A stretch of DNA of 64,000 nucleotides, taken from contig JAJLRJ010000014.1 in the NCBI GenBank assembly GCA_024195265.1, positions 26,639,181-26,703,180 on the forward strand. The letters are read 5' to 3'. Shown here in pieces: positions 1 to 64,000 of this stretch; position 1 is the first letter of the stretch, and every line of letters starts with the position of its first letter. The translations under genes were made by a program, and so were the position numbers. Source of the DNA: Dendrophyllia cribrosa. Lineage: Eukaryota; Cnidaria; Anthozoa; Scleractinia; Dendrophylliidae. The notes under the pieces are model-generated. The model searched no databases. It saw only the letters and a list, made by a program, of their open reading frames with translations, and was not told the origin of the DNA.

Positions 1-129
1 ATACCCCCTTTTCTCGGCGATTCAAAGGCGCTAATTAAATACAAAACACACTAAAAAGATACTGTAGAATTACAATAAACTAATTACAAGTAAGATATTC
101 TAAATAGCTTAAACGTTACAAATAAAAAG

Positions 130-606
130 TCTAACAAGTTAAGTTAAAAAATTCCGTTAAAAAAGTAAGGTTTTAAGTTTACGTTTAAAAGTGTCAATAG
201 TTTCCGTATTTTTGATATCTTAAGGTAAGCTGTTCCACAGAAATGGGCTCGCGACGGAAAAAGCACGCCGGCCATTAGACTTCAGATTAAAATTTGGTGT
301 GGTGAGAAGGTTGCGCATTTGTCGATATCGTTGAATTAAATCGTTCAGGTAAAAAGGGGCAAGGTCATGAATGAAGAGGTGAACAGGAGGATCTTGAATT
401 ATAGGTAGATGTATAAGCAACCAGTGCAATTCAACAATAATGGGTGTAATATGTGTAGATCTTGGTGAGAAAGATATTAGGCGGACAGCAGCAAGTTGGG
501 AGGGGGGGGGCGCAGTGAATAACAGGTCGTTCTCTGATATTTGCTTCAGTATGCTCAACAGATGGTATAAAATATTTTTATCATTTCTTATACTTTGATC
601 TGGCAA
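130..606 (-). mobile_element. CR1/L2-like LINE fragment, C-terminal end of ORF2 (broken)
   Basis: The minus-strand translation resembles the extreme C-terminus of a non-LTR retrotransposon reverse transcriptase: an ELHWL motif near 440, then APFYLNDLIQRY, then RRAFSVASPFLWNSLP ending near 223. An in-frame TAA follows at once, yet the frame continues past it with a typical tail (TIDTFKRKLKTLLF, about 150-200). The stop codon and the lack of any upstream polymerase domain make it a dead fragment. The clade is judged from the LWNSLP ending and is only approximate. Confidence 0.75.
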
Positions 607-639
607 TAACTCTAACTTTTTTCGTTTTCCAGAAGGTTC

Positions 640-980
640 GAGTTATCGGGATTCAATCCCAACAGCTTCAATCATTTGAATCAATATGTGCATGTTATAA
701 AGCACGTAATGTTATAGATTCAAAATTGATGTTTCCTGCCACCTTATATCTCCCTTAATCGTACATCCCATGGATGCGTAGAGTGCACTTTTTTCTGTAA
801 TTACCCAGGCTACTTTTTAGTGCGGTTTAGTTTCTTTCGGATTGTGTATTGTAATTTTAGAATTAGTCTTATTTTAGTGTCCCCAATTAGAAGAGGGTTT
901 TTACCTTAGGCTAAGTACTATATTGACACTTAAATGAAGTCATTGATTGATTGATTGATTAATTGATTGATTGATTAGGA
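640..980 (+). mobile_element. LINE 3' UTR end with (ATTG)n tail
   Basis: The stretch ends in AGTGTCCCCAATTAG (about 879-893), a spacer, TTGACACTTAAATGAAG (about 923-939) and a (GATT)n microsatellite. This is the usual 3' terminus of an L2/CR1-like LINE. The same terminal motifs close the tRNA-derived SINE at 54390-54656 (minus). A further short GATT tail preceded by AAATAAAG lies at 1081-1112 and may be a second 3' end. Confidence 0.55.
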
Positions 981-1198
981 ATAACGAACTTTAGAATAAC
1001 TGAATTCACAGACAATCAATTAATTTATTATTTCATGGCGTACCTGGAAACTAGCTCTTTAGCTAAGCGTTCCGACCACGCTAAATAAAGGATTGATTGA
1101 TTTGATTGATCAATCCCAAAAAAAACTCAATTCTGCCTATACCATCCAAAATCATATTCTTTTTATTCCGATGTCGAAGATAGAATGAACAAAATATC

Positions 1199-2287
1199 AC
1201 CGTATTTACTCGAACAAGCGCCCTCTCTTGAATAAGTGCCCCTTGTTGTCATGAAATCTGAAATGACCACCAAACCGTCACCAATGAAAAAAAGTTAGAA
1301 AGAGTGCTTGAGGTAAGTAGAATATAGGCCGCATTTTCTAACAAGGACCGGAGTGAATAAGAGTGGGGTGAGCGAGAAAGAACTAAGGGGGAGAGGGGTG
1401 AAAAAGTTAGAGACTGAAAAATGTTTTTCATCTCTTGCTAGATAAGTGAGATTCTCCCCCCTCCTTTTCATTGGCCGAGAGCCCACTACGTGTCCTGCGA
1501 ATACCTGCCTACGAATAATTCTGCTCATGCACAACGGTGCAAAGTTGTTTTACTGCGAATAGTTGTTCAGCTACCGTCCTCTACAATGGCAGCCCGATTT
1601 CTGCTCTGTTTTTAGCAGTTATGAATAAATATTAAATTGAAAAACAAACTCGGTAATCGAATGATAAAACAATTATTTAACTCGGCTATTGCAAAATATC
1701 GTGATTTGTCAGTGTCCCGCACTGATCAATTATTTGCTTTAGCCGATCTGCCCACCACGGACAAATCACAATATTTTGCTCAACCTCGTCCAATAATTGA
1801 TAAATGGCACATACCGAAGGGCAAACAATGTCTTTAAACGGAACTGACAAGTGTCGTCAGAAGGTAGTTCGTTATTGCTGGCTATGTATACCATGACTTC
1901 TTTTTGTACTCGTACTCATCGAATATCGCGAAAGTTTTACCCGCGAACATTTAGCCGGCCAAGTTACACCCCATGCCTGATCTTCAACAATCAATTGACT
2001 AAAATAAAAGAGTCTCCAACAAGATACTCCAAATAAGAGTATCCAATGGCTAAAACAGTCGAGTTTTGGGGATTTACAACCAACTTCGGGGCGCTACTAC
2101 CTCATTACGACCCTCGTGTTGGCTCGTAGACCTAAACTCACAGTTTATTGTTTCTCAAAGAAACTACTGCCAAAAGTACAATATCGACATGTTGTCTTTG
2201 GGTTTGTTTTCCAGTGAGATTTATAAACCTTCAAGATTGACACACACGAGAGAACGTGTCCTTGCAATTGCGACAAATTAATTTTAA
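1199..2287. other. Intergenic, includes an imperfect foldback
   Basis: No gene is recognised. The stretch starting at 1199 (TTTACTCGAACAAGCGCC) looks like one end of a dispersed repeat. About 1670-1799 is an imperfect inverted repeat: arms built on GCAAAATATCGTGATTTGTC and its diverged reverse complement, flanked by CAATTATT. The short open frames here look like chance. Confidence 0.4.
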
Positions 2288-2459
2288 ACTGTTCACTTTG
2301 ATTGTCCCTTCGTGTGTACTGTTCACTTTGAATGTCCCTTCGTGTGTACTGTTCACTTTGAATGTCCCTTCGTGTGTACTGTTCACTTTGAATGTCCCTT
2401 CGTGTGTACTGTTCACTTTGAATGTCCCTTCCTGTGTACTGTTCGTTTTGGGTGAACAG
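2288..2459. repeat. 30-bp minisatellite, about 5.5 copies
   Basis: The unit ACTGTTCACTTTGAATGTCC plus CTTCGTGTGT repeats head to tail from 2288. Five near-identical units are followed by a diverged partial one. The period is a multiple of three, so both strands stay open and read as a 10-residue repeat. This is a by-product and not evidence of a gene. Confidence 0.95.
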
Positions 2460-2729
2460 AATTTAGTAAAGTTGGTCATTCTTCTAGTAGTAATTAACTC
2501 TGGGTATTAAACTTATTTCAGAAGTAAACAGTGTTTATAATTTCCATTGCATTACTGGTTATAACATATATTTTTTTCAAGCTTTAAATAGTCACACTTA
2601 AGAGAGCTAAAGTTAACCAAAGGCATTTAATTTCTTTCTCGTTAATATTTGTTTTTGTAACAGGTGAATCCTAATGATTTTTAAACAACCAGGATTATTT
2701 TCCATGCCCTGAAAATCATATCTTTTATT

Positions 2730-3364
2730 AGCTGCGGCCGCACTTGGTGAGTTAACTGGGTTACTTTTTTAGTAACCCGGCTAAAATAACTCGGTAAAAA
2801 AGTGTTTGTAATGAAATAACCGAGTTTATTTTATGAGCGGCCGCACTTCAGAAGGTTGAACTTTGAACGTGAGAGATCATGTTATCATTTGCTAGCGAGA
2901 GCTGCACAAAACAATACGATTAATGAGCGAAAACAATGCCTCTGCACGTGCATTTTACATATTGTTATTCCCTGCAAAACAACATCGTCAAATGATCAAA
3001 TTATCGGTTTTGTGGAGAACATAAACACACGACGGTTTTCCTTTCTCTATTTGAAATTGAAAGTCGTCCCTACGAAGGTCTACGAATTCAACATGAAGCC
3101 AAAAAATAACCGCGTAAGCGAACATGATTGACAGATCGGGAAAGTTAACCTGCACTAAACTACCTAGCGAGGTGGTTTAAATGAACCTAACCCGGTTAAA
3201 AAAAATCTATTGTTCTTTAATTAATTTCCATGGGAACCGCTAAGACGGTTAAAATTCGGTGAACGCCAAAAATACGCGGCCGCATCAGGAATTTTGTTAA
3301 ACCAGTGAATTTTAATTAATTAATTGCAAATAACCTGGTTAACCACTCTAGTGCGGCTGCAGCC
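2730..3364. mobile_element. TIR element with GCGGCCGC-containing ends
   Basis: The left end GCTGCGGCCGCACTTGGTGA (2731) and the right end, which reads CTGCAGCCGCACTAGAGTGG on the other strand (ending near 3362), form terminal inverted repeats that continue with TTAACTGGGTTA / TTAACCAGGTTA. Internal inverted pieces (GCGGCCGC at about 2834 and 3280) suggest a compound or foldback structure. No transposase is seen, so it is non-autonomous. The superfamily is not assigned. Confidence 0.6.
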
Positions 3365-3403
3365 ATTGACAATGAAGCATACAAGTTAATAACAAAACAA
3401 ACA

Positions 3404-3422
3404 GGGCCCAGTTGTTCAAAGA

Positions 3423-3458
<36 letters not shown>

Positions 3459-3602
3459 GTGGATAAACGTTAACAAAACCAATTGTGTTATCCGCTGGAT
3501 AGTGATTTATCCGGTGGATAGCGCTATCCACCGGATAAATCACTATCCAGTGGATAGGCATTAGCAAAACCAATTGTGTTATCCGCTGGATAGTGATTTA
3601 TC

Positions 3603-3635
<33 letters not shown>

Positions 3636-3789
3636 TTCCAGTGGATAGGCATTAGCAAAACCAATTGTGTTATCCGCTGGATAGTGATTTATCCGGTGGA
3701 TAGCGCTATCCACCGGATAAATCACTATCCAGTGCATAGGCATTAGCAAAACAAAACCAATTGTGTTATCCGCTGGATAGTGATTTATC

Positions 3790-3827
<38 letters not shown>

Positions 3828-3880
3828 GTGGATAAACGTTAACAAAACCAATTGTGTTATCCGCTGGATAGTGATTTATC

Positions 3881-3918
<38 letters not shown>

Positions 3919-3971
3919 GTGGATAAACGTTAACAAAACCAATTGTGTTATCCGCTGGATAGTGATTTATC

Positions 3972-4009
<38 letters not shown>

Positions 4010-4062
4010 GTGGATAAACGTTAACAAAACCAATTGTGTTATCCGCTGGATAGTGATTTATC

Positions 4063-4100
<38 letters not shown>

Positions 4101-4153
4101 GTGGATAAACGTTAACAAAACCAATTGTGTTATCCGCTGGATAGTGATTTATC

Positions 4154-4191
<38 letters not shown>

Positions 4192-4244
4192 GTGGATAAA
4201 CGTTAACAAAACCAATTGTGTTATCCGCTGGATAGTGATTTATC

Positions 4245-4282
<38 letters not shown>

Positions 4283-4335
4283 GTGGATAAACGTTAACAA
4301 AACCAATTGTGTTATCCGCTGGATAGTGATTTATC

Positions 4336-4373
<38 letters not shown>

Positions 4374-4608
4374 GTGGATAAACGTTAACAAAACCAATTG
4401 TGTTATCCGCTGGATAGTGATTTATCCGGTGGATAACGCTATCCACCGGATAAATCCCTATCCAGTGGATAAACGTTAACAAAACCAATTGTGTTATCCG
4501 CGGGATAGTGATTTATCCGGTGGATAGCGCTATCCACCGGATAAATCACTATCCAGTGGATAAACGTTAACAAAACCAATTGTGTTATCCGCTGGATAGT
4601 GATTTATC

Positions 4609-4646
<38 letters not shown>

Positions 4647-5011
4647 GTGGATAAGCATTAGCAAAACTAATTGTGTTATCCGCCGGATAGTGATTTATCC
4701 GGTGGATAGCGCTATCCACCGGATAAATCACTATCCAGTGGATAAGCATTAGCAAAACCAATTGTGTTATCCGCCGGATAGTGATTTATCCGGTGGATAG
4801 CGCTATCCACCGGATAAATCACTATCCAGTGGATAGGCATTAGCAAAACCAATTGTGTTATCCGCCGGATAGTGATTTATCCGGTGGATAGCGCTATCCA
4901 CCGGATAAATCACTATCCAGTGGATAAGCATTAGCAAAACCAATTGTGTTATCCGCCGGATAGTGATTTATCCGGTGGATAGCGCTATCCACGTTTTGAA
5001 CAACTGGGCCC
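3404..5011. mobile_element. TIR element internally amplified: 17 x 91-bp palindromic repeat
   Basis: The outer ends are GGGCCCAGTTGTTCAAA (3404) and its reverse complement TTTGAACAACTGGGCCC (ending 5011). Between them CGGATAAATCACTATCCAGT recurs with starts at 3441, 3532, 3623, 3714, 3810, 3901 and then every 91 bp to 4902; one interval is 96 bp because of an extra CAAAA. Each unit is itself nearly palindromic around GTGGATAACGCTATCCAC, so long hairpins can form. Two unit types exist: AACGTTAAC with GCTGGATAG in the centre, GCATTAGC with GCCGGATAG at the right end. A lone diverged copy sits at about 18230-18360. Confidence 0.9.
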
Positions 5012-6481
5012 AGCACTTTAAGAGATGGTACTAACAACTCACAGCTCTAGAATTGCCCGTTCAAAACATTAACAAAGGAACTCTCTCAACTAATTTTCCA
5101 CTTATAATTCCTCGACTAAAAAATCGAAGGTCGACTTGTGGCAAGTCTAAGAAAAGAACTGCTACAATAGTTTTTATTTGAATGGGTATACTGAAACTTC
5201 TATCCACAGACACAAAAGTTAGAATTCTCTTACGGCCCCGCGTTTAAACGATTCCAACATTTGCGCCAACATTCTTCCAACACTTAATTTTGTTCAACAT
5301 ACAGTCATCCAACATTTTGTTCGACAAAAACTGACTCGTTAAAATACCCTGCCGTGTTACACAACTTTTCGCTGAATAACCTCTATTTATTACATGTAGA
5401 ATAAACTGCAATTAGAGAGCAGGTGTACAAGTTCGAATAACACGACATATGTTTTGATTTGAAGGCTTCACTTCACCTAAGGAGTGACTCTTAAACATCA
5501 CTGACTAAGATTGGTAACACTAGTCTTTAAACTTTATTGAATCGCAATGAATCGCAACCACTTTTCAAAACATAAATATATTCAGTAGCACTTGACTGAA
5601 AAGATTTAACGATAATATATTATATACCAGAGGTATTTAAAAGCTCTTGATATTGTAGATGAACGTCACCATTCAATTAGGAGCTAGTGAGCAGAACTTT
5701 CCTAAGTGTCGTGGTGTTAGCTGTTCGATATTTCGCTAAAAATGTGAATTTACTGTGAAGTATGCTTAGATTTTTATATTACTCCAACAAAGCGCAGTGG
5801 AAGTAACGAGTACTTGCAGAAATTCTGTAGTGATTTCGGTATTTTTGTTGGTCGCATTAAAAAAATACATCCCTTCGGACACCATTAGAGGCAAAGTTCA
5901 ATGCGGTTTCTTGTTATCAGACACAATTTGACGTTAACGTAGGCGGAATAACAAGTGCCATCTCAATATGTTTAGTTTCAGCGACACATGTTACTACAAG
6001 ACTTATAGAGGACCAGTGACCCGTATTCGGGGCGCATCCATTCCGAAAGAGTGGCGGCAACCTCCTCAAGGATTCGCGCCATTTTTGGCAAAGTGCGAGG
6101 CCATTAGTTTGCCACCCGCGCTTTTCCCGCGTTTCCGTTATGTCATATTACGTCATTGCAAAATATCAGGTGGCGTTATTGACTTTCACACAAAACATCC
6201 ATGCGGACCAATCAGCTGCGAAATTGCTGTCGCCATGACAATTGCGAAAGAGACCAGATTGAGCCTTGAAAATGACATAAATCAGTTGGCATGGCATTAC
6301 TCATTAATCAGGAACGAGGCGTTTGGTAAATCGCCTCCCGCCGAAACTTACCCCTGGCCGGCCGAGGGCGGAAAAAGCCAAACAAAACGCAACCATCCAT
6401 GTTAGTTTCTTTGGGTGCCCTAACAAAACTCGCAATGTGAAGGAAGCAAAGGAGTAGCGAGGCGCCTGTAGAGTAGTTTAG
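5012..6481 (+). promoter_or_regulatory. JUN upstream region with CRE/AP-1-like and CCAAT motifs
   Basis: This 1.5-kb gene-free stretch lies directly upstream of JUN. Visible motifs are TTATGTCA at 6138-6145 and TTACGTCA at 6148-6155, two CRE/ATF-like half-palindromes ten bases apart, and CCAATCAG at 6208-6215. Vertebrate JUN promoters carry comparable jun1/jun2 sites used for autoregulation by JUN/ATF2; function here is inference. No convincing TATA box was placed, and the transcription start and 5' UTR limits are unknown. The open frame at 5968-6405 spans these motifs and has no recognisable domain, so I treat it as non-coding. Confidence 0.45.
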
Positions 6482-7576
6482 ATGGAGGAAGCGAGCGATA
6501 CCCCCTTTTATCAGGATGAGGGGATTTCATCGCATATTATTTCACCGTACCTTTTCGACAAGTCCACCCTGCACTTGAATTTACAAACCTTGACAGAGGA
6601 TCCAAAGATAGGAGATTTAAAAAAACATGCAACACCATCGGAGCTTCGCTCGCCGGATCTGGGTTTACTTAAGCTGGGTTCACCAGAACTGGAAAAAATG
6701 ATTATGTCTCTGCAGGGAAATGTGACGGCCGGCCCGAACCCCAGCTCAATCTTTAATACGAATATTCACGCACCGGTTCACGCGGAACACGATCACGAAC
6801 CGTATTCACGTGGATTCACTGATGCGTTGCAAGACCTTCATGATCGACAGATCACTAGAGAGTCTTCGTCTCTCATAGATTTAGCAGACAACGCTGCAGA
6901 GTCAACAGATCCATTTTTAGGGCATAACACAACGGGAAATGCTTCTGCCTTTCTGGCAACGGTACCCACGACTACTATACGGACTTCGGCAGACGCGGTT
7001 GCATTTTCATCAAACTCTTCCCGCGTGGACGCGAGTGATTTTTTTCCAGGCAATGGTAGTGCGTTTCCTCCGATAAAAGGAGGCACAATTTATCCTTATA
7101 CAAGCTCGGGTGCACCGAGTTTTACGACGTTGTATTCGTATCCATCGGAAAATGCCGCTTATTCGGCTTATCACGATTTCAACATGGAAAATTCGGCTAC
7201 TCTTCGTGCATTTGCCTCATATAATAGCGCGCTCGCGCAAGAAAAAGCAGAATTGTCTAGTTATAAATTGGAAAATCAAGCGCACATGGTTTCTGAGCAC
7301 GGTTCCTTACAACCTATTGATCTGGAAGTTCAAGAGATCGTAAAACGCGAGAGGAAAAAGCAGAGGAACAGAATCGCCTCGTCCAAGTGCCGTAAGAGAA
7401 AACTGGAACGTGAAGCGAGACTGGAGACTCGGGTCAAAGAGCTTAAGGAGAGGAATATTGAGTTGAATGCGGTTGCTAATGCACTTAAGCAGCAAGTCTG
7501 TGATTTGAAACAGAGAGTTATGGATCATGTAAACGAAGGTTGCCAGATTATGCTCGCGCACCAGTCTCAGATGTAA
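6482..7576 (+). CDS. JUN: Transcription factor JUN (AP-1 subunit), intronless
   Basis: A 364-residue bZIP factor that binds TRE/CRE sites as a homodimer or with FOS/ATF partners in the nucleus. The N-terminal region keeps the JUN transactivation block: [10 protein letters not shown] (about 28-37, delta/JNK-docking-like) and [16 protein letters not shown] (56-71), whose Ser57 and Ser67 match the JNK target serines of vertebrate JUN (Ser63/Ser73). The basic region is [20 protein letters not shown] from residue 288, and heptad leucines fall at 314, 321, 328, 335 and 342. The C-terminus [10 protein letters not shown] matches the family. The length is close to vertebrate JUN (about 330). The ORF has no intron, as in vertebrate JUN. 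The start is the first ATG in frame, at a position that fits the family. Identity is near certain; assignment to JUN rather than JUND/JUNB has no meaning outside vertebrates. Confidence 0.97.
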
Positions 7577-8500
7577 CCAACAGGTACCTAGATTGATTTT
7601 GACACTTTCGCTCCCACCCAAAATCAAAATTCATGAAAAATACAAGAAAAGTGCCACAGGAAAGTACTTCTCGATAGCTTTTATTTGAATGGTCACACAT
7701 AAAGATTTTATCCACAAACTCAAAAGTTAGAACCATCTTGTATAGCATAACAAACATGGCACAGCAAATTACTGCTCAATAGCTTTCATTTGAATGGTCA
7801 CACTTAAGGATTCCATCCAAAGACTGAAATTAAAGTTTGAACCACCTTGTACAGCATAATAAACAGTATCACAGACTCAAAAGATGGAGCCATATCATAA
7901 CACAACTAAAGATTAAAGTTAGGTTTAAGGTTTAAGGTAGATGTTTCAAATGGCATTGTTGACATGTAAGCAAACCAACCGTAAAATCACTTTGACAATC
8001 ACAATTATGAACTTTACGGGTAACCACAGTTTTTCTCGCTCGATGTAGAAGAGAAAAAAAGTTAATTCTATATCTCCCTCGTTGTTTTTGACCAAAACAA
8101 TTTTAAGATTATTCGTATATAAATGAAAATTTTTTTGGAAGGTGGCAGATTTGCACGAGTGCCAGATCTGTTTATTTTAGTGGTAAAATGACCTCATCGG
8201 TAAAGCAGACCAAAAAATTCATTGTAAATAATCCACAACGCGAAATAAATAGCTTAGTGTAGACTCCAAATGATAGAGACGAATCCGTTCCCTCCTAGAG
8301 ATGGTCAGGTTCAGAAATAAAAGAGCACAAATGAGAGTTTTTATATAAGTTAGAACAACCAGCACCACAAGTAACTACTCCTGAATCGTGATCTGTAGAC
8401 TTGAGAAGGAAGGAAGGAGCTAAGAAGCTCATTCAGACAGAGTAGTCTTGTTTTAAAATGATATTATCTGTAAGATAAATGTAATATTTAATAAAGTAGT
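7577..8500 (+). other. JUN 3' UTR/flank with candidate poly(A) signals and a repeat insertion
   Basis: AATAAA hexamers occur at about 7858, 8316 and 8490, and I cannot tell which is used. About 7600-7900 is a diverged copy of the TTAA-flanked repeat family that is amplified at 29260-31067: CTTTCGCTCCCA start, CATTTGAATGGTCACAC, ACTCAAAAGTTAGAACCA. Two repeat-unit copies lie head to tail here. Confidence 0.5.
7981..8075. repeat. Direct repeat, copy 1 (about 95 bp)
   Basis: The stretch from GTAAAATCACTTTGACAATC to GTTAATTCTATATCT recurs almost unchanged at 8602-8699 in the same orientation, about 620 bp downstream. Visible differences are few (GGGTAA/GGATAA, GTAGAAG/GTAGTAG). It may be a dispersed repeat or a local duplication. 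Confidence 0.85.
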
Positions 8501-8601
8501 TGCGATAAGTGACGGTTTCTATTTTAACGCTTTTGCGCATGCGCAAAACAGTACACTACTCGCTTTGCCGCCACGGTCCATTCTCGCGCCTCGAGCCCTC
8601 G

Positions 8602-8699
8602 GTATAAAATCACTTTGACAATCACAATTATGAACTTTACGGATAACCACAGTTTTTCTCGCTCGATGTAGTAGAGAAAAAAAGTTAATTCTATATCTT
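8602..8699. repeat. Direct repeat, copy 2 (about 95 bp)
   Basis: Second copy of the segment at 7981-8075. Beyond the copy, 8700-8770 reads on the minus strand as LVPRASRIEHKTETKNTF, a peptide I associate with a common coral repeat and not with a gene. Confidence 0.85.
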
Positions 8700-8772
8700 G
8701 CATTGCAGGAAAAGTATTCTTGGTTTCGGTTTTATGTTCAATACGAGAGGCTCTTGGGACTAGAATGGCCAT

Positions 8773-9962
8773 GATTTACAAGGCTCGAAGGAATTGAAGG
8801 CGTTTTTAAGATTAAAAAGTTAAACAACGATTTAGTTTCTTTTGTCAAAACATTATTAAAAGAATGAAAAAAGTCTAAGCCCAAACTGAAGAGCAAAAAA
8901 CAACTTTTCGAAAAAAATATTCATTGGTCAGTTATGAAGTGGAATGAAAGTTTAAACTTATCATTAGACTTGCTTACAAGTCAAGCTCAGCAACTTTTTT
9001 TCTCGGAAAGTGATTAAAAAAAAGAACAAGCGTGAACCGCGGAAAACCTGGCGGGTAGCGCAAGCGACCTTCGTTGAGGCGAGAGAGAGTCTAACTTATT
9101 TATCACGATTCGTGCTTCGAACAACAAAACCCAAAACTCGAACGGGTGTAGTTTAGTTTTATGCCCTTTTCATAGAAACAACGGGTTAAAAACATAACTC
9201 CTTTTTTCTTCAAATAATTTGACATGGCCTGCCGTGAAGCTGTAATATGATAATCACACGTCCTTGTATGATACTGACAAATCCAGCCATTATTGCGACG
9301 GATAAATCTGGCTGCATTAGAACAAGAACAACAACAATCGTTGTGTGATTCCAAGAACAATTCCTTCGAGTCTTGTTTTAAATGTCGCTAATAGTTATTT
9401 TATCTAGTTTTTCGCACAAGCACAAAAAACTGCATATAATTTATTTTTGCTACGATTGTACATAAATTTTTAAGGTTTATTTTTGTGCTGGTTTACTTGC
9501 TTACAGAAAAGCTATTTGCTTGTAGAGTTGTCTTTTTTTCCTAACACTGCTGTTTTTGAAAAACGTTCATATTGACGTATTATTGACATACTAAATCAAA
9601 TCGGGTACACGAGTAACCATTTATTAGTCGAATAGAGAGAGATTGCAAGGTGTTCATTTCATTTTCACATAATTCTCTGTACCATATATATAAATCATTT
9701 TTGTTTATGATACCATCCGAGATGATCTTGAAACAGAAGGCAAACAAGGCTAAAAAGACTGTAAAAACAGCCAAGGTCAAATACAGTATATTTTCCTTGA
9801 ATGATAACGCGTGCATACATTTTTAAATTACTTTAAATGGCCTGTATTAATTGCCCTCTGAGTAAGGTGGTGTCAAACACCACAGCAAGGTCCCTCTGTA
9901 TAGAGTGCCGGTTACCATTTTATCGTGTTTCATACATAAAGTAGCTTGTGTATGATAAGTAT
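8773..9962. other. Intergenic, nothing recognised
   Basis: AT-rich sequence. Short minus-strand frames at 9103-9360 and 9580-9816 have no domain I recognise; the second has one hydrophobic stretch. No splice-consistent gene could be built. Confidence 0.4.
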
Positions 9963-10186
9963 TAGAGCGCTTTTTAATTGAATGCCGAAAGTACTTTCGC
10001 CACTTTCTTAACCAATCAGACGGTAAAACCAAAATCAATCGTGACTTGCTCGCACGCGTTTTCCCACGCTTGGCGCCAGCTACATGTATTTCCTTCGAGG
10101 TCTGATTGGTTCATTCTGCCTTTTTTTTTTAGTCAGAATAATTACTTTGGTTCAGGTTTTACGTCACTCAACTAAAAACCGCTCTA
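9963..10186. mobile_element. MITE family A (AGAGCGGTTTTCAATTGAG termini), copy 1
   Basis: It begins TAGAGCGCTTTTTAATTGAA and ends CAACTAAAAACCGCTCTA, an imperfect terminal inverted repeat. The body carries the family signature: several CCAATCAG/CTGATTGG motifs, GCGTTTTCCCACGCTTGGCGCC, CATGTATTT and AATTACTTTGG. Sister copies lie at 15944-16235 and 21474-21743. No coding capacity. Confidence 0.85.
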
Positions 10187-13100
10187 TAAGTTCAGCATTA
10201 TTATATTCATTATTATATTCATTAGTTCAGCATTATTATATTCAATAATATATATATATATTCAATTTTATCCTTGGTTCAATTTTTATTTTCTATTGTT
10301 CTTTTCTATGTTAATATATGATAATGATTATAAAACAAAGGAAAATCAAAATTAAACCAAGGATAAAATTGAGCTACAACAATTACACGCACATTAATTA
10401 AGGGGTTCAGTTAAAGTACAGCTCCCATGGAAGTCAAATGAGCCAATTATTTTTTTATTTTATAGATCTCGTAAATCAGAGAAACGGTCTCTTGAATACG
10501 GAAAAATATTTTATTTAGCAGAGAGCTTTTTACGAATATTTCGATGAAAAAATGTGTCCTGGCGTGCGTTTCTCAAAGGTCTCGAAAACGTTTCGGGCCC
10601 GAAAAGCTGTGTTACGTGGAGAATGTTTACCAATAAAGATTCGGTTTTTGTTGATTTTGAAAGCTAAGCAATAAAATGTTACGTTCACTACGCAACTTTA
10701 GCTGATTTGTGGGATACAAACTTTAACGCCATTCGTTATAAATGACAGTTAAAAAATACTGAGCTTTCGAGAAATGCACGCCTGGAGATTTTCTGTTAGA
10801 TCATGTAGGCTGTTAGAAATTCTAACATTTATTCAAGACTGTTTATCATTCAGTGTAAATATTATTTTGACGTTATTAATTGACTTAGCAGTTGACTGAG
10901 TTGTCAAATACAGAACGTTTTGAAAAATGGTAGCTGTTAAAAATTGAAAGTAAATAATGCGATGGTGCCAATAAAATTGTGATGCTACGTAATCTTTAGT
11001 GAGTTGTGATTAATTTATTCCTTTATATATATAATATATATATATATCCAAGTTGAAGATTCACCGGCGAATCCAATAAAGTGCTCTACAGTGTAGGAGC
11101 AGAATAATATATATATATATTGTAATCTACAAAGGTGTGTCGTCGTTGGGAATGTACTGTTAAAGAAAATAAGTGGTCTTATAATCACCGACCGTTGATG
11201 TTGATTATTCAATAATAGTACACATTGGGCAAGTGAGACTCAACTGAAGAGGGCTTACCAAAATAGCTATGTTACAAATTTAAAAATGCAGAGTATTTCT
11301 ACGCATTTTGGTAACTTTAAGACTATTTGCGGTAATGGACAGTTAACCCATCGCTCAAAGAGGACTGTAGGCAGACTAAACACTCTTGAAGACAAATGAA
11401 GGAGAGCATTTCCTCTGTAGGAATTTATGGGCTGAGGTTGCACGTTAAAGGGGCTTCGCCCTTCTTCAGTGGATGTCTGTTCAAACAGATGTCAACTGAA
11501 AACGAACAAAGCCCAAAGCGTTTGGATTTTTTTATAATCGATACTAAACTTTGGCACTTTTTGTCCAACCAAATGCCACGCAGCCACCGAACTGTTTAGT
11601 TCGAATTACTAGAATAACATTAGATAACCTGCTAAATGCAGACAAGAAAAATTCGTTGCTTTAAAACGTGGTCCGCATGATTTCGAAAAAAAATTTGTTG
11701 CGCAATAAAGTGCTCCTGGCAAAAAAATTGTTACGCAACTGCGTTGTTGACGACAAATTGCAGGAAAATTATGCCGTTTATTATTTCACCTAAAGTCGTG
11801 TTATTGTTTGTTACGTATTCAAATTGAATAAAAACCAAAGCAGAAGGTCCGCAGAAGCCAAAGAAGTAATGAATAATCCATAACTTTAAAGAAACAAGGC
11901 CGGTTGGTTGGATTTAATTTGTGCACTATAGTGAAGAGTCGCAAACAATGAACCGATCTTTAAATAGATTATTAAACTGATTAATAATTTTATTTACAAT
12001 TTTTACACAATCCCATAGGCTGCTACATGTATATTTCATCGTGTATCAATAAAAAGCCAAAAGACATATTTGTTCAAAGGAAACCTCAAAATAATGGTCC
12101 AATTGTGCTGACAACATCCATATCAGTTCAATTAAACTGTAAATAAGTGTCTTTCGGTGCAGATGGCCAGGATGGAAATGGAGGCTAAATTTTTAAAGTT
12201 CGGCTTCCCTCATGTCTTCAAAAAATCGATAAAAATGGCTTTGCTTTGTTCTCCATGAAGAATGTACTAGATGTCTCCGTTTCTTACTCAAATATAGCCT
12301 CTTTAAATATTTCAATCATTCCAACAGTTATGATAGCATTATATACATTTTTATCGATGTGGCCATACCAAAGGGAAAAAACGACACTGAAACGACACTG
12401 ACATTTTTTTGCTGGGAAATCAAACGTTAAAAAAACGCGTCGACCTGTTTACTAGGACCCCGGACCGTAAAGAAATCCCGAGGATCCGGCAGGAACACGG
12501 CCAACAAAGATAGAAGAACTTCTTGAACAAACGTTCAGCTCATCATTTTCACAGTTTTTCTCATTCTCTTCCACACGTCTTGCCAAAACTTTGTGGAAAT
12601 GGAAACACGGAAGGTGTTTGACAGTAACTTTTCTTCCTATTTATGTAATGGTTCAATTTGGCGGGAAAGTGTTGTACGGCGCATCCTGTATTACGTAGCT
12701 TCGCGAGAATTAGTGCCCGAAGGAGCTGCGAAACTGTTTCCAGGTGTAGTTTCAAATATTAACTTAAGCTTAAATAAACCAAATTAACTGTTGTATTAAA
12801 AGAATTGACGAAAAAAAGAAAGGGAAGCTTTTACTATTCAAACTAAAAAACAAACTATTCAGCCGTCGAGTTACACTTGTAAACTCGTTTATCTTTCAGC
12901 GACTTTTTCCAACGCCACTAACTTTCGCATTTATAATACCTCTCGGCACAAAGATACAATTTGTTATTTAACTAACACTAAATGACAATAAAATTCCTGA
13001 ATAAATATTGGCTTAGCCTTGTCAAGAAAAAAAGAAAAATCTTGAAAACACCGCACAGTCTCACCTTGACTTCCAGCGAACGTTCCATATTGTCCTTGTT

Positions 13101-13762
13101 TTTCCAGTTTGTGACCACAGTTTACTTCTTTGATAATTTTTCGCATTGTTGTTTGTTTTCAGCTCTCTTTTTTTCTTCAATTAGTGTAGCAGACAAAGGT
13201 AATAACGAAATATTATTGAGCTAAATTCGGCCGAGTTGTGCAAACTTCAACTGTTCCAGTTTTCAACTCACGTGGATATTTTTTTCAAGTTGCTTAGTAA
13301 CCACCTTGGTAACCTCTGACGAATGCTTTGGTAACCAAATGACGTAAGAATGACGCACGACCAATGTCACGCAACTTCAATTCAGGTCACACTATGTAAC
13401 GTTTGAATTTTAGCTATAATTCGCGATTTGAGAAGGATATTAATATTTTATGACAGTAAATTGTCGCGAATTTTGAGAATAGGGATTGGAATCACGACAT
13501 TTCACGAATTAAAAAATTGTTTTTAAAGGCGAAAAAAAAAACTCGAAATTTTATTGTCATGAAAGTTTCCTGTCGTAAGGTATTTGCTCTCACCCGTAGC
13601 TGTTTTTCAAAACTAAAATAGAAAGCTAAAACAATACTATTCTTTTAAAATATATTTTTTAATCGTGCATTATTTTAGCCCAGGAATTGATTGACTGATG
13701 GGTTAGAAATGGGCCAAAATTTGACTGACAACTGAGAGTCTACGCATCTCCATACAGACTGC
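10187..13762. other. Intergenic 3.6 kb, nothing recognised
   Basis: AT-rich sequence with (TA)n tracts at about 10243-10260, 11027-11046 and 11106-11121, and a short direct repeat of TTCAGCATTATTATATTCA near 10192-10245. The small frames at 11396-11599, 12561-12787 and 12964-13224 overlap on both strands and show no domain. Confidence 0.4.
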
Positions 13763-13871
13763 CAGCGGCGGATCCAGATTCTATCGTAAGAGATGGGGGA
13801 GGAATGAATAAAAGGGGGACCGTAGTGAAAATGTTAGAGAAGGGGGTTCCCCCTTCCTTGATCCGCCCCTG
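13763..13871. mobile_element. Short hAT-like MITE (CAGCGGCGGATCCAG ends)
   Basis: The left end CAGCGGCGGATCCAG and the right end CTTGATCCGCCCCTG (reverse complement CAGGGGCGGATCAAG) form an imperfect TIR of about 15 bp. The CAGNGGCGGATC terminus is typical of hAT-type non-autonomous elements. No matching 8-bp target duplication could be found at the edges. Confidence 0.6.
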
Positions 13872-14689
13872 GAATTTCGCTTCATTTTTGTTCCTATAGT
13901 ATTAACGACTGGGTTATTTTAAATGATACCTGAACCCATTCATTTATATTCTGTAGCAACGCAAAAGCAATAGCTATAGATACGCCAAGGAACATACTGC
14001 CTCATACATTTTAGTTCTATTTTAATGTAAGCTTAATTATTAAAATAAAAATATAGTTTTATTTCATTACTTTCTCAGTTTAATGTAATAGAAAGATTCG
14101 GGTCTACAATAACGAATTCACTTAATCTATAAACTTCAGCGCAGTTCACACGGGCGAATTTCGCTGCGATTTCAAGTCCCGCTGCAACTAACAAATCGCG
14201 AGTGTGAATAACCGGCGATTTCACAGCGATGTGGAATTTTCAATTGCAGCGAAATCGCAGCAGTTTCAAACTTGCTCAGTGGCTGCAATTTGTATCGCAG
14301 TAGAGATCGCAGCTAAATCGCAACGAAAATCGATCGTTAGAACTAAGGCCTTAAAGTTTAAATCAATGCTCATAATTTATAAAATATATGCGAAATACTA
14401 CGTGCTCTCTGACTGGTTAAAAGCCACTTATCATAACACTATGGAAGCATCAAAATTTATTTGAGAGTTTATTTTCTACTCTTGTTTCAGTCAGTTATGG
14501 TAGAACTTGAAACAGCTGTGGTAACACAAACATTAAAAAATTTTTATATTTGCGGGATAAAAACTTGGCAACAAAGAACGCTTATTTCTCGAAATAAGTA
14601 GAAAACTACTTTTCATCGTTTTCTGATTAAATAGAAAAACACTCGTGCAAGTTTGGAAGAGCTCGCAACAGCCATAGAAACAATTTTTT
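13872..14689. other. Intergenic with AATCGCAGC-rich repeat
   Basis: About 14140-14330 is dense in AAATCGCAGC / GCTGCGATTT in both orientations and starts CAGCGCAGTTCACACGGGCGA, like one end of a dispersed element. No gene is recognised; the frame at 14204-14464 lies inside this repeat. Confidence 0.4.
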
Positions 14690-15416
14690 CGGCTCGTGTT
14701 CTGATAACTTGTTACAGAGCACGACCACGAACGCAAACGCGACCGCGAACGCGAACGCGGCGTTCGCATTGGATTGCGTATAAACAATTTGTATGAATCC
14801 GTTTATACCAAAGGCGACCACGAACGCGGCTGGAAATTGGTTCATGCGGAAAGTCTCAGAGATTGCTTCAAGAGCGGATTTTTATGCGATGGTCGCACGA
14901 GCTATTTCTTGTCAACCAATCGGTTCTTTTGTTTTCGTGCAACTCGATCCAGGTGACACGCGGGTACGCGTAAAAAAAATGACTTTGTAGCGCACCGGTT
15001 GACAACATCATCATCTTCTATCAGTCCCAGCACGTAGTCGAACTGTTCCTCTGTCATTCTGAAGTAGCGATGAAACTTGTCTGGGTGGAAATGAAGCTCC
15101 TTTACGTAGGTGGTGGTATTCTCCATAAATAAGACGCTTCTGTAAAATCGGGTGAACAGATATATGCCTGTATATCCTCTTCCTTCTCCTCTGTGTGAAA
15201 AGGTAAAATGCCAAAATGTCATCAGAATCTGTATTTGAGGCGTTTGCTGCCATTTTCATGAGATGGTGCATGGCAGCACATATTGCGACTGTCACAGCCC
15301 GAATTACCGCGTTCTGTATGAAAGGTGGTTCGTGCGAACTTTCGAGCGGAAAGTCGCGCGGAACTTGCAATGGTCGCGTTCGTAGTCGTGGTCGCGCTCT
15401 GTATAAACAGGCCTTA
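14690..15416 (-). mobile_element. Non-autonomous PIF/Harbinger-like element with broken transposase N-terminus
   Basis: TIR-like ends: ACAGAGCACGACCACGAACG at 14714 and, on the other strand, ACAGAGCGCGACCACGACTA at 15402. Outer limits are approximate. The minus strand encodes RRRKRIYRHISVHPILQKRL, GEYHHL and KELHFHPDKFHRYFRM, EEQFDYVLGLI, the pattern of the N-terminal part of a Harbinger (HARBI1-like) transposase. The two halves are in different frames, with the shift near 15107-15115, and the DDE catalytic part is absent. The element is therefore a dead deletion derivative. Confidence 0.65.
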
Positions 15417-15662
15417 AGAGTTAGGGTCTTGAAAGGAATTATAAGCGACTGTATCCAGATCATACTAGTATCTGACGGAAGCTAAAAAATGGTATGAAAA
15501 ATGTCAGTTGAAATACGAACGTTAACAGAAAAGAACACGAACACGTCATCACTAAGAGTAATGATTGCCCGCTCTTAAAAAGAAAAACAATTACGACATC
15601 TAGCTAACCACAGCAAGAGAAAGTAACTCAGTAAGCAAATCAGAACTTGAGACAAAAACGTG
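15417..15662. other. Intergenic, nothing recognised
   Basis: Unique-looking AT-rich sequence between the Harbinger-like remnant and the 32-bp minisatellite. Confidence 0.4.
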
Positions 15663-15835
15663 TAACCGACGGTAAGCGCGGGAAAACATACAACCGGTGC
15701 CAAGCGCGGGAAAACATGCATGCAACCGGTGCCAAGCGCGGGAAAACATGCATGCAACCGGTGCCAAGCGCGGAAAATCATGCAGCCAGCGCCAAGCAAG
15801 GTAAAGCATGCAACCGAGCCAACCGGTGCCAAATG
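15663..15835. repeat. 32-bp minisatellite built on a MITE core
   Basis: ACCGGTGCCAAGCGCGGGAA recurs at 15693, 15725 and 15757 (period 32), with diverged units on both sides. The GCCAAGCGCGGGAAAAC core also occurs in the body of MITE family A (about 16062-16082), so the array looks like amplification of part of such an element. Confidence 0.85.
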
Positions 15836-15943
15836 GGGGAAACTGCGCCTAAACTTAATCACGATTAGTTCCGGTTTTGCCCTTGAATGTTTAAAAAACC
15901 TGCGTGCGTGCGTGCTCAGATCAGTTAGACTTTATATATTGCA

Positions 15944-16235
15944 TAGAGCGGTTTTCAATTGAGTGTCGTAAAACCAAAACCAAAGTAATTACTCTGACCA
16001 ATCACAGAACTCGCAGACAATCTGATGAACCAAACAGAACTCGAAGCAAATACATGTAGCCGGCCCCAAGCGCGGGAAAACGGGTGCGAGCAAGTCACGA
16101 TTGGTTTTGGTTTTACTTCTGATTGGTTAATAGATCTAAAGTGGCGCGAGATTTTTTAGCCAATCACGAAGCGTAGCAATGCAAAACCAAAGCAATTGCG
16201 AGATTACTTTCGATACTCAATTGGAAAGCGTTCTA
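15944..16235. mobile_element. MITE family A, copy 2
   Basis: It begins TAGAGCGGTTTTCAATTGAG and ends CTCAATTGGAAAGCGTTCTA, with GTAAAACCAAAACCAAAGTA, CCAATCACAG, CATGTAGCCGGC, CCAAGCGCGGGAAAAC and CTGATTGGTTAA inside. Its right end is included in the 448-bp tandem duplication that follows, so a 40-bp stump of the MITE reappears at 16641-16683. Confidence 0.9.
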
Positions 16236-17083
16236 TATACATATGCAATATATTAATTAAAACCACAGTTAGCTTAAAACACCTACGATATATAACAGTT
16301 AAAGATTCTTGTGTTACAACACTTTACTTAAACTTACTTACAGTTCATACATATAATTCTTACCAAAAAGTGCGTGAGTTGCAGATACAATTGTACATTT
16401 GAGTATTGCAAAGCAGTACGTGACAAAGGAATACAATAATATTAGAAATGTAGTAATATCCTGCCTGATCAGCGACATAACAGGTAGTTTCAAAATTGAA
16501 ACGAACAACAGTAAAAGGAAAATGCTCACGGTAGTAAGGTAAGATGCTAGACGAGCCTCCATTCGCAAGCGTTGTCCATTTGCATCAAAATTTCTCTCCT
16601 GAGAAACTATGTTGTACTTATTGCCGCGTGGAGATTGGAGCAATTGCGAGATTACTTTCGATACTCAATTGGAAAGCGTTCTATATACATATGCAATATA
16701 TTAATTAAAACCACAGTTAGCTTAAAACACCTACGATATATAACAGTTAAAGATTCTTGTGTTACAACACTTTACTTAAACTTACTTACAGTTCATACAT
16801 ATAATTCTTACCAAAAAGTGCGTGAGTTGCAGATACAATTGTACATTTGAGTATTGCAAAGCAGTACGTGACAAAGGAATACAATAATATTAGAAATGTA
16901 GTAATATCCTGCCTGATCAGCGACATAACAGGTAGTTTCAAAATTGAAACGAACAACAGTAAAAGGAAAATGCTCACGGTAGTAAGGTAAGATGCTAGAC
17001 GAGCCTCCATTCGCAAGCGTTGTCCATTTGCATCAAAATTTCTCTCCTGAGAAACTATGTTGTACTTATTGCCGCGTGGAGAT
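16193..17083. repeat. Tandem duplication, 448-bp unit, two copies
   Basis: CAATTGCGAGATTACTTTCG occurs at 16193 and again at 16641, and the sequence between is repeated without a difference that I could see, to about 17083. The unit starts inside the end of MITE family A. The near-identity suggests a recent event or an assembly artefact. Confidence 0.95.
16338..16643 (-). pseudogene. Possible 7TM-receptor fragment in the duplicated unit
   Basis: The minus strand of each 448-bp copy encodes the same frame (second copy 16786-17016 and upstream). It has QERNFDANGQRLRMEARLAS followed by two hydrophobic segments (LTTVSIFLLLLFVSILKLPV and FLILLYSFVTYCF) and ends FGKNYMYEL. The layout recalls the third intracellular loop, TM6, TM7 and short tail of a rhodopsin-like GPCR. 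The usual NPxxY motif is not present and there is no upstream receptor body. It is either a degenerate fragment or a chance frame. Confidence 0.25.
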
Positions 17084-17570
17084 CACCAGTCCTGTCAGAA
17101 TGCAGTTTCGTTCGTACAGAAAATCGAACCAGTGACTTTAAACTCTCCTTCTGTGAAATTGCTTTGGAACGTTTTTTTGCTCAAAAGTCTTGGGAGAAGA
17201 ACTCTTTGAAAAAATTCAGCGTCTTTTTGCCTTCTTGACAAACTGGTATAATATACCTAAAAAATAACCTCTATTAATTTGTGAGAAAAATTAGCATTTT
17301 GACCACGTTTCATCGTGATCGTGATGCCATAATTGTTTTATGCGTGCGGTTACGGTAATGTTACTTCTGTATATAATAGAGTTCAAAAGCAAAATGTTCG
17401 TTTGTTTCCCATCTTCAGAGGGCCATGGTTATATTGAACGATATCATTCGGTTTTAAACTTGCAGAATCTCTTTTATGTTGTTAGCATGCGATATTTGAA
17501 TTTTAATTAAAATGTTAGTTTTAACTTTGTTAATAAACTGCTAACTTATACATGTACAGACTAAAGTCAG

Positions 17571-17606
17571 TCTCCCGGTCCCGGTCCCGGTCCCGGTCCC
17601 GGTCCT
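17571..17606. repeat. (CCGGTC)n microsatellite
   Basis: CCCGGTCCCGGTCCCGGTCC-type hexamer run immediately before CCTCCAGGAAAGGTGGGCTTG. Confidence 0.9.
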
Positions 17607-17689
17607 CCAGGAAAGGTGGGCTTGAGGCTAACACTCCCTCATCTCATAGAAAAAGCATTTGTTACGGAAACAACAGACAGCAAACAACA

Positions 17690-17755
17690 TATACTGAATG
17701 ATTTTACCGTTTAAATAAAGTTATATGTATATGTATGTATGTATGTATGTACGGG
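17690..17755 (+). mobile_element. LINE 3' tail, (ATGT)n
   Basis: TTTTACCGTTTAAATAAAGTTATATG followed by (TATG)n matches the 3' end of the LINE at 26775-27710 (CTTTACCGTGTTTAAATAAAGTTATGTATG). Only the tail remains. Confidence 0.6.
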
Positions 17756-17883
17756 AAAGAACTACGCTACTACCACTATTCAGTTTCTGTTTATACACAA
17801 TTTTAACGTCTCTTCCCTCGTTTAGAAGGAAGTGCCCCTGTTATGGACGATGTATTCCTGGAGTAACGTTGTTACCTGCATCC

Positions 17884-18101
17884 CTAGCTCATTTCACACG
17901 TCCAGTTCATATCACAGCATTCCCCCGGGATTCGCTTGACCTTTAAGGTTGGGTTGATGCAGTTATGAGGAACAGGAGGGGGGCCTGGGCACTGTTTATT
18001 ATGCAGGAAGCCATTTCTACATTCCATGACGACTGCGCATGACGCGTCCGTGAGTTTCTCACCGTGCGATAACTTGAGGCCGTCATACTTACAGCTTTTG
18101 T
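17884..18101 (-). CDS. Exon 8: third VWC-like module and stop
   Basis: The exon is too fragmented to stand out as an open frame; it was found from the acceptor TCTCTCTCAG followed by DKSCKYDGLKLSHGEKLTDA in phase 1. It ends with IPGECCDMNWTCEMS and TAG. The eight cysteines and the GECC..NW.C signature match exons 6 and 7, which confirms the frame and the gene end. Confidence 0.85.
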
Positions 18102-21100
18102 CTGAGAGAGATAAGACTTTGTATTTACACGTAATCTATTTCATTTAAAATACTAAAGGTCCAGATAAGTCGTCTGAATGCTGTCAATTCAGAAAATTGA
18201 ATACAACAATTCAGAGTCCGATTGCGCAAAGAGAGAATAACACTATCCAACGGACAGGTTAAAATCCACCGTTTACTGACACTCACAAAACCAATTGTGT
18301 TATCCTCTTGATAGACATTTATTCGATCGATAGCGCTATTCACCTTTTGAACAACGGTGACAGAATGTTTTAACATTTAGAAGTTTCTAAAATTTAATGA
18401 CCAAATTGATATATCCTAACACGTTTTCATCGAAGTTTGAAACATGTGAGTTCTCATCTTCGTTATATCTGAATATAGCTTATATTACTTTTACTACAAA
18501 TGGCCATGATTTTGACGGTTCGACAGCCTAAAAAGCGAAGAGCAGCTTATTTTATCCGGTGGATAAACTACTGAATTTGACTGAATAATCTTTGGATAAT
18601 GATTTCTAACTGGATAAAGTTTTACGTATGTTTCTTTTTGTACAATCTGAGGTCTGACTAATCTCAGTTACCTGAACAAACCCAAAGTTTTTTGCAGCAT
18701 TTTCCGGGAATACTTATCGTCTTTAGTTTTGGTCGTGCGCAATCCTTAGGTTTGTCTGGTATTTTTGGGCAGTATTCCATCTTTAAATGTCCATTGTAAC
18801 AGCTGACAACCCCAGTACAAAGAGGATCGCTTAGTTTGTATCCATGCTTGATAAGACGATTGTTAAAAATACAGTGCCTTGCTAGAATACAAAACAAAAC
18901 AAAATTAAATAGTTACTTTGCTTTTATTTTAAAAGAACTCCTTCTCGCGCCCTAAGCATTCACGTGCCTTCCTAGGCTGTCAGGGGAGAGGGGGGGAGGG
19001 GGGGGGGGGGGGGGGGGGTCGTCAGGGGGTATTGGGGCAAAAAAAAAATTGCCAAACCCAGGACCTCCTAAAAGGAGCCTCTTCACATGCTGGTGCCCTT
19101 CACCTTTCGCGGTGAACAACTGCTACACAAGCTAGGGTGAATCAGTCGGATTTAGAGAAGCAAAAGTATGGCTGGATTTCTTAAACTGCGTTCGTTTTGG
19201 GAAATTCGAAAACTCCGGCCGGTTCAGATTTGTGAAGCATGCGCAGAGTACTCATTTTCGATTGTCGGCTAGTCATGCCAGATTTGAGCGGAATAAACTC
19301 TGAGTCTGGGCCGCAGAGCGACTTTCAAATTGGAACCGGCCAGAGTCTGTGATCCGTGGCGCTGGCCAAAAGGATCGCGGCTAGAATGGGAACGTTGTGG
19401 ACGCCAATTTTTAGATTCCCTTTTTTTGTTTTTTTGAGAGCGGGAAATCCAAGAAATCTGGATCACTAGAATTTCCCCAAATGAATACACCCTCTGGGAA
19501 AGTTACCTTTACACTTCCATTTCATCTGACAACACTTTCCACTGTGGTGTTTAACAAGTAAACGTGGCTTAGCGCATTCGTCAGGTTTAGGTGGGATTCC
19601 TGCGCATTTTTTTACAGTAGCGATACCGTCTTTACATCTCACCACTCCACCGCACAGTTCACCACTCCATTGTTCGTTATTTCGCAGTGTGAGGTTTCCA
19701 TATTGGCAGTGGAACTCTGAAATACGAAGGTAAAGGTAAAGTCGCACATGAGTCACAGGACACCCATACCGCCTGAGCAATGACCCGGTTTCTGTAGCAT
19801 GAAGCAATTAGGAGTATTACTACTCCTATCCCCAGGATTATGTCGCCGGCACCCATTTATACTCCCGCTATATACACCCCTATATACACCCACTATATAC
19901 ACCCACTATACACCACCGCGCCTCCAATATATATTAAGTAGTGAAGATCAGGAGTAAGGTGATCATCAAACGGGCGTTTGTCTCTGGTTTCTCAAGCATG
20001 AAGCGATGAGGTATAAGTGAATATCATTGTACCCTCTCCTTCTGGACTGGTACTATCAACTCTTGTCGACTTCTTGAACATCTTTTGTATTTTATTTTAT
20101 GTTAAAGGAAAATGCTGATCAATAGTTTCATTTAAATTGTTACACAAAAGATAGAATCGCCTTCTTAAACATGTTTATCAACAGCACCACATGAAGGTAC
20201 TGCTCATTTGAATAGTTACACTTTGGAATTTTTTTTTTTTGCAGAATCAAGATAATCACTGGTTAGAACAACTTTGTATAGCATTATCAACTCACTGGCC
20301 CCAAGAAGACAAGTTTCTCTTGTCGAATTATCCACTGCCGGAATTCTAGTTATTTGCGGGTAGCCACTATATTTTGTTTTATTATTTGAAAAATAAATTG
20401 TTGTTGTTGTTGTTGACGCCAAATTTAAGTACTACCCAACAGCTTTGATTTGAGTGGTGATACTTTAGAAGCTCTTTAGCCTGTGTACAGCCGCCACTCA
20501 AGAAAATCGGATTTTTCTTCAGGTGAGGGGGCGGCTGTATACAGGCTAGAATATCTTTCACAGGCTCAAAAATAAAACATTTCAACAAAAATCAAACTTC
20601 ACTCCACTGAACATAGGTCTGCAAGGCTGCAAAGGCCACTAATCTATAGGTACTATACCTTGATTTCTCTCGATGTCCCCTCTCTTTTGTCCTTTATTAA
20701 CGAACCCAAGCTGTGAGAAGATGAAGTGCGGGTGGGGCACTGGAATAGCTTGACAAAGGTCCTCGCTGTAACAGGCCACTCCATAGCACCGCCCGTCAAT
20801 CAAAAGTGCAACGTCACACGTTTGCTTGGAACAGCACCGCTGAAGACATGCGTGCATGCTTGCGGTCTCGCCCAAAACGTCGAAGCGACCAGCCCGAGTC
20901 CCACCTTTTAATGAATGCCCGGCCAAAATTCTGTCTGAATGACACGTTGATGGGGCAGCTGAAATCATGTCAAAGATAGATATTCAAAGACAAATCAAAT
21001 GGCTCTTATATCTATCTCGTGAATACGAAACAACGTACGGTTAAGTTCACAGATCGGCATTAGTTTTCCATACTGAATTTGAAGCGTGACAAAATCATGA

Positions 21101-24100
21101 TGCATTGTGTGAAACAAGACTGTCTGACAACTGAATGACGTAATACACTGGGGAATTAAAAAAGTTTACATCTGAGTGATTAATTGAACGAAAATTTGCA
21201 TAACTGTCCCGTATACTATATCTCGTTCAACGCTTCGCGTATTCACGAGATAAAAATGCTATTACTACATAATGTAGAAAAAAAGGCACATCAACTCTTG
21301 CTAAAACCTTAACCACAGTAGAAAGGAAGAATCATAACTAGCTAATCACTGCAGTCAAAAGGTGTTTCTTGAGTACAAGCTAGAAGAGACAAAGAAGCGC
21401 AAAACAGCGTCATCAAACACAATTTAATCAATACAATCGACAACGACATACCGTTCGTCAGTCAATATTACACAGAGCGGTTTTCAATTGAGTATCGAAA
21501 GCAATTTCGCGATTGCTTTGGTTTTGCATTGCTACGCTTTGTGATTGGCTAAAGCGTCTCCCGCCACTTTCTCAACCAATCAGAAGTAAAACCACGCTTA
21601 CACGCGTTTTCCCGCGCTTGGCATCGGGTGCATGTATTTGCTTTGAGGTCTGATTGGTTCATTGGCAGGAATGCCTCTGTTGTGATTGGTCAGAGTAATT
21701 ACTTTGGTTTTGGTTTTACGGCAATCAACTGAAAACAGCTCTAATCATTCAACATTTCAATAATCCTTCTTTAAAACGTCATAACAAAATTTCATTAAAC
21801 GTTTGTGATATTCTAAAACAATCTACAAAATAAAAGTGAATTGCGTGACATACTATACCTTTGCTGACAGGCTTGATATGCGTGACTTTTGCATGACTTT
21901 TCACCACATGTGGGTGGGTGACATGAGCTGCCAAATACTTATTGTGTAGTTTCTTTTTGACAAGGTGTGGTGACCCTTTCGAAGTTCTATTGGGCTCTTT
22001 CTTCGTAAGTTTGTTATGTAGTGATGTATTTTGAACTTTTATGTGTTCAGATTTTCCTTTGTTTTTCTCTGTGCTCTTCGCCTCATCTTTATGTATCTCG
22101 TGTAACGACGCAACTTTATGTTGTGTTGATTTTGCATCAACCGCATCCTTGCCTTTACTGGCTACTGCCTTTTTGTTTTCTTTATTACCCCCTTTGTCGT
22201 TTTGCTCATTTTTCTTGTGTATTGCGACTTTTTCTTTCGCTTCTTCCTTAACAGAGGCACGAGTCTCGGTCATGTTTTTAGGGTGTGGCTTTGAGATGGG
22301 GTGTATTGATTTGGGCCGTATCCCGATGTTACCACTCCCTTTGTCCATTCGATCATTTTTATTCTGTATTGTGTCTTCTTCTGTCGCTTTTTTCTTGGCA
22401 GAGGTATGAGTCTCGACTCCAGTCATGTTTTTTAGGTGTGGCTTTGAGATGGGGTGTACGGAATCGTGTTGTACCTCGTTGTTACCACTTCCTTTGTCAA
22501 TTCGATCGTTTTCCTTCTGTGTTGTGACTTTTTCTTTCGCTTCCTCCCTCGCAGAGGTATGAGTCTCGACTCCGGTCATGTTTTTAAGGTGTAGCTCAAA
22601 GATGGGGTGTTCCGGTTCGAGCCGTGCCCCGATGTTACCACTCCCTGGGACAAACCTACTCGAGGAGCCAGAATCCTGGCCTGAAATTTCTTCATCATCA
22701 TCCTGTTCTGAGGTGTTTTCTTCTTGCTCCACGTCTTTGGTTTCTTTGAGTATCATTTTTGTCAAGTTCCTTGACCTGATAGCAACGTGTTCATCGTTGT
22801 GTTTTATTTTCTCTTGCTCGTCTTCTCCTTCATCACTATCATTTATTTCACCTTTGTCCACTGAAGTATCTTCGTCACCACTGTCCTCCTCCCCAGAAAC
22901 ATGCTGTCTGTTAAAAGAAAGAACTATGCTTTTCAATTTGAAATGCAATTGCAGGAAACGGCAATGAAAGAAGAACTTGTGGTTGACTGACTGACTGACT
23001 GACGGACTAAATGACTGACCAACTAAATGATGGGCTGACTGACTAACTAACCAACAAAATGACAGACTGACTGACTGACGACCTGAATGACTGTCTGACG
23101 GACTGAGTGACGAACTGACTGACTGACGGACTGACTGACAGACTGACGGACTGACAGACTGACGGACTGACGGACTGACTGACGGACTGACGGAATGACT
23201 GACGGACTGACTGACGGACTGACGGATTGACTGACGGACTGACGGACTGACTGACGGATTGACTGACGGACTGACGGACTGACGGACTGACTGACTGACG
23301 AACTGATGGACTGACGGACTGTTGAACTGACTGACGGACTAATAGACCGACTGACAAGTCACTGACTGATTGACAGACGTATTAAATGACTGACTGTCTG
23401 AACAAACCAGCGAGCGAACGAATGAAAATAATAAGCGCTTGATGACTTGTTAAACTGTTTTCGTGATAGCGTTTTAATTTCTGACTCACACAGCCGCTCT
23501 GAAAGTGTTTGGAGTCATCTGCAACTGAAGATACTCAATTTTACCTTGCAAATAGCCCTTGATCTCTGGCCTCAGCACTTCCACTTCCGCTTCCGCTTCC
23601 ACTGCTTCTGCCTACATTATCATCAGACGAGCCGGATTCATCTGCACTGGTATCAACAGCTGACTGCTGTTGATGCGGGCTCGTGTGTTTTCCACTCAAC
23701 TGGCGGATCTCATCCTTTTTATGAACAACCGATGAACCAGACCCTTTGGCGAGACTGCGTCCCAGGCTTTCGCTACCATCGTCTTCGTCATCATCCTCAT
23801 CAAAGAATCCTTCATCGCCAATGTCACCATCATCATCCTCGTCGTCATCATCAACATTGTTTATCCCAGGGGTATGATTACCTATGATACGCAGATAATC
23901 CCCGGGATCATCCATGGAGTTCTTTTCCGAGTTCCCTGGGATGTCGGAGTCTGGTGCAATATCAGCTGAAAATGAGGATATTTTGGCATTGACATGAAGT
24001 GCAGTCATTTCTCAATGGGTCAGGTTCGCTTTTGCTTAACTCCCATACGCTCTAGTGGGAGGAGATTTTCCTATACTGAAAGCTATTTTTTTTAGGGAAT

Positions 24101-25906
24101 GGAAAAAATTGTACATTGAAACACTTGAGCCGAGCTTAGAAAAACCGTATATAGAATAGTTCCTAAGAGCCTATAACCTCTGGACTTCAGTGTACAACTC
24201 CACAAGGAGTTTTTTCTGTATGGAAATCCCTGCGACTCATCGTAGACACGAACAATGTTAAAGGCCACCTGCTACAAAAAAAGCTTGCGAGAAAAAAAAT
24301 GGCCCATACATATGGGTTTATAAACGGGGAAAGTTTGAGTTCTGGTTGCTACACCTCCATGCTCAAGATTCTCAAAAGTATTATCAATATACATAAGGAC
24401 ACGTTTCAAAGTCTTAGTAAAGCCGCGCACGAGCCACAGGTGGCCGGTTTCCGTAGCATGAAGCAACTAGGAATATTGCTACTCCCCCCTGGATGGAATG
24501 CTGGTCCATTGCAGGGTTACCCCCAGCATTTTGTCGCCAGTACCCATTTATACACCTGGGTGGAGAGAGACAATGTGGAGTAAAGTTTCTTGTCCGAGGA
24601 AACAACACGACGGCCGAGACCTGGCTTGAACCACCGACCTTCAGATCTGAAGTCCAACGCACTCACCCGCCACCGCGCCTCTTAGAGGGAGGCAAGAACA
24701 AAATTGCGAGCCACGGACCCTGAGGTCTTCAGCCGTGCGCGCGCATCTAGACAGACTTGGTTGGGGATTGATTGGGGACTAAGCCTATTTGAGGTCTAGA
24801 CTCGCCACTAGACTACTACGCCTCCACAGTGCTAAAATAAAACTTACAGTCATATTCTGAATATGGCGGAACAACTTACCATTTACGTTCAAAATGGCAT
24901 AAGCGAATACAACCTAGAAGATAACAAAATGGTATCGTTATGAGGGAGGAGACTTATAAATGAAACGAGTTACGTGTAAAACCTCTGTTTTAGCCTGTGT
25001 GATCGGCGCTAGCGTTAGAAAGGGAGGGAAGGGGCGTTTTCAGTGCGCGCGCCCTAATCCACACTTCTTTCCCTTTTTATAGCGCCTGTCACGCAGGGTA
25101 TACTTATTTAGGCCGGAAGGTACTGCTCAGTACCTTTAATCACAATGGTCACACTATTGGATTTCATCCGCATACTCAAAAGTAAGAACTACCTTGTACG
25201 GCATAACAAACAGCACCACAGGAAAGTACTGCTCAATAGCTTTTATTTGAATCACGGATCACACTTTAGGGTTTCATCCACAGACTCAAAAGTTAGAACC
25301 ACCTTGTACAGCAAAATAAACAACACCAAAGGAAAGTACCGCTCAATAGCTTTCATTTGAATGACCACATTTTCATCAACAGACTCAAAAGTTAGAACCA
25401 CCTTGTCGACAGCATATTAAACAGCACCACAGGAAAGTACTGCTCAATAGCTTTCATTTGAAAGGTCACACTTTAGGATTTCATCCACAGACTCAAAAGT
25501 TAGTACCACCTTGTACAGCATAATAAACAGCACCACAGGAAAGTACTGCTCAATAGCTTTCATTTGAATGATCACACTTTAGGATTTCAGTCAACAGACT
25601 CAAAAGTTAGAACCACCTTGTACAGCATAATAAACAGCACCACGGGAAAGTACTGCTCAATAGCTTTCATTTGAATGATCACACCGTAGGATTATATCAC
25701 AGACTCAAAAGTTTAAACCACATTACGCGATCGCGTGAATTAAATAAAGCCGTTTTAACGAGGGTTCACTGGACAGGCTGTCCTACTGCTACTAACCTCC
25801 CTGGATCGGTGTGTTTAAATGGAGTGTCAAAAAACACATTAAATTAATATCAATGACTTACCATAAAGACCACAAGAAATGCAAAGCGGAATTCCAAATT
25901 TTTCAT
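17884..25906 (-). CDS. Secreted acidic MANEC + triple VWC-like domain protein (8 exons)
   Basis: Reconstructed CDS, in coding order: 25906-25862, 24913-24880, 23965-23545, 22907-21859, 20958-20659, 19716-19507, 18881-18672, 18101-17884 (stop TAG). It totals 2487 bp and 828 residues, with consistent phases (0,1,2,1,1,1,1) and GT-AG sites throughout. Exon 1 and the 34-bp exon 2 encode a signal peptide (MKNLEFRFAFLVVFMVVFAY). Next come an acidic Asp/Glu run and a Ser/Gly stretch (about 27-166), an acidic then Lys-rich region with three 51-residue repeats (about 255-405), a MANEC/MANSC-like cysteine module (about 517-616), and three 8-Cys VWC-like modules (617-686, 687-756, 757-828). The four cysteine modules are each one phase-1 exon, typical of shuffled extracellular domains. 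No TM segment follows, so it is predicted secreted. A matrix role is inference. Introns carry SINEs, MITEs and satellites. I know no named homologue. Confidence 0.88.
18230..18625. mobile_element. Degenerate copy of the GGATAAATC palindromic element
   Basis: Inside the last intron, CACTATCCAACGGACAGG, ACAAAACCAATTGTGTTATC, GATAGCGCTATTCACCTTTTG and AACAACGG match one unit plus the right end of the element at 3404-5011. A second, weaker match (TTATCCGGTGGATAAAC) is at 18551-18567. Confidence 0.7.
18672..18881 (-). CDS. Exon 7: second VWC-like module
   Basis: A 210-bp phase 1-1 exon with the same length as exon 6. Eight cysteines: ARHC, DPLC, VSC, EYC, KDC, GKCC and WVC. Acceptor TGTATTCTAG, donor GTAACT. 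Confidence 0.88.
18989..19018. repeat. Poly(G) tract
   Basis: A run of about 30 bases that is almost entirely G, within the intron between exons 6 and 7. The true length is uncertain in any assembly. Confidence 0.9.
19507..19716 (-). CDS. Exon 6: first VWC-like module
   Basis: A 210-bp phase 1-1 exon. Eight cysteines in FHCQYG, GELC, VVRCKDG, VKKCAG, DECAKP, GKCC and KWKC, a von Willebrand C-like pattern ending in the CC..W.C signature. Acceptor CGTATTTCAG, donor GTAACT. Confidence 0.88.
19735..19930. mobile_element. SINE fragment (headless) plus TATACACCC repeat
   Basis: CCGGTTTCTGTAGCATGAAGC followed by GGAGTATTACTACTCC, CCCAGGATTATGTCGCC and ACCCATTTATAC matches the body of the SINE at 24415-24682. 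The tRNA-like head is missing, and a short TATATACACCCACTA tandem follows (about 19865-19912). Confidence 0.6.
20477..20548. mobile_element. Hairpin MITE, 72 bp
   Basis: TAGCCTGTGTACAGCCGCC faces GGCGGCTGTATACAGGCTA across a short spacer, so the element is almost one hairpin. It lies in the intron between the MANEC exon and the first VWC exon. Confidence 0.8.
20659..20958 (-). CDS. Exon 5: MANEC/MANSC-like cysteine domain
   Basis: A 300-bp phase 1-1 exon (100 residues). The motif order STC, HACLQRCCSKQTCDVALLID, RCYGVACYSEDLCQ matches the MANEC (seven/eight cysteine) domain known from HAI-1, LRP11, MANSC1 and KIAA0319-type proteins, in particular the CC....CD.A......C.....C....C core. Acceptor ATGATTTCAG, donor GTATAG. 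Confidence 0.85.
21474..21743. mobile_element. MITE family A, copy 3
   Basis: AGAGCGGTTTTCAATTGAGT to AACTGAAAACAGCTCT, with GCATTGCTACGCTTTGTGAT, GTTTTCCCGCGCTTGGC and AATTACTTTGGTTTTGG inside. It sits in the intron between the repeat exon and the MANEC exon. Confidence 0.9.
21859..22907 (-). CDS. Exon 4: acidic then Lys-rich region with three 51-residue repeats
   Basis: A 1049-bp exon (phase 2 to 1; acceptor CTTTTAACAG, donor GTATAG). It begins acidic (QHVSGEEDSGDEDTSVDKGE). Three imperfect repeats of 51, 51 and 49 residues span 22193-22645, each starting GSGN and carrying HPIS/HPIF, a KNMT motif (an N-glycosylation sequon in all three) and a K/E-rich helix-like end. A Lys/His-rich region follows. 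The low-complexity, highly charged composition suits an extracellular, possibly mineral- or matrix-associated, unstructured region. That is inference. Confidence 0.85.
22985..23400. repeat. GACTGACG-type microsatellite/minisatellite
   Basis: GACTGACTGACGGACTGACG and variants run for about 400 bp within the intron between exons 3 and 4. The minus strand is open as a Ser-Val-Gln-rich frame only because of the repeat. Confidence 0.95.
23545..23965 (-). CDS. Exon 3: acidic Asp/Glu run and Ser/Gly stretch
   Basis: A 421-bp exon (phase 1 to 2; acceptor TCATTTTCAG, donor GTAAAA). It encodes the mature N-terminus (DIAPDSDIPGNSEKNS), then NNVDDDDEDDDGDIGDEGFF and DEDDDEDDG, then a Ser/Gly region (SSGSGSGSGS). 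Such acidic runs are known from calcium-binding matrix proteins; no specific family is claimed. Confidence 0.85.
24415..24682 (-). mobile_element. tRNA-derived SINE with tRNA-Leu-like head
   Basis: Read on the minus strand, it starts near 24682 with GAGGCGCGGTGGCGGGTGAG (A box) and GGTGGTTCAAGCC (B box), with a Leu-like anticodon arm GGACTTCAGATCTGAAG. The body then includes CTCCACCCAGGTGTATAAAT and GGGGGAGTAGCAATATTCC. It lies in the intron between exons 2 and 3. Confidence 0.75.
24880..24913 (-). CDS. Exon 2: 34-bp micro-exon completing the signal peptide
   Basis: Acceptor TATCTTCTAG, then codons VVFAYAILNVN and one further base (phase 1), donor GTAAGT. It joins the exon 1 h-region to the exon 3 acidic N-terminus; the split codon becomes Ala. 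The continuity of a hydrophobic signal peptide and the phases support it. Confidence 0.8.
24993..25099. mobile_element. MITE with AGCCTGYGTNNCNGGCGCTAG ends, copy 1
   Basis: TTAGCCTGTGTGATCGGCGC and TATAGCGCCTGTCACGCAGG form imperfect TIRs around GAAAGGGAGGG...CTTCTTTCCC. A relative lies at 31099-31200. Confidence 0.6.
25105..25725. repeat. ~106-bp tandem array of the TTAA-family unit (reverse orientation)
   Basis: GGAAAGTACTGCTCAATAGC recurs at 25221, 25331, 25432, 25538 and 25645 (spacing 101-110). Each unit has ATTTGAATGGTCACAC, ATCCACAGACTCAAAAGTTA and CCTTGTACAGCATAATAAAC. It is the reverse complement of the unit amplified at 29311-30975, but with an extra ~18 bp. It lies in intron 1 of the secreted-protein gene. 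Confidence 0.9.
25862..25906 (-). CDS. Exon 1: start codon and signal-peptide h-region
   Basis: ATG at 25904-25906, fifteen codons MKNLEFRFAFLVVFM, then donor GTAAGT. The ATG is the only one upstream that gives a signal peptide in phase with exon 2. Transcription start not determined. Confidence 0.8.
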
Positions 25907-26448
25907 CTTCTAAAAATGTAGAAAGCCCGAATTCGTCTATTAAAACCTCACTAACGAGTTAAAAATAAGACAAATTCGATTACATTTGAGAGAAAAATAG
26001 CAATTTCTCGCTTCTCCTTTGATCTAAAATTAAATATAATAATTCATTTGAGAAACAATACAAGCCAAAGTAATAAACCGGGTTTACTCCATGGCGCAGG
26101 CGCACCTGTTCTTAATGTCCTGTCACTGGTAATGCTGGTAGATAACAGGTGTTGTGAAAATATTTACTGAAGGGTTAACTGCGAAACGGGACACCTACAA
26201 AACAGCCAAGACTAACTTCTTGTTGTTTGGTTTCTCAAGGTTTGAAATGATCGCTAGCCGCTATCGTCGTTTTGATTTCCACTAGATCGTAACTTCCTTG
26301 AGATTCCGATTCCGCTTCTATCGTTTCAGTCGCTAGTGGGAGCCAGCCCTAACACTCGCTTAATCGTTGTGATCATATGCACGATCGATTGCAAGCCCTT
26401 TCTGCTCGTTGGTAAAGTTAAAGAAAATAAGCATACTATGTGAAAATA
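25907..26448. other. Intergenic/promoter side of the secreted-protein gene
   Basis: 540 bp upstream of the ATG on the minus strand. No TATA box or recognisable binding cluster was identified and no other gene is seen. Confidence 0.4.
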
Positions 26449-26522
26449 TGGTTCGCCGGCGAGGAATCGAACCTCGGTCTTCCGCTTACAAAGCAAACGT
26501 GATCACCAACAGAGATAGTGGG
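26449..26522 (-). tRNA. tRNA-Thr(UGU)-like pseudogene
   Basis: The minus strand reads CTGTTGGTGATCACG (D-arm-like), TTTGC-TTTGTAA-GCGGA (anticodon stem-loop with TGT), CGAGG-TTCGATT-CCTCG (perfect T-arm) and CCGGCGAACCA. The 5' acceptor strand that should pair with CCGGCGA is missing. A 3' CCA is present in the DNA, which suggests a retro-copied or SINE-type origin, not a working gene. Confidence 0.5.
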
Positions 26523-26774
26523 TGAAATAGCCAAGCTATTTACTTATTACTTCACTAAAATCACAAGGTCGCTCTAAGGCTACTTCCCAATGGAAGGAAA
26601 TCTAACAATCCCGACAGTTCTAGCTCGCGTGGCAGGCGCGCCCTTCGTGCAGGCGTCCTCGATATTGTGCCCTGCGGCTGCTAGGACAATGCCGAAATGA
26701 CATTTCGCATACCGTATTTCTATGCCGTCCTCTTTTCAGTCTATTAGTATTCTTTAGAATTTTTATCTTGTATT

Positions 26775-27710
26775 ATGCGGGCCACCTAAATCATTGGGAA
26801 TCTACATTGACCAAAATTTATCATGGTTCAAACATGTTGACGAAATTACCAAGACCATTTCTTCTGGTACACTTAAGGCTTAAAGGCTGAGGCCCTTTAC
26901 AAGTGATGACACGGCTATTCTTCTTTATAATTCAACACAATGATACACTGCCCAAATATGGTCAAAAAGTTATCGATATACGCTATGTCTACATGACGTA
27001 TATCCAACGATGGAGGTAAATTGAGAATGCAAAAATGACGGACCGGCCTCGATATTTTTTCTTCAAACTGTGCTTTGTTATCAATGTGTTGAATTATAAA
27101 ACTATTATTGCGCTCAAGCTTGCGTGATATCGCCTGGCGATATCACGCGCGCTTTCGCGCTATAATGGTTAAATATCGAGCTCTCATCGAACCGCACTTC
27201 GACTACTGCCGCCCTGTGTGGGACGGTCTTAGTATCGAATTGGCCGATAAGCTGCAAAAACTACAAAATCGCGCCATTAGGGTTATCACTGAGTCTGATT
27301 TTTATTCTATAGTGCTACTACCCTTCGCACTAGACCACTCTACCAGAAGGAAGAAAATTAAAGCGAAACTAATGTTTAAAACTGTAATCAATCAAACTCC
27401 GGAGTACCTTCAAGGCCTGTTTACGCCTTTCAGCACAGACTATGAACTTAGAGACAAAGAAAACAAATTCTGTCTGCCCAAGCCCCGTACAGATTTTTTA
27501 AAACGCAGTTTTTGCTACAGTGGGGCACTGTTGTGGAATAATCTTCCACGGAATGTCAGAGCCATTATATCTTATAAAAAGTTTAATAACGAAATCAATC
27601 GCCTTATGTCCACCTCGTACTCCCACACGGCAAACATGTAAACCAGTTTTTATCTTCTTTGTAACTGATGTCTTTACCGTGTTTAAATAAAGTTATGTAT
27701 GTATGTATTA
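26775..27710 (+). mobile_element. LINE reverse-transcriptase C-terminal end, interrupted
   Basis: Translation from about 26790 gives LGIYIDQNLSWFKHVDEITK and, after an in-frame stop, RLRPFTSDDTAILLYN. Homology resumes at 27165 with KYRALIEPHFDYCRPVWDGL, ADKLQKLQNRAIRVIT and ALLWNNLPRNV, the canonical end of a CR1/L2-type ORF2. Between (about 26931-27164) an unrelated insert has inverted ends ATTCAACACAATGAT / ATCAATGTGTTGAAT. The 3' UTR ends AAATAAAGTTATGTATGTATG. Dead copy. Confidence 0.8.
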
Positions 27711-27865
27711 AATAAGGCGAGGTGTCCAGGCGAGAGGAGGGGGCAGAGAATGATGACGTGCTAACACGCTGACAGGGCACAAGTTGCCGGACAAGGGCTT
27801 CGTCGTTTATATACCTGAAACACGAAATTGTACCCTTTTTACCTTTTGCTGTTAATTTTAAAATT

Positions 27866-27950
27866 AGGAGAGGGGAGGGGAGGGGAGGGGAGGGGAGGGG
27901 AGGGGAGGGGAGGGGAGGGGAGGGGAGATAGGGTTATAAAGGAGGGGAGG
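27866..27950. repeat. (AGGGG)n microsatellite
   Basis: About fifteen AGGGG pentamers followed by diverged GGGAGG sequence. Confidence 0.95.
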
Positions 27951-29259
27951 TTAAATGAGGATTAGGAAGGGAAGGGGTGAGAAAAGAAGAAAGAAAAGTA
28001 ACGAGAAATGAAGAGCAGAATAAGATTCCCTTTTTTAAAACATTTCTGTTGTTTTTAACACCCCCCCCCCGAAAAATATTTTAACTACAACCTATCCAAG
28101 AGTAGAAATTTTAATATACTAATATTTTCTTGATAAATATTACCCCATTAAGTACAAATGTTAAATACATTTACATCACTTATGTCTGAATGAACAAAGA
28201 AGTGAAAACTAAAAAACCCAATTTTTTTAGTTAAACATTTTACAAATTCATTAAGCTACCAATATTGCATTTTATCGCAAGGAAAGAATGATAAAGTACA
28301 AGGCAACTTACATTTCTTCTCTTCGGGTTCAGCTGGAGTAGTTTCACACGGCATTCATGTAAAGCAGGTTACTTATAGTTCCATATAGTTTACAGTAGTT
28401 TTTTAATTATGATAATTATAACGTACAATAATGTTAGCATCGTACGTTAGTTGTGGTATCTTAGTTGTACTTGTAAAAAGCCTGTTGAGTTGTCCGTATA
28501 TAAATACATGTAAAATCATTCAATTCATTTAAAACATATTTCTTGTTCTATAAGTTTACTGTGCACACCCTGGCTCCAGAGCTCTGTTCTCTAAATATCA
28601 AGGGTGAAATTATCTGCATAAACGGTTAGAAGAAGTTAATACATTACTGTGCAATAATAGGAAAAAAAACTATTGATACTGCGAAAACTGACAAAAGAGC
28701 AAAGCATGTCTAGCGCTCCTATATGTAGCCTCCTAAGCAGACCTTTTTATGGCTCGTCATGCACTCCTCCTCGTTGGGGAGGAGTGCGTGACGAGCCAAA
28801 AGAATGTGTGTAGGTATTTTTAAAATATAGTTGTAAAAAATAATGAGTAAATAAAGTATTATCTATTATTATAAAGGAGCTATCCTATCTGCTTCCAATC
28901 CAGACAGAGATGCCATGGCTATGCTCTATGCTCTGGCTGCACCAGGCATCAGAGGCAAAACTTATAAAATTAATTATAATATTATTAAGATTATTACAAT
29001 TATTTTCTCAATTAAAAATAGAATGATATGTGTGGAGAGAAAGAAACTCAGAAAAATTTTTTTCTGAGTTCCAGATGGGAACACATATCATTCTATTTTC
29101 TTAATTACTAAAAAAGATAATTAAAATTGATTATTTTCCTTACTTCTAAATTCCAATCAATGTGGCACTGACAGTTGTACCAATAATACAAACTTACTTC
29201 CTTTATCAAGTAAAATTAATTTGATGAAATCCTTGCAATTAAGTATGGCTAACTAGATA
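27951..29259. other. Intergenic with two hairpin elements
   Basis: No gene is seen. Hairpin 1 (28744-28802): ATGGCTCGTCATGCACTCCT faces AGGAGTGCGTGACGAGCC. Hairpin 2 (about 29010-29108): AATTAAAAATAGAATGATAT faces ATATCATTCTATTTTCTTAA. Both look like short MITEs. Confidence 0.6.
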
Positions 29260-31067
29260 TTAACCCTTTCACTTTCATTCCCAGTCAATTATGGATACAT
29301 GTAGTGTAGTTCTAACTTTTGAGTCTGTTGATGAAATCCTATGGTGTGACCATTCAAATGAAACCTCTTCAGCAGTACTTTTGCATGGTACCATTTGTTC
29401 TAACTTTTGAGTCTGTTGATGAAATCCTATGGTGTGACCATTCAAATGAAACATCTTCAGCAGTACTTTTGCATGGTACCATTTGTTCTAACTTTTGAGT
29501 CTGTTGATGAAATCCTATGGTGTGACCATTCAAATGAAACATCTTCAGCAGTACTTTTGCATGGTACCATTTGTTCTAACTTTTGAGTCTGTGGATGAAA
29601 TCCTATCGTGTGACCATTCAAATGAAACCTCTTCTGCAGTATTTTTGCATGGTACCATTTGTTCTAACTTTTGAGTCCGTTGATGAAATCCTATGGTGTG
29701 ACCATTCAAATGAAACCTCTTCAGCAGTACTTTTGCATGGTACCATTTGTTCTAACTTTTGAGTCCGTTGATGAAATCCTATCGTGTGACCATTCAAATG
29801 AAACCTCTTCAGCAGTACTTTTGCATGGTACCATTTGTTCTAACTTTTGAGTCCGTTGATGAAATCCTATCGTGTGACCATTCAAATGAAACCTCTTCAG
29901 CAGTACTTTTGCATGGTACCATTTGTTCTAACTTTTGAGTCCGTTGATGAAATCCTATAGTGTGACCATTCAAATGAAACCTCTTCAGCAGTACTTTTGC
30001 ATGGTACCATTTGTTCTAACTTTTGAGTCTGTTGATGAAATCCTATGGTGTGACCATTCAAATGAAACATCTTCAGCAGTACTTTTGCATGGTACCATTT
30101 GTTCTAACTTTTGAGTCTGTTGATGAAATCCTATGGTGTGACCATTCAAATGAAACCTCTTCAGCAGTACTTTTGCATGGTACCATTTGTTCTAACTTTT
30201 GAGTCTGTTGATGAAATCCTATGGTGTGACCATTCAAATGAAACATCTTCAGCAGTACTTTTGCATGGTACCATTTGTTCTAACTTTTGAGTCCGTTGAT
30301 GAAATCCTATGGTGTTGACCATTCAAATGAAACCTCTTCAGCAGTACTTTTGCATGGTACCATTTGTTCTAACTTTTGAGTCTGTTGATGAAATCCTATA
30401 GTGTGACCATTCAAATGAAACATCTTCAGCAGTACTTTTGCATGGTACCATTTGTTCTAACTTTTGAGTCTGTTGATGAAATCCTATGGTGTGACCATTC
30501 AAATGAAACATCTTCAGCAGTACTTTTGCATGGTACCATTTGTTCTAACTTTTGAGTCCGTTGATGAAATCCTATGGTGTTGACCATTCAAATGAAACCT
30601 CTTCAGCAGTACTTTTGCATGGTACCATTTGTTCTAACTTTTGAGTCTGTGGATGAAATCCTATGGCGTGACCATTCAAATGAAACCTCTTCAGCAGTAC
30701 TTTTGCATGGTACCATTTGTTCTAACTTTTGAGTCTGTTGATGAAATCCTATGGTGTGACCATTCAAATGAAACCTCTTCAGCAGTACTTTTGCATGGTA
30801 CCATTTGTTCTAACTTTTGAGTCTGTTGATGAAATCCTATGGTGTGACCATTCAAATGAAACCTCTTCAGCAGTACTTTTGCATGGTACCATTTGTTCTA
30901 ACTTTTGAGTCTGTTGATGAAATCCTATGGTGTGACCATTCAAATGAAACCTCTTCGGCAGTACTTTCCTTAAGTACTATTATTATTATTATCAATATTT
31001 TACAAAATAAGATTTAGGATTTTCCTTATATTTTGCTTTTTGACATTTTTGGGAGTGAAAGGGTTAA
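29260..31067. mobile_element. TTAA-flanked TIR element internally amplified: 19 x 88-bp repeat
   Basis: Ends: TTAACCCTTTCACTTTCATTCCCA at 29260 and TGGGAGTGAAAGGGTTAA ending 31067, i.e. TIR CCCTTTCACT flanked by TTAA. Inside, TCTAACTTTTGAGTCTGTTG recurs from 29311 to 30897 with an 88-bp period; two intervals of 89 bp each have an extra T in GGTGTTGACC. That makes 19 units ending near 30975. Single or few-copy relatives lie at about 7600-7900, 38229-38562 and 60481-60656; a reversed array is at 25105-25725. TTAA target sites are a hallmark of piggyBac-type elements; family assignment is tentative. Confidence 0.88.
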
Positions 31068-31098
31068 ACCAAGCACTATAATATTCCAATCTGGAATT

Positions 31099-31200
31099 AG
31101 CCTGCGTAGCAGGTGCCGGTTCATTTATAGGGCGCATTAGTTAGGAAGAAGTACACGAGAGGGGAACATGCACGTTCCCCTAGCGCCTGCTATGCAGGTT
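31099..31200. mobile_element. MITE with AGCCTGCGTAGCAGG ends, copy 2
   Basis: TAGCCTGCGTAGCAGGTGCC and CTAGCGCCTGCTATGCAGGT form imperfect TIRs. Relative of 24993-25099. Confidence 0.65.
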
Positions 31201-31538
31201 AATCTGGAAGCAGATTTCAACTGTAATTCCAATTAAATATTTTATTCTATTTTATTATTTATTTATTATTTTATTTGTTAGTCTGTCTACGGATGTTTCT
31301 TTTGTATTTTAATACATGTATTATATAAACTTTTAAAAAATAAATAATAGTGCCAAACGTTCTTTTGTTTTGGTGATGAAGGCTGAAAATGTTCTTAACA
31401 TGTTCATGAAGATAAATGAAGATACCAATTTTCTAATTGTTACATATGTTTGAATCCTAAATGTACATGTACATGTATTCAAACATTTTGAGCTCATGCA
31501 GTGGGAAAATAAATTTACTCTCATTGACTATTCTTATT
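31201..31538. other. Intergenic AT-rich stretch, nothing recognised
   Basis: Contains TTTATT-rich sequence (31232-31270) that on the minus strand offers AATAAA hexamers downstream of the transporter stop codon; use as poly(A) signals is unproven. Confidence 0.35.
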
Positions 31539-31660
31539 AACTGTAAATCCTCTATTTAAAGACCCCCCCCCCCCCCCCCCCCCCCCCCCCCAGGCTTAAT
31601 TAATTTTATGCTCTAAAAAGGGGGTCTTATTTGAGAGGGGGCCTTAGAGGATTCACAGTT
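31539..31660. mobile_element. MITE with poly(C) core, 3' flank of the transporter gene
   Basis: AACTGTAAATCCTCTATTTA faces TTAGAGGATTCACAGTT as TIR. The left arm runs into 29 consecutive C (31563-31591) and the right arm has AGGGGGTCTTATTTGAGAGG. It begins 46 bp downstream of the transporter stop codon, so it is probably in the 3' UTR. Confidence 0.7.
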
Positions 31661-31705
31661 GAAAGAAAGACGCTCTCTTTAGATCTGGTGTTTGAAAATT
31701 TCACA

Positions 31706-34700
31706 TTACTCTACATTAGATTCTGTACTACATGTTGAACTTGAATCACTGCTAGACCGTCTATCATCCACATCTATAACCACCTGTGCCTCATGCACAA
31801 AACCATTTTTGACAAGCTTGTGATTGTCTTCATAGTCAGGACTGACAAATCCATTCTTCCTCTTGTCTGTGTGTTCATCTGTAGATCCTGACTTAACTCT
31901 GATTGTGTGTTTATGGAAATGTTTCTCAATTTCTGACGTCATCTTCTCTGAATATTTAGCATAACTGTATAGCGCACCACCAAGGGTGTTGAGAAAAACT
32001 CCTATTATTGTCAGTGCTCTGACTGGAACACCACCAAATGCAAAAAATCCGATGATTGTTGTTAAAACACCTTTGACAACCCCTACGAGACTAAAGAAGA
32101 TTTCCAAGAATTTGTTAGATATGAGATAAATGCTGTATTTCTCAATCATTTGACTGCAAAACAGTTGGATCATCCCTCTTAAGCTTGCTGGGAAGGTGTG
32201 AATCAAGGGGAGGGGTAGGTTGGGGTTGGGAATAAGGGGGATGGGGCTGAAATGGGTCTTGTCTAGAAGAAAATGGGGTTTAAAATGACAATGTGTCAAC
32301 AATATTGTTGCTTATTGTAGCTGTTTCAATAATAAAAAAAACTTGATGCCCAATGTAATATCAGATTAATAAATTCTAACTCAGTTTGTTAATGACTCAG
32401 CCTCACTTTCAAAATGACAGAGTGGTCATAGATACCTCAGAATGAAGCTGTCAAAATACTCCAAGAATCAAGGAGTATTTGTCATGTGATACACAATGAG
32501 ATGGCATTATTTTTTAGAATTTCTTTTCAGCAATTGGCAGCCATGTTTGCTTCCCGGTAAATTTGAAACTGTTGTTTAAATGAAACCAAGACACTTCATC
32601 ACGCTTTTGGATTATTTTGGCAGCCTTGTCCAAGGGTTTCCATGACCAGTTTGCCATTTTGAAAGTGGAGACGACCATGGGGACAAGGCTGTAAATGACT
32701 GATATAACAGTCCGCCAGATATTTTTTATGTGTTATATTACACTAGGGGGAGGGGAGGATACTCCCATATGAAAAGCACAGGGATGATGCTTGTCGTCTC
32801 ATTTAGGGGTGTAAATTACAAATTTTGGTATCACTTAGGCTGTTCAGAAAGGAACGCCAATATTTTTAGCCATCAAGGAATCATTTTAAGGTGGTAGTAT
32901 GAAGAATAACTAAAGTTTTATAGCAATGCTCTTAAAATCTATTAATAGATGAATGCATTCGATGACATTATCATCACTAAAGTAACTACTAACTCTTGTT
33001 TGTCTGTCTTTTTTAGAATGGTAACTTTTGGGGGTTAAATAAAGCTTGAGCCATGTCCAGATTGGTCTCCTTTAGGGGTTTAATCCAAATTTCCCGACAA
33101 GCATTTCCTTACCTTTCATATGAGAGTCTCCCCCCCCCCCCCCCCTTCGACTGGGTGTACATACCTTGTGGTCAGAGCAGAGTTCATTGTTGTGCATAAA
33201 AAGAGAGAATAACTCAAAATGCAGCCCATGCTGATATCAAGCAAAAGAGCAGTCTATCAAAAGACAAAAGTGAAAATACCTTCAGTTTTCTACTCAACTA
33301 CTGACACTTGCTGATTTCGTAGGCACACCATCAGAACCTATCCATCTTATAGTCTGTATGGTCTGTTAGAGAGTTTAGTTATTATGAGGGGGGGGGGGGG
33401 TACTCTCTTATCTGGCTATGCAGCGCAACAGGGTATGATTTTCAGGTTTTTTTGTCTTGAATGGGGTATCTACTTCATTATTTTTTCTCTTATACACTGT
33501 ATAACAATTTCCAGACACTTCACCACAAGCCAAATATATAACCAGTATTTTGTTTGGAGCTGACTTCCATTGACTTTGGCATTGATGCCATGCTTAATTA
33601 CCCTATAATAAAAAAAGCCAGTGGGGCAATTTGTAAATGTCTTAGACAGGGACTCAAAATCTGGAATTCTGTCTTAAACAGGGTGAGAAAATCAGAGAGT
33701 TGTGTGTTAAACAGCATCAGGGTTTGAGCTGCCCGGCCACACCCGGCCGCCCTACCTGAGTAGGTACCTGAGTAGGTACCCAGGATTTACCCAGTAAAAT
33801 ACGTATTATAAAAAAAGAGACAGAAGATTAACAGCCAACCTGAAAGGCGACAGTGCCAAATCCATCAAATGTGAGAGCTGCCAGCAGTTCCTTGTTTAAC
33901 AACGTGTATACCAAGAGCAAAGGAACACAGTTGACACTGTTTGTATGCAGCACGGTCAGAGTGGAGAAGCCTTTTTCCACCCCAGTCTTTTGAATGTAGG
34001 TCAAGTAGAAGGACTGAGCAACCACACTGAGCAAAGCAGAAATATAGGCAGATGCTGAGAATTCCAGATCCCCAAAACCTGGAAAAATAATATTATTCAA
34101 ATTATTATGACATATTAATTATAATCTAGATCTAATATTAACATAACATCTACCATTATTAACTGACTGACTGACTGACTGATTGATTGGTTGATTAACT
34201 GACTAATTGACTGATTGATTGATTGATTAACTCACTGATTGATTGATTAATTAACTGACTAATTAATTGACTGATTGATTGATAGATTAACTGACTGATT
34301 AATTGATTAACTGACTGACTGGTTGATTGATTGATTGATTGATTATTATTGTAATAACTGACTGACTGGTTGATTGATTGACTGATTGATTGAATGACCA
34401 AACAGGCATGGCAAAACAAAAGCTCCAAATCTTCTAGTTAGGACTGAAAGAGATATACTTTAATTTTATTAAATGGAGGAAAATGAAAACTTGCCTGCAA
34501 TAATACAGCCTACTACAACAAGAACTACAGCTGTGACGACCAAGATGGAAGGTTTTTTCTTCAGCATACAACAAGCAAACAGCAAACTTGTCAAAGGAAG
34601 AAGTCTCCTCAAAACATTGTACCTGACAAAAGAAATCAATGCCTTAATACCAATCTACACAACAAAAGTATTTACAGCCAATTTATGTTTATAAGTTTGG

Positions 34701-37700
34701 ATATCCTAAGGACTGTGTCTTGGTATATTACAGTACAGCAAAATTAACCATGACAATATTGCAAGACAAATTCTTAAATTGGCGGATCCACTTTGTTGTA
34801 AGTGGGTGGGGTGAGGGGGGGGGGGGGGGTAATAAGGCAGGGGGTGGAGTGAATAAGGAGGGGGGAGGTGGATCAAGCACTGATTGGGGTAGTTTGGTTT
34901 AAAAATAAAAAAAATGGATATGAGCCAAAAAAAACTTAACACATGAACATATACCCATGCAAGAGCATTCCAGGTTGATAGTGGAGTATTCTGGTGTCCA
35001 TTTATATTATTAGTTCCTTTTTTGTTTTTTGTTTTTTAAAACAAAGATCCCTCCAGCTGCCCCCTTTATTCCCCCAAAATCACAGAACACCACAAAACAT
35101 TGAACTATGAAACAACTCATGCATTTCTTTGATTGCCAGAAAAGTTAACAACACTGCTTTAACAGACTTTGTCCCCTGTATGTCAACTCTATAGAAGTTG
35201 AAACAAATGTAATTATTATCAATGTTGTGGTTCAGATTTTTCTTTGGTTTGAAAATGTTCAAACCAGTTCAAAAAATTTTGTACTGGATGAAATATTCTG
35301 TACTGGATAAATTATTTCGTACTGGTTTAAAAGAAATTGTACCAGTACAAAAAAATAATTATAAATTGTACCATGAGCAAAATTGAACTACAACACAACA
35401 AAATAAAAACCATTGTGATTACATATAAAATATGGGTTTTGATGTGTAAAACCTGTCTTTTAAAATACACATTAGAACCTGGCTTCACAGACACCCGCTT
35501 AATTAGGACATCCTGTTATGCCTGACAGTTTTCTATATCCCGACGGAATTAAAGCCCCACTTTATACAGATACTCAGTTACATGTAATATGGACACATTT
35601 TCTGGTCCATATATATTTATCTTATTGACCAAGCGCGAGGGCCGTACTGGGAGAATATCAGCCCGAGGTCTTGACAGTACAGACCGAGCGCAGCGAAGTC
35701 CGTACAGAAAAGACCGAGGGCCGATATTCTCCCAGTATGGTCCCGAGCAAGCTTGGTTAATAAGAGATTTATTACACGACTCCTGCCGGCGGGAGGATCA
35801 TGCGGGATCATTCGGGACAATGCCCGGTCCAATACTTAGAGAATATTGGACCGACAATCGAGCATTCTGAATGGTCGATTTTAGTTATTGGCCCTCTGAC
35901 TGTCCTGGTCATGTAATAAGGTGTTCTTATTAAATATCACAAATTAAGCCTTCAATTAACTACATTATCAATGATTTCAATGATAATTATACGTACATAG
36001 GTATTGATAAATCATCTAGAGCCCTTAGAGCCAAGGTGGTATGAACACCAAAACAAAATGCTGGAATAAAAAACATCTTGCCTCTGTTGAAAAAATAAAC
36101 ACAGATAAATTATACAAAATATTCACTGACCCTCCCCTCTCCTAGACGTTTTTGTTTCACCGACCCTCCAACCAATTCCCCACCCTCCCCTCCCTCCAAT
36201 GCTGTCCCCATGGGTAAGGTAGGTGACCATTATATATCATGGGCTCATTACATGTATGTCCACCAACCCTCCCCTCTCCTAGGCATTTTGCTCCATTTTG
36301 CAGTTTCGGTGATTAAACAGAGCTGTCAACAAAAATTGTTTTCATTTTTCGAAGATGTTTTTATGTACATTCAAGCGGTAATTTCTAACTTTTTCTCCGG
36401 TTCCATTTCAATTTGAGAGCGATTCTTCATACATCTGAGAGTTTTGATTTGTTAATTTGTTCACTCTCCCGACACCTTGTGTCTCAAGAAAATCACAATT
36501 AGTTTAGGACTTCAAAGGTTCAACCCTGTCAATGTATAGTAGGGAACAGAGAGACGACAAAGGGATTTTATATGAAGTAACATGAACATTTTGGACATTT
36601 TGTATAAAAAGTAAAATACCCGCTTTCAGTGTACGGTCGCTGGATAACAAAGTAAACACAACCAGATAAACGAGCGGATCCGTACAGATAGTTTGCAGTT
36701 GTTTCTCAGAAAATAGTGCTATTTTGTCCACGCAAGTTTTCCTGTTGAGTTGAGAAATCGGAAGCAAACTGCAGTGAATTATTTGTTTGAAGAAAGGAGG
36801 AAAATACCTTCCTCTGTTTTGAATATATCTTAATTTAAATTTCTTCTTTTGAGAGTTCTACTTTTTTATCGCATGCCGGAATGTGTTATCCTCCTGTGCA
36901 ACTGTGATGCATCTAATTTATTTGCCGCCAACTTTGCCCACTTTCGTCACGTATTTATACACTTCTCTTATTAGAAAACAATTTGCTTCTTTGTTGATTT
37001 TTTTTGCTTCAACAATCAGAACTCGAAGAATTAATAAAAAGGCAATGATCATGTTTGCTTTCCAACACGCCTGAGGGACACAAGGTTTTCAGCTCACAAG
37101 CTATTTCTCGATGAGAAGTGCCAATGTGATATAAATTCAAAACTTCCTCGCATAGAATTTGTGAGTTTCGGCGCCGTTACCACAATACCTTCTGGATTGA
37201 TTTATCCAAACGCAGCAATTCATTTTTAGCCTTTGGTCATCAAAGATTCTCGACACAGCGCACAGTTCAGAATTTAAATTATGCACTTGGCGGTACCAAA
37301 CAACTGGTCAAATATAATAATGCGCTATTTTATTGTCTAGATCTTGACTTGTGATTGGCTAATTTCAAAATTCGTCTCAAAATTTGTCTGGGTGGCCTTG
37401 GTTTGTGTGGTCGCACTGTATATTTTGTGACTTGTTCTGAAATTTATCTAGGAACATTTTGATGTGACAGATTTTTGTTCATGACATATAAACCCTCAAA
37501 GTTTCACAGCTATAGCTTTAATATTCTAGACGTTACGAAGGGGGGTGGGGGCGGGGGTGTCTTTCAGAGCTGCACCAAAAAGTGTACAATTGGTATTCAC
37601 CCAGAAGATTTGACACTCGCCTGGGCTAGAGCCAGGCGAGACTGCTTATTTCCATCACTGTAAAATTTATTTTCAACTGTCCTATCTAACATGTTATTAG

Positions 37701-40700
37701 TGCAACTCTTACCTTTCTAATGTATATTTTTGCATGCTAGAAAATCCCAGAAGTCTTCCAGCTTCAAGGACAATGGATAACACAATCAGTTGTACCAACA
37801 TCAGCACATTAGGAAAGTGGTATGAGTATGAGGTTAGAACAATCTGAAAATAGAAATAACTCTGTGAGCATTAATCCTTATAACTACAAAGTGACAAATT
37901 TAATATGATTTAGAAAAACTCTTTTAAGTAACTTTGGAAAGTTAACAGTTCCACAGCAAAAAGCAGCTCAATACAACTGTAGCTTTCATCCAAATGGTCA
38001 AATTTAGGATTTAATCAATAATAATTAACAATAATAATAATTTAAATTTGTATAGCACCTATTTTAGGATTTAACCAATAATAATTAATAATAATAACAC
38101 TTTAAATTTGTATAGCATCTATCCAATCCAATCAACACACTCAAATGTAGATCAGCTGATTTAGATCAATTTGAATTTTAACCCTAAAGTGACAGTTTCA
38201 CTTATTGTCACAAACTTGCTAAAACCCGTTAACTCCCAAGAGTGCCAAACTCCCAAGAGTGCCAAACTCCAAAATTCAAGAAAAATCCCAAATTTCATTT
38301 TGTAAAATATTGAAAAACAAATGGTACCACGCAAAAGTACTTTCAAACAGGTTTCATGAGCTGACGTCCGATCTCATTCTCATAAAAAATTTAAAGCGCA
38401 ACTGATTATATTAATATAGAGGTTCGCGCTATATAAATGTAAAATATTATTATTATTATTATTTGAACGGCAGCATCATAGGATTTTGTCTATGGCCAGA
38501 CTTAAAAGTTAGAACGTAACATTACATGTCTCTATAATTGACTCTGGAAGTAAAAGGGTTAAAATACTACTGCATGAAAATTCGCTTATATCAACTAAGT
38601 TCATAAGGTAAATTCGCCACTGTAAAGAGAGTCAAAAGCTGCAGACATTTGAGGTGCTGTATAGCCCTTCATCAGATTGCTTGAATGAATGAATGAAAAC
38701 TTTATTTATATGTCAAAAGCCTTCTAGTTTGGGATAAAACCCATACTAATGTGGGGACACAAGTAGACTACAACTAAAACGTATATACCAGTATGTGTTA
38801 TTTACAGCTGTAGTAGCTACTAATTACTAAAATTTTACTAAGGTAAGAAATTAGGATTGGGAGAAAACCCAAACTAGGTAGGGGGCACTGGTAAAATACA
38901 ACTAAGAAAACTAAGTTCTGATGAAGGTCTAGCACTCTAAATAAATATTGCCATGTTTCACTCCTCCTCCAATGTAGCACTACAGTTTTTTTTTAGAAAC
39001 TAACCCTTTTATTCATTTGAAAGAACTGCCAGCCTTAGCATGCCTGCAAAAGTGAACTGATACTAACTTAATTTGCAGGCATTTCAGTGGTTAAAATGAG
39101 CTGGGAGGGGCAATGGCTGTGGTCGCATTAGGGAGTTAACACAAATCTATTGTTTTGTTGCTCATGCTGAAGTGTGAATTATTTCCATGAGGATTAAAAA
39201 AATTAGAATGTAAATACCAGTGTTAATTCTCTAATGCGACCACAGCCAATAAGAGAAACTGAGGCAAGAGATGTTAAATTTTTTTTGCAATAATTGTATT
39301 AGGTGAAGGTTATTTATATTCTGTATTTCTGCAAAGATCAGATATCATTCACTTGTCATCACTGAATGAATAGAAAGGGTTAATAACAATTTACTGTTAT
39401 ATAGCTGGAGTTTTGCACATTGATTGTTTTTTTTTTTTTTGGTCATGTGGTAAGAATTATAGGCTAAATTAAAATGTAGTCCGGCGGGCTACAATTCAAG
39501 ATTCTCTGGAAAACAAAACTGTTTCCCTCGGGACCAGTCATTAAGTGTTTATCATCATGAACTTTTCCTGTTCATTGTACACAGCAATAATGACAAGTGT
39601 ATGATATCTGATCTCTGCGAAAATATAGAAAAAAAAACGACCTTCACAATATTATATAATTTTCAAATAATCCTCATCAATGACGGGCATCTGTTCTTAA
39701 AGCCTGGTTTTCATGTCAGGAAAATCCCAGACGATCAGGGATTTTGCTGTTTCCGATTGTCCCAGATTTTGCCGATATGTCAGAAAAATCGCCAATCATC
39801 ACAGAAATCTGGGACGCGTCAGGAAAATAAAAACGCTCCCAATTTTCCCGATTTGTCTCCGACCATCCCAGATGATCGGGATGTCTACGATTGAGTTTTT
39901 TCATAAGTCAGCAAAATCTGGGATGGTCGGGAAAACAATGAAATTCCCGATCGTCTGGGATTTTCCCAACATATGAAAACCAGGCTTAATGCTCGCTGGC
40001 GGCACTGTTCTTTTTTTTTATTGGACACAAACTTACAAAAATTATAGGGACCAAAGGGACGCGAAGCCCCATGTGAGGTGCCTACCCAAGAAACTTGAAC
40101 AATATCTTACCAAGTACAGAAGGCAGGCTGTTGGCTTCAAAGCATGCATATTAGGTAGTTTTTTAGTACTCTTTATTGTAAGAAAATATTGCTAAGTTAT
40201 TCGGCAAGTTAACTTATATTAGAACGCTATGAATTTACCCTAAACTAAAATTGTGTCACCTCTTCAATCTCTAAATAATTATTTCACTCTAACCCTTGAA
40301 CAGATATTTCGAGAAAAAGACTAAAGCCCCGGCTACACGTTCTAACATTGTTATATAACATTTTTTGGTTCAACAATGTTTATAGAACGTGTAGCCGGGG
40401 CTTAAAATGTTTTTCAGTTAAGTTGAAAATTATTAGCAATCCATCAAAACAATAACATGAGCATGCGCTGCAAAATATTCCAGCAAGTTCCTGTTACGTA
40501 CGCACCTTTGTAGCTATATAAACAATTTTCAACTTTAGTTAATAAGGCGGTTCTGACTCGATCAGTTGTGGTTGTGTTCTCAGTTTTACTCACCTTATTT
40601 ACAAACGACATTGATCCAGAAACAAGCCCGTAGAACAAAGCCGCCAAAATCCCAGGCCCGAAAGCTTTAGTGAAGCGAAGTTCTTCGAAAGCAGTAGCCA

Positions 40701-40746
40701 AATCGTAGAACAGCCGCCGGCGTTTGTTATTTGGCGGAATATTCAT
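31706..40746 (-). CDS. SLC35D-type nucleotide-sugar transporter (7 exons)
   Basis: Reconstructed CDS, in coding order: 40746-40594, 37843-37713, 36083-35997, 34622-34495, 34078-33840, 33253-33165, 32090-31706. It totals 1212 bp and 403 residues, and all phases agree. A multi-pass Golgi/ER antiporter expected to exchange a nucleotide sugar for a nucleoside monophosphate; the substrate cannot be told from sequence. Family signatures: GILAALFYGL...SFVNK at the end of TM1, HTTLALRALDDLSIPMYNVL followed by RRLLPL, YLTYIQKTGVEKGFST, TTMNSALTTSLVGVVKGVLT (about 268-287), GVFLNTLGGALYSYAKY (306-322). A hydrophilic tail (about 323-403) ends SSSDSSSTCSTESNVE, longer than in human SLC35D1/D2. The intron after exon 4 uses a GC donor. 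Introns hold many repeats. It could alternatively be a related SLC35 subfamily. Confidence 0.9.
32745..33146. mobile_element. MITE with ACTCCCATATGAAA ends in transporter intron
   Basis: GGAGGATACTCCCATATGAAAAG faces CTTTCATATGAGAGTCTCCC, with G- and C-rich tracts at the outer edges. Internal TTAGGGGTGTAAATTACAAA and GAGCCATGTCCAGATTGGTC match a common repeat; a partial relative lies at about 42770-42890. The right edge lies about 18 bp from the splice donor of exon 6. Confidence 0.65.
34158..34392. repeat. (GATT/GACT)n microsatellite
   Basis: ACTGACTGACTGACTGATTG followed by GATTGATTGATT variants, in the intron between transporter exons 4 and 5. Confidence 0.95.
34489..34494 (-). promoter_or_regulatory. 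GC splice donor (GC-AG intron)
   Basis: Exon 4 of the transporter ends ...ATTATTGCAG and the intron starts GCAAGT. CAG|GCAAGT is the known consensus of GC-AG introns. The next acceptor (TTTTCCAG at 34079) restores the frame to IIAGFGDLEF, which has no in-frame alternative with GT nearby. Confidence 0.8.
35621..35765. mobile_element. Palindromic element in transporter intron
   Basis: TGACCAAGCGCGAGGGCCGTACTGGGAGAATATC faces GATATTCTCCCAGTATGGTCCCGAGCAAGCTTGGT as long imperfect arms around a CAGACCGAGCGCAGCGAAGT core. Dispersed-repeat type; no coding capacity. Confidence 0.6.
38229..38562. mobile_element. TTAA-family element, single unit, with a SINE inserted
   Basis: It starts TTAACTCCCAAGAGTGCC and ends GGAAGTAAAAGGGTTAA. 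Sequence AAATGGTACCACGCAAAAGT to GAACGGCAGCATCATAGGAT matches the amplified family at 29260-31067 in reverse. Positions 38351-38463 interrupt it with SINE sequence. Confidence 0.75.
38351..38463 (+). mobile_element. SINE 3' end nested inside the TTAA-family element
   Basis: GTTTCATGAGCTGACGTCCG, ATCTCATTCTCATAA, GCGCTATATAAATGTAAAAT and an (ATT)n tail match the 3' part of the SINE at 56565-56952 read on its own strand. 5'-truncated. Confidence 0.75.
38683..38760 (-). mobile_element. LINE 3' tail, (CATT)n
   Basis: GAATGAATGAATGAAAACTTTATTTATATG is, on the minus strand, an AAATAAAGTTTTCATTCATT terminus typical of LINE 3' ends. Upstream sequence to about 38990 may be its 3' UTR. Confidence 0.5.
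39115..39247. mobile_element. MITE with GGCTGTGGTCGCATTAG ends
   Basis: GGCTGTGGTCGCATTAGGGAG faces CTCTAATGCGACCACAGCC, flanked on both sides by AAT (possible 3-bp target duplication). In transporter intron 1. Confidence 0.8.
39697..39989. mobile_element. TTAA-flanked MITE with GCCTGGTTTTCAT ends
   Basis: TTAAAGCCTGGTTTTCATGT and ATATGAAAACCAGGCTTAA are inverted ends bordered by TTAA. The interior repeats AATCCCAGACGATC, GGGATTTTGC and GGGAAAATC motifs in both orientations. In transporter intron 1. Confidence 0.8.
40322..40405. mobile_element. Hairpin MITE, 84 bp
   Basis: TAAAGCCCCGGCTACACGTT faces AACGTGTAGCCGGGGCTTA. In transporter intron 1, close to exon 1. Confidence 0.85.
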
Positions 40747-40969
40747 TCCTAAAATTGTTTAAAAATGAACGTGAATTGGCTGATGATCGATCGTGGTTGA
40801 AATCTAATTAATTGAAGGGTATCTTGTGGCCTCATTTCCCTCCCGATAAAGAAGAACAAAGGTCGAATTTTAAAACTGAAGATTCAAAAGCGCACAGGGT
40901 TCGTGAGCCGGTTCGTGATATGAACGAAACGGGAACCAATGACGACAATTTCCACATAAGCATTGACGC

Positions 40970-41030
40970 CAACCTCGTTCCCAGGGCCTCTCTCTCTGAG
41001 AGAGAGAGAGAGGCCCTGGGAACGAGGTTG
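40970..41030. mobile_element. Hairpin MITE, 61 bp, with 9-bp target duplication
   Basis: CAACCTCGTTCCCAGGGCCT faces AGGCCCTGGGAACGAGGTTG with an (AG)n turn. It is flanked by CATTGACGC at 40961-40969 and again at 41031-41039. The boundaries are therefore exact. Confidence 0.9.
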
Positions 41031-41331
41031 CATTGACGCTAGGTGGCCTCGTTTTCACGTCCTCATCTCGGTGATGACGTTGCCGACCCTATCCTCCGGT
41101 GGACTGTTCGGGGGGTGGGGGTACTCCCTTACTAGGCACAACAACAGGCTCAAGTCAGGAGCCGCTCCTGCTCAAGTCCGATGGTATACAGTTTAAAATA
41201 CGCGAACGCTGAGAGATCTGAGACATCTAGACACTGTCAGCCATGTTGAGTTTTGTAAAACATCATTCAATAAATAATTATAAACGTAAAATCTGCAAAG
41301 GACCGCAAACGATAATGCTGCTAATGGTATA

Positions 41332-42021
41332 CCTTATTGGTACTAATTTTCGCGTCGCTTTAATTTCGCGATTTTCGCGATTTAAAAGAAATCGCGAACT
41401 TAAAGCGACGCGAAAAAAAATTCCCGCGAACTTTAATGTCGCGAAATTTAATACCCTCCTATATTTCTTGTTTTCTCAATTTAATGAAGAAACACATGTC
41501 TACGTATTGTGTATAACGTGTAAAAGCTCTATGGCATGCCTACAGATGATAAACAACAGTTTAACAGTCAAATTTCACTATCTGTGTTGCTTTGAACCTC
41601 TTCATCTGTGTCGCTATCGTCATATTCAAGTCCTTTCAGTACCTCTTTGTACAGTCATCGAAATGGCCATCTATCCCGGGTTCTTTGTAATTTGAAACGA
41701 CAATCTGTTTATACTTTTGAATATTCCTTGTATTATACAATTGCAAAGAACGTTAAGCATAAGGATAATGTCTTTGACTATGCCTGTCGGTACACGATGC
41801 GGTTTCTATAGTTTGGTTTTGTTATGAGTTGATGATTTTCAGCAATAAGAAGTGTAAAATAATAAAATTCTCGAAATAAAATGGTTTTTTTTTTCATTTT
41901 CGCGTAAATTAATTCCCTAAGAAAATAATTTTGCACCCAAATCGCGAAAATAAAGACCCGCGAAATATGCCGACCTTTTTTTCGCGAAATTAAGTGCCCG
42001 CGAAAATTAGTACCAATAAGG
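41332..42021. mobile_element. TA-flanked MITE with CCTTATTGGTACTAATTTTC ends
   Basis: CCTTATTGGTACTAATTTTC (41332) faces GAAAATTAGTACCAATAAGG (ending 42021), with TA on both sides. The ends are rich in TCGCGAAA in both orientations. No transposase is visible. A TA target suggests a Tc1/mariner-type mover, not proven. Confidence 0.85.
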
Positions 42022-42070
42022 TACGTAGGATCTGCAAAAGACCTAACCAGCCAAAAAATAAACAAACATA

Positions 42071-42509
42071 CAATAAACTGCAGGGCTGATCTGACTACGT
42101 GGTAAAAGGCTTTGCGAGACACCATCACGACAGAAACCGATAAAGTAGGATCGCAACCGTGGACAGCTGTTTCATTGTTGTTGCAACTCATCAGCACGGT
42201 GTAGCGAACTAAATTTCGCCAGCAAGAAGCCAGCGCAAATAGAATTCACAATGACCCGTTCACTCGGAACACGTGATGTGGCATCGCGTGATTCGAGTGA
42301 CAAGTGAGTACATAGTACGGAACCTGATATAGTGAACGGGTCATTGTGAATTCTATTTGCGCTGGCTTCTTGCTGGCGAAATTTAGTTCGCTACACCTTG
42401 CTGTTGAGTTGCAATAACGGTTGCGATCCTACTTTATCGGTTTCTGTCGTGATGGTGTCTCGCAAAGTCTTTTTCTACGTAGTCAGATCAGCCCTGCAGT
42501 TTATTGTAA
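42071..42509. repeat. Long inverted duplication, arms about 180-195 bp, spacer 66 bp
   Basis: The left arm 42071-42264 (CAATAAACTGCAGGGCTGAT ... ATGACCCGTTCACT) is mirrored by the right arm 42331-42509 (AGTGAACGGGTCAT ... ATCAGCCCTGCAGTTTATTG), with a small indel near 42160. Each arm contains the same potential start MVSRK.F..VVRSALQFIV, on opposite strands. The right arm is followed by a MITE family A fragment (about 42515-42600). Confidence 0.9.
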
Positions 42510-42514
42510 ATAAA

Positions 42515-43147
42515 TAATTACTCTGGCCAATCACAACAGACGCCGGCAATCCAGTGAGGCAGAGCTAACCCTTAGGGCAAATATATTCAACTGTTTGTTT
42601 TTTATTTCACTTCTGTCTCTAAGTCTTCTTCTTGCCGTAAGGGTCAGTTTGCCGTTTTTACCTTTACTGTTTCGAGATTTTTACTGATCCAGGTCTACGA
42701 TAGATCCGGCACTCTTCATTGGTTTGTCGCTGTGGTTTTGCCGTTATTATAGTTTTTAACCCGGAGGGGACAGGCACGTGGATGCTCGTTGGACAATTTG
42801 AATTAAACTCCTAAAGGAGACTGAATCTGGACGTGGCTCAAGCTTTTACATTTGAGCCCTAAAATATACCATTCTAAAACAGACAGTTAAATAAGAGAGA
42901 CTTTGTCATCAGTCATCAAATGCTCTGTTCTATTTACTCATCATCTGTCTACGGCAACCCGGTAGTATCGGACGGCGAAATGCAATTGCTATAAAGTGCG
43001 GGGTGATGCAAACGAAAAAGAAAGCGGATTTCAATGTATTTCAGTCGACGAGCCTTACAATTGAAGTCACCGAAAATCCGCGTTCTAGTTTCTAATAAAA
43101 ATAACAGTTTCATGTTAACTTGATTTCAAATTTATTTAGTTCATTTT
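42515..43147. other. Intergenic with repeat fragments
   Basis: 42515-42600 matches one end of MITE family A (AATTACTCTGGCCAATCACA). About 42770-42890 matches part of the MITE at 32745-33146 (ACTCCTAAAGGAGACTGAAT, GACGTGGCTCAAGCTTTTAC). No gene is seen. Confidence 0.5.
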
Positions 43148-43485
43148 AGGCCTCGTCCACACTACGCCAGATAAATTTGAAAACGGCGTTTTTATCCACC
43201 GACAGCATTTCCGTTCGCTGTCCTTTGCTTCTTATTTACTTGTTTTTACTTTAAAAACGCAACAAAAGTTTTCCGTCCACACTGAAACGCCTAGCCGGAG
43301 TTTTCAACTTCATCCACTCTGGAGAGCGTTTTCGAAACGTTCCGTTTTCAAAATGTTTTCCGTCCACACTAAAACACAAAGCCGGCGTTTCCAAATTTAT
43401 CCACTTTGAAGACCGTTTTCGAAAAGTTTCGTTTTCGGTCGTTTTCGGTGGACAATTTATCCGGATTAGTGTGGACAGTAGGCCT
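43148..43485. mobile_element. MITE with AGGCCT...GTCCACACTA ends
   Basis: AGGCCTCGTCCACACTA and TAGTGTGGACAGTAGGCCT are imperfect TIRs. The interior repeats TTTTCCGTCCACACT and CGTTTTCGAAA. Frames here on both strands are repeat-derived. Confidence 0.8.
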
Positions 43486-43528
43486 AACCGTACGAATAAC
43501 GAGTTGCGTAGCCGGAGTGGACGGGGCA

Positions 43529-43763
43529 TTAGCGACCTTTAGATTGGACTACGAGTACGAGATTGAGTACGAGTACGAGTTTTCAAACCAAATTCGTGTG
43601 CCTCATATACTTAATTATCACACCAATCTTATCCCTAACGTTTATTTACGTGTTAGTCAGCAACAGGAAGGAGTTACAGTTCGGTGGATACAATTATCTC
43701 GAAATTCCAAAGTCGTACTCGTACCCGATTTCGTACTCGTAGTCAAATCTGAAGGTCGCTATT
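43529..43763. mobile_element. MITE with AGCGACCTTTAGATT and GACTACGAGTACGAG ends
   Basis: The left end TTAGCGACCTTTAGATTGGA then CTACGAGTACGAGATTGAGT; the right end is its imperfect reverse complement (CGTACTCGTAGTCAAATCTG, AAGGTCGCTA). TIRs of about 50 bp. Confidence 0.85.
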
Positions 43764-45707
43764 TAGTTGTCCCAGCAACCTACTTATCTCGAAAAGAATT
43801 TTAATTTTATCATTACATGACAGCCACAAGTCACAGAACTTTCGGCAACAAGACAAGGCCGTGATACTGAATTGGGAAAAAATGGTCGTCTTCAGGAACA
43901 AAAATCCTGGAAATATAACGTTAGTACCACCAATTTTGCTGCCAAAACGCGCTTTTACTTTGAATACATAATTCCATCAAATCATGGTCGTCATTTCTTG
44001 TCGACATTCTATACACCGGTGTAATACACTCATGCAGATCAGTTGGAAACGCCGACCGGCAAAGTCCACAGTTGTTTCTCTAATTCAGTGTTAGTTCAAT
44101 TCTGCTCAGTAGAATCCATCGGGATAAAATTGGTCATTACTGTAATATGCCTTCAACCGATTGATCATCTTAAATTTTATAAAAATACTCGTTTAATAGT
44201 TAGACTTAAAGTAAACCCTCAACTTACTGAACTTAAACATCAAGCCTTTTTATAGTTTCGTTAAAATCGAAAAGTTGTGACTTACTTGAGGTTTATATAT
44301 CCAGTAAAATCAATTGCTCTTCAGTTTCTCAGCTTACAGCAGGCCATTTTATTGTACAACTATAGAACACTGCACTTACGTTGTTTAAATATAGGTGGCT
44401 GTGTTTATATTAACAACGATTAACGTGGCTGAGCACCGACCATCATAGGAATAATCAATTCTCTTTTCTGCCACGGGATTTGATTGGTTAAGGAATCACC
44501 AGGCAGCCCCGGGCTAGGAGCTTACTAGTATTGTCATGGGGCCTTTTGAGGTTTTTGAGTCAAAATTACTTCCCCAAATTAAAACTAAGTTCCTTTGTTG
44601 TTCTCTGACAAAACGCCGACTTTTGAATCTCTTTACAGTTGATATACAACTAAATTTTCATGTTTCGCACTCCTTTATTAATTTGAAACAAATTTGGATC
44701 TCCACTGCTACACTGATACGCCTTTTGGGCTTTTTAAGCGGTACCCGGGAAAGTAACGTGACTAACAATGCGCCCACCGTATTTTTAATTTTTTTTTATT
44801 ATCAACTTTATTACACAAAACATAGTTTTTTTATATTCGTTCCACGTACAATGTTACATTTTTACATTTTTTTGTTGCAAAATATCATGTAACGAAACGT
44901 GGAATAAAAGATAGTTTTAGGGGAAGCCTTGAACATTATTGAATAGATATACGATTTCGAGGTAAAGGGTGACCTAACGTAAATTCTCGATTTGTCGAAA
45001 TAGATGTCCCTGGAAATATTTGGACTGCGTCCTGCATATGATTGAAAACCGATGGATTTCGTGATTACGAAAAACAATTTGCCAATTTTTGTCTTTGCTG
45101 GAACCAGGAGAAAATAATTGCTGAAACATAATCAGTCGGGAACTTTCTTTAGAGATTTTAAGCATAAATCAGTAGCCAGGTAATCGGCTCTTGCATAAAT
45201 CTATAGAAAAATTTCGATCCTTTTTTTTATATAAAATATGAAATGGAAGCTGACCAGTATTTTGTACCAGAAGTATTTGTTGAATGGCGAAAAGTGGTAA
45301 AAATAAGGGAAAAGACTAGCAATTACGTTGCCGGATAGCAAAAATCCATAGAGGCGAAAGGGGAAACCGTCAGACTCCCCCTCCCGAAAAAAAAACAACT
45401 GAAGAATATATATATATTTCAACAAAAATGGCCAAAACTTACACTCAGCAACATTCGGCAAGCTTTATTCGTGTATCTCTTTACTTTTTTCATTTCACTT
45501 CATTTCTTTTCATTTTCGTTTCCCTTTCATTTCAATTCAGGTTTTAACTCTCAGAGGGGGATGGAAACAATGGAAATAGATTCAAACCCAATCACGACGG
45601 CGCGAAAACGTCCCTGGTCATTTTCTATTTCAAATTTCTTCTTGTACGGTTGTCGAGTTGTTTTTAGGGCAGGGAGTGTCTTAAAATCGACGCTTTCCCC
45701 GTTAAAA
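43764..45707. other. Intergenic 1.9 kb upstream of importin beta, nothing recognised
   Basis: No recognisable gene or named repeat. The 5' UTR and promoter of the importin gene must lie at the right end; a CTTTTCATTTC-rich pyrimidine tract (45480-45540) precedes the start codon. No TATA box was identified. Confidence 0.4.
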
Positions 45708-48700
45708 ATGGAACTCTTTAAAGTCCTCGAAGCAACGGTTTCTCCAGGTAAAGTATACCTGCGATTTCACTAATCGTTTGCGACGGAGACCTGGGGAAAT
45801 TTGTGCGGAGCGAAGCACATGGTCGTTCTTGCATGATGTATGTTTCAAATTTCGCTTAAAAATGAGTGTATAATTTGATGTTTGTTTAATCGTGTAGATC
45901 AAAATGAGCTGCAACATGCTCAGCGTTATCTGGAACAAGCTGCCCAAACAAATCTGGTAAGACGAATGCGTAGCTGACCTACTTCGTAAAATAATTCGGT
46001 TTTTTTCCACCCGGTAGTAAAGTGATGTTCCATTCATTTTGTACAATGTACAAATATCACCACCGGAATTTGTCCTTTTTGTGGCTTTTTACTGTCTTTT
46101 CTGTTACTCGTGGCCTCACGTCTGCCTTTTATCTCGACAGCCCCAGTTTTTAGTGGCCTTAGTGAACGAATTAGCTGATGGAGGAAAGTCTCAAGTTGCA
46201 AGAATGGCAGCCGGATTGCAGCTGAAAAACCAGCTCACATCGAAAGATCCCGCTGTCAGGCTGCAGTACCAACAAAGATGGATAGCTTTAGATGACGGCG
46301 TAAAAAATCACGTTAAGACATTTGTAAGGAAATATTGACTATTCTGTGGGTTTGTCGTGTTTGGTCTCTGTACAGAAATGTGAAAAAATCTAGATGATCT
46401 TTTCATTCGCTACAGGTGATTCAGACACTAGGGACAGAGAAAGCTAGACCTGCCATTGCGCCTCAGGTAATCTAAAGTTTACGAACAATATTTTTGCAAA
46501 TACATAACCACCGCAATACGAAATTACACAACAACAAACTTAATTCCGCACTCATATAAGTATTCGAGTAGTTTTCATACAAGTTATGTACTGTACTTGT
46601 TTGCGAGTACATAACTTTTTGTAGAAGCATGTTAACAGATTATAAATAATAATAATAATAATAAATAATAAAATACATAACTTTTTGTAGATGCAAATGT
46701 TAACAGATTATAAATAATGATATCAATTATTATTTATCACTAAAATTGTATGTTTTAGGCCTTTAAAAGCACAGTTTTGTCAAATTAATTACAGTACTTA
46801 AAACGGATCCAAACTGGGGAAGAAAATCCACATCTTCGAGAAAATGTTTTGGGCCTAAGGACACCCTATAGATCTTAACAAGATAAGACTTTATTATTTT
46901 TATTAAATTGTGCTTTTGAATGGATGATAAAACCACAATACCTTATTAATTGTGTTCAAAGAATGCAAACCTAATTTCGTGTTGTTACTCTGTACCTTGC
47001 ATGCCTAAAAAAATTGAAAATTTTTGGTGTCTGGACTGCCAAATGGCTGCCCCTTTTGCTTTTTTCAGGGGCATATTAACACGATCCTAGCCTGCGAACA
47101 GGCTACTGGCTCGGAGAGGCGCTATTTAACGGCGCGAAGTGCCGGGCTAGACTTTACAATACCCGGCCACTCTGAAGTCGCATTACTCATGCATCGCGGC
47201 CCGCGGTCCCACGGTGAATGAATAAGTTCAAATTTGTGACACCGCGGTCCGCGGTCCCACGGTATCGTGAATACCGCTTGATAAAAAGAACGCGGGCTTT
47301 GATAAGTCGAAAATATAATTTTTACATTTTTTGGCTATTAAAATTAGGAGTTTAGCGCTGATCTACAAGGGCTCTACATGGAAATGGTTAGCTTTCATTT
47401 ATTGTTAGGGTAACACCATACACATCTTAAACTTTGTGGGTTAAGCGCTGATCTATAGTGATTAGGGCTAAGAACTGCCTCGAAATGGTTAGCTTTCATT
47501 TGTTGTTACGGTAACACCATACTAATCTTAACTCATTGCCTTCAGGTCTTTAAAATTTCAGACGAATTCGTCTGATGACAAATAACACTCGCAAAAAATT
47601 GCGTTACATCCGATTGCCTCCAAATTTGGCCCACAGGAAGTTAATAGATTTAGCTAATTATGTGCCTAGTTCCAGCCCCCATCGTGTTTTGAGCTTCACG
47701 CAACGAATTTGTGTCAGACGGCTTCTGCGAAGAATGAAGGCTTGCATCGACGAATTTCAACCAAATACAAGTCAAGCAAGTTATTTTGAAGGATTCTGGA
47801 GGATAATAGGCCAAACAAACGCGAAAATCGACGAAAGAAAACAGTAAGAATCTTTGTTTCAAATTCGCCGAGTAGGCGAGAGTAGGCCAGTCTGGCACAC
47901 ATTCTGTTGAAACGCAGTGAAATCCGTCCCGCTGAGCTTTTTGCCTTCAAAGCCTTGTTTATTTTGATGACTTCTATCAGTGAATTCATGTTTGCTTGTT
48001 TTTAACTCGATATTTCGCCGAGAAACTAAAAACTAAAGCGGCTTTTGAAAGTAAATATCGGGTCACGAGGTGACGCTCAAGTCTATTTCGACCGATATTC
48101 GGTATTTTTTGCTTAGATATTGAAGAAAAAAATTATTTCTACTGTATTACATAAAATAGACAACTTTCCTGGCAAAATTACACTCCTAACCGTGGACCAC
48201 GGTGGCAGGGAAAACTTATATATCATTATTATTCATCGACTGTGGCACCACGGACCGCGGTGGCAGGGAAACCTTATACATCATTATTATTCATCGACTG
48301 TGGCACCATGGACCGCGGTGGCAGGGAAAACTTATACATCATTATTATTCATCGACTGTGGCACCACGGACCGCGGTGGCAGGGAAACCTTATACATCAT
48401 TATTTATTCATCGACTGTGGCACCGTGGACCGCGGTGGCAGGGAAAACTTACACATCATTATTACTAATAGAAATATTTTTCTTCCACTGCGTGACCGCG
48501 GGCCATGTCGCGTAAGTAACGCTTTCTGAGTGGCCGGGTATTGTAAAGTTGCTCCAAGTGCCGGCAAAGGGGAGCCTGCACGTGAGTTTCAGAATATCAA
48601 ATGTCTGCGTCCAAATTTTGGACGCAAAGCGCTAGTGAATGTTTCTTGGGCTAAAATAACCTTAAAGCAATCACTTTTTCATTTAATTTTCTTTTCTATG

Positions 48701-51700
48701 TTTCGGATACAGAGGAAAAATTTGGATGATCGCAAGATGTTTTATGAAATGTGTTACTCAGGGAAAGGTTTCAAATTACTTTTGACATATGCAAATTACA
48801 ACATTTTTACCTCAACTGAAAAAATATATTTCAAAGGGCTAAATTTGTTTCTCTCCTCCTAAATTATCACTTCTGTCGTTAACTTACAGAAGGCTAAGCA
48901 GGCTAAGCCTGCGAACGGTTAAAATTTGACAGTTGACATGCTATAAAGAAATCCGCGGGTTCTTGTGGGCGGCAGCCGCGATTTTGAAGGATGCGTGCAA
49001 GCTTCCGTTCTTCGTATGTGATCCCGCCGTCCGACTGGAAGCCTGTCCGCAGGCTAACATGATCCTTGAAATTCAACACAAAAACCCACTAACTTCAACC
49101 CCCACTAACTTAAACTACGTTTGTTTCCCTTGGGAGTTTGAGTCAGTGGGGAACTACTGTGGATGTTGATCTATTTCAAGCATTTAAGCACCATTGTAGC
49201 TACCCTCTACTGATACCACTTTGTTTGACGACCTTGATTTGTATAATATTTTTATGAACAGTGCATAGCAGCTATTGCTTGTGCAGAAATACCTAACAGA
49301 CAGTGGATGGAAGTGGTCGACATCCTACAAAATTACATAGTACAACCAGGCAGTACAGATGATCTAAAGGAGCAAGCATTGGAAGCAATTGGTTATATTT
49401 GCCAAGATATTGTGAGTACTGTATTGACTACTTAGTAAATTTCCTGGATTGATTTACTACTAATTCTGTACAGTGTATATTTAAAAGGGCATATACAAAG
49501 AAGGCTTCTGTGGTGTCAAAATATTGAATTTGAAAGGCCATATTTGTTACTGCGTTAAACATAGGAACATATGCCCTTGATACTATAAGATTATAAGATA
49601 CATGTACTTCAAGGGGCAAAACTGTCTTTTGTACATTGTACATTGTACAAGGTGTTTCATATAGATGCCCCTCTCCAGAATGCCCTCTTTAGAATGTTCA
49701 CTAGAGGAATGTTAAAAGTAGTTGAAGTGTTTATTCAAGTAAAATTTGATGGTTTCCACATCATAAATTTTATGACATTTTTATGGGGTGCATTTTTAGC
49801 TATACTGGAAGACCAGGGGCTAAATTTTGCCTGGCCTCTCACCATAGTAATTTAGTGTCAGAGAGGCAAGCTCGATTTTATGTCCCAAATGGAACAAAAG
49901 GGAAGAAATATGTAAAGTTTTTTTCAGTGTTTGGCCATTTCAGAGATACCACCCTTTCGGAGATGAAAAATAGGGAGATTTTTTGTCCTGTGAGTTAATT
50001 GATGTGATGCCTTTTGCATGGATCTACGGCACAAGGAAGCAAGGGGGTCCAGAGGCATCACCCATCTCTCAGGAAATTTTTTTGAATTTATCCTCTGAAA
50101 TTGCCATTTTGTGCATTTTTGAGACATTGTTTTTTATTTGGGGAACATTTGAGTTAAACTCTTAGCCTACTGTAAAGAAAAGATCCAAAGTCGCTTTTAT
50201 CTGGGAGATTTGGTGACCTGTATGGGAGACCGACCAGGAGATTTATTCTTTATCCAGGAGACTCCTGGATAATCCGGGAGAGTTAGTATAAGATTTTTTT
50301 TGGGAGATGTCACATGGAAGACCTAGTAGTAAAGAGCAATCATTATAACAAATAAAGGTAATTAATGATATTTGAGGAAATAAAGCTCTTAAGGAAATTG
50401 ATAGCAATAGATTTGTATAGGTATTAACATTGGCAAACTGCAGGGTGCTATAGTAAATAACTACATTATTACAGGAGTTGTTTTGCAACAGCTTAATAAC
50501 AGGATTTTGAAAGGGTGATATTTTGCAGCACTGATTTTATTTGCTAATTTGGGAAACATTTTCTCATCATATACTAAAGTAAGGCAAATTTTATTGTTTT
50601 TTCAACATCAAGTTTTTGCATTAAAAAAAACATGAAAATTTGATATTATCGAAAAAATTTCCTGTATCAGGGTTCTCCAGAGAAATTAGACTACCTGGCT
50701 GTAAATTGAAAGTAGGCGGCACCTGGCGATACGAGTGCCCGAAGGGCACGCGTATCTAGGGGGGTTAGGGGGCATGCCCCCATGAAAATTTTTTAAAATG
50801 AAGACACTGGAGACGCATTCAGGTGCATTTTGGGGACAACAGAGATGAAAAATCATTTCATTTTCAGCCAGTTTTTAACTTTTTTATTATTCACTGAAAA
50901 AAAATTATTGCTACCCGTAATATGCTTTATATACTAAAGAAAAACATTATGGCCCGAAAGAAATCACTTTTGTTTTATGTCATGGCTACGAAGGATTTGT
51001 TTTTATAGCCATACAAGTGTTGGGAAGAAAATAGGACGGATTTATCCTTATCTTCCCCCCAAATGTTTTCTGACTAGCCGGCGGCCCCAGGGTGAGTAGA
51101 CGGCGATTTTAGCCGGTCACCGGAGCTTCTGGAGAACCCTGTGTATTAAGGTAGATGGTAAAATGGATTTGTTAATTGTTGTTCTTTTTTCATGTTTTTG
51201 CTTAGGAACCAGAGCATTTAGTGGATCAGTCACATAAAATTTTGACAGCAATAGTATCAGGAATGAAAAAGGAAGAACCTAAGTAAGTCACTGCATGTTT
51301 TAATATCAGTGGTCGTCAGTATGTTGTCAGATTCAACTTACAGTTAAAAATAAATATACAATGTACAAATGTATTTAGTAAGTGATACTTACAGTGTATA
51401 ATAAGGAAGAAAGTGTCTTGAAAGGGTTCTTGTTGTTTTTTCAAAGCAAATTACATGTAAATTAACACACAGTTTCTAAGAAAGCTTTGAAAAAATTGGG
51501 GTTTAAAAACCTGTCACATTTGTAATGTTTGGGTTTCCATTTACTACATTCATTTGCATCAAATTTATTCCCTTATTACGATACTTACACATTGAAGCAT
51601 CCGGGACATGAGAATAAAGTGAATGGGCAAAAAATGTCCAGGGCTGTCATTAAACTTAAATTATCTTGATGATAAAATAACTTCTCCCAAACATATGATT

Positions 51701-54700
51701 GGAGACACTGACAAGTGGGGAGAAATTGTTGGTTTTCCAGGAACGTTCAAAATATCTCATCTGACTTTGGTTACAAGGTTTATGCTAGTTATCACAAACC
51801 TCTAACTTTAATGTGTGCTTTAACTGTTATTACTGTCATTATTGTGTTATTCACAGCATTCAGATCAGAGTAGCAGCTACAAATGCTCTGTTAAACTCCT
51901 TGGAATTTTCAAAGCAGAATTTTGAAAGAGAGGTATTTATTTTAGATTTTTATAAAAAAATGCTTCTGCTTAAACTGTGACATAATGTCACTGGGATTTT
52001 GTTATCAAAACTGCAGTAAATATTAACTTAATACCTTTGCTTAAACATGAAATAGATCTTAGAATTGGAGATGAAAATATTGAGTGATTACTGTATTACT
52101 AATATCGTTCCCACTAAGCGAAATCTCGCGAAATCTTGCCATCACTCAACGAAAAATCGTTTCCAGACAGCGCAATATCATCACCGCTCAACGAAATATC
52201 GTTGCTACTCAGAAAACGTCTTGAGCTGAAATCAAACTTACCTGTTTACAGATTCCAGCAGAACTCGCTCGAAATTAAACAAGTAACAATTTTTATACCA
52301 CAAGAGACAGATCTCGAACAGTGTAGCGTGGATGAACAGCAACCACGAGGGACATCTGTAATCTTCCCACCGGTACCACTACATTTGTAAATGTTGACAA
52401 AGCCAAGCAGAGCTTCATTTCGCGGCGCCTATTGTTTCTAACCTTTCGACTTTTCGAATGATAATTCACTCTGTTAGAAACATTCAAAGGTCACTTTTAT
52501 TGTTTAGATCACTAAGAAGGCACCGCAGTTCTTAAAAAACTAGCTTTTGATCATTTATACATGTTGTAGATTGCGATTTTAGCTTATTTTACACATTGGA
52601 AACTGCATACATTGTCCAAGCGTATCAAGTTACTTTGTGATCTACGAACGCAGACGGATCTACGGCAGTTTATTTACTCTCGACTTTTGCTGTGAGTAAT
52701 GAATTCGATTTATACTATGCTACTGTATCCTTGTTTTGACCACTAGCTGCGCTGAGACATTAGCTGTCAAATTCTGACCGCTCGACACTTTATGCAAATC
52801 CCAACATCGTCAGACAGAAATTGTTTACATGTATGCGTAAGCTTCCGGACACGAATTCTAAAATACTCCGTGACCGGCGGTCTGTAATTTTACTAATTTC
52901 AAGTCAATCTACTAAATGTATTCGATTTATACTATGCTATCCTTGTTTTGACCGCCAGCTGCGCTGAGACATTTACGATTATAGCCGTCAAATTCTGACC
53001 GCTCGACACTTTATGCAATTCTCGGCATCATCAGACAGCAAGTGTTAACATGTATGCGTAAGCTTCTGGACACGAATTGTAAAATACTCCATGACCGACG
53101 GTTTGTAATTTTACTCATTTCAAATCATTCTACTCAACGTATTCGATTTATACCATGCTATCCTTGTTTAGACCGCTGAGACGTTTACGATTATAGCCGT
53201 CAATTTTAGCGCAACTTTTTCTGACCGCTCTTAGAAAATGTTTATGATGCCGAGATTTGCATAGTGCGAATTTTTCTGACCGCTCGGCACTCTACAAATC
53301 TGACAAATTGACGGCTGTAATCGTAAACGTCTCAGCGGTCTAAACAAGGATAGCATAGTATAAATCGAATACATTGAGTAGATTGACTCGAAATTGAAAA
53401 AAGATTTCAGACTGCCGGTCACAGAGTATTTTAAAAATCCTATCCGGCTGCCGGATGTCTAGACACAGCGGCTATCGCGACGTTGTCTCATCCCTTGTGT
53501 AAATTTATTTTTGACTTGAAACCAATCATATTTCGTGTAGACTAAATACACAGCCACATCCAAACATTCGGCCACGCGAACGGTGCGGTAATGCAGAAAC
53601 TGTTTGAAAGTTTCGTTTCGTTTCTTTGTTGTGAATCCGGTATTAAACGAAATCTCGTTTGATTCAACGAACTTTCGTAACTGCGATTTTTCGCTAGAAC
53701 AATATTTCGTTTGACTCTAAACAAAATATCGCTGCGGCGAACTTTCGCTAGAACGAAATCTCTTCGAAATTTCGTGGAGATGTCGGCGATTTATCGTTTT
53801 AACGCGATGGAAATCCATGCGATATTTCGCGGAGATTTCGGCGAGATGTCAGCGAAATATCGCAAGAACAAAGCGCGATATTAGACGATTATCGTTTGCA
53901 TTTCTTTTTCACAATACTGTACATGTCTGGAAAATGACAACTAAAAAGCTACACCAAAAATTGGATAGAAATTTGGATAGAAGTAAAACTGACACTAGTT
54001 CCCAGGACAGTGCAGAGAACGCTTTGTCAAGTTTTTATATCCGCTCTAGCTGATCAAGGAAAGCGAGGGATTTCTCGATTGTTTGGAAGGAAAATAGGCT
54101 AAAAACAGCCTAAAACATTTCTCGAAATCTTGGTAATCAATAGAAATACCTGATTTAATTAAAATTTTAAGCAAATATTTCAGCATTGTGTGGATTTTTA
54201 GGAATCATGCGGAATTGTGTGGGTTTGACCGAATTGTGCGGTCCTGCACCTGCACACCCCGTCAGAACCCCTGTATTATGAGTAAAATGAAACTGCTTTG
54301 TTACTGAATTATGCCTCTTTCATAGCAGTTTGAACAAAAACCCAAATTGGACAGAAATGGCCTAAAATGCACACTTTGGGCCTTAAAATCAAAAAAAAAA
54401 TCAAATCAATTTATTTAAGTGTCAAAGTATTTAGTACGCGAGTACTAATTGTGGACACTTACCAGATCTAATTGGAATTTGGAAGTGTTGGTTTTTGAGG
54501 AGAGGGGAAAACCAGAGTACCCGGAGAAAAACCTCTCGGAGCAAGGAGAGAAACAACAACAAACTCAACCCACATATGACGCCAGGTCCGAGGATCGAAC
54601 CCGGGCCACATTGGTGGGAGGCGAGTGCTCTCACCACTACACCACCCCTGCTCCCCAAAATTGCATAAAATTTCTGCATCCCCCTCCCACATACCCTGAA

Positions 54701-57700
54701 TTGGGACTGTGTGTCAATAAATGGTCCCTATTATTCACAATTTGGTCCCTGTTTTACACCTTATTCCAAAATGGCAGGCAATTTATTATTCTTTTGTATG
54801 CATATCAATTAGCCCTCTTTGCCTCATTTTCGTGTGAAAATTCTGTTGTTTTTTGCACATGCTGACGAGGCAACAAGGGCTAATTAACATGCATATAAAA
54901 GAATAATAAATTGGCCGCCATTTTGGAATAAGGTGTAATGCAAACCTCAACAAAAACCCTGCATACAACATTTTTAAGATGGTGCACTGTGTAACATTGA
55001 TTCTGGCATGTTTCAGATTTACCATTCTTACATCTCCTCATTTCTATTTTGTTGCATTTCTCAGGGGGAACGTAACTTTATTATGCAAGTAGTCTGTGAA
55101 GCAACCCAAAGCAATGAAAGCCAGGTAAGAACATCAGGGTGTCAAGTTCGTATTTTTTCCATTTCCTGTTTTTCTGAGGTTTTTCCTATTTTCCCCATTT
55201 TGTTAAAGGGAAGCTAATTGAGGGCTTCAAATCACTATTTATATTATAGTAACCCAACATATAGCATTTTCTGTCAACTGAAAGATAATAAGGAACAACT
55301 TACAAACCTGCAAATAATTTTTGTCTATAAGCAGGTCATTTGTCAGGCCAAGGACACGTTTTGACCTGACAAGAAGCCAGTCTGGTCGGACAAAAATTTT
55401 CTTTGTCATTAGAAATTAAAAAAGAGACATTAGAGACATTTCCGTTCTGTATTTCAATATAGATGGTGACCCTTCGTCAGATTCGAACGGCTTAAAATTA
55501 AAGTCAACTGAGTGAAAAATCAATACTAGCACCAGAAAGAGCACCTTTACATTAAATCAGGTATTATTTACCTGTTGATAACCGACAAATTTAAAAATGT
55601 TTGTATTATTGGCGGAAAACATATTGGCACCACATGCCTAGTCACAAACACCTGTAAATTTTAGGAATTTTGAAATCATGATTTCTCAAAGAAATTGTCA
55701 TATATTGCCTTGAACTTTTTTCTCATTTCTATTAATTATTTTAATCCAAGCTCTTTCTTGCTATGTCAATGAGATTGATTTTAAATTGATTTTAAAGAAG
55801 GGTCTGTTACATCTTGCGATGATATTAACTAAAATGAAGAAAGTTTGTGTTTTATGGAGAATCAGAATGTTTCTGTATCTTCCTCTTCACTTCTGAAGAG
55901 TCTCTTCAGATTCCTCAGATGAACTGACTTCATCAGAAGAATCTTCTTTTAGAAGAACACATTTTGTTGACCTCTGCTTGTAGACTTTCCTGGACTGTTT
56001 AAAACTCACAGTAACATTCAGAGACTTGAAAATTGGCCTGATTACATGAATTCTTCGATTTCTTTTGAAAGCAAGTTTCCCCTGAAAGACTCTTTTTTTC
56101 GGGATCAATTAAATAGAAAATTTGTGTAATTAGATTTAATGTAACACGTTGAAATTTGATAAAATAACTCTCCTTCGCGTAGCAAAGGTTTTAAGCGAAT
56201 GGAAGGTAGTTAATGAATGGGGCTAAACGATCTTTCACGACGCCGCCCCAAAAAGCGTCAATTAACAACTTAGGAATACTGGCGCTTGATGTGACGTGTT
56301 TACAATTCAACGTGACATTTAAGATGACGCATTGCGTGTGATAAATTCATTTTCGGAACGGAAGAAAAACGAAAGTGATAACAAAGCATTTTTGCGTTGT
56401 ATTGCGGTAGTATAATAAAATAAACTTGTTCCATATTTGGCCACAAACTTCAAGAAAAAATATTTTTCATTAAAGTTGAAATGCCCGGTCAGAGTGTCCG
56501 ACCAGGCTCAGCTTTTACCTGTCAAAACCTCAAATTTGCCGGACAATTGTCCGATGACCGACTGTTATTTGCAAGCTTGAACTTATATAGCACACTTATC
56601 ACACGTTTCATGGCGCTTTACATACACTTATGAGAATGAGATCAGACATTAGCTCATGAAGGTGCCTCAGGCAGTGGCTATAGGTCCATTGTTGATCTCA
56701 TCTCCCCCACCCCACCCATAAACAATATATGGCACTGAGGGTGGTCACAGCCAGGGTTTTGTTACGTCCTCAGTGGTTCTTTTATGTCTGCATCAAAGAC
56801 AGGACTGCTATTTCTATGTGGTCATTCGAGTGATGTAAAGGTCTATTTACCATTTGCAGATGAAATAGCAAAGGCAGCACCTTTGTCCTCGGTTATTTTA
56901 AGACCTCCCGCTCTGCAAACTGGCACTCTACTAACTGAGCTAATCAGGTGGCAGTAAAGATGCTGTAGTGTGCTTTAAAATGCAGGAAAAAGCATCCCCA
57001 GGGTTCTCCCCTGGATTTTGGGAACGCCAGGGGGTATTCTGACTTGCATCAAATGGTCGTGTGAGTATGGCCTTTTGCTGATGAAGTCCGAAATATCTTC
57101 AAGCATGGTGGTATCTTTTTTAAGCCTGGGGGCCTGGGGGCTTTCAATTTTTCAAAAATCAAGCCAGGGGGCTCGCCTGGCTTGAAAGGGCTGAGGAGAA
57201 CACTGATCCCTGCAAGTTAAAATACACCAAGGAACCCCACTAGAGACAACCTCCTTGGGTGTTTTAAAAATGCTGATTTCCCAAACTGTGATCCTTTCCA
57301 TCCTTATAACAAAAAACACCTGTAAACAACAATGAAAAACAAATTTATAAAAAAAACTGTCTGCCCAGCCTGTGTTAAAATTAAAGTATCACTGTAATTT
57401 TCAAATGACATTTCCCTTAATCTTAATAGAGTGTTAAGGTCTATGCTTCATAAAAATTCTTATTTTTGCTATTTTTCCTGTTTGTTTTTTTTGTCAATTT
57501 TTTTTATTGACTCTCCATCCTGCTTGACACCATGGAATATTGTCTTGTCACTGTTAATCAAACATTATCATTAGTGGATACATTTTCAAACTTCCTCTAT
57601 ATCTTTTAGTACAGTTTTAATAATTAATCTTGTTTCTTCTCTTCTTTTTTTAATTTTTTTATTTTTTTACTAATAGCTGAAAGTTGCAGCCATGCAGAAT

Positions 57701-60700
57701 CTTGTAAAGATTATGTCGTTGTATTATCAGCATATGGAGGAATATATGGGTAGAGCTTTGTTTCCAGTAAGTTATCTGATTGTCTCAAATCCAAGGGCTT
57801 TTGAGGGAGAAGGTCTTGACCCTTGACTCTCCCAAGAGTGCCAAAGACATGCTGTCCTGCCTAAAAGACAATTTTGCTTACCTTATTTCTATGCTATTAA
57901 TCGCTAAAATATTATGCCGCCGAATATACAACTTTATTATTTGACTGTGGTGTCATTTTACCTTATAAGGGAAAGAGAACACGCAAAATATCCAAGCGTA
58001 TTACACAGTAGATTGCCGTATTATACCTTAGTGTCCCAGTTTAAAGACATAAGCTATTATAAATAAAATAATTTCAGTCGAATAATAAATCCATTATTCG
58101 ATGGTTTAACAGATAAATGTGTGGACATTTTACTCATTGCTCACATTTTTTCTCTTTTTTATTCTTTTTCTTACTACTAAACTCATAAAATATCTGCGGG
58201 TATTATCTGTTAAACCATCGAATGAGGTGTATTTATTGAGTAAAAAGATTTTATTGAGCAAAATAGAAGCAGTAGTTTGGAGATAAAGTACAGGATTGCA
58301 AGGATGGAAGTGGATTACATTTCATCAAATTTGATTTTGTGACAGGTGGTCAAGAAATCAAAATTACCATTCTTGTATTAGTTTGACTTTTTTAGTTGTT
58401 ATTTTGTATCTTTATTTATAATTTCTTTGCTTTCATCACTTTATAGTGTCCCTTTAAATGATATTTTATTGATTTTGCCTTTTGTTTGAAATTACTTCAT
58501 TTTAGGCATGGAGGTTTGTTTTCATGCAAAATGAATAAATGCATTTTGTTGCAGTGGAAATTAAAAAAAGTGGCTCTTCTCACTTATAGTGTTTCCCGAT
58601 CAAATAAAAATTTGGAATGCTGGTTATTGGTTTTTGTAAAATAATTAAAATTTGTGAAGTGATATATTAAACACAAGGAAGAGTGTTTCATCAGGATATC
58701 CAAACACTCAGAAGTGGGTTGAAAAACAAGGTGCAGCCAAGTTGTTAGTTAATAGAGGTTGAACTATCATTAATTATTTTATTGATCTTCTTAGATTTCC
58801 TTGGATGCAATTAAATCTGAAAGTGATGAGGTATCTCTCCAAGGAATTGAGTTTTGGTCCTCGGTGTGTGATGAGGAAATGGACCTAGCCATTGAATTTG
58901 CAGAGGTAATTTGGAATAATCCTTTTATAGCTCTTGTGTTCGGTCAGTGAGCTCTCAGGGTTTGTTTTAGAGTGAGTCATTGCGGGGATTTTGCAATTTG
59001 AAATATAGGTAATCAAATTAAATTTGGAAATACATTTAGTGATCAAAATAAATGGATTGGGTTAAAATTGCATTCATGGGAATTTACAAATGGTTGGTAT
59101 TAAGGTGAAAGAAAAGGGATCTTTAAAGTGCCAGTTGATCAAATTTTTAAATTTCATTTTTTTGCACTTTTCAAAAGGAAATAATGAATTAGTAACCTGT
59201 CCAAACCGTGTCCAATCTGATAAAGGAAAAATGGTTATTTTTGGTCAGATTTTTAGCATTTCCACTTGATTGGATTGAAAATCGGTTTGAGCAGGTTACT
59301 AAGTACATTGTTTCCTTCTGAAAATTGCACAAACGTGAAGTTTAAAAATTTGATCCAACTGACACTATAATGACCAAAGTAAGTACTAAGTGGTTTTAGA
59401 AAGGAAAAAAAAACGTTTCATACCTACTGTATATACCTACTGTATATAAGTGCAATAAATCTTTTCAGAACTAAACTATAACAGCATCTCCGAGTGTAGT
59501 TAAATGTTGATCATCACCTGGTACGGAAAAATGGGATGTTTATGGTAGAATTTTGTGTTTTCAGGCTGCAGAAGCAAACAGGAAGCCAGAACAAACCAGC
59601 AGGTTTTATGCCAAAGGAGCTTTGCAATTCTTAACTCCACTTTTGACAGAGTCCTTGAAGAGACAGGTCAGTGCAAAACACCCCAAATCAAAATTCACGA
59701 AAAATCCCAAAATTTGTGACAAATAAGGTACTGCAAAAGTACTGCTGAAAAAGGGTCCTTTGGATGGTCACTCTGTGAGTAATATATAAACACGAGGAAG
59801 AGTGTTTTATCAGGATTTCCTTCCAAACACTGATGGTCACTCTGTGAGTAATATATAAACATGAGGAAGAGTGTTTTATCAGGATTTCCTTCCAAACACT
59901 GCAGCGAAGTTTTTTTTAACCGACATCGAGGGGTTTGGATAGGTGGTAGCTGATAGATAGTCAGTCATTAATGAAGAAGGCACGATGTGCTTGTTGTCAG
60001 TGTATTGTTCTCTGCCTTGGGTTGTTTCCTTGCACATAAAAACCTTTACTTCACATGCATTGTCTATCCACCCTGGTGCATGAATAGGTACTGATGAGCA
60101 AGCTGGTAGTGAAACCTATAAAAAACTATGAGTTAACCTGTAATGGACTAGCATCACATATGGGAGGAGATGTAATGCTCAAGTTCCAGCTTTGTGGGTG
60201 GCCTGTGGCTTGTCTGGGACTATACCTATAGTTAGTGTCCATGTGCCTTGAAGGATCTTTTAATTTACATTGTTTTGTTAAATCAAACACAGGAGGAATT
60301 TGATGATGAAGATGACTGGAATCCGTGTAAAGCAGCTGGTGTGTGCCTTATGCTGTTAGCCCAGTGCTGTGAAAACGACATTCTTGTTTTGGTTACAGAG
60401 TTCATTAAATCAAATATAAGCAGCGAGGACTGGAAAAGTAGAGATGCTGCTGTCATGGCATTTGGTGAGTTCAAATCACTTTAACCCTTTGACTTCCAAG
60501 AGTGCCTATTAACATCACAATTCAGAACAATACCAACTTTTATTTTGTATAATATTGAAAAACAAAAAGGTATCATGCAAAGGTACTGCTGAAGAGGTTA
60601 AAATTCATTTGAATGGTCACACCATAGGATTTTGTTGGCAGACTCAAAGGTTAGAACATTAAAATGTGTGCAGTCTAAAAAAGCTTGCTCAGCCTGCTGG

Positions 60701-63700
60701 ACTTTCTCTCATAGTTGAACACTTTTAATCCCTTGATACATCAAATATCTGAGGATAGTCTTTGTTACTTTTTCACTGAACTAGATTGACAGGGAAAGTA
60801 GAGAGGGATTTATGTAACATTCTCGACTGATGTTTTGTTCCAGGTGCAATTCTTGAAGGACCTGATCCCACAGCTTTGCAGCCATATGCTATGATGGTAA
60901 GAGTCTGGAGTCTGTCAAAATAATTTTGCTTTCCCCCAAAAAAAGTCTGCTTTCCTAGATACATTAGACTAATCCAAGGCCCCCATTCAGCCGCCATCTT
61001 GAAAGTCACAGTACGTTAGAATGGCTACAAAGAGTACAAAAACTGCCTAGGGGAAGCTGATGGTTACCATATCATCATCATTATCATTGCTGTGTGTTTT
61101 TTTTTTTTTTGCATTATTGATGTAAAGATTACTCCTGAATGGTGGAAGAATGTTTAATAAATCATCTTTCAATGTGTTAAATTCTTAGAACTAACAATTA
61201 GAAAGAAAATTTTTATGAATAACATAAATACTTTCAATCATCCTAGCAGTATGCAGGACGCATTTTATTTTCCTATTATGAACCTTTTATGGCCTAGCTC
61301 ACCATAAGTCTGTTGTAGCTCTGTGGTTGGAGTATCCAACCAGTGTGCGGAAGGTCATAGGTTCAAATCCTGTCAGGGTCTCATTTTTTTTTCTTTGTCC
61401 CACGTTTGTGACATGATGGACATTACATCTTTTTCATACTTTCAATTTGTTTTGCAGGCCATGCCGACGCTCATTAGCTTAATGAATGATCCATCTGTGG
61501 TTGTAAGAGATTCCGTGGCTTGGACTCTTGGTCGGATATGTGAGATACTGCCACAAGTTGCCCTTGACAATACCCTACAAGCAAGGCTGGTTGAGACTAT
61601 GTTGGCTGGCCTTGATTCCGAACCACGTGTTGCTGCTAATGTTTGCTGGGTAAGCCACTAAGAAAAGATTCAAACTTTAGCAAGGTGTATTCAGATTGTT
61701 TGTTGTCATGGATATGTGGCCATAAGATTCAATTTAGGCCTAAGTTAAAGGTGAAGCAGTGCAGGCTATCGATGTACATGTCATCATGGCTCAGGCCATG
61801 CAGGGCAGCCAACTGAAGGTGCAGGCACCCCTGATAATGCTTTACTGCTCTCACAGGGTAGGATTAATGTTGCATTCTTTGTTGTTTTCAGGCATTCAAT
61901 TCACTGGGTGAAGCAGCATATGAAGCAGCTGCCGTTGGAGACGAGGAGGAGGAACCAGGCACCTATGCTCTGTCAACAAAGTTTTCAGAAATAGTAGAAA
62001 AACTTCTTGCCGTTACAAACAGGTATGGACAGTCTGACATGCACACATAACTTCATAAGTAGCCAGCTATTTTCATAAAATAATGTAAATAATTTTATTG
62101 TGTATATCTTTTAATTACATATTGTAATGACATGATAAAAGCAATAGGTCGTTTACGATAGGTTTCGATTATAAAGGTTTGATTGGAAAAACTTTGGTAT
62201 TTTGGAAAGTGGTCACTTAGGAAGTGGTCACACATGAACTCTATGAACTTAAACTTTGCATCTGTCTCAGAGACTTAACAAGCTGTGTTAATCTGGTTGG
62301 AACAGCAGAAGAGGTGTCTATTCAGTGTCCGGTCTCATCATTTTTTTCATCATTTTATTTCAATAATTTAAATTTAACAAATTAGAGAAATATACAACCC
62401 GCATATAGCAAAGCTAATCGAGGCAGGTTGTATAATTTACAATCAAATTTAGCAAACACAAATTATTAGTAAAATCAGGTAAATAATAATAAAGACAGCT
62501 AATGGCAGTGCTCTGGCATCTACTTGAACTCGAGTAGATGCCTTCTTTGCTCATCTCTTGAAACCTACCTGAAAAGTTATTGAAACCCTTCAGCTTGCAA
62601 TCTGGTACAAAGTGTTTTCTCTTTCAAAAAGCATTTGGTAGAGCTCTGGCACAAAAATTGTTTAAAAAGTGTTGTTTAATGTTTGATCAAAAGGCCTTTT
62701 CTGTATGTTTTTATGCTGGCAGAGAATTAACCTTGGCTTGTAAATAAAGTGTGAACATAGCCAATCCTTCTGGAACACAACTAGTTTTACAAAAGCATCC
62801 TGTTATTTTTCCATCCATTATGCTTCAGCTATTTTTCTTTCCTCCTTTTTTTACAGAAGTGATGCTAACCAAGGAAACCTGAGAAGTGCTGCATATGAAG
62901 CTGTAATGGAATTAATAAAAAATAGTGCAAAGGTATATAAATATGCAGCCTATTCATTTAAATTTTAAAATTAGGTAATTGGGCAACCACTCCCCGTGAA
63001 AACAGCATTAAATAAGTTATTATTGTTTATTGTTATGTAAACCCACAGCTGTTATTACAAATGTCCTCTGGTAAACATTTGCATCAAGTTTTCTAGACAT
63101 GCTTGGTATTTTCCATTTGTTAATTACAAATTCTGGTATGGCTGATGTGAAACACTTGCTGCACCAGTAAAGTAGCTTGAGTATTATTGACATTGTCAGA
63201 GAAAACTTTGGATTCTAAAGTGCAATGGCTACCAGCTTGGTGGTACTTCCTTATTAGTGTGGCCTTTCTGTAGATAAACCCTGTAATCAAGTTTTTGGAA
63301 GCAAGGTGGTGAAGATATAAATATTTTTCACACAGGACTGCTATGATGTTGTACAAAAGACAACTCTTGTCATTTTACAGCGGCTGCAGCATGTTTTGCA
63401 GATGGAGGTAATGAGACATTCAGTTGTTTTATTTTGAAATATGAATAGAAAATTGTACTGTTGATTTTGTCTTTGATATAATTGTTTATCAAATTCATAA
63501 ATAATTCATCAGGAAAATACAAAAAAAAATGAAAATTTAATGAAGCTTGTAAATCCTGATACAGAAGAGCTATACTGTATCACTATTGTTCTTTTATAAG
63601 TAAGATAAAATATTCGCAGCAAAACTGTATGGATTGGGCAAGGGGGATCATACTGTTAGGGAGTAAAATTATAAGGCCACTTTAGATGGCACAACTACTC

Positions 63701-63940
63701 TTACTTACAGGTCGTATGCCAAAATGGTATCTGATTTGTGTCGTACCTGGTTTATCGCAAGCGCATTGCATGCAACTTTGTTACAGGAGTTTTTTTTTAA
63801 TTTTTACTCTTCTATTGGTTTTTGATTATCAAGACTATGATGGTGATGTATAATGTATATAAAAACTATTTTGGCAGAAAAACGTGTCAGACAGAAGCCA
63901 GTATAATGACCTACAGTCTCTCTTATGTGCAACTCTTCAG
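45708..63940 (+). CDS. KPNB1: Importin subunit beta-1 (karyopherin beta-1), 5' 18 exons, runs off window
   Basis: Nuclear import receptor that binds importin-alpha/cargo, FG nucleoporins and RanGTP. Exons: 45708-45747, 45898-45956, 46141-46323, 46416-46466, 49262-49411, 51206-51282, 51857-51932, 55065-55124, 57677-57766, 58795-58905, 59565-59666, 60293-60464, 60844-60896, 61458-61649, 61892-62022, 62857-62932, 63336-63407, 63878-63940; 1758 bp, 586 residues of about 876 in human. All introns are GT-AG and all phases agree. It starts [13 protein letters not shown]; the importin-beta N-terminal domain includes [20 protein letters not shown] and [13 protein letters not shown] repeats follow, e.g. 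[52 protein letters not shown]. The acidic loop [16 protein letters not shown] is at about 334-349, the Ran/IBB-contacting loop of HEAT 8. Also [19 protein letters not shown] and [14 protein letters not shown]. The C-terminal third is outside the window. Confidence 0.97.
46611..46720. repeat. Short direct repeat with (AAT)n
   Basis: TAACTTTTTGTAGAAGCATG, TTAACAGATTATAAATAATA recurs as TAACTTTTTGTAGATGCAAA, TGTTAACAGATTATAAATAA, about 66 bp apart. Importin intron 4. Confidence 0.8.
47352..47535. repeat. Tandem duplication of about 90 bp
   Basis: AGCGCTGATCTA ... GAAATGGTTAGCTTTCATTT, TTGTTAGGGTAACACCATAC recurs head to tail with about 10 bp of extra sequence in the second copy. Importin intron 4. 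Confidence 0.8.
48190..48470. repeat. 58-bp minisatellite, about 5 copies
   Basis: GGTGGCAGGGAAA recurs at 48201, 48259, 48317, 48375 and 48434, each with TTATTATTCATCGACTGTGG and CACCACGGACCGC between. Related CCCGCGGTCCCACGGT sequence is at 47195-47262. All three plus frames stay open because of the repeat. Confidence 0.92.
50668..51141. mobile_element. MITE family B (CAGGGTTCTCC ends, 5-bp TSD), copy 1
   Basis: CAGGGTTCTCCAGAGAAATT (50668) faces TTCTGGAGAACCCTG (ending 51141). The flanks are TGTAT on both sides, a perfect 5-bp target duplication. Importin intron 5, ending 64 bp before exon 6. Confidence 0.85.
52098..53885. mobile_element. Compound element rich in CGAAATATCG with internal direct and inverted copies
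   Basis: CTAATATCG at 52100 and CGATATTAG at about 53875 may be inverted ends. Within, a segment (ATTCGATTTATAC.ATGCTAT, TTTACGATTATAGCCGTCAA, TCTGACCGCTCGACACT) occurs in diverged direct copies at about 52705-52910, 52915-53125 and 53140-53235, and inverted at about 53270-53460. The outer parts carry GAAATCTCG/GAAATATCG in both orientations. No transposase is recognised. It accounts for most of the 3.1-kb importin intron 7. Confidence 0.5.
54390..54656 (-). mobile_element. SINE with tRNA-Gly(CCC)-like head and LINE-like 3' tail
   Basis: On the minus strand: GGGGAGCAGGGGTGGTGTAG, TGGTGAGAGCACTCGCCTCC (A box; anticodon loop CTCCCAC), GGGTTCGATCC (B box), then a body, then AGTGTCCACAATTAGTACTC, ACTTTGACACTTAAATAAAT and TTGATTTGATT. 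The tail resembles the LINE 3' end at 879-980. Importin intron 7. Confidence 0.85.
55887..56108 (-). other. Unassigned 73-codon antisense frame in an importin intron
   Basis: The frame starts [20 protein letters not shown], is basic, and ends with an acidic/Ser cluster ([20 protein letters not shown]). Composition looks protein-like, perhaps a transposon-derived exon, but I recognise no domain and no partner exon. Low confidence. Confidence 0.15.
56565..56952 (-). mobile_element. Near full-length SINE with tRNA-like head
   Basis: On the minus strand: GCCACCTGATTAGCTCAGTT, AGTAGAGTGCCAGTTTGCAG, AGCGGGAGGTC (A-box region; B box degenerate). The body has AGAAATAGCAGTCCTGTC, CTCATTCTCATAAGTGTATG, TAAAGCGCCATGAAACGTGT, and it ends GTGCTATATAAGTTCAAGC. 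The 3' part matches the nested copy at 38351-38463. Importin intron 8. Confidence 0.75.
56999..57205. mobile_element. MITE family B (CAGGGTTCTCC ends, 5-bp TSD), copy 2
   Basis: CAGGGTTCTCCCCTGGATTT faces GCTGAGGAGAACACTG. It is flanked by ATCCC at 56994-56998 and 57206-57210, a 5-bp duplication as in copy 1. Importin intron 8. Confidence 0.85.
59120..59372. mobile_element. MITE with AAGTGCCAGTTGATCAAATT ends
   Basis: AAGTGCCAGTTGATCAAATT, TTTAAATTTC...TTGCACTTTTCAAAAGGAAA faces an imperfect reverse complement (TTTCCTTCTGAAAATTGCAC ... AAATTTGATCCAACTGACACT). TIRs of about 55 bp, with further inverted pairing of GTAACCTG.CCAAACCG. Importin intron 10. Confidence 0.75.
59763..59900. repeat. 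Tandem duplication of about 69 bp
   Basis: GATGGTCACTCTGTGAGTAA, TATATAAACACGAGGAAGAG, TGTTTTATCAGGATTTCC occurs twice in a row. A related fragment (AAACACAAGGAAGAGTGTTT) is at about 58670. Importin intron 11. Confidence 0.85.
60481..60656. mobile_element. TTAA-family element fragment
   Basis: TTAACCCTTTGACTTCCAAG then AATATTGAAAAACAAAAAGG, TATCATGCAAAGGTACTGCT, CATTTGAATGGTCACACCAT and GACTCAAAGGTTAGAACA match the family amplified at 29260-31067. The right TIR is not evident. It begins 17 bp after importin exon 12. Confidence 0.75.
61311..61383 (+). mobile_element. tRNA-like SINE head
   Basis: TGTAGCTCTGTGGTTGGAG (A-box-like) and GGTTCAAATCC (B box) lie 35 bp apart in TCTGTTGTAGCTCTGTGG ... 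TGTCAGGGTCTC. An anticodon arm cannot be folded cleanly, so this is a tRNA-derived repeat and not a tRNA gene. Importin intron 13. Confidence 0.55.
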
Positions 63941-64000
63941 GTGGGTGATTGCAGATGAATGACATAAAAAAATTATTTTTATAATAATTACTTGTCATTG

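What the first reader, a model, noticed from the sequence alone, without database searches (positions are those of the whole stretch)
17884..25906. Secreted protein joining an acidic repeat region, a MANEC domain and three VWC-like domains
Eight exons spliced in silico give an unbroken 828-residue reading frame with matching phases. MANEC domains are known from membrane proteins with LDL-A, Kunitz or PKD domains; I know no named protein in which one is followed by three 8-Cys VWC-like modules and preceded by Asp/Glu-rich and repeat sequence. The charged, secreted layout would suit an extracellular-matrix or skeletal-matrix protein, which is inference.
Basis: partly seen in the sequence, partly recalled or inferred. 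Interest (0 to 1): 0.75.

Follow-up and report, generated by a model that had tools for sequence, protein, structure and literature searches.

The report
Secreted coral MANEC–VWC-like matrix protein
This is a real and so far unnamed protein of corals and a sea anemone, very probably secreted, built from a long charged tail, one MANEC-type domain and three VWC-like domains; because a sea anemone without a skeleton has it too, it is probably a general extracellular-matrix protein and not a skeleton-making one.

Summary
Eight minus-strand exons (25906..17884) splice with GT/AG borders into exactly 828 residues. Seven database proteins share the design: Oculina, Stylophora, Acropora, Nematostella and three unnamed. 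The three unnamed ones lie on contigs under 3 kb, too short for such introns, so they look like spliced transcripts across the architecture (inference); that favours one gene over two. The eight-cysteine domain passes Pfam's KIAA0319_N cut-off (E 3.3e-12); the MANEC model itself stays below its cut-off. The three C-terminal modules are repeats of one another with identical cysteine spacing. They resemble VWC weakly by profile and modestly by fold and lack the ten-cysteine pattern, so 'VWC-like' is right. The acidic stretch recurs in the relatives; the tandem repeat is an expansion seen only in the window. A skeleton-specific role is unlikely, since Nematostella has the protein. My reading, inferred: a secreted matrix protein whose tail may carry glycosaminoglycan on Ser-Gly sites, with a cysteine-rich ligand-binding end. 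The gene sits in databases as 'uncharacterized'; the searches made here found no paper on it. Moderate interest.

The parts
25862..25906 (-). exon 1: start codon and first part of signal peptide (residues 1-15)
   Evidence: aligned with the starts of P0001 and P0002; hydrophobic peak at residue 8
24880..24913 (-). exon 2: end of signal peptide
   Evidence: aligned with P0001 and P0002
23545..23965 (-). exon 3: Asp/Glu-rich, Ser-Gly-rich region
21859..22907 (-). exon 4: rest of acidic region, 51-residue repeats and basic Lys/His-rich linker
22190..22646 (-). three copies of a 153-bp (51-residue) in-frame tandem repeat inside exon 4, residues 254-406; the second and third copies have almost no counterpart in the seven relatives
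20659..20958 (-). exon 5: eight-cysteine MANEC-type domain, Pfam KIAA0319_N; phase 1-1 exon
19507..19716 (-). exon 6: VWC-like module 1; phase 1-1 exon of 210 bases
18672..18881 (-). exon 7: VWC-like module 2; phase 1-1 exon of 210 bases
17884..18101 (-). exon 8: VWC-like module 3 and stop codon

Best explanation
A gene, one copy in the window, for a secreted extracellular-matrix protein of stony corals and a sea anemone. Shown: the gene model, its conservation, the eight-Cys domain, three mutually homologous cysteine-rich modules, no transmembrane-like stretch after the signal peptide by a hydropathy scan, and a tail that is acidic (residues 27-270, pI 4.1) then basic (271-516, pI 9.9). Inferred: the protein is secreted; the tail reaches into the matrix, may carry glycosaminoglycan chains on Ser-Gly sites that lie among acidic residues, and binds cations or basic partners; the cysteine-rich C-terminal end (MANEC-type plus three VWC-like modules, disulfides inferred) holds a protein partner, most likely another matrix protein or a BMP/TGF-beta-type ligand, as VWC modules of other proteins do (recalled).
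For: Gene model. Seven relatives, 61-90% identity over 98-100% of residues 517-828; same cysteine spacing 17-5-9-9-13-0-5 in all 22 modules extracted (8 first, 7 second, 7 third; P0006 gave no second or third) and 8 cysteines in the MANEC-type domain in 8 of 8. KIAA0319_N above cut-off in the window protein and in 7 of 7 relatives. The three modules align with one another at 38-39% identity (hhalign). Model of P0005: from residue 311 on, ten-residue means of pLDDT are 71-90; nearest single-domain structures are the vWC domains of CCN3 and collagen IIA. N-terminal hydrophobic peak in the window and in 5 relatives; beyond residue 40 no 19-residue mean hydropathy exceeds 1.33 in any of the 8. Ser-Gly 14 against 4.2 expected from shuffles, acid-flanked Ser-Gly 6 against 2.1 (p 0.0135); acid-flanked p<0.05 in 6 of 8 proteins.
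Against: No expression, localisation or biochemical data. Ser-Gly enrichment is modest; the proteins are related, so the 6 of 8 are not independent; P0002 (p 0.24) and the truncated P0005 (p 0.16) are not significant; plain Ser-Gly is below 0.05 in only 4 of 8; GSGSGSGS runs inflate the window's count. The acidic part of the tail was not modelled, since P0005 lacks it. VWC assignment is sub-threshold, and fold scores are modest and tied with other small domains. The MANEC-type part of the model is poor (ten-residue means of pLDDT at most 64, several under 50). Nothing here tests ligand binding.
Confidence: 0.55

Rival explanations
1. A coral skeletal organic matrix protein that binds calcium through its acidic tail and is built into the aragonite.
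For: Signal-like N terminus, Asp/Glu-rich tail with runs of Asp, presence in stony corals; the most acidic 100 residues hold 32 Asp+Glu in the window and 31-40 in five of the six scleractinian or unnamed relatives, all but truncated P0005.
Against: Nematostella, which makes no skeleton (recalled), has the protein (61% over residues 517-828) and an acidic stretch of 37 in 100. Whole protein pI 6.91 and 15.2% D+E, against pI 3-4.5 described for coral acid-rich proteins (PMC8086859, passages read). Search for MANEC with 'skeletal organic matrix' found no paper, but supplementary proteome tables could not be read.
Confidence: 0.12
2. A nematocyst (stinging-capsule) or gland-cell protein: cnidarian MANEC protein NSP5 is a nematocyst protein, and nematocysts are rich in cysteine-rich and chondroitin-bearing proteins (latter recalled).
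For: NSP5, a MANEC protein from the Hydra nematocyst proteome, exists in Anthozoa, Medusozoa, Myxozoa and Polypodium (PMC6134521, sections 5 and 19 read).
Against: No NSP5 sequence was predicted to have a signal peptide, ours has a signal-like start; no VWC-like module is mentioned for NSP5 in the sections read; our three protein searches returned no named medusozoan. NSP5 itself was not compared.
Confidence: 0.13
3. A secreted BMP/TGF-beta modulator first of all (chordin- or NELL-like), with the charged tail as a matrix anchor.
Confidence: 0.2

Closest known systems
Uncharacterized proteins LOC144630083 (Oculina patagonica), LOC111328157 (Stylophora pistillata), LOC107356341 (Acropora digitifera) and a Nematostella vectensis predicted protein, 'MANSC domain-containing protein' in UniRef
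   Same: Same architecture, presumably orthologues (61-90% identity over residues 517-828)
   Different: Tail differs in length and sequence; the second and third copies of the window's 51-residue repeat have almost no counterpart; Stylophora lacks the N terminus and Acropora is partial with modules 2 and 3 disrupted
KIAA0319 / KIAA0319L (MANEC-type N-terminal domain, PKD repeats, membrane anchor; layout recalled)
   Same: Same domain family, PF23597
   Different: No PKD match and no membrane-spanning stretch seen here; VWC-like modules follow instead
Tandem-VWC proteins and single VWC domains (NELL, CCN3, collagen IIA)
   Same: Among the best fold matches of the C-terminal modules
   Different: 8 cysteines instead of 10 (recalled); Pfam VWC below cut-off in the window
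NSP5, cnidarian nematocyst MANEC protein
   Same: MANEC domain in the middle of a cnidarian protein
   Different: No signal peptide predicted in NSP5; no VWC-like modules mentioned in the sections read; direct comparison not made

Membership tests
MANEC superfamily, KIAA0319_N type (PF23597) | profile score above Pfam cut-off | tested here: met
   46.5 bits against 27 in the window protein; 7 of 7 relatives above cut-off, 38.7-47.1 bits
MANEC superfamily, KIAA0319_N type (PF23597) | eight conserved cysteines | tested here: met
   8 cysteines in 8 of 8 proteins
MANEC (PF07502) | profile score above Pfam cut-off | tested here: not met
   16.1 against 25.5 bits for the whole protein, 18.3 for exon 5 alone; domain pieces of 8 of 8 proteins match, best E only 0.0012
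KIAA0319 protein family | PKD repeats and a transmembrane segment (recalled) | tested here: not met
   no PKD family at E up to 1; no transmembrane-like hydrophobic stretch past residue 40
VWC (PF00093) | profile score above Pfam cut-off | tested here: not met
   19.9 against 27.6 bits in module 1 and no match in modules 2 and 3; of 12 modules scanned (of 22 extracted) 3 match at E up to 1, best E 1.3e-4
VWC (PF00093) | ten cysteines with CxxCxC and CCxxC motifs (recalled) | tested here: not met
   8 cysteines, spacing 17-5-9-9-13-0-5 in 22 of 22 modules examined
VWC (PF00093) | VWC fold | tested here: inconclusive
SVWC (single-domain VWC, 8 cysteines; recalled) | profile match | tested here: inconclusive
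   not among the 4 Pfam families matched at E up to 1 by the 12 modules; HMMER filters may drop weak matches
coral acid-rich proteins (CARP/SAARP) | pI 3-4.5 of the protein (PMC8086859, passage) | tested here: not met
   whole pI 6.91; residues 27-270 alone pI 4.09
coral acid-rich proteins (CARP/SAARP) | more than 100 residues with about 30% or more Asp+Glu, or orthology to such a protein (PMC8086859, passage) | tested here: inconclusive
   whole protein 15.2%; most acidic 100 residues 32%; residues 27-270 67 of 244, 27%; orthology to a CARP not tested
proteoglycan core proteins | Ser-Gly sites in unstructured regions (PMC10570366, passages) | tested here: inconclusive
   14 Ser-Gly, 6 acid-flanked; the acidic part was not in the model, P0005 lacking it; its remaining tail has pLDDT under 50
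proteoglycan core proteins | attached glycosaminoglycan chain | not testable with these tools
   needs biochemistry
NSP5 | orthology to the Hydra nematocyst protein | not tested
   NSP5 sequence not obtained

The most novel reading that the evidence does not exclude
A hexacoral part-time proteoglycan: an acidic-to-basic bipolar tail with glycosaminoglycan sites, fused to a KIAA0319-type MANEC domain and an eight-cysteine VWC-like module type of its own, acting as a matrix organiser or growth-factor reservoir in the mesoglea.
Probability: 0.25. Interest if true: 0.5.

Novelty: new variant of a known kind. Interest (0 to 1): 0.35.

Why it matters
It puts a KIAA0319-type MANEC domain in a protein with a signal-like start and without PKD match or membrane anchor, shared by corals and an anemone and so probably old in Hexacorallia. 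If the proteoglycan reading is right, it would be a cnidarian core protein apart from the well-known perlecan, glypican and syndecan kinds (recalled), open to test in Nematostella. It also warns against reading every acidic secreted coral protein as skeletal.

Tried and rejected
Two separate genes: rejected, since P0001, P0003 and P0004 (longest contigs 2549, 2845 and 2871 bases) hold tail and cysteine-rich part in one reading frame and can hardly contain introns such as these. Further genes of this type in the window: tblastn with the C-terminal part found only the four C-terminal exons and their cross-matches. Other weak Pfam matches, all below cut-off and not credited: Xlink on third-type module (best E 0.0058, 3 of 12 modules; 0.017 in the window), CBM_14 (0.13, 0.071 in P0004), DUF6897 (0.16), PAN_3 (0.3, 3 of 8), Phage_terminase (0.082 in P0001). 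Solved relatives by sequence: none for the MANEC-type domain; for the modules only four chance-level MASP-2 rows at E 0.15-0.16. Plant-defensin-like rows for model residues 225-266: low-confidence part of the model, not credited.

Wider relatives: a search with the Nematostella protein and one with the seven-sequence alignment returned the same seven proteins only. These searches need shared exact words and fit a length window, so restriction to Hexacorallia is not proven.

Literature, word searches of one open-access library: MANEC with cnidaria 3 papers, of which PMC6134521 bears on the question; MANSC with coral 25 papers, 20 listed, among the listed only PMC6134521 relevant; MANEC with skeletal organic matrix 0; Nematostella with chondroitin, core protein and proteoglycan 11 and Nematostella with matrisome and von Willebrand factor 3, used to find PMC12549020; the three LOC numbers 0; MANSC domain or five cnidarian terms, any two, 3,251 papers, 10 listed, none of these with 'MANSC domain'; MANSC with KIAA0319 7 papers, 5 listed, none on cnidarians by title; glycosaminoglycan sites 6; skeletal organic matrix with VWC 2, the word in PMC8086859 being in a cited title. 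The Nematostella matrisome paper PMC12549020 has no MANSC, MANEC or VWC in its main text, the Stylophora cell atlas PMC8162421 none of five such terms.

Full report
Gene model. Each of the seven introns begins with GT and ends with AG, and phases match. Exons 5, 6 and 7 each begin and end in phase 1 (300, 210 and 210 bases), and exon 8 begins in phase 1; each of the four holds one domain. That is the pattern expected of exon shuffling and tandem exon duplication (established knowledge; its application here is inference).

Support from relatives. A search with residues 517-828 gave seven protein clusters at E 1.7e-132 or better: Oculina patagonica LOC144630083 isoform X2 (90% identity), Stylophora pistillata LOC111328157 (81%), Acropora digitifera LOC107356341 (71%, partial), Nematostella vectensis (61%) and three without a species name (90, 85 and 83%). 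With P0001-P0004 the alignment runs from the signal peptide to the stop, with gaps in the tail. At the joins of exons 1/2, 2/3 (LNVNADIAPD), 3/4 (FARQHVS), 4/5, 5/6, 6/7 and 7/8 there is no gap between the window and P0001. P0001, P0003 and P0004 have longest contigs of 2549, 2845 and 2871 bases, too short to hold such introns, so they are most likely assembled transcripts (inference). P0005 lacks the N terminus, and P0006 lacks its N-terminal start and clean second and third modules; both are taken to be incomplete gene models.

Eight-cysteine domain. Pfam KIAA0319_N (PF23597) matches at E 3.3e-12, 46.5 bits against a cut-off of 27; MANEC (PF07502) reaches only 16.1 of 25.5 bits. KIAA0319_N is above cut-off in 7 of 7 relatives. 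Eight cysteines are kept in 8 of 8 proteins. So the domain is of the MANEC type that Pfam names after the N terminus of KIAA0319, but here it sits in mid-protein, with no PKD match and no membrane-spanning stretch seen.

Tail. Residues 27-270 have pI 4.1, residues 271-516 pI 9.9, the VWC-like part 9.1, the whole protein 6.91. The change from negative to positive net charge recurs in 6 of 6 relatives whose tail includes the acidic part (P0005 lacks it). A 153-bp, three-copy in-frame tandem repeat covers residues 254-406. Opposite its first copy the relatives have 22-47 letters, opposite the second 0-2 and opposite the third 0-10, so the extra copies look like an expansion in this species' lineage. 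Ser-Gly pairs: 14 against 4.2 expected in shuffles (none of 2000 as high); acid-flanked 6 against 2.1 (p 0.0135). Acid-flanked Ser-Gly has p below 0.05 in 6 of 8 proteins (not P0002, not truncated P0005), plain Ser-Gly in 4 of 8. The rows are related and the shuffle ignores clustering. Xylosyltransferases act on Ser-Gly in unstructured regions, and acidic residues after it favour heparan sulfate (PMC10570366, passages). Hence the proteoglycan proposal, which is inference.

Function. Best reading: secreted matrix protein, tail possibly glycosaminoglycan-bearing, cysteine-rich end binding a partner. Skeletal role: Nematostella has the protein, acidic stretch included (37 of 100 residues). Coral acid-rich proteins are described as having about 30% or more acidic residues and pI 3-4.5 (PMC8086859, passages); here the whole protein has 15.2% and pI 6.91, but its most acidic 100 residues have 32%, so a local likeness exists. 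A role in calcification that was added later in corals is not excluded. Nematocyst role: NSP5 is a cnidarian MANEC protein from the Hydra nematocyst proteome (PMC6134521, sections 5 and 19), without predicted signal peptide; no direct comparison was made.

Species. A tree of the C-terminal part puts the window with P0001, P0003 and the Acropora row at support 80/90 (not among the starred branches); highest identity 91% to Oculina. The window is most likely from a stony coral (inference). The own-genome search could not be reached, so copy number is unknown beyond this window, where only one copy was found.

Verdict. Real and correctly read gene; in databases but uncharacterized; no paper on it was found by the searches listed under Tried and rejected. 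New combination of known or near-known domain kinds; moderate interest.

Noticed in passing
window 16191-17083: A 448-base unit is present twice in tandem (100% matches): a very recent duplication or an assembly artefact, downstream of the gene's 3' end.
   Followed up: no
window 29309-30967 and 25115-25721: An 88-base satellite of 18.8 copies (97% matches) and, in intron 1 of the gene, a 106-base repeat of 5.7 copies (85% matches). Read by eye, the two look like one repeat family in opposite orientation.
   Followed up: no
window 22984-23401: Intron 3 holds a degenerate TGACTGAC minisatellite of about 52 eight-base units; it lies in the open frame upstream of exon 4 and would read as SVSQSVSPSV repeats, but the gene model and relatives leave it out.
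   Followed up: partly
window 14902-15255 (-) and 27093-27641 (+): Two ORFs flanking the gene look to me like transposon and reverse-transcriptase remnants (by eye, from memory); Pfam found no family at E up to 0.01.
   Followed up: partly
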